Positions 1 through 36,436 of a DNA stretch of 36,436 nucleotides are shown here, in pieces. Origin of the DNA: Candidatus Moranbacteria bacterium GW2011_GWE1_49_15 (GTDB lineage: Bacteria > Patescibacteriota > Minisyncoccia > Moranbacterales > GWC2-37-73); NCBI GenBank assembly GCA_001003855.1, contig LCPX01000001.1, positions 1-36,436 on the forward strand, written 5' to 3'. The position numbers were made by a program, and so were the translations under genes. Position 1 is the stretch's first letter. Each line of letters opens with the position of its first letter. The notes beneath the pieces were generated by a model that was not told the DNA's origin, made no database searches, and saw only the letters and a list, made by a program, of their open reading frames with translations.

Positions 1-148
1 CGGAAAGGGTCTCGCCGTCCTCCTCGACGTCATCAGTTATACCAAGTTCCGCAAGCGAAACCACCTCGAAATCCTTTTCGTGGATATCGAAAGCTTTTTT
101 GAATTGCCTGAATTTATCTTTATTGGTCGTACCTATCAAGATCTTCAT
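1..148 (-). CDS. RdgB/HAM1-like non-canonical purine NTP pyrophosphatase, N-terminal part (runs off window edge)
   Basis: Reverse-strand translation from the ATG complement at 146-148 gives MKILIGTTNKDKFRQFKKAFDIHEKDFEVVSLAELGITDDVEEDGETLS, which has the N-terminal (T)(S/T)N..K pattern and the 'EDGET' motif of the Ham1/RdgB family. Absent from the ORF track because it is truncated. Confidence 0.8.
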   Translation of the reverse strand, partial: MKILIGTTNKDKFRQFKKAFDIHEKDFEVVSLAELGITDDVEEDGETLS

Positions 149-761
149 CATTTTCTTTCAGAAATTTATCAAGATTGTCCTTAGCCCTTACATGGAAAAT
201 GGAATTTCCATCCCTATCATCATGCTCTTTCGTCAATCTGATATCCTGGGAAAGATAAAAGTTGACCACCCTGGAAGTTCCTTCTTTCCAATAACTCCAA
301 GGAACACTCCCACCCTCTGAAAGCTCAGCTTCTTTTTTGAGCTTACGGTTGTTTTCCAAAAACTCGCCGTAACCTGACGCCAGGCCGGAAAGGTCGGCTG
401 CTCTTACGATCTTTTCCTCGACCGAATCGAATTGTGCCCGGGTATGGGTCGCAAGTATGATTCCGGAAACTTTCTTTCCCAGTTCCCTATCCTCTTTCCC
501 TATCTCTTCCATGGCTAGAAAAGACGAATATTTCTCCTTGGTTGCAAACCCCTTTTCCTCATGGTCTTCATGATACCCGGCATCATGGAAAAGGCAAGCC
601 AATATTACCGCTTTATCGTCAAAAACGATTCCTTCCTTTACGCATGCCTCCATTATTTTTTTAGCATCTCCCAGAACTTTCAAAGCATGTTCAAAATTGT
701 GATACGGGATATCCCCATAAAAAACCTTCGCTATTTCAAAATACTTTTCAAGATTTTCCAC
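120..761 (-). CDS. HD-domain metal-dependent phosphohydrolase
   Basis: 213 aa ORF with YHNFEHALKVL, ACLFHDAGYHEDHEEKG, ILATHTRAQ and RAADLSGLA, an HD-superfamily pattern (H...HD...H...D). Overlaps the upstream rdgB-like start by 29 bp. Confidence 0.8.
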   Translation of the reverse strand: MENLEKYFEIAKVFYGDIPYHNFEHALKVLGDAKKIMEACVKEGIVFDDKAVILACLFHDAGYHEDHEEKGFATKEKYSSFLAMEEIGKEDRELGKKVSGIILATHTRAQFDSVEEKIVRAADLSGLASGYGEFLENNRKLKKEAELSEGGSVPWSYWKEGTSRVVNFYLSQDIRLTKEHDDRDGNSIFHVRAKDNLDKFLKENDEDLDRYDQ

Positions 762-766
762 GATTT

Positions 767-1027
767 TTATTTGAAACTGATTACCTGCAAACCGTATTTT
801 TCAACGTCTTCTTTTTTCCAAAAATCGAATTTCTTGGTTTTACCGACGTATGTTATTTCTTTTTCCAAAACCCTTCCGGAATATTCTTTGGTTTCCGGAT
901 CCCATTCGCGAAGGACCAAAACATCGCCCTCCTTGCATTTGAAATCAGCCAAGCGCATATCATAGGTCTTTTTTCCATCCAGGATGAGCTGGAAATATTC
1001 CGGCCAGGTTTTCTTTTCTATGCGCAT
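767..1027 (-). CDS. DUF3850/ASCH-like small protein
   Basis: 86 aa; 'KKTWPEYFQLILDGKKTYDMRLADFKCKEGDVLVLREWDPETKEYSGR' matches the remembered DUF3850/ASCH pattern. 5-bp gap to the next gene. Confidence 0.65.
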   Translation of the reverse strand: MRIEKKTWPEYFQLILDGKKTYDMRLADFKCKEGDVLVLREWDPETKEYSGRVLEKEITYVGKTKKFDFWKKEDVEKYGLQVISFK

Positions 1028-1028
1028 A

Positions 1029-1616
1029 TTATTTCAAGTACGCAAGGAAGGGATTTTTTCCTTCGAACGTGATGATTGGGAAATTATTATTGATTTCCTT
1101 TTCGGGAATACCGTATTTCATTTCATAAACCATTCCGGTCGAACGAAACAATGCCTTAGGATAATCGAATCCTAGTTTCTTGCTTGCGTCTTTAACCACT
1201 TCTTCAGAATCCCCCTCGATCTCTACAAACGGTTCCAGAAACGGCCACTCATCTATGCAAACTTCAACCCTGTCCAACATCCAAATTTCGCGCTTAGTTT
1301 CTTGATAGGATTTTTTCTCACAGCCCGTAGTCATTAATAAGACCTCCGCATTTTCAAAATTATCCACTTTTAAACAAATCTCTTTTTGTTCTTCGATTTT
1401 TCCGTTATTCACGACTTTCAGGCTCATGGTTATTTTATCCCCTTCGTCGCGTACCCGAAGCCATCCCCCTTCGATTTCGTGTCCTTTGGGCAAATTGAAA
1501 ACCACCCGCTTCTGCAAAAATTCAGGTTTCACGAGTTCAGCCCCTGCTGATTTGAGCTTCTTCCTGATTTCATCTTTATTTATATCCGGAAACGTCGCTT
1601 CGTACTCGATTTGCAT
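1029..1616 (-). CDS. CYTH-domain protein (class IV adenylate cyclase / triphosphatase-like)
   Basis: 195 aa; 'MQIEYEATF', 'LRVRDEGDKITMSLK', 'VEVCIDEWPFLEPFVEIEG' fit the CYTH fold pattern. Confidence 0.75.
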   Translation of the reverse strand: MQIEYEATFPDINKDEIRKKLKSAGAELVKPEFLQKRVVFNLPKGHEIEGGWLRVRDEGDKITMSLKVVNNGKIEEQKEICLKVDNFENAEVLLMTTGCEKKSYQETKREIWMLDRVEVCIDEWPFLEPFVEIEGDSEEVVKDASKKLGFDYPKALFRSTGMVYEMKYGIPEKEINNNFPIITFEGKNPFLAYLK

Positions 1617-1621
1617 AAAAT

Positions 1622-2026
1622 TTATTCTATTAAGGATAAATTCCCATCTAAAATTATCGGTTGCATGGCGACTATCTCATCCTTATAGGAAACCTCGGGA
1701 ATTCCATTGAGAAGGAATATTTTCTTATCCGAAACGTGCGCGAACCCGATTTCCAAGAATACGTTTCCGCCGATATAGTTTCCAGTGCCATTCTTGTCAT
1801 AATTCAAGACCAGAATCGCGTCGGAATTTTTTATCTTTTCAAAATATCTTCTGATCAGATCGTCTTTGATTTTCTCTTGGGTCGATTCGCTTCCGGAAAA
1901 GACCTTTTCCAAATGACGTTCCATATTTTCAGGCACGACTATTTCATGTCCGAGATTTTCCAGTTCCTTCTGCGCCCCAGTTATCTTTTCCGCGAACGCC
2001 ATGCTGGCACAAATAACAATTTTCAT
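1622..2026 (-). CDS. Nucleoside 2-deoxyribosyltransferase-like protein
   Basis: 134 aa; 'MKIVICASMAFAEKITGAQKELENLGHEIVVPENMERH' and 'SDAILVLNYDKNGTGNYIGGNVFLEIGFAH' resemble the Rossmann-like nucleoside deoxyribosyltransferase family. Confidence 0.6.
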   Translation of the reverse strand: MKIVICASMAFAEKITGAQKELENLGHEIVVPENMERHLEKVFSGSESTQEKIKDDLIRRYFEKIKNSDAILVLNYDKNGTGNYIGGNVFLEIGFAHVSDKKIFLLNGIPEVSYKDEIVAMQPIILDGNLSLIE

Positions 2027-2030
2027 AATT

Positions 2031-2423
2031 CTAAATTATTTTTAATTTCTCAAACCAATATCTCCAAACCGGCTCCAATTCCATTTTTCCAATCTCGCCA
2101 ACGGAAACCCATTTCATATTTTTCGATTCTGAATTAGAAACAGCTTCTCCTTCCCATTCAATCGCCTCAAAAAGAGACCAGTCGTGTCCCATGATTCCCC
2201 TGCTACATTCGTTCCAATCCACAAATTCCGCCACGATCAATTTATATTTTTTAATTGAAATATTGGTTTCCTCCTTTACCTCTCTAATCATCGCATTCTC
2301 GAAAGACTCTCCTTCATCAACATGCCCCGCCGGGCATGCCCAACCAAAAGGAAATTTCTTCCTCTCCAGCATCAGGATTTCCCCTTTTTCATTCCTAATG
2401 ATTGCGCCCGAGCTTTTATGCAT
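2031..2423 (-). CDS. NUDIX hydrolase
   Basis: 130 aa with Nudix box 'GHVDEGESFENAMIREVKEETNI' (GX5EX7REUXEEXGU). Confidence 0.92.
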   Translation of the reverse strand: MHKSSGAIIRNEKGEILMLERKKFPFGWACPAGHVDEGESFENAMIREVKEETNISIKKYKLIVAEFVDWNECSRGIMGHDWSLFEAIEWEGEAVSNSESKNMKWVSVGEIGKMELEPVWRYWFEKLKII

Positions 2424-2426
2424 AAA

Positions 2427-2783
2427 TTAAAAATCTCTTTTTTTAATCGGATCCAAATATTCAAAATAAATTGTTTTGCTATCCAAAACTTTAATGACTC
2501 TATATTTCCCTCTCGTCCATATTTCACCGCTCTCCAAAAAGTGCGTGGCTTCCAAAATTATAATACTGGCTCTTGGTCGCGACAAAACTTCTCCGCCCTT
2601 GGTTTCAATAAGAGGTATTTCCCCGCGAAGCCAATAATTTCGCTGATCTTTTTTTAGGAAATCATAAATCTTCCCTTCTTCAAGGTTTTCCGGGATACAC
2701 TCCTCTTTTCTTCTTCTCCCTGCCTTATGCTCCGAAATATCCCTAAGCGCCAGGTCCGGATTAAACTCCACCGCGATTCCCAT
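2427..2783 (-). CDS. Conserved hypothetical protein (118 aa)
   Basis: Continuous ORF, 3-bp gap to the NUDIX gene, good coding character; no domain recognised. Confidence 0.65.
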   Translation of the reverse strand: MGIAVEFNPDLALRDISEHKAGRRRKEECIPENLEEGKIYDFLKKDQRNYWLRGEIPLIETKGGEVLSRPRASIIILEATHFLESGEIWTRGKYRVIKVLDSKTIYFEYLDPIKKRDF

Positions 2784-2824
2784 ATTTTTATAACCTTATC
2801 ACTTATTACTTAAATCGTCGCGCC

Positions 2825-2854
2825 ATATTACCATATTTCGAAATATGGTAATAT
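2825..2854. repeat. Perfect 30-bp palindrome
   Basis: ATATTACCATATTTC|GAAATATGGTAATAT is identical to its own reverse complement. Lies between the HD gene stop and the start of the 118-aa ORF. Confidence 0.95.
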
Positions 2855-2869
2855 TAGCTAATCACATTG

Positions 2870-3454
2870 TTATTTTGTTTTATAATAATAGTTCTCCTTG
2901 AATTCCTTCATATATTTCTTCAGAATTTTCTTCTCGTCCTCGAAAAAAACTTTCCTTTCGTATTCGTCCTCCAGCTTCTCGATGTTTTCCCGGATCATTT
3001 CAGCGTAATCCTCGCGGGCGACTTCGGCCGCACCCTTGTAGAAAGCCGGGATAAAATGCGCGATCGCGTCAGCCGTAGAAACTATTTTTTCTTCCAAAGT
3101 TTCGGGAATAAATTTCTTGCAACGATGCTTGAGGATTATGTCCCTGACTTTTTCGGCGACAGTTTGATTGAACCAATTGACGATCAAATATTCATACGCC
3201 AAATGGGAACTCACTTCGTCATGAGGTTCTCTGTCATAAGCCAGGGAAAAATCATGGAAAAGAGCGCCCAGATGCACGACTTCCCTGTCCGCTCCATATT
3301 TTTTTGCAAGTTCCAAAGAGAGGTCGATAACTTCCTTGGTATGGTTTTCCCAAAAATTTTTCAGGAGTTTTTTTCTTTTTTGATCAGTACCTTGCGGGGA
3401 CTCCACAAAAATATTCCTGACATACTTCTCGATCTCCAAAATATCTCCCTGCAT
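2870..3454 (-). CDS. HD-superfamily hydrolase
   Basis: 194 aa; 'HTKEVIDLSLELAKKYG', 'HLGALFHDFSLAY', 'ILKHRC', 'STADAIAHF' show an HD pattern. Confidence 0.8.
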   Translation of the reverse strand: MQGDILEIEKYVRNIFVESPQGTDQKRKKLLKNFWENHTKEVIDLSLELAKKYGADREVVHLGALFHDFSLAYDREPHDEVSSHLAYEYLIVNWFNQTVAEKVRDIILKHRCKKFIPETLEEKIVSTADAIAHFIPAFYKGAAEVAREDYAEMIRENIEKLEDEYERKVFFEDEKKILKKYMKEFKENYYYKTK

Positions 3455-3484
3455 AACCGTATGGGATTTAAAAAATCTTACAAG

Positions 3485-4939
3485 CTATTCCTTAGATTTC
3501 ATCGGCGGAAAGATGACACATTCCCTAATAGACTTATCCATCAAGAATGAAAAGAGGCGTTCGGAAAGTCCGAATCCGAAAGCCGGTGGCATTCCATATT
3601 CCAAAGCCTCCACGAAATCCTCGTCGATCATCTGCGCCTCGCTGTCCCCGGCCTCCCTGAGCGCCATCTGATGCTTGAAACGCTGCGCTTGGTCGATCGG
3701 GTCGTTGAGTTCAGCGAAAGCGTTGCAAAGCTCCGCGGTACCGGCCACGACTTGGAAACGGAGAACCTTGTTCGGATTTTGCGGGTCCTTTTTGGCCAAC
3801 GGCGAAACTTCGATCGGATGCCCGACCAAAAAACAAGGCTGGATGAGTTTCTGTCTGACGGTCTTCTTATAAATCGTATCGATCATTTTCCCTTTGCCGT
3901 ATGTTTTGTCGTATTTGATTCCGAGCTCGTCCGCCTTCGCATACAACATTTCGACGGACACGTCGACTGACAAATCAATGCCGGTCTCTTTTTGGAAAGC
4001 CTCGAAATAATCGACGCGGGGGAACTCCTTTTCCCAATCGATAACATCGCCTTCATATTCATGCGTATATCCTCCCAGAACATTGGATGCTATTTCGCGA
4101 TACATCTTCTCCGCCATCCCCATCCCTTTTTCCAAATCGGCATAAGCCCAATAAAACTCCATATGGTCGAATTCCTGCAGATGCTGGCGGTCGATTCCCT
4201 CATTGCGGAAAACGCGTCCGATTTCGAAAACCTTTTCATATCCCCCGACCAAAAGCCTTTTGAGCGGAAGCTCCAGCGAGATGCGCATATAAAAATCCTG
4301 ATCCAGCGCGTTGTGGTGCGTCACGAAAGGCTCGGCGTCGGCTCCGCCGGGAGTGTGTTCCAAAACCGGTGTCTGCACTTCCAAAAATCCTTCCTTAACC
4401 AAGAAACCCCTGACGGTCTGCCAGAAGATGTTTTTCTTTCTGAAAAGCTCGCGCGTCTCAGGATTCGTCATCAGATCCAAATATCTTTTACGAAGAAGCT
4501 CCTCCTCATCCTTGATACCGAAATGTTCGGTCGGCACCGGACGGATGTTTTTGGAGAGGACTTTCCAATCCGTCACCTTGATGGATTTTTCTTCGGTTTT
4601 GGTGAGGAACAGCTCGCCGCTCACCTGCACGAAATCCCCGAGTTCGATGGCCTTGATGAAAAGTTTGAACAGCTCCTCCTTCATATTTCCCTTGTTGAGG
4701 AAAAGCTGGATCTTTCCAGTTTCGTCCTCGATGCTGGCAAAAGCCGATCCACCCATCGGGCGCATGGATCTCACCCTTCCGACCAGGGTAATTTCCTTTC
4801 CGGAAAGTTCGTCGAATTTTTCCAAAGCCTCGGCGTTCGCATGGCTCCTTTCGTTTTTTTCAGGATACGGTTCCATGCCGAATTCCCGGACCTTTTCCAG
4901 TTTTTCCAATTTCACTTGCCTGATATCCTCCCTGATCAT
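3485..4939 (-). CDS. lysS: Lysyl-tRNA synthetase, class II
   Basis: 484 aa; 'VRSMRPMGGSAFASIEDETGKIQLF', 'RKRYLDLMTNPETRELF', 'FLEVQTPVLEHTPGGADAEPFVTHHNALDQDFYMRISLELPLKRLLVGGYEKVFEIGRVFRNEGID'. Confidence 0.97.
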   Translation of the reverse strand: MIREDIRQVKLEKLEKVREFGMEPYPEKNERSHANAEALEKFDELSGKEITLVGRVRSMRPMGGSAFASIEDETGKIQLFLNKGNMKEELFKLFIKAIELGDFVQVSGELFLTKTEEKSIKVTDWKVLSKNIRPVPTEHFGIKDEEELLRKRYLDLMTNPETRELFRKKNIFWQTVRGFLVKEGFLEVQTPVLEHTPGGADAEPFVTHHNALDQDFYMRISLELPLKRLLVGGYEKVFEIGRVFRNEGIDRQHLQEFDHMEFYWAYADLEKGMGMAEKMYREIASNVLGGYTHEYEGDVIDWEKEFPRVDYFEAFQKETGIDLSVDVSVEMLYAKADELGIKYDKTYGKGKMIDTIYKKTVRQKLIQPCFLVGHPIEVSPLAKKDPQNPNKVLRFQVVAGTAELCNAFAELNDPIDQAQRFKHQMALREAGDSEAQMIDEDFVEALEYGMPPAFGFGLSERLFSFLMDKSIRECVIFPPMKSKE

Positions 4940-4949
4940 GACTATGTCA

Positions 4950-5066
4950 GAATTTTTAATTTTGAATTTTGAATTTTTAATGAATTTTTCAATGTTCTAT
5001 TTTTTCAAACATTAATGCATTCAAATTTTATTCAAAATTCGAAATTTGAAATTCGAAATTTTAGAT
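4950..5066. repeat. AT-rich low-complexity intergenic spacer of repeated short words
   Basis: 'aatttttaattttgaattttgaatttttaatgaattttt' and 'aaaattcgaaatttgaaattcgaaatttt'. Confidence 0.7.
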
Positions 5067-5110
5067 GTTAAATATACCCAAATAATAGCCTGAAAGGGGC
5101 TTTTTGGCAA

Positions 5111-5134
5111 ACAAAAACCCCGCCGAGCGGGGTT
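5111..5134 (-). terminator. Intrinsic terminator downstream of greA
   Basis: AACCCCGC(5116-5123)-CGA-GCGGGGTT(5127-5134), an 8-bp perfect stem. On the minus strand it is followed by TTTGTTTG. Confidence 0.9.
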
Positions 5135-5155
5135 AATCTGCTGTTTCGAAATATA

Positions 5156-5611
5156 TTACTTAATATCCACGATCTTATACTTGGCGACTCCGCTCGGGAT
5201 GGAAACCTCCACCTCCTCGCCTTTCTTTTTGCCCATGAAAGCCTTGCCCAAAGGGGACTCGTTGGAAATCTTGAAGTTGGCCGGATCAGCTTCGTTGGAT
5301 CCCACGATATGGAAATCCATCTTGCGTCCGCTGAATTCCACGCTGACGACGCTGCCGAGCTGGACGTGGCCGTTAGGCTTGGCTTTTTCAACGACTTTCG
5401 ATTCCTTCAAGGTCATCTCGAGTTCGGCTACCCTGGATTCGTTTTCGTTCTGTTGCCTCTTGGCCTCGGCATATTCCGCGTTCTCACTCAAATCACCCTG
5501 TTCTTTGGCTTCCTTGATAGCTTGCGCTATTTCCTGTCTCAAGGCACCCCTTCTTTCATCCAGTTCATCCTGAAGCTTTTTCAATCCTTCTTTTGTCATT
5601 AATCTCACCAT
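5156..5611 (-). CDS. greA: Transcription elongation factor GreA
   Basis: 'MVRLMTKEGLKKLQDELDERRGALRQEIAQAIKEAKEQGDLSENAEYAEAKRQQNENESRVAELE'. Start placed at 5611; the longer ORF to 5677 would run into the promoter and UTR. Confidence 0.95.
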   Translation of the reverse strand: MVRLMTKEGLKKLQDELDERRGALRQEIAQAIKEAKEQGDLSENAEYAEAKRQQNENESRVAELEMTLKESKVVEKAKPNGHVQLGSVVSVEFSGRKMDFHIVGSNEADPANFKISNESPLGKAFMGKKKGEEVEVSIPSGVAKYKIVDIK

Positions 5612-5689
5612 TTTTTTCTTTTTAATCGATTTAAAAAGGCTGCCGTCAAAAAAGACAGAGCCGTCAAAAATATTCAACTGACAGGACCC

Positions 5690-5717
5690 ATCATACCAGA
5701 AAACTACACGATGTCAA
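5690..5717 (-). promoter_or_regulatory. Sigma70-type promoter for greA
   Basis: Minus strand TTGACA (5717-5712) - 16 bp - TATGAT (5695-5690), just after the end of rseP. Confidence 0.75.
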
Positions 5718-5720
5718 GGG

Positions 5721-6851
5721 TTAGAAAATTCCTTTTATCTTATCCAGAATCTCAAATCTTATTATGTCCTTAAATGTCACGACTACCATCAAGAATATTA
5801 ATAGCATAAAACCGATCATATGGAAAGCATGTTCGATTTTTTCGCTCACCGGAGAGCCTTTTATCTTTTCGATCAGGATAAACAAGACCCTTCCTCCGTC
5901 CAGCGCCGGGAATGGAAGCGCGTTGATTATCCCCAAATTTATGCTCAAAATGGCCGCAAATCTCAAAATCTGCACGATTCCGAGCGGTATCACCTGTCCC
6001 GTATAGACCGCTATGCCGATTATTCCGGTAACGTCCACTCCGGCCGTCTGGCCGACAAAAAGCTCCTTAATGGTGATTCCCATCAAAATGAATACGTTCT
6101 TCATTTCCACCAAGCCGTAATACAGCGCTTGGAAAAAAGAATATCTCACGATTTCGACCTGCGCCAATCCTATTCCCAGTGCCCCCTGGTTTTCAACCGA
6201 CTCAGATCTCGGAACGCCCTTAAGCTCCACAGTCTCCTCCTCCCTTTGCACACCCAAGGCGATCTCCTCTCCCTTGTGGAGACCGATGAAGTCCTGAACA
6301 TCCTTGACCGTTTTAAATTCCACTTTTTCCCCGTCCATGCCGAAAACCAATTCGTCGCCGAGCCTGAGCCCCATTGATTGGGCCGGAGAACCTTCCGCCA
6401 CCATATTCACCAATATTTTCGATCCCGGAGCGTCCGTTTCCGAAACCTCCTGATAAGTGCCGATCATGAAACCTATCGAAAACAGTACCCATGCCAAGAC
6501 GAAGTTCATGATGACTCCCGCCAGCAAAACTTTTATCCTGGCCCAGGCGGATTTGTTCGCGAAACTGTCGGGCTCATTCTGTCCCGATCCGTCCTCGCCT
6601 TTGATTTTCACAAAACCTCCGATCGGAAACCAGTTGAGCGAATAGATGGTGTTTTTGGTTTTCACATCCCTGCTTCCACGGACGAACTTCCATTTACCCT
6701 TTTCATTACGATACACGCCGAAAACCCTCGGGGGAAATCCGAACCCGAATTCGTGCGAGGTTATCCCGTTTCTCTTGGCAACCAAAAAATGTCCCAGCTC
6801 GTGCACGAGAACCAGCAATCCCAATATCAGGATGAAAATTATGATAGCCAT
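5721..6851 (-). CDS. rseP: RIP metalloprotease RseP / site-2 protease
   Basis: 376 aa; 'HELGHFLVAK' zinc motif, PDZ segment 'VAEGSPAQSMGLRLGDELVFGMDG', 'NALPFPALDGGRVLFILIE'. Confidence 0.95.
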   Translation of the reverse strand: MAIIIFILILGLLVLVHELGHFLVAKRNGITSHEFGFGFPPRVFGVYRNEKGKWKFVRGSRDVKTKNTIYSLNWFPIGGFVKIKGEDGSGQNEPDSFANKSAWARIKVLLAGVIMNFVLAWVLFSIGFMIGTYQEVSETDAPGSKILVNMVAEGSPAQSMGLRLGDELVFGMDGEKVEFKTVKDVQDFIGLHKGEEIALGVQREEETVELKGVPRSESVENQGALGIGLAQVEIVRYSFFQALYYGLVEMKNVFILMGITIKELFVGQTAGVDVTGIIGIAVYTGQVIPLGIVQILRFAAILSINLGIINALPFPALDGGRVLFILIEKIKGSPVSEKIEHAFHMIGFMLLIFLMVVVTFKDIIRFEILDKIKGIF

Positions 6852-6937
6852 TAAGATTAGTTTTTAGTTTTTAGACTGACGGGACTTGATTGCGCACAAG
6901 CTTTTTGCCACCTGACGCCTATCACCCAGGACCTATT

Positions 6938-7507
6938 TTATACCGTCATTATATCGATTTCTTTCTTCTCCCTTATCTCTTCGATCTTCTTGTTGTATTC
7001 ATCGATTACGGCTTGCAGCTTTTCCTTCGCCCTGAACTTGTCGTCCTCCGAAATATCGCCCTTCTTTTCCAAGTCCTGGATTTCCTTCCAGGCATCCTCC
7101 CTGATATTACGCACGGCTATTCTGCCCTCTTCGGCTTTGCCATTCAGTACTTTCACTAAGTCCCTTCTTCTTTCCTCGGTCAGGGAAGGTATCGAGAGTC
7201 TGATCAAAATTCCGTCGTTCACGGGGTTTATTCCCAGATCCGATTCCCTGATGGCCCCTTCGATGGCACTGATTGCTCCCCTGTCCCATGGCTGAATCGT
7301 GATCTGCCTCGGCTCGGGAGTGTTGATTGCCGCGATCTGCTTAAGCGGGGTCCTGCTTCCGTAATAATCGACCATCACATCTTCCACCAAAGACGGATTG
7401 GCTCTTCCGGTTCTCAGTTTTCCCAATTCGAATTTGAAATGTTCCATGGCCTTCTCCAAATCCGCCCTCTTTCCACTGATCAATGACTCGTACATATGTT
7501 TTTCCAA
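6938..7507 (-). CDS. frr: Ribosome recycling factor
   Basis: 189 aa; 'LRTGRANPSLVEDVMVDYYGSRTPLKQIAAINTPEPRQITIQPWD' and 'LTEERRRDLVKVLNGKAEEGRIAVRNIRED'. Confidence 0.97.
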   Translation of the reverse strand: MEKHMYESLISGKRADLEKAMEHFKFELGKLRTGRANPSLVEDVMVDYYGSRTPLKQIAAINTPEPRQITIQPWDRGAISAIEGAIRESDLGINPVNDGILIRLSIPSLTEERRRDLVKVLNGKAEEGRIAVRNIREDAWKEIQDLEKKGDISEDDKFRAKEKLQAVIDEYNKKIEEIREKKEIDIMTV

Positions 7508-7534
7508 ATTATATTTTTAACCCGTGACCGCTTA

Positions 7535-8593
7535 TTAGAAACTTCTGAAACCTGCATATATTATAGCCGGATTGCTCCTGTTGTAAACCACCGAACTGAC
7601 GTCCTTGCCCGTGTCCAATTGGAAAGTGGACCACTGGTTGCCGCTGTCGATAGATTTGTAAACGGCCTTGCCTGAAACATAGATCATCTCGCTCGAATTG
7701 GAAGGGTTTATGGCCATGGCCCTTATCGGAAACATTTTGGAACTTTCCAAGATGTTCAGATTGCTCCAAGTCTTACCACCGTCGGTACTCTTGGAGATTC
7801 CTTTTGCCAGACCGATGTACACCGTGCCTGGCGCGCCAGGGTCGGCAACTACGGAAAAAACGCTCTGACTGTTACTGGAAGAAGAGATGTTCGAGGTTAT
7901 CCTCTCGATCGTTTCCCCGCCGTTGGTGGTTTTCAAGAGATCCCTTTGGAAAACTCCGAAATATACGACGCTGGTATCCGCGCTGTCGAAAGCTATCGAG
8001 GTCACTGGCGCGCCCGCCATATAGAGATTATGCCAACTGGTTCCCGCGTCCGTAGTCTTGAAGATCATCCCCTGGCTGGTTCCGGCATAGATGACGTTCG
8101 CGTTGTTCTTGTCCATTGCCATGGCGGAAATCACGCTGTCCTTGGAAGGCTCGGTATAAATCTCCTTCCACTCGTCTTCGCCGATCTTCTTGAATATTTT
8201 CGCCCTACCCCCGAAAACTCCCGAGGCGTATAACATGTCCCTGGTCCCGTGATCGGGAATCAGACCGTAAACCTTCTCCGGGAATTTTATCTGGCTCCAG
8301 GTTTCAGCCCCGTCGCGCGAAACGAAAATCCCGTTCTTTTCCGTTCCCAAATAAACCGTCTCGCTGTCGAAGGGATCCATTGCGACCGTCAGCACGTTGA
8401 GGGACGATATGTCCTTCTGATCGCTCACTTTTATTTTCGGCTCCCATTCCAAGCCTCCGTCGACGGTCTTGAGCACGGTCGCCTTGGCCACCAATTGCGC
8501 CCTGGTCGGCTGGCTGACGGAAGTCTGGAGACTGCATCCCGAAAGGACGGGGACCGCCGCAAGAAAAGCGAGTGTGATCAATGTTTTCTTCAT
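7535..8593 (-). CDS. YCF48/BNR-repeat (sortilin-like) beta-propeller lipoprotein
   Basis: 352 aa; signal peptide with lipobox-like 'LSGC'; repeated 'SRDGAETWS', 'TTDAGTSWHN', 'TTNGGETIE', 'STDGGKTWSN', 'SIDSGNQWS' (Asp-box repeats). Confidence 0.85.
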   Translation of the reverse strand: MKKTLITLAFLAAVPVLSGCSLQTSVSQPTRAQLVAKATVLKTVDGGLEWEPKIKVSDQKDISSLNVLTVAMDPFDSETVYLGTEKNGIFVSRDGAETWSQIKFPEKVYGLIPDHGTRDMLYASGVFGGRAKIFKKIGEDEWKEIYTEPSKDSVISAMAMDKNNANVIYAGTSQGMIFKTTDAGTSWHNLYMAGAPVTSIAFDSADTSVVYFGVFQRDLLKTTNGGETIERITSNISSSSNSQSVFSVVADPGAPGTVYIGLAKGISKSTDGGKTWSNLNILESSKMFPIRAMAINPSNSSEMIYVSGKAVYKSIDSGNQWSTFQLDTGKDVSSVVYNRSNPAIIYAGFRSF

Positions 8594-8651
8594 AATTGGC
8601 TCTTTTATGATTCTTAAGCTTCATTTCATTGAATATTATAGCATGGATTAC

Positions 8652-8672
8652 AAAAACTCCCCAGATGGGGAG
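8652..8672 (-). terminator. Intrinsic terminator
   Basis: CTCCCC(8657-8662)-AGAT-GGGGAG(8667-8672); the minus-strand transcript ends in TTTTTG. Confidence 0.75.
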
Positions 8673-8679
8673 CTTGTTG

Positions 8680-8698
8680 TGTGCGTCGTGAGGGATTC
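8680..8698 (-). repeat. 19-bp duplicate of the 3' end of tRNA-Lys
   Basis: TGTGCGTCGTGAGGGATTC at 8680-8698 is identical to 9059-9077 (3' end of tRNA-Lys plus 2 bp downstream). Confidence 0.93.
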
Positions 8699-8873
8699 CC
8701 TATTGGTCTGGGATTTTTATTTTGTGGGATTTACGCATCACTCGCTCGCCGTCGCTCACTCGTTCTTTGTCCTGGGCAGCGCTGAATGCTCGCGCGCTCG
8801 CATCCATCGACGCACGCTAGGATGGCTTTCTGCTGAAAGTCATCCTGCTTAGCTCCTGCCAGTTCGAATCCCT
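8691..8873. repeat. Inverted-repeat-bounded unit II (tRNA T-arm-like termini)
   Basis: AGGGATTC (8691-8698) ... GAATCCCT (8866-8873). Interior holds the 11-bp stem GGATGGCTTTC/GAAAGTCATCC (one G-T) and CTCGCTCGCCGTCGCTCACTCG. Confidence 0.7.
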
Positions 8874-8885
8874 TTCCATTGACAT

Positions 8886-9007
8886 GAGGGATTCCTCCTC
8901 ACCCGTCGCTCGGCGTGCCTTCAGCACAAGCCTCGCTCCTCCTTCGGAGCCGGGGTTTTCAAAAACGCAAAGCAGTTTGCATTTTTGAAATACCCTTCGA
9001 ATCCCTC
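8886..9007. repeat. Inverted-repeat-bounded unit I (tRNA T-arm-like termini)
   Basis: GAGGGATTC (8886-8894) ... GAATCCCTC (8999-9007). Interior holds the 15-bp stem TTTCAAAAACGCAAA/TTTGCATTTTTGAAA with one wobble and a CGTCGCTCGGCG core. Confidence 0.7.
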
Positions 9008-9019
9008 TTCGAAATGCTA

Positions 9020-9059
9020 ATATTAAAAAAGACCCCTTTCATGGGGTCTTTTTTAATAT
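9020..9059. terminator. Terminator after tRNA-Lys
   Basis: ATATTAAAAAAGACCCC(9020-9036)-TTTCAT-GGGGTCTTTTTTAATAT(9043-9059): 17-bp perfect stem with A/T tracts. Confidence 0.9.
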
Positions 9060-9060
9060 G

Positions 9061-9133
9061 TGCGTCGTGAGGGATTCGAACCCCCGACCATCGGCTTAAA
9101 AGGCCGTTGCTCTACCAACTGAGCTAACGACGC
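9061..9133 (-). tRNA. tRNA-Lys(UUU)
   Basis: Minus strand GCGTCGTTAGCTCAGTTGGTAGAGCAACGGCCTTTTAAGCCGATGGTCGGGGGTTCGAATCCCTCACGACGCA. 7-bp acceptor, D, anticodon and T arms all visible; anticodon loop CTTTTAA gives TTT. CCA is not encoded. Confidence 0.96.
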
Positions 9134-9168
9134 ATATCTTAAAATAGGACATGCGAACAACAAATCGA

Positions 9169-9196
9169 ATTATACCGGAAATAAAATATCCGTCAA
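9169..9196 (-). promoter_or_regulatory. Sigma70-type promoter for tRNA-Lys
   Basis: Minus strand TTGACG (9196-9191) - 16 bp - TATAAT (9174-9169); predicted start ~30 bp upstream of the tRNA. Confidence 0.8.
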
Positions 9197-9211
9197 CCCG
9201 GACGCCACGTC

Positions 9212-9739
9212 CTATTTCCCGCGCCTGCTTATAAGGATAAGGAAGAGGAGGGGCGAAACCATCCATAAAATAATGGCTAACGGGGAGGTGAAGTAATCCA
9301 GGGATCCTATGGAGATATATTTCAATATCTGTTTTTCCGGCAGAAAAGTGAACACGATACTGGCCAAAAGTCCCGCCTCCAGAAAACTCAAGACGACGAC
9401 CTGCCAAATCGACAGTCCGGACCCGGAAAGATGGATTTCAAAAAGACTGCTGTCGATTATGGTAAGGAAAACGACTAGTGTCAGGAAAACCACCAAAGGC
9501 ATGTATTTGCCGAAATCAGCCACTTCCCCCATGGCCGCTTGCATTATCGCGAAAGATATGTAGATATTTATCAAGGCGTTATGCAGCCTGAATCTTCCGA
9601 TAACCACCCAGAAAGCCAGACTGATGACCAGAAGCAGCGCCGCTATGGCGGAAAGCTCCGCCGCCAATCCGGAAGAAGTGAATTTTGCCAACATGTTCCC
9701 CATATTTTTGCATTTTATATCTACGAATAGATTATACAA
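9212..9739 (-). CDS. Hypothetical multi-pass membrane protein
   Basis: 175 aa with several hydrophobic segments. Real start may be an internal Met (MGNMLAKF...). Confidence 0.65.
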   Translation of the reverse strand: MYNLFVDIKCKNMGNMLAKFTSSGLAAELSAIAALLLVISLAFWVVIGRFRLHNALINIYISFAIMQAAMGEVADFGKYMPLVVFLTLVVFLTIIDSSLFEIHLSGSGLSIWQVVVLSFLEAGLLASIVFTFLPEKQILKYISIGSLDYFTSPLAIILWMVSPLLFLILISRRGK

Positions 9740-9895
9740 CGGGTCGGGAAACCATGGAAGCCCGTACTGGACAAAATCGGCTTTTCAGGTTATTCTTATG
9801 GAAGAAAAAGTATGGAAAATAAAGCTAAAAACAATAGGGTCTTTTCATGATGCGGATTTGAATACGCATTTTTGTTTGCCCCGAACAAGGAATTT

Positions 9896-11356
9896 ATGAT
9901 AGACATCAACAATAAGAAATTCAAACTCGCCTTTTTTTGGACCCTGGTCGCCATGTTCTTCATGACGTCCTCCTTACTGATCCTCTACGCCTTCGGGTAC
10001 ACCTTCAATCCGGAAAGGGGCATCTTCGTCCACGCCGGATCCATCACCGTGAAATCCAATCCTCTCTCCATAGAGGTGATACTGAACGACGCGAACGTTT
10101 CAAAGAAACTCAACAGGATCAACAGCTCGATAAATATCGGCCGGGTCAAACCTGGCGAATATATCCTGAAAGTGGAAGCTCCCGATTTCAATACCTGGTC
10201 GAAGAAGATTTCGGTACATAGCGGGCTTTCCACTGAATTTTGGAACGTGCTCCTGACAAGGAAAGAATATGCGCGGGAAAACCATGGAACGGAAGGCATA
10301 GACGATTTCTTCATCTCTCCAAGAAAAAACCTGGTAGCAGGAGTTAAGACCGAAAACGGCCGGCTCTCAATCACCATCACCAATACGGATACGAACACCA
10401 GTGAAACGGCTTTCACTTCGGCGGACCACAGTTTCACGCAGGATCCGGAGGAAAACATCGAGTGGGCCCCTCAATCCCAAAAAATCATCGTCCCCCTGAT
10501 GTCCGGAGAAGAAAAGCTCTACCTTATAGCCGACCTGGACTCGAAGGAAAACATCATGCTCGACGAGCTGGCGGGAACTTCCGATATCTCGAGCGTGAGA
10601 TGGGACAGCGAAAACAAGAACGTCGTATATTTCATCACCGAAGGCAACCTCTACAGATTGGACATCAAGGAACCCCAGGACAAAAAGATTATCGCCTCAA
10701 ACATCGCAGGCTATGACATCTCGGGACAATACATTTATTATTTCCAACTTCCCGGCGGACTGATCTTCCGCACGAACCTGGAGGCCACCTCGGAGCCCCT
10801 GCAGATCACGACGTCCGCTCCTTCGAAAATGGAGGACCCTTCCTACAAGATAATCGTATATGACGAAAAAAGGATTGCCCTGCGGAACGGAAGCGGCCGG
10901 CTTTTCATATTCAACAAAGGGGAGAAGGATTCGTATTTCAAGGAGCTCCTCGCCGACGCCAAAGGCTCGCAATTTTCAAACGACGGCAAAAAACTCCTGT
11001 TCTGGAACAACCGGGAGATATACGCCTATTTCACAAAGGATTGGCAGACCCAACCATACAGGAGTGAAAATGAAACCATTTCCATCACCCGCTTTTCACA
11101 ACCGTTGAAAAACGTCCAATGGAGCAATGATTATGAACATGTCATTTTCTCAGTGAACGGACAACTGAAAATCACGGAGTTGGACCACCGCGACAACACC
11201 AACACTTTCGATATAGCTAACTTCTCCGGTTCGGATCAGAAGGTCGTAAGCAATTTCTCGCAAGGAAGGATATATTTCACGGATAACGTCGCCGAAGGGC
11301 CGCGCGTCCTCCAATCGATCCAATTTCCAGAAAAGGCAAGCCTTCTTGGATTCTAA
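9896..11356 (+). CDS. PEGA-domain membrane-anchored protein with TolB/propeller-like C-terminus
   Basis: N-terminal TM segment; 'GSITVKSNPLSIEVILNDANVSKKLN...VKPGEYILKVEAPDFNTWSKKISV' fits PEGA; propeller-like repeats follow. Start chosen at MIDINNKK (ORF opens at 9872). Confidence 0.75.
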   Translation: MIDINNKKFKLAFFWTLVAMFFMTSSLLILYAFGYTFNPERGIFVHAGSITVKSNPLSIEVILNDANVSKKLNRINSSINIGRVKPGEYILKVEAPDFNTWSKKISVHSGLSTEFWNVLLTRKEYARENHGTEGIDDFFISPRKNLVAGVKTENGRLSITITNTDTNTSETAFTSADHSFTQDPEENIEWAPQSQKIIVPLMSGEEKLYLIADLDSKENIMLDELAGTSDISSVRWDSENKNVVYFITEGNLYRLDIKEPQDKKIIASNIAGYDISGQYIYYFQLPGGLIFRTNLEATSEPLQITTSAPSKMEDPSYKIIVYDEKRIALRNGSGRLFIFNKGEKDSYFKELLADAKGSQFSNDGKKLLFWNNREIYAYFTKDWQTQPYRSENETISITRFSQPLKNVQWSNDYEHVIFSVNGQLKITELDHRDNTNTFDIANFSGSDQKVVSNFSQGRIYFTDNVAEGPRVLQSIQFPEKASLLGF

Positions 11357-11377
11357 AAGACCTCTGGCCGGACCGAC

Positions 11378-11405
11378 AAAAAACCGCACTCGGTGCGGTT
11401 TTTTT
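11378..11405. terminator. Bidirectional terminator between convergent genes
   Basis: AAAAAACCGCAC-TCG-cGTGCGGTTTTTTT type hairpin: CCGCAC 11384-11389, GTGCGG 11393-11398, with A/T tracts. Confidence 0.9.
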
Positions 11406-11411
11406 AATCTA

Positions 11412-11684
11412 TCAGCTTATTTCAAAACCTTCGAAGCCGGAAATTGCGTCTGAGAACTCGAAATCCACCCTTTCCACCGAAGCCCTATCCGGACCTTCTC
11501 GGCACCATTTTAAAAATTCATCAAGATCTTTCCTTTCTCCCTCGGCTTGAATTTCCACGGTGCCGTCGGTGAGATTTTTCGCATAACCGAAAAGAGACAG
11601 CTCCTCGGCCTTTTTCTTCGCCGAAGCGCGGAAAAGCACCCCTTGGACTTTCCCGAAAATTTTGATTTCCAAATGTCTTTTCAT
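11412..11684 (-). CDS. acyP: Acylphosphatase
   Basis: 90 aa; 'IKIFGKVQGVLFRASAKKKAEELSLFGYAKNLTDGTVEIQAEGE'. Confidence 0.93.
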   Translation of the reverse strand: MKRHLEIKIFGKVQGVLFRASAKKKAEELSLFGYAKNLTDGTVEIQAEGERKDLDEFLKWCREGPDRASVERVDFEFSDAISGFEGFEIS

Positions 11685-11717
11685 AAAACATACTATCTGC
11701 GATCCGAAAGGAATATT

Positions 11718-12113
11718 TCATTCACCCCTCTTCCTCCTTCTTTTCCCGGCCTCCTCCACCTCGTCCTCATCCAATCCGAAATGGTGCGCGATTTCGTGCC
11801 AGACCGTTTCCTTCACGATTTCCCTGATGTCTTCAAGGCTTTCCGCTTCTTCCTCAATCGGCTTTTGAAATATGGTTATCTTGTCCGGCAAAACGTTCGT
11901 ATAGTGGTCTCCGCGCTCGGCTTGCGGCACACCCTCATAAAGCCCGAACAGTGTCCAACCGCTGCGGAGTTCAAGTTCACGCCTCTGCGCGGACGTAGGT
12001 TCGTCCTCGATGACTATTACCAGGTTGTCCAGTTTCGCCAAAAATTTTTCCGGTATCCCGCCGATTCCCTCATCCACTACCTGCTCGAAGCGTTCGCGGC
12101 TTATCCTATACAT
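11718..12113 (-). CDS. Zincin-like metallopeptidase (PF06262-type)
   Basis: 131 aa; 'ETVWHEIAHHFGLDEDEVEE' HExxH motif; 'LDNLVIVIEDEPT'. Confidence 0.8.
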   Translation of the reverse strand: MYRISRERFEQVVDEGIGGIPEKFLAKLDNLVIVIEDEPTSAQRRELELRSGWTLFGLYEGVPQAERGDHYTNVLPDKITIFQKPIEEEAESLEDIREIVKETVWHEIAHHFGLDEDEVEEAGKRRRKRGE

Positions 12114-12717
12114 GCCTGTCGCCTTTGAGGCCTTTGCGGTAAGCGGCCACCTCTTTGGAAAAAGCTGCCGCCTGCAAAACTATGACCAATGCTATCATGA
12201 CCAAGTATGACCAATGGATCCAACTGTCAGGGCGGCCTGTTCGCAAAAACGCATGGTTGATCGTATGGAAGCCGACCAAATAGAAAAGCACGTAGGCGAA
12301 GCTGTGCAGCCATTTCCAGGATTTCACTCCGATGAATTTGATGACTCCGCCGAACGAAGTCGCCGTCAGGACCAAGGCCCAGAAAAGGGCGACCAATCCT
12401 ATATAATCCGCCAACCTCAATGTCCCCAAGCCCTGCCTGTCATATATGACCAACCCGGCATGCACCAGGGAAAGCAAGAAAAACCATATTCCCAACTCCC
12501 CCCTCCAACTCCACGGCATTTCCCAGGGAAGATGGTCGACGATTGGTCGCCACAGCTTCATGATCGGCCCGATGATCAGAACCAAAAACAAAAGCGTGAA
12601 AGAAGCGGCCGCCACGGAACGGTTGAGCCCTGCTCCGGAAAAACCGAAAATGCAGATCAGTGCGGCCGAAAGGATTGCTACGACAAGATGGTTGCGGAAC
12701 CGGTTGGAAAAATCCAT
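12106..12717 (-). CDS. Ferric-reductase-like transmembrane protein (MsrQ/FRD family)
   Basis: Several TM segments with 'LSLVHAGLV', 'WKWLHSFAYVLFYLVGFHTINHAF'. Start chosen at MDFSNRFRNH; overlaps the metallopeptidase start by 8 bp. Confidence 0.7.
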   Translation of the reverse strand: MDFSNRFRNHLVVAILSAALICIFGFSGAGLNRSVAAASFTLLFLVLIIGPIMKLWRPIVDHLPWEMPWSWRGELGIWFFLLSLVHAGLVIYDRQGLGTLRLADYIGLVALFWALVLTATSFGGVIKFIGVKSWKWLHSFAYVLFYLVGFHTINHAFLRTGRPDSWIHWSYLVMIALVIVLQAAAFSKEVAAYRKGLKGDRHV

Positions 12718-12875
12718 ATTTTTGAAAAATAAATATCGCCCGAAGGCGCTTGCTTGATAATTATGTTTCAATTATACCACATCGCCGCACCATCCCCGCA
12801 AACGAAAAAAGGCGATGAAATCCCGGACGCAACAAAAAAACCGGGTGTCGTCGACTTGCTTACTTTCGACCGGTT

Positions 12876-13427
12876 TCAATGGATCACGACCGGAGTACCT
12901 ATTGGAGCCCATTCATAAACCCTCTTCGCCGCTCCGACGCCAAGCCTCACGCATCCGTGGGAAACCGGGGTTCCCAGATGGCTGGCCCCCTCCTTGTATC
13001 CGTTGGGCCATTCCGGAAGCTCGTGGATACCGTGCGACCCTGAAGGCGTGAATGCCATCCAATAAGGCATGTACAGCCCGTATTCCTCCGACCAGGCCCT
13101 CCTGGCCTTGTTATAAACCTTAAACGTCCCTTTCGGCGTCGCCATAGATCTCTTGCCGGAGGAAATAAGATATGACCCCGCCGACTTCCCGTCCTGATAG
13201 AGGGTCATGGTCTGCCTGGAGAGACTGATGTCGATATATTTCCCTTTCTTATATTTGGCCGTTGATTTCTCCCCGAGGAGCATTATCCGCACTTCGCTTC
13301 CGTCATCCGGCACCAAAGTGATGTCGTTGCCGGCGGCGGATTCGAAAGCCATTGCGGATGCGGAAAAACAGAATAAAATAGCCAGCGACAAAACAACCGC
13401 CGTTGAAACCATTTTTGATTTTTTCAT
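12876..13427 (-). CDS. Secreted L,D-transpeptidase (YkuD domain)
   Basis: 'MKKSKMVSTAVVLSLAILFCFSASAMA' signal peptide; 'HGIHELPEWPNGYKEGASHLGTPVSHGCVRLG' catalytic motif (SHGCVR). Confidence 0.93.
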   Translation of the reverse strand: MKKSKMVSTAVVLSLAILFCFSASAMAFESAAGNDITLVPDDGSEVRIMLLGEKSTAKYKKGKYIDISLSRQTMTLYQDGKSAGSYLISSGKRSMATPKGTFKVYNKARRAWSEEYGLYMPYWMAFTPSGSHGIHELPEWPNGYKEGASHLGTPVSHGCVRLGVGAAKRVYEWAPIGTPVVIH

Positions 13428-13621
13428 TGGAAAAAGCATAACCTTTGCGATAAATAGCATCGAACATCTTCATATGAAGTATTACAAACACAAGGGCGGT
13501 CTATTGCTCTTGGAGGGTGGTTTGCGGCAGAAAGGCACCTACAGAAAACGACTTGATTGCGAATTGCCGTATCCGCTTTAAAATACCTAATATAAGCCAC
13601 TTTTTTATAATAATTTAGAAG

Positions 13622-13630
13622 TTATCCACA
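13622..13630 (+). promoter_or_regulatory. Consensus DnaA-box sequence TTATCCACA
   Basis: Exact 9-mer, 8 bp upstream of the -35 box at 13639. Confidence 0.5.
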
Positions 13631-13638
13631 CCTCATTC

Positions 13639-13666
13639 TTGACAAATGTGGTTTCTATATTATAAT
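13639..13666 (+). promoter_or_regulatory. Consensus sigma70-type promoter
   Basis: TTGACA (13639-13644) - 16 bp - TATAAT (13661-13666); both hexamers are exact consensus. Confidence 0.88.
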
Positions 13667-13669
13667 TCG

Positions 13670-13907
13670 GTCGCAATTAAATGAAAACATATGCGACAGC
13701 ATAGATGCACAAAACCCAATAACCCCGCGATGTACTGGGAGCAATCCGCAGGTATTTTCGCTGTGGATCACGGATCCTCCCTCACGCGTCTGCCCAAGGT
13801 GGTTTTTGCATCAAGAAAAAGTTTGCCGGATATTTTTCATAAAATCTTCTAAACTGTTTCCCGAAGCGAAAAGCAAAGAACATCTCGGCCAGGCGGCCGA
13901 GTTTTTT
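13670..13907 (+). ncRNA. Candidate structured small RNA (or long leader with terminator)
   Basis: Between the 13639 promoter and the terminator at 13884-13907: 5' hairpin GTCGCA/TGCGAC (13670-13675/13692-13697), then a long rod at 13704-13812. No convincing ORF. Confidence 0.6.
13884..13907 (+). terminator. Intrinsic terminator
   Basis: CTCGGCC-AGGC-GGCCGAG followed by TTTTTT. Confidence 0.92.
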
Positions 13908-14005
13908 GTGCGCCTGCAATGCTCTTTAACAATCAAACAGAAGGAAGGAGGAGAGACGGTTCCGGTCCGCGGCGGCGATAGGATGTCCGATTATGTTTTT
14001 CCAAA

Positions 14006-15208
14006 ATGACCCGGGAGGAAAAAATGGCGAGGAAAATATTGGCGCTCTACATCACTATCAGTTTCCTTTTCAACTTCTCGCACTCTTTCGTATTCGCGAT
14101 CTATACGGTCTTTCTCAAGGAAAGAGGCATGGACCTGATGCAAATCAACCTGATCAACGCTTTCTTCATGTTCGCCATCTTCATCTTCGAGATACCCACG
14201 GGATCTTTCGCGGACAGATACGGCAGGAAGGCTTCCATAGTTCTCGGAAGCGTTTTCTATGGCGGGGGGATGCTGGCCTATTATTTCTCAGACAGCTTCT
14301 GGGGTTTCGTCATCGCGGAACTGACGCTGGCTTTCGGCGCGACGATGTATTCGGGAGCAACCGAGGCCTGGGCCGTCGATTCGCTCAAATTTTACAGCTA
14401 CGACGGATGCCTGCTGGAAATATTCAAACGGGAATCCCAGTTCAAGCAGCTCGGGATAGTCATCGGGGCGCTGATCGGATCATATGTCGCAAATTACGAT
14501 TTGGCTCTTCCCTGGCTCATGGCTTTCGCGGCCAATATCGCCTTCGCGCTTTTCTGCCAAGCTACGATACGCGAAGACTATTTCAAACACAACCGGAGCT
14601 TGGCGAAAAACGCTTCTATGGCACTTATCGCCAAAGACAGCTTCCATTTCGGGGTGAAGGAAAAAAGGGTGTTCTTCGCGATACTCTTCACTTCCGCCAT
14701 CTTCATGTGCTTCCAACCGCTGAATATGTATTGGAACATAGTACTTACTGAAAGTTACGGGCTCAGCGTCGGATCACTGGGCTGGATGTTCATGGGAGTT
14801 TCCGCTTTCATCGTGATCGGAAGCCAATTCTCCACGGCCTTCGCCAAAAAATTCAAAAATGAAAGCGAAGCGCTCGTGCTCTCGCAAGTCGTGACGACCG
14901 CGGGGATCCTGGTCGCCGCCCTAATGGCCGAGCTTCCCATTTTCGTCGCGGGATTCCTTTTCCATGAGCTGGGACGCGGACTCTTCGGCCCTCTCAAACA
15001 AAGCTACATCAACCACCGCATCCCCAGTGAGAAAAGGGCGACCATCCTCTCTTTCGATTCCATGATCAACAAGGGAGCGGCGCTTGTCGGATTGGTGGTT
15101 TCCGGATATGTCGCCAAAATTTTTTCCATCTCCGTTTCATGGATTGGAGCGGGATTGGCACTGGCGGCATTTATCCCTCTTTTCCTTTCCTTCAAACCGA
15201 AGGAATGA
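14006..15208 (+). CDS. MFS transporter
   Basis: 400 aa, ~12 TM; 'GSFADRYGRKASIVLG' MFS motif A. Start may be at MARKILA (14024). Confidence 0.88.
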   Translation: MTREEKMARKILALYITISFLFNFSHSFVFAIYTVFLKERGMDLMQINLINAFFMFAIFIFEIPTGSFADRYGRKASIVLGSVFYGGGMLAYYFSDSFWGFVIAELTLAFGATMYSGATEAWAVDSLKFYSYDGCLLEIFKRESQFKQLGIVIGALIGSYVANYDLALPWLMAFAANIAFALFCQATIREDYFKHNRSLAKNASMALIAKDSFHFGVKEKRVFFAILFTSAIFMCFQPLNMYWNIVLTESYGLSVGSLGWMFMGVSAFIVIGSQFSTAFAKKFKNESEALVLSQVVTTAGILVAALMAELPIFVAGFLFHELGRGLFGPLKQSYINHRIPSEKRATILSFDSMINKGAALVGLVVSGYVAKIFSISVSWIGAGLALAAFIPLFLSFKPKE

Positions 15209-15224
15209 CCTGGTTAAAACAAAA

Positions 15225-15246
15225 CGCGCATCGAACCTGATGCGCG
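15225..15246. terminator. Terminator downstream of the MFS gene
   Basis: CGCGCATC-GAACCT-GATGCGCG then CTTTTTTT; also works in reverse (...GCGTTTTGTTTT). Confidence 0.85.
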
Positions 15247-15536
15247 CTTTTTTTATCTTTTCGCCCATTGAGGAGTCGCTTCGCTCCCAAAACCCCTCGG
15301 TTTTGATATTTCCGCCACGGGGAAAATCCTTTTTCCCAACGCCCTTTTCCCACAATGCCGAAAAACAAAAAAATACTCCTTACGGAGTATTTCTTTTTTA
15401 TCGTTTCGCCCAATAAGGGGTCGCTTCGCTCCTTGAAACCTTGCGGTTTCAATGCTTCCACCCCGGGAAAACTTTCGTTTTCCCGACCCCTTTCTAATCC
15501 ACAATAGCCAAAAAGAAAAAACGCCGAAGCGTTTTT
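15225..15536 (-). repeat. Tandem ~145-bp structured repeat downstream of rpsI (2 full units plus the rpsI 3' end as a partial third)
   Basis: Hairpins begin at 15225, 15371 and 15516. Each is followed on + by T-run-ATC(T/G)TTTCGCCCA-type sequence, and in units 1-2 by GGGTCGCTTCGCTCC/GGAGTCGCTTCGCTCC, an AAACC-NNNN-GGTTT hairpin and a GGGAAAA...TTTTCCC hairpin. Confidence 0.85.
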
Positions 15537-16110
15537 ATCTTTTTGCCCACTGTGGAGCGCGTCTTGCTTTTTTGAGTCCCGGTTTTTTCCTTTCAACCTT
15601 CCTTGCGTCTCGGGTGAGAAATCCTCCGTCGCGGAGGGATTTCTTGAGAGCCTCGTCGAATTCAACCAATGCCCTGGCGATTCCAAGTTGCACCGCTTCG
15701 ACCTGTCCGGTCATTCCTCCTCCTTTGACGAGAGCCGTCATGGTGAATTTTCCGTGCATTCCGATCTCCTTAAGAGGAGCCATCATCACGTTCTGCTGGG
15801 CCAAAGTCGGGAAATAATCCTTCATCTCCTTGCCGTTGATGATGAGTTCGGCATCGGTCGCTTTGTCGTTGGAGTATAACCTGACCTGGGCTACCGAAGT
15901 CTTCCTCCTGCCAACTCCGTGGAAGTATTTGCCTTCCATCTTCAAGGCCTTCTTCTCGACTTTAACCTCCGGCTTCGCTTCCGCCTTGGTTTCTGTCTTG
16001 TTCACGATTGTCGCCGCTTTCTTAGCCGGGGCTTTCTTGGCCGGGGCCTTCTTGGCGGCGGCTTTCTTCGGCGCGGCCTTCTTTGTTGCTGCTTTTTTTG
16101 CTACTGCCAT
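15535..16110 (-). CDS. rpsI: 30S ribosomal protein S9 with Lys/Ala-rich N-terminal extension
   Basis: 'GVGRRKTSVAQVRLYSNDKATDAELIINGKEMKDYFP...GGGMTGQVEAVQLGIARALVEFD...LTRDARKVERKKPGLKKARRAPQWAKR'. Confidence 0.97.
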   Translation of the reverse strand: MAVAKKAATKKAAPKKAAAKKAPAKKAPAKKAATIVNKTETKAEAKPEVKVEKKALKMEGKYFHGVGRRKTSVAQVRLYSNDKATDAELIINGKEMKDYFPTLAQQNVMMAPLKEIGMHGKFTMTALVKGGGMTGQVEAVQLGIARALVEFDEALKKSLRDGGFLTRDARKVERKKPGLKKARRAPQWAKR

Positions 16111-16131
16111 ATGTTATCTTATAATTCGAAA

Positions 16132-16518
16132 TTAGTGCGTTACGTCGATTTTGTACTGGTGCTCGCTCCCGGTGACAACATGGAGTCTCTTCATCATGCG
16201 GTCTCTGAGCTTGTTTTTCGGAAGCATTCCATTCACTGCGTTCTTGAAAACCTTAGCCGGGTCCTTGGCCAAAAGATCCTTGAGCGCTATCGAGGTGATT
16301 CCGCCAGGATATCCGCTGAATCTGTGGTAAATCTTACCTTCGAGTTTGTTCCCGGTAATAGCGACCTTTTCGGCGTTGATGATGACCACGCTGTCCCCCG
16401 CATCTATGTGGGGCGTGAAGTCGACTTTCTTTTTACCGCTCAAAACAAGCGCTACGTCGGTAGCGATCCTTCCGAGAACTTTCCCTTTGGCGTCAAACAG
16501 ATGAGTTTTCCTTTCCAT
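16132..16518 (-). CDS. rplM: 50S ribosomal protein L13
   Basis: 'LFDAKGKVLGRIATDVALVLSGKKKVDFTPHIDAGDSVVIINAEKVAITGNKLEGKIYHRFSGYPGGI'. Confidence 0.97.
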   Translation of the reverse strand: MERKTHLFDAKGKVLGRIATDVALVLSGKKKVDFTPHIDAGDSVVIINAEKVAITGNKLEGKIYHRFSGYPGGITSIALKDLLAKDPAKVFKNAVNGMLPKNKLRDRMMKRLHVVTGSEHQYKIDVTH

Positions 16519-16625
16519 AATTTATAATCATAAACACGAAACATGTGACATGGAACAAAACTTACTTTCTCACGATTTCCGATAGAATTCCAATGTTCTA
16601 TGTTCTATGTTGTATGCTCTATGAT

Positions 16626-16991
16626 TTATACGAATTCGATAACGGCCATCTTGGCGCTATCTCCTTTTCGTCTTTCCAACTTAATGATCCTCACGAAACC
16701 GCTGGCCCTTCCTTCGAAACGCGCGAGGAATTCTCCGGAAAGCTTCTTCACCGCCACGAGCGGCATATGCTTTCGAAGATCCCTGACGATCGAGACTTTC
16801 TTGGTTTCGTCTTTTCTCATTTTGAGGGCTTTCCCGACCATCCTGTCGACGATACCTTTGATCTCTTTGGCTCTCGCCTCGGTTGTCGTGATTTTCTCTT
16901 TCACTATCAAACTTCCGACCAGCGTCTTGAGGAATGCCGTCCTTTGGCCCTTGAGCCTGCTGAATTTTCTCCCTTTTACTCTATGTTTCAT
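16626..16991 (-). CDS. rplQ: 50S ribosomal protein L17
   Basis: 'MKHRVKGRKFSRLKGQRTAFLKTLVGSLIVKEKITTTEARAKEIKGIVDRMV'. Confidence 0.97.
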   Translation of the reverse strand: MKHRVKGRKFSRLKGQRTAFLKTLVGSLIVKEKITTTEARAKEIKGIVDRMVGKALKMRKDETKKVSIVRDLRKHMPLVAVKKLSGEFLARFEGRASGFVRIIKLERRKGDSAKMAVIEFV

Positions 16992-17015
16992 ACTTTTCTT
17001 ATTTGAACTTGCTGA

Positions 17016-18014
17016 TTATTTCTGCTTAAGGGTCAATCCGAATTCTCCGACGGCTTTCTTGATTTCCTTAAGACCTTTGTCTCCCATTCCCTCCAAGGCC
17101 AGGATTCCCGCCTCATCGTGCTTGACTATGTCCTTGACCTTCTTGATTCCGCTGGCTTCCAAGACATTAAGAGTTCTGGTCGAAAGGGACTTGAGTTCCT
17201 CAATCTTTATCTTCAAAGGATCGACGGCCTCTTCCGCTTTCTCGACGACCTCCTCGACTTCCGCGATCTTAACCTCCTCTTGGATCTCCTCCTTTTCAAC
17301 TTCGATGCCTATCAAAGCGGAGAACTGCTCGACGAGGATGGCGACAGCCTTAGAAAAAGCATCCTGTGGGGTTATGCTTCCGTCGGTAACTATTTCAAGG
17401 GTGATCTTGTTGTAGTCGGTCCTTTTTCCTACGCGTGCGTTTTCAACTTCATAATTAACCCTTTTTATGGGGGTATACACGGCATCTATGGCGATCACGC
17501 CGATTTCCTTATCGGGCCTCTCCTGCTGTTCGATAGTCACGTATCCGAGACCTTTGGAAACTTCGAGCTCCATCTCAAGCTCGGTTTTCTTGTCGGTAAT
17601 GGTCGCGATCAACTGGTCCTTGCTCACGATTTCCACGCTGGAAGGACATTTGATTTCGTTTGCCGTAACAGGTCCCTCTCCTTTGAATTTCAACGTCACC
17701 TTCACCGGCTCGTCGGAGTGCATTTGGAATCTGATTTTTTTGAGGTTCAGGATTATCTGAACGACATCTTCTTTGACTCCGTCAATCGTGGAAAACTCAT
17801 GGGAAACTCCCTTGATCTTAACGGAATTTACAGCCGCTCCTTCCAAAGAGGAGAGAAGCACACGCCTAAGCGCATTTCCAAGAGTCGCCCCGTATCCCGG
17901 GTAACATCCTGAAATTTCAAACTTTCCTGAAAATTCGTTGATTGGCGTATATTTTGGCTTTTGAGGAAGAGAAACCATCTGCATATCCTCTTTGTGAAGC
18001 TGGGGCCCGTGCAA
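17016..18014 (-). CDS. rpoA: DNA-directed RNA polymerase subunit alpha
   Basis: 'GYGATLGNALRRVLLSSLEGAAVNSVKIKGVSHEFSTIDGVKEDVVQIILNLK' plus a C-terminal HhH domain. Start may be at MVSLPQKP. Confidence 0.97.
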   Translation of the reverse strand: MHGPQLHKEDMQMVSLPQKPKYTPINEFSGKFEISGCYPGYGATLGNALRRVLLSSLEGAAVNSVKIKGVSHEFSTIDGVKEDVVQIILNLKKIRFQMHSDEPVKVTLKFKGEGPVTANEIKCPSSVEIVSKDQLIATITDKKTELEMELEVSKGLGYVTIEQQERPDKEIGVIAIDAVYTPIKRVNYEVENARVGKRTDYNKITLEIVTDGSITPQDAFSKAVAILVEQFSALIGIEVEKEEIQEEVKIAEVEEVVEKAEEAVDPLKIKIEELKSLSTRTLNVLEASGIKKVKDIVKHDEAGILALEGMGDKGLKEIKKAVGEFGLTLKQK

Positions 18015-18082
18015 CTTAGAGTCACAAACCCGAGATCCTGATTAATGATTGAAATTCTATTGAAATCCTAAAAAATTGAAAC

Positions 18083-18715
18083 CTAGCGAGAGAAATACTC
18101 GACTACCATCTGCGGGTCGACGTGGACGTCGATCTCGTCCCTGGTAGGCAAAGAGATCACTTTTCCTTCGAACTTCGCGGTGTCGAACTGCATCCAAGAC
18201 GGAAAATCCTTCTTGTTCTTCACGACCGGAAGCTGGCTTGCGAAAAAAGCTCCGTCCTTCTTCGTTTCATTGATGCCTATGACGTCTCCGATTTTCACTT
18301 CAAAAGAAGGAATGTCCACTTTCTTCCCGTTTACAGTGAAGTGTCCGTGGGTGACGAGCTGCCTGGCCTGCGAAGGAGCTTGGGAGAATCCCATTTTTCT
18401 CACGACGCTGTCCAAACGAAGTTCGAGTCTTGCCATAAGCATATCTCCGGTAACACCCTTCCTGCCCTTGGCCTCATCGAAGTGTCTGCGGAACTGCTTC
18501 TCCAAAACCCCATACATCCTCTTGATTCTCTGCTTCATGGCGAGCTGCTTTCCGAACTCGGAAAGTCCCCTGGAAATATTCTTTCCATGCTGACCTGGAG
18601 CATAAGGCCTCCTGACAACGGCGCATTTAGCGCTGTTACAGCGATCACCTTTAAGAAAGAGCTTTTCCCCGGCTCTTCTGCATTTTTTACATTTTGAATC
18701 CAAATCTCGTGCCAT
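18083..18715 (-). CDS. rpsD: 30S ribosomal protein S4 (Cys-containing form)
   Basis: 'MARDLDSKCKKCRRAGEKLFLKGDRCNSAKCAVVRRPYAPGQHG...KRMYGVLEKQFRRHF'. Confidence 0.97.
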   Translation of the reverse strand: MARDLDSKCKKCRRAGEKLFLKGDRCNSAKCAVVRRPYAPGQHGKNISRGLSEFGKQLAMKQRIKRMYGVLEKQFRRHFDEAKGRKGVTGDMLMARLELRLDSVVRKMGFSQAPSQARQLVTHGHFTVNGKKVDIPSFEVKIGDVIGINETKKDGAFFASQLPVVKNKKDFPSWMQFDTAKFEGKVISLPTRDEIDVHVDPQMVVEYFSR

Positions 18716-18770
18716 ATCCTATGTAAATTTCAAATCGTTAAATTTAAAATCTTAAATTATTACTTAAATG

Positions 18771-19235
18771 CTATACCCTTCTTGGTTTTTTAGGCCTGCA
18801 CCCGTTGTGAGGGATAGGAGTGACGTCTTTGATGATCTGGATGTCAAATCCCCTGTTGGCCAAGCCTCTAATGGAAGCTTCTCGACCGCTTCCGACACCT
18901 TTGACGTATACTTCCAATTCCTGGATCCCATATTTCTTCACCTTCTCGGAAACGTCTCCGACGACCTGCGTCGCGGCATATGGAGTGGCTTTCTTAGCCC
19001 CCTTGAATCCCAAAAGGCCGGAGCTGGACCAACCCAAAATTCCTCCGTTCAAATCGGAAATCGTAACCATCGTATTGTTATAGGTGCATTTGATATGAGC
19101 CTGCCCCTTCAGAATCTGCTGTTTAGCCCTCTTCTTTTTCTTCTTAGCTTCGGCAGCGGAAGACTGCTCGGCTACGGCCTGCTCCTCTTTCTCAACAACC
19201 TCCACCTCTTCGGTTTTTTTAACTTCTTCAGCCAT
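18771..19235 (-). CDS. rpsK: 30S ribosomal protein S11 with charged N-terminal extension
   Basis: '[44 protein letters not shown]'-type core ending '[18 protein letters not shown]'. Confidence 0.97.
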   Translation of the reverse strand: [154 protein letters not shown]

Positions 19236-19367
19236 AAATATCTTTAATAATTCAAAATTTAAATCTCAAAATGCAAAACCGTCGCATTGCTCCGCAGTAT
19301 TTTCCCGATGACAGGAAAGAAGCGATTGCCCGTATTTTGATTTTTGATTTCTATCCTATTTTTATGC

Positions 19368-19754
19368 CTATGTCTTTTCGACGCTCTTCCTTCCGCTTCC
19401 CATCGTCTTTCTCGTATTACCGCGGACCGTCCTACTGTTGGTCTTGGTCCTCTGTCCACGTACAGGAAGCCCCTTTTGGTGGCGCACTCCCCTGTGGCAT
19501 CCGATTTCCTTGAGCCTTTTCACGTTCATCTTGACCTCGTGCTTGAGCTCTCCCTCTACCTTGTATTTCTTTTCGATCTCGTCCCTGAGCTTGGCCGCAT
19601 CCTCGGAATTCACATCCTTGGTCCTGGTTTCCTTGTCGATCCCCACTTTTTCAAGGATCTTTTCGCTCGTAGTCGGTCCGATGCCGTAAACGTAGGTAAG
19701 GGCGACTTTTATTTTCTTTTCATCTGGAAGGTTGATACCTGCTATTCTTATCAT
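19368..19754 (-). CDS. rpsM: 30S ribosomal protein S13
   Basis: 'MIRIAGINLPDEKKIKVALTYVYGIGPTTSEKIL...GVRHQKGLPVRGQRTKTNSRTVRG'. Confidence 0.97.
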   Translation of the reverse strand: MIRIAGINLPDEKKIKVALTYVYGIGPTTSEKILEKVGIDKETRTKDVNSEDAAKLRDEIEKKYKVEGELKHEVKMNVKRLKEIGCHRGVRHQKGLPVRGQRTKTNSRTVRGNTRKTMGSGRKSVEKT

Positions 19755-19801
19755 AATACGTCTGGATTTAAAATTTGAAATCCTAAATTTAAAATTATTT
19801 C

Positions 19802-19915
19802 TTATCCCTGCCTCTGCTTGTGCTTAGGAGTAACGCAAATAACGTAGACTTTTCCTCTACGTTTCACTATCTTACATTTGGCGCAAATTTTTTTGACTGA
19901 TGCTCTGACTTTCAT
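19802..19915 (-). CDS. rpmJ: 50S ribosomal protein L36
   Basis: Manual translation [37 protein letters not shown] (37 aa, below the ORF-track cutoff) between rpsM and infA. Confidence 0.95.
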
Positions 19916-19920
19916 TTGAT

Positions 19921-20136
19921 TTACATTCTTTTAATTATTCTACCTTTTGTCAGGTCGTATGGGCTCATTTCGAGCTGGACCCTGTCTCCGGGAAGAAGAC
20001 GTATGTAATTGACCCTCATCCTGCCTGATATGTGAGCCAGGATTTCATGACCATTATCAAGCTTCACCTTGAAAGTCGTGCTTGGCAACGTCTCAATTAC
20101 GGATCCTTCCAATTTTATTAGTTCTTTATCTGCCAT
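19921..20136 (-). CDS. infA: Translation initiation factor IF-1
   Basis: '[65 protein letters not shown]'. Confidence 0.97.
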
Positions 20137-20270
20137 AATTCATATTAAACGACAACATAAAAATAGAGGTTATTATTTCTTCCAGAAAAACTATCCTTGA
20201 GCGTGAATTTCCTATAGTTTTTTTCCTCTACTTCTGGACCTCATATTCGGTTTTCAGATAGCGTAAATAT

Positions 20271-20299
20271 ATGCTAACAGGTATGGTTTTTTTTGTCAA
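20271..20299 (-). promoter_or_regulatory. Promoter for the infA-rpmJ-rpsM... operon
   Basis: Minus strand TTGACA (20299-20294) - 17 bp - TAGCAT (20276-20271). Confidence 0.65.
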
Positions 20300-20316
20300 C
20301 ACCTGAAGCGATATAG

Positions 20317-22254
20317 CTACTTGCTCTCGTAATCCTTGACTTCGAGCATGATCCTCCTGCCTAATTTTGGCGTAGTTGAGACAAATTCCGGCTGTACGGA
20401 AATTTCAAGGTTTTTAACATATGGATATCCCTTAAGGATCATCCTGATCTCATCCTCATCCTTGGAAATAAGCTGTTTTTTGAAGGCATCGGCGTCGAAT
20501 GAAGGCTTGGAAGTGACCTGGGCGGAAACCTTTATATCGGCCTTGGATCCCTCAAGGTCCACTTCCGCTCCGGAGTAGCTGATAACGACTTCGCTTATGG
20601 AGTAGGCGAAATCCCTCTTATTCCTGTCCTTGTACAACTTTTCAGCTATTTCCCTTATCTGGTTTTCCGAAAATATCAGGAAGTTAGCCTTGGCCCTCAC
20701 TTGATAGTCGAATTCATTCCTCAAGTCCCCGCTTTTGGCGAGAGGTACGGATTCGATTATCTCGAATTCCGACGCCTCCTCGAGTATCATCTCCCCCTGG
20801 GCAAGCTCGCTTTTGACGGATTCCACCATTTTTTCCCTGATAGAATCTTCCGTCTTATTCTTGGCCCCGTCTATGTCCGACTGCGCTACCAACTTGGCCG
20901 CATCCGCGGACGAGCCTCCGCCCAGCATGGGCTCGGAAGATTTGGCGTAAATCTTGGCATATTTATCTCCGCCCCTGAAGCCCGGAATCGTGAACGAGGT
21001 CGGTCCCACATTATACTGCTCACCCGGCATATCGGCAATAACCTCGACTTCGATAGCTCCGGGATTCGCTTCACCGGCGACGTTGGTTGTCCCCGGAACG
21101 ACGACTCCTTCGACAAGCCTGAATATTTTACCATCCCCGGTCTCAAACCTGGTCGAAGCCACCAGGGATTGGGAGGCGCTGCTATATTCATTATAAATGA
21201 CTATCTTTCCTCTGGCTTTCTGTCCGGCAGATTCGCTTACTCCGGTGGATGCGCTCGAAAGGGTCAATTCCCCTTCCTTGCTCAAAAGCCTGGCTGGTAC
21301 TTTCAAATTTTCCAAATCTTCCGTTTGCAAAGCCGCATCGGCCTCCACCGTAAAATCCACCTTCTTGCTTTCATTTTCCAAATAAACCGTTATTTCGGCT
21401 TTCGGAACAAGGAAATACGCGGCCGTCCCCGCCGTAATCAAGAGCATCAGGATAATAAAAATGAAAAGCAAGCTCCTTTCCCCCCTTGAGGCGGGCTGGG
21501 GTCTTCTCGAGGCAGTCTCGCTTCTGGACAGCTTGGGGGTAGTCGAGTTGAACATCCTCTCGAATTTCTCCTCCTTTTCCGGATCCATGAATTCCTCGAA
21601 AGATTTCTTGATGTCATATCTGCTGCCCCTGCCTCCCATGGCCGGCTGCTGCGTCGGCGTGGGCTTGTGCGGCGGTTGAGGCCTTACGATATCGGAAGAC
21701 GTGCGGGCAACCTGGACGTGGTTGGTTTTTTTGAAATCGGAAAGGGTGTGGGGAGGTTTTCTTGGGGCCGGCATGCGGACCTCCTCCTCGACAGTCGCGA
21801 TTTGCTCCTCGGGCCGGATTTCCATATCATCCTCATCCGATTCTTCCTCCAATTCTTCATCCGATTCCTCTTGCGAACCTCCATAAAAACCGGACGAACC
21901 CACCTTCACCAATCTTTCCTTTTTTTGAATAGCTGAATCCGTAACGGATTGCTGGATCGGTTCACTTACCTCCACTTCCTCCGATTCCGTCAGATCCAAA
22001 CCATCCATGGACATCTTCGCGCTTATCCCCGCCCTTTCTGCCATCTTGAGCGTTTGCTCGTCCTGCGTCACCAAGGTCGCTCCCTTGCCAAGCTTCTCAG
22101 CCTCCCTCTTGAGCAGTTTCAAGTTGACGATGCTCTGAGCGACCAAAGCCCTCTTAGGAACGACGAAATAATTGTCGGTCGCCGGCGATTTCCTAAGTTT
22201 TTCTATTACCGATGAGATTTCCTCATCAATCTCGATATAAAAAGTTTGGTGCAT
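20317..22254 (-). CDS. Large single-TM protein with baseplate J/gp47-like C-terminal region
   Basis: 645 aa; conserved N-terminal domain, acidic/Pro-rich linker, one TM ('LLFIFIILMLLITAGTAAYFLV'), then 'KARGKIVIYNEYSSASQSLVASTRFET...IEVEVIADMPGEQYNVGPTSFTIPGF'. Confidence 0.7.
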   Translation of the reverse strand: MHQTFYIEIDEEISSVIEKLRKSPATDNYFVVPKRALVAQSIVNLKLLKREAEKLGKGATLVTQDEQTLKMAERAGISAKMSMDGLDLTESEEVEVSEPIQQSVTDSAIQKKERLVKVGSSGFYGGSQEESDEELEEESDEDDMEIRPEEQIATVEEEVRMPAPRKPPHTLSDFKKTNHVQVARTSSDIVRPQPPHKPTPTQQPAMGGRGSRYDIKKSFEEFMDPEKEEKFERMFNSTTPKLSRSETASRRPQPASRGERSLLFIFIILMLLITAGTAAYFLVPKAEITVYLENESKKVDFTVEADAALQTEDLENLKVPARLLSKEGELTLSSASTGVSESAGQKARGKIVIYNEYSSASQSLVASTRFETGDGKIFRLVEGVVVPGTTNVAGEANPGAIEVEVIADMPGEQYNVGPTSFTIPGFRGGDKYAKIYAKSSEPMLGGGSSADAAKLVAQSDIDGAKNKTEDSIREKMVESVKSELAQGEMILEEASEFEIIESVPLAKSGDLRNEFDYQVRAKANFLIFSENQIREIAEKLYKDRNKRDFAYSISEVVISYSGAEVDLEGSKADIKVSAQVTSKPSFDADAFKKQLISKDEDEIRMILKGYPYVKNLEISVQPEFVSTTPKLGRRIMLEVKDYESK

Positions 22255-22306
22255 AATTATATGGTTAGGGAATAAGCTTATTAAATCATATCTTAAAAAA
22301 ATATAC

Positions 22307-23575
22307 CTAGCCCTCTATGTTCTGCACGGTCCTGCGCAAAATTCCAGCCATGAGTTTCTCTTCGCCCGCCACGTCAAGCGCCAAATTCGCAAGTCCCATA
22401 GGGGTGACATCCTGGGGATTGGTCAGCTCTCCAGTGCCGTCCACTATCCTTGCCACGTCCTTGGGTTGCAAGAAACTCACTGACGGGGCCTTGGCGAAAG
22501 GAAGATTCTTTATCCATTCCTTCGAAGAAAGAGCGTTCTTTATTCCCGGAAGAGCGGAGCCTCCTCCGCAAAGCAACACCTTGGACGGCAACACGTCCGA
22601 TTCTGCGAACTCGGCCAATGACAACTCAACTCCTCCGAGCCAAACCTGGCAATCGTTCTCGAAAATCTTATCGATCTTGGTGGTGACATCCGCCCCAAGT
22701 TTTCCTTCGGCATAATTTATCTTGAGAACTTCGGCTTCCTCGAAAGGAATTCCGAGTTCTTGGGCAAGTTTTTTCGTGAAAGCCCTCCCGCCGAACGCGA
22801 ACATCTTCGTTCCCTCCAAACCGCCGTTACGGACAACCGCTATATCGGTCGTTCCCCCGCCTATGTCTATGAAAATCGCGCTAAAATCCAAAACGTCGTC
22901 ATAATCCACGCTGCGGGCGACCGCATACGGCTCCGCGGCTATGCTCATCAACTCCACTCCCAACTCGTCGGCGATGGCATGGATGGCTCCGAGATGGATC
23001 ATCGGCGCATAAGCGTTGAAAATGCTTATGGAGACGTCCTTACCTTGGAATCCGACGGGATTCTTAACCTGATATCCGTCGATACGCACGTCCACGATAG
23101 CCGCGTTTATGAGTTTTATCTCGATATCATCCTGTCCCGTTTCCCAGGCGATCTGTTGTTTGATGCGATCGAACGCCTTGAGCTGGACCCTGTGTATTAT
23201 CGTCCGAAGTTCCGCGATATCGATCCTGCTTTCGGATCTGGACCTTTCGTAATGGACGGTCGTCGTCGTTCCTTTTACGAGCTCACCGGCTATCCCGACG
23301 ATGGCTTTTTTTATCTTTTTGATTCCGGCTTTTTCCTGGGCGCCCACGATAGCTCTTTTGCAAGTGTCGATAACACCGGAGATATCGGAAACCGCCCCGC
23401 TTTGCATGTTTCCATGGCTCTGTCTTTCTTTGGAAACGCCCAGTACCTCACCGGCCACATTCTCCCCTTCGGAATGCGTCCGAAAAACCAGAGCTTTCGC
23501 GAACTCCGTTCCTATATCCAAAGCGAGCAGATTTTCTGATTTTCCTCCAAGGGAAATTTTTGAAAAAAATGACAT
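22307..23575 (-). CDS. ftsA: FtsA-like actin-fold cell-division protein
   Basis: 422 aa; 'LLALDIGTEFAKALVF', 'FSAIFIDIGGGTTDIAVVRNG', 'VLLCGGGSALPGIKNAL', SHS2-like insertion. Confidence 0.8.
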   Translation of the reverse strand: MSFFSKISLGGKSENLLALDIGTEFAKALVFRTHSEGENVAGEVLGVSKERQSHGNMQSGAVSDISGVIDTCKRAIVGAQEKAGIKKIKKAIVGIAGELVKGTTTTVHYERSRSESRIDIAELRTIIHRVQLKAFDRIKQQIAWETGQDDIEIKLINAAIVDVRIDGYQVKNPVGFQGKDVSISIFNAYAPMIHLGAIHAIADELGVELMSIAAEPYAVARSVDYDDVLDFSAIFIDIGGGTTDIAVVRNGGLEGTKMFAFGGRAFTKKLAQELGIPFEEAEVLKINYAEGKLGADVTTKIDKIFENDCQVWLGGVELSLAEFAESDVLPSKVLLCGGGSALPGIKNALSSKEWIKNLPFAKAPSVSFLQPKDVARIVDGTGELTNPQDVTPMGLANLALDVAGEEKLMAGILRRTVQNIEG

Positions 23576-23589
23576 AAGTTATCCGCTTA

Positions 23590-24642
23590 TTATTGGTTCA
23601 CCTTCTCGATCTTAACGTGTTTCGCGATATTTCTGATTTCTTTTTCACGCAAAAGCCCTTTTTGTCCGCCGTATTCCTTGACCGAATTGCTGCCATTGAC
23701 GATTCCCCACGCCAACGCGTCGCCCAAAGTTTTTCCTTTCAGCAAAGCTCCGAAAAATCCGCTGGTGAAAGCGTCTCCGGAACCGGTAGTGTCGACGGCT
23801 TCGACCACTATGGCCGCGGCGTGCGATATGCCGTTCTCGTCCTTCGCCCAGGCTCCGCGGATCCCGTCAGTGATAAGAACAACTCGCGGACCAAGGTCTT
23901 TCAGTTTTTCCAAAAGATACGCCTCGTCGTTCAGTTGTTTTCTGGTCGATCCCAAAGCCACATGCGTCACGATTTCCAATGCCTCGTCCTTGTTGAGCAT
24001 AAGAAGCTCCGCACGCGTGATGGCCCCGATGACAGCTTCGGTATCGGTCGCGATGTTTTTCTGTCCGGGATTGAAAGCGATCCTTTTTTTCTTTTCCGAC
24101 GAGAACTTCAGGATCTTTTTCAAATTTTCCTGCCAAGGGCCGTTAAGCGAACTCACGAACAGCCAGTCCGCCTTGCGGAGTTTTCCTGGAATTATTTCCA
24201 ATTTCTCATTGGCACTGCGATCGGAAAAAACCGTGCGCTCCCCGGTCTTGGCGTCGACTAGGATAAAAGAAAGGTCGCTTTTGCATTTCTTCTCCTTCTG
24301 CAGGACGTCCAGTCCGACACCTCCTTTTTTCAGCTCTTGCCCGATCCACTCACCGATGGAATCGTCCCCGATCTTCGTGCAGCATCGGACATCCGCGCCG
24401 AGACGAGCCAGTCCGTAGGCCACATTGGCGGCGCACCCTCCGACGGTCTCAAAACGATCTTCTACTTGGTATTTTGCTCCCAACTCGAAGGCGATTTTTT
24501 TCTGCGCGGTGAGATCTTTCGGCGTATCGAAAATCACTCCCTTGTCCGTCGGGAAAAAAACGTCTTTCGACGAAGAACCTATGCAAATGACGGTATCGGT
24601 CTTCGCCCTGCGCTTTGATTTTGAGAAAAATTTTCGAAGCAT
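23590..24642 (-). CDS. PfkB-family carbohydrate/nucleoside kinase
   Basis: 350 aa; 'GGCAANVAYGLARLGADVRCCTKIGDDSIG' and 'VEAVDTTGSGDAFTSGFFGALLKG'. Confidence 0.92.
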   Translation of the reverse strand: MLRKFFSKSKRRAKTDTVICIGSSSKDVFFPTDKGVIFDTPKDLTAQKKIAFELGAKYQVEDRFETVGGCAANVAYGLARLGADVRCCTKIGDDSIGEWIGQELKKGGVGLDVLQKEKKCKSDLSFILVDAKTGERTVFSDRSANEKLEIIPGKLRKADWLFVSSLNGPWQENLKKILKFSSEKKKRIAFNPGQKNIATDTEAVIGAITRAELLMLNKDEALEIVTHVALGSTRKQLNDEAYLLEKLKDLGPRVVLITDGIRGAWAKDENGISHAAAIVVEAVDTTGSGDAFTSGFFGALLKGKTLGDALAWGIVNGSNSVKEYGGQKGLLREKEIRNIAKHVKIEKVNQ

Positions 24643-24674
24643 CTACGCGTGATGAAATTTTATATCCTCCTATT

Positions 24675-25976
24675 TTATTTTCCAAGCTCCTGCTCAATCT
24701 TAGCCAGGCGGTTATATTTGCAAATCCTCTCCCCCCTCGATAGCGATCCTGATTTCATGTAATCCGCTCCGGTTCCGACAGCCAAATCAGAAATGAACTC
24801 GTCGGTCGTTTCACCGCTTCTGTGCGAGATAACCGTCCTCATCTTGTTTTTCTTGGCCAGTTTCATGCAATCGAAAGTTTCCGAGAGGCTGCCGATCTGA
24901 TTCACCTTGATCAAAACGCTGTTGCAAGACCCGTGCTCGATCGCCTTCTTGAGCCTTTTGACATTGGTCACCAGAAGGTCGTCGCCGATCAACATGAGAC
25001 CTTTCTCCCCGGAGCCCATCAACCCTTTCAAGAAAGTTTTTTTCGCCAATTTCTCCGACATCTGGGCCCAACCCTCCCAATCCTCCTCATGCAAACCGTC
25101 TTCGATTGAGATGATATGGTATTTGTCGATCCATTCCTTATAAAGATTGATGAGCCTCTCCTTCTCCAGAGTCACTCCTTCCGGTTTGAGGACATAGTGG
25201 TTTTGCTTTTCCTCATAGAACGAATTGGCCGCCACGTCCAAGCCCAGGTTTACTTCGCTTCCCAAGGCATAACCGCTTTCCGAAATGGCCCTGTTGATAA
25301 GTTCAAGAGCTTTGGTGTTGCTTTCAAGCTTAGGAGAGAAACCTCCTTCGTCCCCGACGCTGGTGCTATATCCTCCAGCTGCCAATATTTTTTTCAATTT
25401 ATGGAAAATCTCACTTCCCGCCCGGAGCTGCTCGGAAAATTTACCGATGCCGTTCGGCACGATTTTGAACTCCTGCACCGAAAGGCCTGAGTCCGCGTGT
25501 TGTCCGCCGTTTAGCACATTGAACATCGGGATGGGGTTTTTCAATTTTTTTCCGCCCAGTCCTGAAATTTGCGAGATATATTCGTAGAGGGGTTTTTTTT
25601 CATGCGCCGCCGCCGCTTTGCAAACAGCTAAAGAAATTCCCAGGATAGCATTGGCTCCGAACTTGGATTTGTTTTCCGTTCCGTCCAACTCCAACATGAT
25701 TTCATCTATCTCCGCTTGGTTCTTCGCATCCTTGCCGATGAGGGCCGTCCTAAGGGGTCCTTCCACGTTGGCCACCGCCTTGAGCACGCCCAAGCCGCCA
25801 TATCTTTTCCCATCACCGTCGCGAAGCTCCAGCGCCTCGAATTTTCCAGTCGACGCTCCCGAAGGGACACCCGCCACGCCGCTGGCTCCGCTCTCCAATT
25901 CGACCGTGACCTCTATCGTAGGGTTCCCTCTTGAATCCAAAATTTCCTTGGCCAGTATTTGCTTTATTTTCGACAT
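24675..25976 (-). CDS. eno: Enolase
   Basis: 433 aa; 'AKEILDSRGNPTIEVTVELESG', 'VPSGASTGKFEALELRDGD', 'SHRSGETTDEFISDLAVGTGADYMKSGSLSRGERICKYNRLAKIE'. Confidence 0.97.
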   Translation of the reverse strand: MSKIKQILAKEILDSRGNPTIEVTVELESGASGVAGVPSGASTGKFEALELRDGDGKRYGGLGVLKAVANVEGPLRTALIGKDAKNQAEIDEIMLELDGTENKSKFGANAILGISLAVCKAAAAHEKKPLYEYISQISGLGGKKLKNPIPMFNVLNGGQHADSGLSVQEFKIVPNGIGKFSEQLRAGSEIFHKLKKILAAGGYSTSVGDEGGFSPKLESNTKALELINRAISESGYALGSEVNLGLDVAANSFYEEKQNHYVLKPEGVTLEKERLINLYKEWIDKYHIISIEDGLHEEDWEGWAQMSEKLAKKTFLKGLMGSGEKGLMLIGDDLLVTNVKRLKKAIEHGSCNSVLIKVNQIGSLSETFDCMKLAKKNKMRTVISHRSGETTDEFISDLAVGTGADYMKSGSLSRGERICKYNRLAKIEQELGK

Positions 25977-26068
25977 GATTTTTTTTGTTTTAATTACTAA
26001 TTTTTATTCTCATCCTGTTTTGATTTTAGCACAAAAAGGTCCTGATAAAAAATTACCGACGCCGACGC

Positions 26069-26665
26069 CTACTCCATCCAGTATTTGAACTTATCGAAAA
26101 GATCGAAAGTCACCACGCAAACCGTGAATATGAGATAGTAAGCCGTGAGATAAGTGAAGCTTTTGAAATACCTCATACTGTTTTCAAATTGCTCATTCGA
26201 AACTATGAGGTCCCGAGAGAGCATCATGACCCAGATATGCACGGCGAATATCAGCATGAGGGAAAAGGGCAAGATGACGAGTGAATACGGCAAACCGCTT
26301 ATGTATTGGAAAAACGATCCGAAGAAAAACAACGGCAAGATCCAGAAGGATTCACGATCCCAGAATTCATCGTTTTTCTTGAATTTATCGAAACTGGACC
26401 AATACAGAATCGGCACGCAAAAAAAGTTTATCGCCACACCCGAGATGAATATAAGCCAAGTGACCCAATTATCCTTGTTCCCGATGCTCATCCCAGGCGT
26501 CAGGAAATCTATGATGTCCAAATATATGACGACGAAAGCGAACACCAGCAGGAGGATCGACAGATAGAGGAATATCCTGCTTTTGATGTCTATTTTTCTT
26601 CCATCCAACAGACTGTTCCTGTTATTGAGAACCTTGAAATAGGACTGGTTTTCTTCTGGAAACAT
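26069..26665 (-). CDS. Hypothetical multi-pass membrane protein
   Basis: 198 aa with about five hydrophobic segments; no family recognised. Confidence 0.65.
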   Translation of the reverse strand: MFPEENQSYFKVLNNRNSLLDGRKIDIKSRIFLYLSILLLVFAFVVIYLDIIDFLTPGMSIGNKDNWVTWLIFISGVAINFFCVPILYWSSFDKFKKNDEFWDRESFWILPLFFFGSFFQYISGLPYSLVILPFSLMLIFAVHIWVMMLSRDLIVSNEQFENSMRYFKSFTYLTAYYLIFTVCVVTFDLFDKFKYWME

Positions 26666-26703
26666 AATCTTTTAAAAAAATATTTTTATTTTTAAGCTAA
26701 GCA

Positions 26704-27753
26704 TCAGCTGAGCGCCTTTATCCCTGGCATCTCGTTGCCACTGAGATATTCCAACATCGCCCCGCCTCCCGTGGAAACGAAAGAAATCTTGTCCATCAAA
26801 CCGTTCTCTTCCAGGGCTTGGACAGATTCCCCGCCGCCGACAAGGCTATATGCGCCGCTCTCGGCCACGACTCCCAAAACCTCCCGGGTGGCACGGTCAT
26901 AAGGAGCTTCCTCGAATTTACCCAGGGGGCCGTTCCAAACGACGGTACCGGACGAAAGGATGATGTCCTTGAATTTTTCCGCCGACTCTTCCCCGATATC
27001 CAGCCTATCCCCTTCGAAATCCCAGGGCAGGATGACCTTGTCCGAAAATTCCAACTTCTGATCCAATGCTTCGTTCGCGATTTTTCCCCCTACCAGGATA
27101 TGGTCATAAATTTGTTCGAATTTCTTGATGAGCGGGAGTTTGGTTTCGATCTTAGCCCCTCCGATTATCGCGGTTGCCGGACGCTTCGGATTCTCCAACA
27201 CCTTATTAAGATTTTCGATTTCTTTCTGGAGCCAGAATCCCGCATAACTCGGCAGGAATTTCGTCACGCCGGTGACCGAAGACTGGTCGCGGTGGCACAC
27301 ACTGAAAGCCTCGTTCACGAAAGCGTCGAAATTGGCAGAAAGCTTTTCGGAAAAATCCTCGTCATTCTTCTCCTCCCCTCCATGGAACCTCACGTTCTCC
27401 AGAAGCAGCACTTCCCCTTCCCCTAAATTATCCAGGGCGCTGGCGACATCCTCGCCGATGCAATCGAAAGCGAACACCACCTTTCTTTCCAAAATACTTT
27501 CCAGATCCCCAACAAGCTGGGAAAGTGAGAAACTGTCATTCTTCTTTCCTTCTGGTCTTCCCAGATGGGAACAAAGAGCTACCTTGGCCCCTTCCTGGGA
27601 GAGGACATGATCCACTGTCTCCTTACAAGCATTGAGCTTGAATTTTTCCTGGACCACTCCGTCGACGATCCCCACGTTGAAATCCGCCCTGACCAAAACC
27701 TTCTTATTCTCCAAAACGGCGTCTTGTATCTTTTTCATATTTTTATTTTGCAT
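26704..27753 (-). CDS. pgk: Phosphoglycerate kinase
   Basis: 349 aa; 'KVLVRADFNV', 'LCSHLGRPEG', 'LLLENVRFH', 'IIGGAKIETKLPLI', 'VVWNGPLGKFE'. Confidence 0.95.
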   Translation of the reverse strand: MQNKNMKKIQDAVLENKKVLVRADFNVGIVDGVVQEKFKLNACKETVDHVLSQEGAKVALCSHLGRPEGKKNDSFSLSQLVGDLESILERKVVFAFDCIGEDVASALDNLGEGEVLLLENVRFHGGEEKNDEDFSEKLSANFDAFVNEAFSVCHRDQSSVTGVTKFLPSYAGFWLQKEIENLNKVLENPKRPATAIIGGAKIETKLPLIKKFEQIYDHILVGGKIANEALDQKLEFSDKVILPWDFEGDRLDIGEESAEKFKDIILSSGTVVWNGPLGKFEEAPYDRATREVLGVVAESGAYSLVGGGESVQALEENGLMDKISFVSTGGGAMLEYLSGNEMPGIKALS

Positions 27754-27775
27754 TCGTTAATTCCCGCGCTTTTAT

Positions 27776-28897
27776 TTAAAATTTTATTTTACCCATCCCC
27801 AAAATCCCGATAATCACTCCCATCGCCGCGGTCACCGCGGTGAAAACCCAGGCGCGCATCACGACTTTCGGTTCAGGCCAGCCCTTGGCTTCGAAATGAT
27901 GGTGGAGCGGAGCCGCCAAAAAAACTTTGCGCTTGAAGAATTTCTTGGATATAAGCTGGATGACGACACTCCCGGATTCCAAAACGTACACAAAAACGAT
28001 GATATAGAGGATGGCCACGGAATTGGTCAACAGCGCCACCACGCCCAAAGTGGTTCCGAGGCTCATGGCTCCGGTATCCCCCATGAAAAACCTGGCCGGG
28101 TAGATATTGAACCAAAGGAAAGCCAGCAATGCACCTGAAAGGGCGGCGCAAAACGAAGCGAGATCGATCTTGTTCTGGAAAAAAGCGATGAGAGCGAAAG
28201 ACGAAAAAGCCATGGTCAAAACCCCGGCATTGAGCCCGTCCAACCCGTCGGTCTCGTTCGAAGACACCGCGGCCGAAATGATCACGAAAATAAACAAGGG
28301 GATATACCAAAGACCGATGGAAAAATCACCTAAAGCCGGGACATGGATCCTATCCCAACCGAGCTTGTAATAGAACCACCAGGCGCCGACTCCCGCGATA
28401 ATAAGAAGCCACCAGAGCCTCTTGGCGAATCTCATGCCGCCCCCCTTGTTCGAACCCCATCCTTTGACGCTCATGAAATCGTCGAAAAGTCCCAAGACGC
28501 CGGCCGTGACCAAGGCGAAGAGCGGAAGCCACACTTGCGAACGGCTGAAAAAGTCCAACCTGGCCAAGAAGGAAAAATTGAAAAGCGTCGCCAAATACGG
28601 CAGGAGATAATGCGAGGCAATCACCAAAACGAGCACGGAAAACCAGACTATGACGCCACCCATGGTCGGCGTTCCCGATTTTCCCGCATGGAGACTGCTG
28701 ACGTAGGTAAGTTCCTTTCCCGTCACGTCGGTCTTTTTGATCTTGATGCCGATTTTGTATTTGTATAGGATGTGGGTCCAAAGGGGCGTGAGCGCGAACG
28801 CCAAAGCGAAGGCCAGCACTCCGGTAAAGAGCACCTTGATTAAATTTATAATTTCCGGCACGGTGTGTATTTGGGCGAAAGACATAAAAAGTTTCAA
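27776..28897 (-). CDS. mraY: Phospho-N-acetylmuramoyl-pentapeptide-transferase
   Basis: 373 aa; 'KSGTPTMGGVIVW', 'DGLDGLNAGV', 'FFMGDTGAMSLG', 'APLHHHFEAKGWPEPKVVMRAW'. Confidence 0.95.
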   Translation of the reverse strand: MKLFMSFAQIHTVPEIINLIKVLFTGVLAFALAFALTPLWTHILYKYKIGIKIKKTDVTGKELTYVSSLHAGKSGTPTMGGVIVWFSVLVLVIASHYLLPYLATLFNFSFLARLDFFSRSQVWLPLFALVTAGVLGLFDDFMSVKGWGSNKGGGMRFAKRLWWLLIIAGVGAWWFYYKLGWDRIHVPALGDFSIGLWYIPLFIFVIISAAVSSNETDGLDGLNAGVLTMAFSSFALIAFFQNKIDLASFCAALSGALLAFLWFNIYPARFFMGDTGAMSLGTTLGVVALLTNSVAILYIIVFVYVLESGSVVIQLISKKFFKRKVFLAAPLHHHFEAKGWPEPKVVMRAWVFTAVTAAMGVIIGILGMGKIKF

Positions 28898-28998
28898 GTT
28901 TATAAAGTTTAGAAAATTCCTAAGGCTTTTGGATTCCCGTTCGGATCCCGCTTTATGAACTTTACGGACTTTACGAACTTTTCATCTGCGCGCAAACC

Positions 28999-30006
28999 CT
29001 ATCTCCATTCGTGCGAATCGAAAGCCCAACTGGACATCATCTTTATATCCTGCCACCTGTAAGGGTCATCCAACAATACGCTGATGATAGTGTGCTTCCT
29101 GGTCTCGTCCTGGGTAACCATCAGAAGGGATTGCCCCGCCAAAGGCGTGAATCCCGTCTTGCACCCAAGAAGATTCGGGACTTCATCCATGACCAAATCC
29201 GTATTCAGGATCGAGTGCTCTATGGCTCCATCCGTAGAATAAATGGGCGTGTTGCTCGGAAGTTTCGATATCCTCCAAATCTCGTCGAATTCCAACGAAT
29301 GCGCGGCTATGCGGGCGATATCATAAGCGGAAGAATAGCAAGTTTCCTCCTTGCCGTCCTTCTCCAAGCCCGACGGAGTGCAAAAATTGGAATCCGTGAG
29401 ACCCATCTCCTTCGCACGCTTGTTCATCATGGCGACGAATTTTTCCTCCGTGCCGCCGATATGCTTTCCGAGAGCCGTCGCGGCGTCGTTCGCGCTGTTC
29501 ATCAGCATGGCCATCAAAAGGCTTCTCACGCTGATCTCCTCGCCGACCTTCAGGCGCTGGCTAATGCAATATCCGGACCTGGGACAACCTATCTTGGTTC
29601 CGATGATATAGACGGCGTCCTCATCTATGATCACCGGTTCGTCGAGATCCTCGACGTTTTCCATGACCATCACGGCGGTCATGAGCTTGGTCAGCGATGC
29701 GATCTGGCGCCTCTGCTTTCCATTGTCATAATGAAGAATGGTCCCGCTTTCGGCGTCCAAAATCAAAGACGCGTGCGCGTTAGGAACGGCCAAATCCTGC
29801 ACGCCCTCTTTCCTTGTAGGCTGGAATTGGGCAGGAGGCAAAACCTTATCCAAAGAAAGCTGCTCCTCCTTCTGAGTCTCGACCCCCTTTACCTGCTCGA
29901 GGACAGCCGGATCCTGCTCTTTTCCCGACGCCCAGTTTCCAGGAAAAACCAAAAAGGAGTTCAAGGGGAAAACGACCGTCATTAACATTAGGACTATGGT
30001 GTTCAT
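28999..30006 (-). CDS. D-alanyl-D-alanine carboxypeptidase (penicillin-binding protein 5/6 family)
   Basis: SxxK 'ASLTKLMTAVMV', SxN 'NSANDAATALG', KTG 'GCKTGFTPLAGQSLL'. Start chosen at MNTIVLML (ORF opens at 30027). Confidence 0.93.
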   Translation of the reverse strand: MNTIVLMLMTVVFPLNSFLVFPGNWASGKEQDPAVLEQVKGVETQKEEQLSLDKVLPPAQFQPTRKEGVQDLAVPNAHASLILDAESGTILHYDNGKQRRQIASLTKLMTAVMVMENVEDLDEPVIIDEDAVYIIGTKIGCPRSGYCISQRLKVGEEISVRSLLMAMLMNSANDAATALGKHIGGTEEKFVAMMNKRAKEMGLTDSNFCTPSGLEKDGKEETCYSSAYDIARIAAHSLEFDEIWRISKLPSNTPIYSTDGAIEHSILNTDLVMDEVPNLLGCKTGFTPLAGQSLLMVTQDETRKHTIISVLLDDPYRWQDIKMMSSWAFDSHEWR

Positions 30007-30013
30007 GATTGGA

Positions 30014-30562
30014 CTATTGCTTCTCAATGATTGAATTTATCCGTTCGTCTACAGACAGTGTACCATACTCCGGGAGATTTTCCACCTTCTCGATCCCTAA
30101 TTTTTTCAAAAAATCGAAAGAAACAGAATACACGAATCCGCGCGCATCTTTGGGGTTGTTCACCCTTTCAGCCAATCCCCTCATGGAAAGATTCCTCAAG
30201 GTATACGAGCAGTTCACCCCCCTGATCGCCTCGATCTCCGCTTTCGAAATAGGACCGCGGTATGCGATGATCGAGAGGACCTCGAGCGCCGCCGATGAAA
30301 GAGGTCCTTCGAGCTCGTTTTTCACCAAACTCTCCACGAATTCCGCGTTCTCGGAAGCCGATACCAATTGGACTTCGCCGCCCTTGGCGATCAACATGAG
30401 TCCGCTGGACGAAGCCGAATATTGCGCGGATAATTCCTCAATGGCACTTTCGATTTCCCCGGATCCAAGCCCGATGATTTGGGCCAGCTTGGAAACCTTG
30501 ATCGGCTCCCCGCTCACGAACAACAGGCTTTCTATGACCGATTTCAATTTGTTCTTATCCAT
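30014..30562 (-). CDS. scpB: Segregation and condensation protein B
   Basis: 'KSVIESLLFVSGEPIKVSKLAQIIG' and 'SSAALEVLSIIAYRGPISKAEIEAIRGVNCSYTLRNLSMRGL'. Confidence 0.95.
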   Translation of the reverse strand: MDKNKLKSVIESLLFVSGEPIKVSKLAQIIGLGSGEIESAIEELSAQYSASSSGLMLIAKGGEVQLVSASENAEFVESLVKNELEGPLSSAALEVLSIIAYRGPISKAEIEAIRGVNCSYTLRNLSMRGLAERVNNPKDARGFVYSVSFDFLKKLGIEKVENLPEYGTLSVDERINSIIEKQ

Positions 30563-30700
30563 AATGTTTTTTTACTGATTTTATTGAAAAATGAAAATTG
30601 TTGATTGGAAAACAGAAAATGGTTCAGGAAATTTGAAATTAGAAACTGGTTCTTTTTTCCGATTTCCGTTTTCTTAAACTACTTTCCAATTTCTTTTCAA

Positions 30701-31411
30701 CTAATTTCTTTCGCTGTGTCTCATCTTTATCTCCTGGAAAATCCCTTCCTGCTCCACATGGACGACCTTCTGCTTCACCAACTCAAGCAAAGCCAGAAAT
30801 GACACGACGACTTCGATGCGGTCGTTCGAAGCGGCCACCATTTCAGAGAATGTCGAGACCACCTTTCTCCTCAGGGTGTCCTGGAGATGCATAATCCTGT
30901 CCTCCAAGGTCAAAACCTCCTTGACCACTTCTTCCTCCAGTTTTTCCAAAATAGGAATCCCGCCCAGAACCTTTCCGAAGGATTTTTCCAGATCGGCCCC
31001 GCTGATTTTTTCCGGCGGGCAGAAAACCGATTCAAACCCCACGTAACTGTCGCGCGAAAAACAGACCCTGTTCGCGTCGACAAGCTCGGCGATTTTCAAC
31101 GAGATATCCTTGAACTTCCTATACTCCGCCAATTGGTGCTCCAAATCCTTGATTTCCTCCTCTTCCTCCTCGGAAAAACGCAACAGCGGCAACAGCGCTT
31201 TCGATTTTATCAAGATCAGCTTGGAAGCCACGGACAAGAATTGGGAGAGATTCTCCAGCGAGATGTTCTCGCGGTTGCCGATATATTCCAGATACTGGTC
31301 GGCCACGCGCGAAAGGCTCACCCTGGTTATATCCAATTTGTCCTGCTCGATCAGTTGCAGCAAAAGATCCAGCGGCCCTTCGAATTGTTCTATCCTGATG
31401 TTGTATGTCAT
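30701..31411 (-). CDS. scpA: Segregation and condensation protein A
   Basis: 'EQFEGPLDLLLQLIEQDKLDITRVSLSRVADQYLEYI' and 'LSQFLSVASKLILIKSKALLP'. Confidence 0.95.
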   Translation of the reverse strand: MTYNIRIEQFEGPLDLLLQLIEQDKLDITRVSLSRVADQYLEYIGNRENISLENLSQFLSVASKLILIKSKALLPLLRFSEEEEEEIKDLEHQLAEYRKFKDISLKIAELVDANRVCFSRDSYVGFESVFCPPEKISGADLEKSFGKVLGGIPILEKLEEEVVKEVLTLEDRIMHLQDTLRRKVVSTFSEMVAASNDRIEVVVSFLALLELVKQKVVHVEQEGIFQEIKMRHSERN

Positions 31412-31420
31412 ATGGATTCG

Positions 31421-32716
31421 CTAAAATTTTCCAGTTTTGATCATCTTCCTTATATCGAATCTTCTTTCCAGCGCACGCCAGAAATTCCATCGGTTGCCTG
31501 CCGTTTTCGCCCCGTTCTTGATCATGATTTCCTCTTCGGAAAGATTATCGACCAACCCCATAGCCGGAACGATCCCCAAAAACATCACCATGCCTGTGAA
31601 TATAAACACCGCTTTCATCGAAAAAAACAGCAGGATCAATGAAGCGAACATCGGTCCCAAGATGAACGCCACCGGACTCGCCGTTCGGAAAAAATCAATG
31701 ACGTCGATATCCCCGGCGTCCACTTGTTTATAGAAATACGAATCCCGCAGGATCTCCAATATGGAAGCGCCGACCCTGGTGACCATCAACACCGCCAGCC
31801 AGACGAAAAAACTCGGGCTCTCGATCGAATAGATATAAGTGGTGGAAAATCCCAGCAACAACAGTGAACCGATGATCATCTCCTTCTCGCCGAATTTCCT
31901 ATCGGCCAGCATCCCTGCGGGATATTGCAACACCAAGTACGGCACGTGGATCAAGGAAATAATGAGCCCGATCTGGGCCCAGCTCAGCCCCTGGTTCAAA
32001 AGATAAATGGGCATATAAACGACCATGAGGGTGTAGAAAATTTCCAGGACCGTGGAAACTATATATATGCCCCTCAAATTCTTGTCAGCCATTACCTTTT
32101 TCATCAATTTCCTTATGCCGGGGACTTCGCGCATTTCCGCTTTCATCATCCTGAAATGCAAAAGAGTCACGATGAAAAAGATGGAGTTAAGGAGCATTCC
32201 GAAAAGAAAAACGCTTGGAAATCCGAATTTTCCCAAAAGTTGGGTAGAAACGACCGGTCCGACCATATACCCCAAAGAGTGCGCCACCAAATAAAGACCC
32301 CTGATCCTTCCCGAAACCTTGTCCATGGAAAAGCTTTCCAAGATGATGTCCATCTCCACCCAGGTTATATAGGAAAGCATCAGGAATCCGACCACGAGAA
32401 CGGCGTCGAAACTTGCGACCGGCAGAATTCCCAACATCGTCAAAATCACGATTTTGACGAACTGCAGGACGAAAAATATCCTGGCTTTGCCGAACTTGTT
32501 GATGAGCTTGTGAAAGTTGAGGAGCAGAAAGAAAAGCGCCAGATAAGTGAAAGAATAAACGATTCCCACGTTCGCCTCCCCGACGGACTCTTCCAGGTAA
32601 CTCGAGATGATGTAGTACAAAGAAGAACCCCCGACCCCCATCAGGAATGAGAGGAAAGTGATGAGCTTTATTTTCTTCTTGTCGATCCTTTCGTGGTGTT
32701 TTTTCTTAATAGGCAT
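31421..32716 (-). CDS. MFS transporter
   Basis: 431 aa, ~12 TM; 'AGMLADRKFGEKEMIIGSLLLLG'. Confidence 0.85.
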   Translation of the reverse strand: MPIKKKHHERIDKKKIKLITFLSFLMGVGGSSLYYIISSYLEESVGEANVGIVYSFTYLALFFLLLNFHKLINKFGKARIFFVLQFVKIVILTMLGILPVASFDAVLVVGFLMLSYITWVEMDIILESFSMDKVSGRIRGLYLVAHSLGYMVGPVVSTQLLGKFGFPSVFLFGMLLNSIFFIVTLLHFRMMKAEMREVPGIRKLMKKVMADKNLRGIYIVSTVLEIFYTLMVVYMPIYLLNQGLSWAQIGLIISLIHVPYLVLQYPAGMLADRKFGEKEMIIGSLLLLGFSTTYIYSIESPSFFVWLAVLMVTRVGASILEILRDSYFYKQVDAGDIDVIDFFRTASPVAFILGPMFASLILLFFSMKAVFIFTGMVMFLGIVPAMGLVDNLSEEEIMIKNGAKTAGNRWNFWRALERRFDIRKMIKTGKF

Positions 32717-32756
32717 GAGGTTTTCTTTTTGTTTTACTCCTAAAGATTCCGATTCC

Positions 32757-34196
32757 CTAGACGATTTTTTTCTTGGCAGGCTTCTTGTCTTTCGCGGCGA
32801 CCTTCGGGATTTTTATGCCGACCTCGGCGAGCTGCCTTTCTTCGACCGCGCTCGGCGCTCCCATCAGCATGTCTTCCGCTTCGCCGTTTTTGGCGAAAGG
32901 GATCACTTCGCGGATGTTCGGTTCGTTCTGAAGGAGCATAACCAACCTGTCGAATCCGAGGGCTATTCCTCCGTGAGGAGGAGTTCCCATTTCGAAAGCT
33001 TCCAACATATGCCCATATTCCCTCTGCACCCTGTCCTCAGGAATTCCCATGATGTCCAAAACTTTTTTAAGAGCTTCAGGTCTGTGGTTTCGGATGCTAC
33101 CGCCTCCGATTTCATAACCGTTAAGCACGACGTCATATTGCGTCGTCAAAATTTCAGCGACGTCTTTCTTGTCCATCAGCATCCGCATGTGTTCAGGCTT
33201 CGGGGAAGAGAAAGGGTTGTGCGTGAATGTCCAACCCGTGGCGGAATTTTCATCTTTCTCGAAGAACGGGAAATCGACGACCCAGCAGAACGCCAGAAGG
33301 TTCGGGTCGTTCTTGTCGGTCCTGATGTCCGGCCTGTCACTTCCGTATTTCTCCATCGCGTCCTTGTAAGTTATGCGAGGAAAAGGAACCGCCTGGATCT
33401 TCTTTTCAGGATAAAGCTCGGTCACGGTTTTGATGAGCATAGTTTCGATAGTATCCATGACGTCCTCCTGCTCCACGAAGCTCATTTCCAAATCCAACTG
33501 GGTGAATTCCGGCTGGCGGTCCCCACGAGTGTCCTCGTCGCGGAAACACTTGGCGACCTGGAAATACCTCTCGACTCCGGCGGTCATCAGAAGCTGTTTG
33601 TATTGCTGGGGAGACTGTGGAAGAGCGTAGAATTTTCCTTTGTAAATCCTGGACGGAACGATATAATCGCGCGCTCCTTCCGCGGTGGATTTTCCAAGGA
33701 CCGGCGTTTCCACCTCTAAAAATCCCTCCTTTTCCAAGTGGTCCCTGAAAAACTTGGTTATTTTTCCGCGCTGGAAGATATTGCTCTTCATCCTTTCGGT
33801 CCGAAGATCCAAATATCTATGCTTGAGTCTGAGTTCTTCGCTCACGTCCTTGGTATCCTTGTTTATCTCGAAAGGCAACGCCTTGCATTCGTTAAGGATC
33901 AAAAGTTTCTCGACTTCCATTTCCACTCCGCCGGTCACCGATTTCTCGTTCCTGGCGCTCTGTGGCCTTTCCTTCACGGCGCCTTCGATCTCGATCACGA
34001 ACTCGTTGCGGATCTTCTTGGCTTCTTCATAAACTTCCACGTGGTCAGGGATGATCACCGTCTGGATGATTCCGGTCTTATCGCGAAGGTCGATAAAAAT
34101 GATCTTCCCATGGTCGCGGCGGTTATGCACCCATCCGGCCAATTTCACCGTTTCTCCCACATGTTTGACTGTCTCTGCGATAAAAATGCGTTTCAT
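32757..34196 (-). CDS. aspS: Aspartyl-tRNA synthetase
   Basis: 479 aa; 'LAGWVHNRRDHGKIIFIDLRDKTGIIQTV', 'HRYLDLRTERM', 'FRDEDTRGDRQPEFTQLDLEMSF', 'HGGIALGFDRLVMLL'. Confidence 0.97.
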   Translation of the reverse strand: MKRIFIAETVKHVGETVKLAGWVHNRRDHGKIIFIDLRDKTGIIQTVIIPDHVEVYEEAKKIRNEFVIEIEGAVKERPQSARNEKSVTGGVEMEVEKLLILNECKALPFEINKDTKDVSEELRLKHRYLDLRTERMKSNIFQRGKITKFFRDHLEKEGFLEVETPVLGKSTAEGARDYIVPSRIYKGKFYALPQSPQQYKQLLMTAGVERYFQVAKCFRDEDTRGDRQPEFTQLDLEMSFVEQEDVMDTIETMLIKTVTELYPEKKIQAVPFPRITYKDAMEKYGSDRPDIRTDKNDPNLLAFCWVVDFPFFEKDENSATGWTFTHNPFSSPKPEHMRMLMDKKDVAEILTTQYDVVLNGYEIGGGSIRNHRPEALKKVLDIMGIPEDRVQREYGHMLEAFEMGTPPHGGIALGFDRLVMLLQNEPNIREVIPFAKNGEAEDMLMGAPSAVEERQLAEVGIKIPKVAAKDKKPAKKKIV

Positions 34197-34214
34197 ATGT
34201 TTTCAAATTTTAAA

Positions 34215-35012
34215 TTATTTCTTCAACAGCTCCCCGACTTTCCTGGAAAGATCGCTCGGGACTATGTGGGTCTTGAGGAAAAACTCCGCGACCCCCATCG
34301 CCTTCACCCCCTCGATTTTTTCATCCGGAACGGATGCTGAAATCGCTATGATAGGGATGTTCTTCGTTTTCTCGTCGGCTTTGAGGCGGGAGATTATCTC
34401 CTCTCCGGTCATCGCCGGCATAACCATGTCCGTGATGATGAGGTCATAGTTCCCGTTCGCCACTTCTTTGATGCCCCAGGCACCGTTATTGGCTTTCACC
34501 ACTTCATATCCGTCATCCTCGAGTTTTTTTCCGAACATTTCCAAAAATATCTCCTCATCTTCTATCAGCAAAAGCTTACCTTTTCTAGCTCCATCCGAAG
34601 AATTACCGTCTTTCCTGTTCCTGTTCTTGTCCTGCTCGGAGTATTGGTTGAGGAGCCTTCGGATTTCCACCACGAGTTCGGACGGCGTATATTGCATCTT
34701 GCCGATGAATCCTTCGGCGCCGTTTTCAAGAGCTTCTTTTTGGACATCGGACGGATTAAGATTGCTGAAAATGATCACTCTTATGTTCTTATCATAGTTT
34801 CCGCTTCTCTTGATTTCCTTCAGCACATCCATTCCGCTCATCTCGGGAAGCACCATATCCAGCAAAACCAGATCGAAATTCTCCATACCCACATATTTGA
34901 GCACCTCTTTCCCGGTTTTCGCGTTGACGAAATCGAAACCGGCCGATTCGAACTTGTTCCGATATATGTCGGCGATCATCTGGTCGTCCTCGACAAGAAG
35001 TATTTTAGCCAT
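34215..35012 (-). CDS. Double-receiver (REC-REC) response regulator
   Basis: Two REC domains: 'ILLVEDDQMIADIY...DLVLLDMVLPEMSG' and 'LLLIEDEEIFLEMF...DLIITDMVMPAMTG'. Start chosen at MAKILLVEDD. Confidence 0.93.
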   Translation of the reverse strand: MAKILLVEDDQMIADIYRNKFESAGFDFVNAKTGKEVLKYVGMENFDLVLLDMVLPEMSGMDVLKEIKRSGNYDKNIRVIIFSNLNPSDVQKEALENGAEGFIGKMQYTPSELVVEIRRLLNQYSEQDKNRNRKDGNSSDGARKGKLLLIEDEEIFLEMFGKKLEDDGYEVVKANNGAWGIKEVANGNYDLIITDMVMPAMTGEEIISRLKADEKTKNIPIIAISASVPDEKIEGVKAMGVAEFFLKTHIVPSDLSRKVGELLKK

Positions 35013-35136
35013 AAAAGCGTCCGGTAAAATGTTACTGCGCAAGGAAATTATACTTTAAATCAGGCAAAAAAGCAAATGCGGCCGCCAAAAGCAGCCGCGC
35101 TGACGATAACCGGAAAGGCCACGGTCGGGCAAAATC

Positions 35137-36060
35137 TCAAAGCGAGCTTTCGCACCCCGAAGATGTATGCAAAACGCTTTCCCGCTCGCCCATGCCCTTG
35201 ATTTCGGCGATCACCTCGTCGATGACCCAGCTCGGGGTCGAAGCTCCCGCGCTGATCCCGACTTTTTCGCAAGACGAAAACCATTCTTCCTTGAGCTGGT
35301 CTGCCCTTTCGATGAAATAGGTTTCCTCATTGACCCTTTCGGAAATTTCATGCAAGCGGTTCGAGTTCGCGCTTTCAGGCGCGCCGATCACGACCATGAC
35401 GTCGTTTTCCCTGGCCAACTGCTTGACCTCGGTCTGGCGGTGATGGGTAGTAAGGCAGATCGAATCGAAAACCTCAACCTTCGGATACTTCTCCTTGATG
35501 ACATTGGAAGCGTGCTCCACGAATTCCTGATCCTGCGTGGTCTGAGAAAGCACCACAATGTTTCTTTTCGCGTCCAATTCGATATTTTCAAGTTCCTGCT
35601 CGTTTTCCACGAAAACCGCCTTCCGCTGGGCCCACTCATTGATGCCTTTCACTTCCTTATGATCCCTTTCTCCGATTATCACGATCTGGCTCATCTTGTC
35701 GAAAAAGAGCTTGGCCAACCTTTGGACCTTAAACACCCTTGGGCAAGTCGTGTCCACCAAGTCGAATCCGTTTTTCCTGGCCAATTCATAAATTCTGGGA
35801 CCCATGCCGTGCGCCGTGATCACCAAAGTCTTCACTTTTCCTTTGACTTTATCCAGGGTTTCTTCCAAAGTCCCTTCCATCTCGACTTTAAGCACTCCGA
35901 GTTTCTCAATCCTTTTGACCACGTCGTTATTGTGGACCAAAGAACCCAAAACGGCGATCGGTCTTTTGACTTTCGGGTCCTTGGCGATTTTCTCGACCAT
36001 GTCATACGCCCTTCCGACTCCCTCGCAGAACCCGGCATATTGCGAAAGCGTTATCTCCAT
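35137..36060 (-). CDS. ispH: 4-hydroxy-3-methylbut-2-enyl diphosphate reductase
   Basis: 307 aa; 'YAGFCEGVGRAYD', 'LGSLVHNNDVV', 'TAHGMGP', 'DTTCPRVFKVQ', 'SQTTQDQEFVE', 'SICLTTHHRQ', 'ISAGASTPSWVI'. Confidence 0.95.
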   Translation of the reverse strand: MEITLSQYAGFCEGVGRAYDMVEKIAKDPKVKRPIAVLGSLVHNNDVVKRIEKLGVLKVEMEGTLEETLDKVKGKVKTLVITAHGMGPRIYELARKNGFDLVDTTCPRVFKVQRLAKLFFDKMSQIVIIGERDHKEVKGINEWAQRKAVFVENEQELENIELDAKRNIVVLSQTTQDQEFVEHASNVIKEKYPKVEVFDSICLTTHHRQTEVKQLARENDVMVVIGAPESANSNRLHEISERVNEETYFIERADQLKEEWFSSCEKVGISAGASTPSWVIDEVIAEIKGMGERESVLHTSSGCESSL

Positions 36061-36151
36061 ATATTGAAATAAAATTTAAACTTATTAAAGCTATTTCAAC
36101 CAATATAACCCATTTCCGGCAAAAATGGAATAGTAGCCGTTGAAAAACAAA

Positions 36152-36173
36152 ACTCCCCATTTCCATGGAGAGT
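36152..36173 (-). terminator. Intrinsic terminator after proS
   Basis: Minus-strand RNA ACUCUCCAU-GGAA-AUGGGGAGU (one U-G wobble) followed by UUUUG. Confidence 0.8.
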
Positions 36174-36186
36174 TTTTCAATTTCGA

Positions 36187-36436
36187 CTATTTTCCAACTT
36201 TAATTTTCTTGAGCATTTCTTCCACTCCCATCACTTCCGCATCCTCCTCGCTTCTCTTTTTCACTTCCACTCCGCCGGCGGAAATCGTCTTGCCACTCAC
36301 CACCACGCGCCACGGAATCCCGATCAAATCCGAATCCGCGAATTTCTCCCCGGCCCTCGCGTCGCGGTCGTCGAAAAGCACCTCGATCCCTTCGCTTTGC
36401 AATTTCTCATAAATCTCCTGAGCTTCCTCATCCTGG
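36187..36436 (-). CDS. proS: Prolyl-tRNA synthetase C-terminal (anticodon-binding) part, truncated by window
   Basis: 'QDEEAQEIYEKLQSEGIEVLFDDRDARAGEKFADSDLIGIPWRVVVSGKTISAGGVEVKKRSEEDAEVM'. Confidence 0.92.
   Translation of the reverse strand, partial: QDEEAQEIYEKLQSEGIEVLFDDRDARAGEKFADSDLIGIPWRVVVSGKTISAGGVEVKKRSEEDAEVMGVEEMLKKIKVGK

Follow-up and report, generated by a model that had tools for sequence, protein, structure and literature searches.

Integron attC sites are structure-conserved hairpins of which one strand folds. At tRNA genes, it is well known that integrative elements leave direct copies of the gene's 3' end behind, and that fragments of the tRNA gene serve as attR sites (PMC9897764). 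Insertion at or near tRNA genes, with duplication of the target, is also described for casposons and for the tRNA-targeting retrotransposons of Dictyostelium (PMC6614799, PMC5006619). In this study, we describe units behind tRNA genes, first met in a window of 36,436 nucleotides, the whole stretch of DNA that was analysed (contig LCPX01000001.1 of Candidatus Moranbacteria bacterium GW2011_GWE1_49_15), and we compare this locus with fragmented MAGs. The unit family is widespread, structurally conserved and looks mobile.

The units are apparently undescribed so far. At the locus, the tRNA alone reached an Rfam gathering score, with no family for the units; at lax Rfam thresholds TD-2 obtained 42.9 of the 48.7 bits, and was rejected as lying below the cut-off and aligning generic hairpins together with a terminator. 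Distant blastn comparison with phages and plasmids gave no match to the units, none of the viral contigs carried the core of type A bodies, and in the literature covered, largely outside subscription journals, nothing was found on units without genes whose inverted arms match the target.

Layout of the locus behind tRNA-Lys

Read on the minus strand from tRNA-Lys, the locus runs from the tRNA 3' end (t3) through terminator T1, unit B, unit A, a spacer and a second copy of t3 to terminator T2 (Table 1). The original prediction had drawn two units here, unit I (8886-9007) and unit II (8691-8873), bounded by inverted repeats. Unit I, bounded by GAGGGATTC and GAATCCCTC, stands as drawn, as do the strong internal hairpins of both units and the identity of their termini with the T-arm of the neighbouring tRNA-Lys. 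The start of unit II had to be moved, since the AGGGATTC at 8691 is part of the exact direct repeat of the tRNA-Lys 3' end, and unit II as first drawn had fused unit A with the t3 copy. That direct repeat, the terminators on both sides and the element behind rpsI are additions to the earlier picture. The body proper of unit A spans 8726-8861; a covariance model matches 8719-8876 (E 7.3e-34), and alignment with 64 homologues revealed compensatory changes in 19 of 23 pairs.

Table 1. Coordinates of features in the window, listed in minus-strand order from tRNA-Lys, with the rpsI element last
Feature	Position	Strand	Basis
tRNA-Lys (TTT), target gene	9060..9133	(-)	ARAGORN; Rfam RF00005, 74.6 bits
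t3, first copy, tRNA-Lys 3' end GAATCCCTCACGACGCACA, inside the gene	9059..9077	(-)	exact 19-bp direct repeat with 8680-8698
T1, hairpin resembling an intrinsic terminator, separating the tRNA from unit B	9020..9059	(-)	17-bp perfect inverted repeat with T/A tracts
Inverted arm of unit B, GAGGGATTCGAA, the tRNA-Lys T-arm in reverse complement	8996..9007	(-)	
Unit B (unit I), made up of an arm and a hairpin-rich body, with right end GGAGGAATCCCTC	8886..9007	(-)	homologues behind tRNAs, many relatives
Inverted arm of unit A, AGGGATTCGAAC	8862..8873	(-)	
Unit A (corrected unit II), made up of an arm, a branched body and a second hairpin, with right end GATGCGTAAATCCC	8726..8873	(-)	
27-nt spacer between unit A and t3 copy	8699..8725	(-)	read directly off the sequence
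t3 copy, the tRNA-Lys 3' end repeated	8680..8698	(-)	exact 19-bp direct repeat
T2, distal terminator-like hairpin CTCCCCATCTGGGGAG with T run	8651..8679	(-)	read directly off the sequence
Type D element behind rpsI, on the plan of the tRNA locus	15396..15556	(-)	

Distribution within the genome and across the order

In the genome of the window, 11 of 29 tRNAs have a copy of their own 3' end (at least 14 of 17 positions) no more than 450 nt downstream, compared with 3% when tRNAs were swapped against each other's flanks. A relative of unit A, 87% identical, lies behind tRNA-Gln(CTG), and further unit pieces were found behind tRNA-Gln(TTG), Tyr, Trp and Ser; each of these has a 3'-end copy of its own tRNA, some of the copies being partial. 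Homologues of unit A occur in most genomes of its family, and 25 of 57 relatives have matches. The covariance model recovered type A bodies from 40 of the 131 genomes of the order and, in a sample of the class, from one genus outside it, and among named records the A core is found mainly in MAGs of Candidatus Moranbacteria/Moraniibacteriota and of the Parcubacteria group. Most A bodies (88 of 106) have a same-strand tRNA no more than 600 nt upstream; some A units have no tRNA nearby. The original prediction of a repeated family, associated with tRNA genes and using a tRNA arm as terminus, is thereby confirmed, many copies having been found where a single occurrence would have spoken against it. 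Counts of B-type units on the reverse strand were rejected as artefacts of the B palindrome.

Ends that follow the target gene

The units share a common plan, consisting of the 3' end of the gene (t3), a terminator, an inverted arm (t3'), a body of type A, B, C or D and the 3' end once more as a direct copy, after which another terminator and unit often follow. Together, t3, T1 and t3' form a palindrome with the terminator at its centre. Arms and copies track the local gene, even between isotypes whose bodies are 90-95% identical. When 87 inverted arms were compared with their own tRNAs the match score was 1200, against 880±16 after permutation, and the arms follow variants of the T-loop, with CGGAC where the Glu/Gly loop is TCCGA and TTGAAC where the Arg loop is TTCAA. 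Examples are CTAGGATTCGAAC for a Gln tRNA whose stem is CTAG, AGGGGAATCGGAC for a Glu tRNA whose loop is TCCGA, GAGGGACTTGAAC for an Arg tRNA whose loop is TTCAA and GTAGGAATCGAA for a Trp tRNA. The direct copies (9-20 nt, or longer when the terminator is included) often match the specific isotype at 17/17 positions, and many are exact across isotypes. In some cross-isotype pairs the bodies are 91-95% identical, yet their ends remain target-specific; one such pair consists of the window's Lys unit and its Gln counterpart in this genome. A classical attP that carries a fixed copy of one isotype was rejected, since it leaves cross-isotype bodies with switched ends unexplained.

The freshest-looking arms (L143, L211, L133) are a complete 22-nt reverse complement that extends up to the CCA side, and some other arms have drifted. 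Junctions near A58 are precise and recur across genomes. The nearest body in another genome lay at the same isotype in 26 of 63 cases (null 7), so that much of the spread is due to inheritance or transfer at the same tRNA and not to jumping.

Structure of the bodies

The units are about 65-180 bp long and non-coding. In 65 aligned A bodies, 96.8% of the cells pair, and 254 cells are changed on both sides, whereas shuffles gave 72.5±8.4 and slid controls no more than 57. In stems that both strands share, G.U outnumbers A.C on the tRNA-sense strand (73 vs 22, nominal p 1.5e-7, cells not being independent), which agrees with the wobble predicted to favour the minus strand and suggests that one strand, the sense strand, folds. 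As G.T beats A.C in DNA too, the wobble bias leaves RNA versus single-stranded DNA undecided. Bodies of types B, C and D differ in sequence and share the same frame.

Several variants were noted. Some A bodies (L101, L135, L124) have hairpins, CTGCCTACCGGCAGGCAGG for instance, inserted into their loops, perhaps representing another small repeat within the units; L147 (G001:C10) is a chimeric unit in which an A-type body is joined to a B-type end; and in a distant family of the phylum sample yet another body, with an arm and an exact 3' copy, lies downstream of a tRNA-Ile (L265).

Type D bodies and targets other than tRNA

The D body is shorter and occurs in families across the phylum. A search for a 19-nt D motif, made without reference to tRNAs, identified it in 14 of the 380 phylum genomes, while the reversed control gave no hits; 25 of the 31 sites lie behind a tRNA, 17 of them followed by a tRNA 3' copy, some sites being counted in two overlapping loci. 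At rpsI in the window, the order is rpsI 3' end, terminator, inverted arm (15498-15521, 83% over 24 nt to the rpsI end), D body, direct copy (15395-15412, 89% over 18 nt) and terminator, a plan also present in G002. An element behind rpsI implies that neither tRNA structure nor the T-arm palindrome is needed. In a genome of another taxonomic order, a unit lies behind the tmRNA gene, the end of which is tRNA-like (L215).

Direction of growth

The newest blocks lie nearest the gene, with older ones displaced outward. At tRNA-Gly(TCC), a terminator AAGGTCC...GGACCTT adjoins the tRNA in G004 and G011, and the same terminator is second in G016 and G018, where a new block with its own terminator, arm, A body and 3' copy precedes it; new blocks are thus added beside the gene and older ones shifted. 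At five loci (L068, L088, L131, L225, L290) the terminator was duplicated along with the 3' end, nearly or fully identically, and similar first terminators occur at different loci, e.g. at Lys and Tyr in G009. As a separate observation, several tandem degenerate tRNA-Ile-like 5' fragments (GGGCGATTAGCTCAGGTGGAGAGCGGAGCG...) are found between tRNA-Ala and tRNA-Ile at L171 (G000:C26:7200-9100).

Recombinase genes around the units

Genes for large serine recombinases (LSRs) are present in 77 of the 131 genomes of the order. Islands bearing them at the 3' ends of tRNA-Glu, tRNA-Pro and other tRNAs were located at L288:6809-8344, L289:9585-11219, L291:8781-10265, L290:9023-10498 and L293:11375-12994; the recombinase ORF has its end within the tRNA or within a unit's arm, and at L290 and L291 a rolling-circle Rep (HUH) is encoded as well. 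Tyrosine recombinases are down to one gene in the genome of the window, G009, G015 and others. Y1/RAYT transposases, reverse transcriptases and a dedicated tyrosine integrase were rejected as obligate movers, as they are not common to unit-bearing genomes.

Discussion

The units are probably, in our reading, small non-coding, non-autonomous insertion elements of Patescibacteria, with target-derived ends, that occupy the 3' ends of tRNA, tmRNA and rpsI genes. An insertion would add a block of terminator, t3' and body, and would duplicate the last ~18 nt of the gene (from about A58 to the CA end), so that the gene would stay intact. One strand of the body may fold, and t3' would pair with the direct copy into a hairpin stem that reproduces the target site. 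Pairing between arm and copy presumably matters, because it is kept across targets; the ends may be derived from the target, or may be obliged to pair in order to work. The arm could be written by copying from the target at insertion or by later correction, both being possible, and the putative enzyme probably acts in trans. A more far-reaching version, put forward tentatively, is that these are phylum-wide insertion elements that lack genes and any enzyme of their own, that have both ends rewritten from the target (one as an inverted, one as a direct copy) at tRNA, tmRNA and protein-gene 3' ends, and that display the duplex of the site when folded.

Could larger islands be the source? That the units are satellites or minimal derivatives of LSR islands, moved in trans by LSRs, seems rather unlikely to us, although the two kinds of DNA meet at the same places: of 30 LSR genes sampled, 15 terminate within or right at a tRNA gene; islands, some of which carry a rolling-circle Rep, are found with a tRNA on one side and a unit on the other; and two islands are seated in a unit's own t3' (L145, L202), showing that an arm can serve as an alternative landing site. 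The junctions differ, however, the far end of an island keeping only the last 6-8 nt of the tRNA where units have ~18 nt, and this difference led us to reject the islands as a direct source. Beyond these few nucleotides follows an intact terminator-arm-A locus, and the islands had therefore entered existing units; the island at L288 splits such a terminator-t3'-A locus, of which L137, with the same terminator and arm, is the empty counterpart. No clear link was seen between LSR presence and units (27 of 40 unit-bearing vs 50 of 91 other genomes, p 0.25), and LSRs were found neither in the genome of the window nor in G011.

Alternatively, no dedicated enzyme may be involved, with template switching or recombination during replication acting on the terminator palindrome and the t3/t3' microhomology, and quasi-palindrome correction keeping the arms matched. 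We consider this unlikely. It would account for the t3-T1-t3' palindrome centred on the terminator, for arms that match the target at tRNA and protein genes alike, and for genomes that have no reverse transcriptase, Y1 or extra tyrosine recombinase in common. The first terminator of L068, however, is imperfect in the same way as the original, although snap-back copying would have corrected such flaws, and the recurrence of precise junctions near A58 also argues against it.

A role in the host, with the units as cis-acting RNA regulators in which t3' of a read-through transcript pairs with the tRNA 3' end or its copy and thereby controls folding or maturation of the tRNA, is in our opinion quite unlikely. 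The sense-strand structure with its G.U preference, the compensatory changes and a pairing potential matched to the target would all suit such a role, and a host function under selection could equally conserve the structure of the body. Against it stand a terminator ahead of nearly every unit, the identical plan at rpsI, the patchy occurrence (40/131 genomes of the order), sister species with different body types at the same tRNA, and the many tandem and decayed copies; a regulatory role fits this patchy, tandem and mixed distribution less well than insertion does.

Retroviral primer-binding sites are copies of about the last 18 nt of a tRNA, a length close to that of the direct copies. This resemblance would suit a retro-element whose cDNA synthesis uses tRNA 3' ends as primer site or template. 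Such an origin is very improbable, given that RVT_1 is absent from the unit-bearing genome of the window, from G009 (100% complete), G011, G014 and G017, and that rpsI is used as a target too. The originally predicted REPIN/MITE-like family moved by a Y1/RAYT transposase is hardly credible any longer despite hairpin-rich non-coding repeats and two Y1_Tnp matches in the genome of the window, as Y1_Tnp is absent from all six genomes of genus g4, each with 5-9 A units, and the termini change with the target gene instead of being element-specific.

If the insertion-element reading is true, such elements can insert beside essential genes without damage in some of the smallest known bacterial genomes. 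The units also offer a ready explanation for unannotated sequence behind Patescibacteria tRNA genes, and they reveal alternative landing sites for larger serine-recombinase islands.

Comparison with known systems

Like REPIN/RAYT elements and MITEs, the units are short non-coding hairpin repeats with many copies. REPINs have an element-specific REP palindrome at both ends, whereas the arms of the units vary with the target, and unit-rich genomes without Y1 genes exist; MITEs share fixed terminal inverted repeats with an autonomous transposon and have a short fixed target duplication, whereas the inverted arm of the units is target sequence and their direct copy varies in length. With integron attC sites they share structure-conserved hairpins and the likely folding of one strand, but they have no cassette genes, and the places they occupy are the 3' ends of genes. 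Casposons and the Dictyostelium retrotransposons likewise insert at or close to tRNA genes and duplicate the target, but they encode their own enzyme, as the units do not; we know of no casposon or Dictyostelium tRNA-targeting retrotransposon with target-matched inverted arms.

The LSR islands of the same bacteria also target the 3' ends of tRNAs of many isotypes. In contrast to the units, they are kilobase-sized, carry genes and split existing units, and the two share no att junction (6-8 nt against ~18 nt). Closest are the integrative elements of tRNA 3' ends (phages, ICEs, islands), with which the units have in common the insertion at the tRNA 3' end, the restored gene, tandem accretion and the direct copy on the far side, a repeat of the gene's 3' end that is 19/19 in the window and 17/17 at many other loci. 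They differ from these in being gene-less, 65-180 bp leaving no room for an integrase, and in having a structured body and an inverted copy of the target end. Moreover, one body family of the units uses nearly every tRNA isotype, rpsI being reached with another body. The ends of a mobile element are normally its own, whereas those of the units vary with the host gene.
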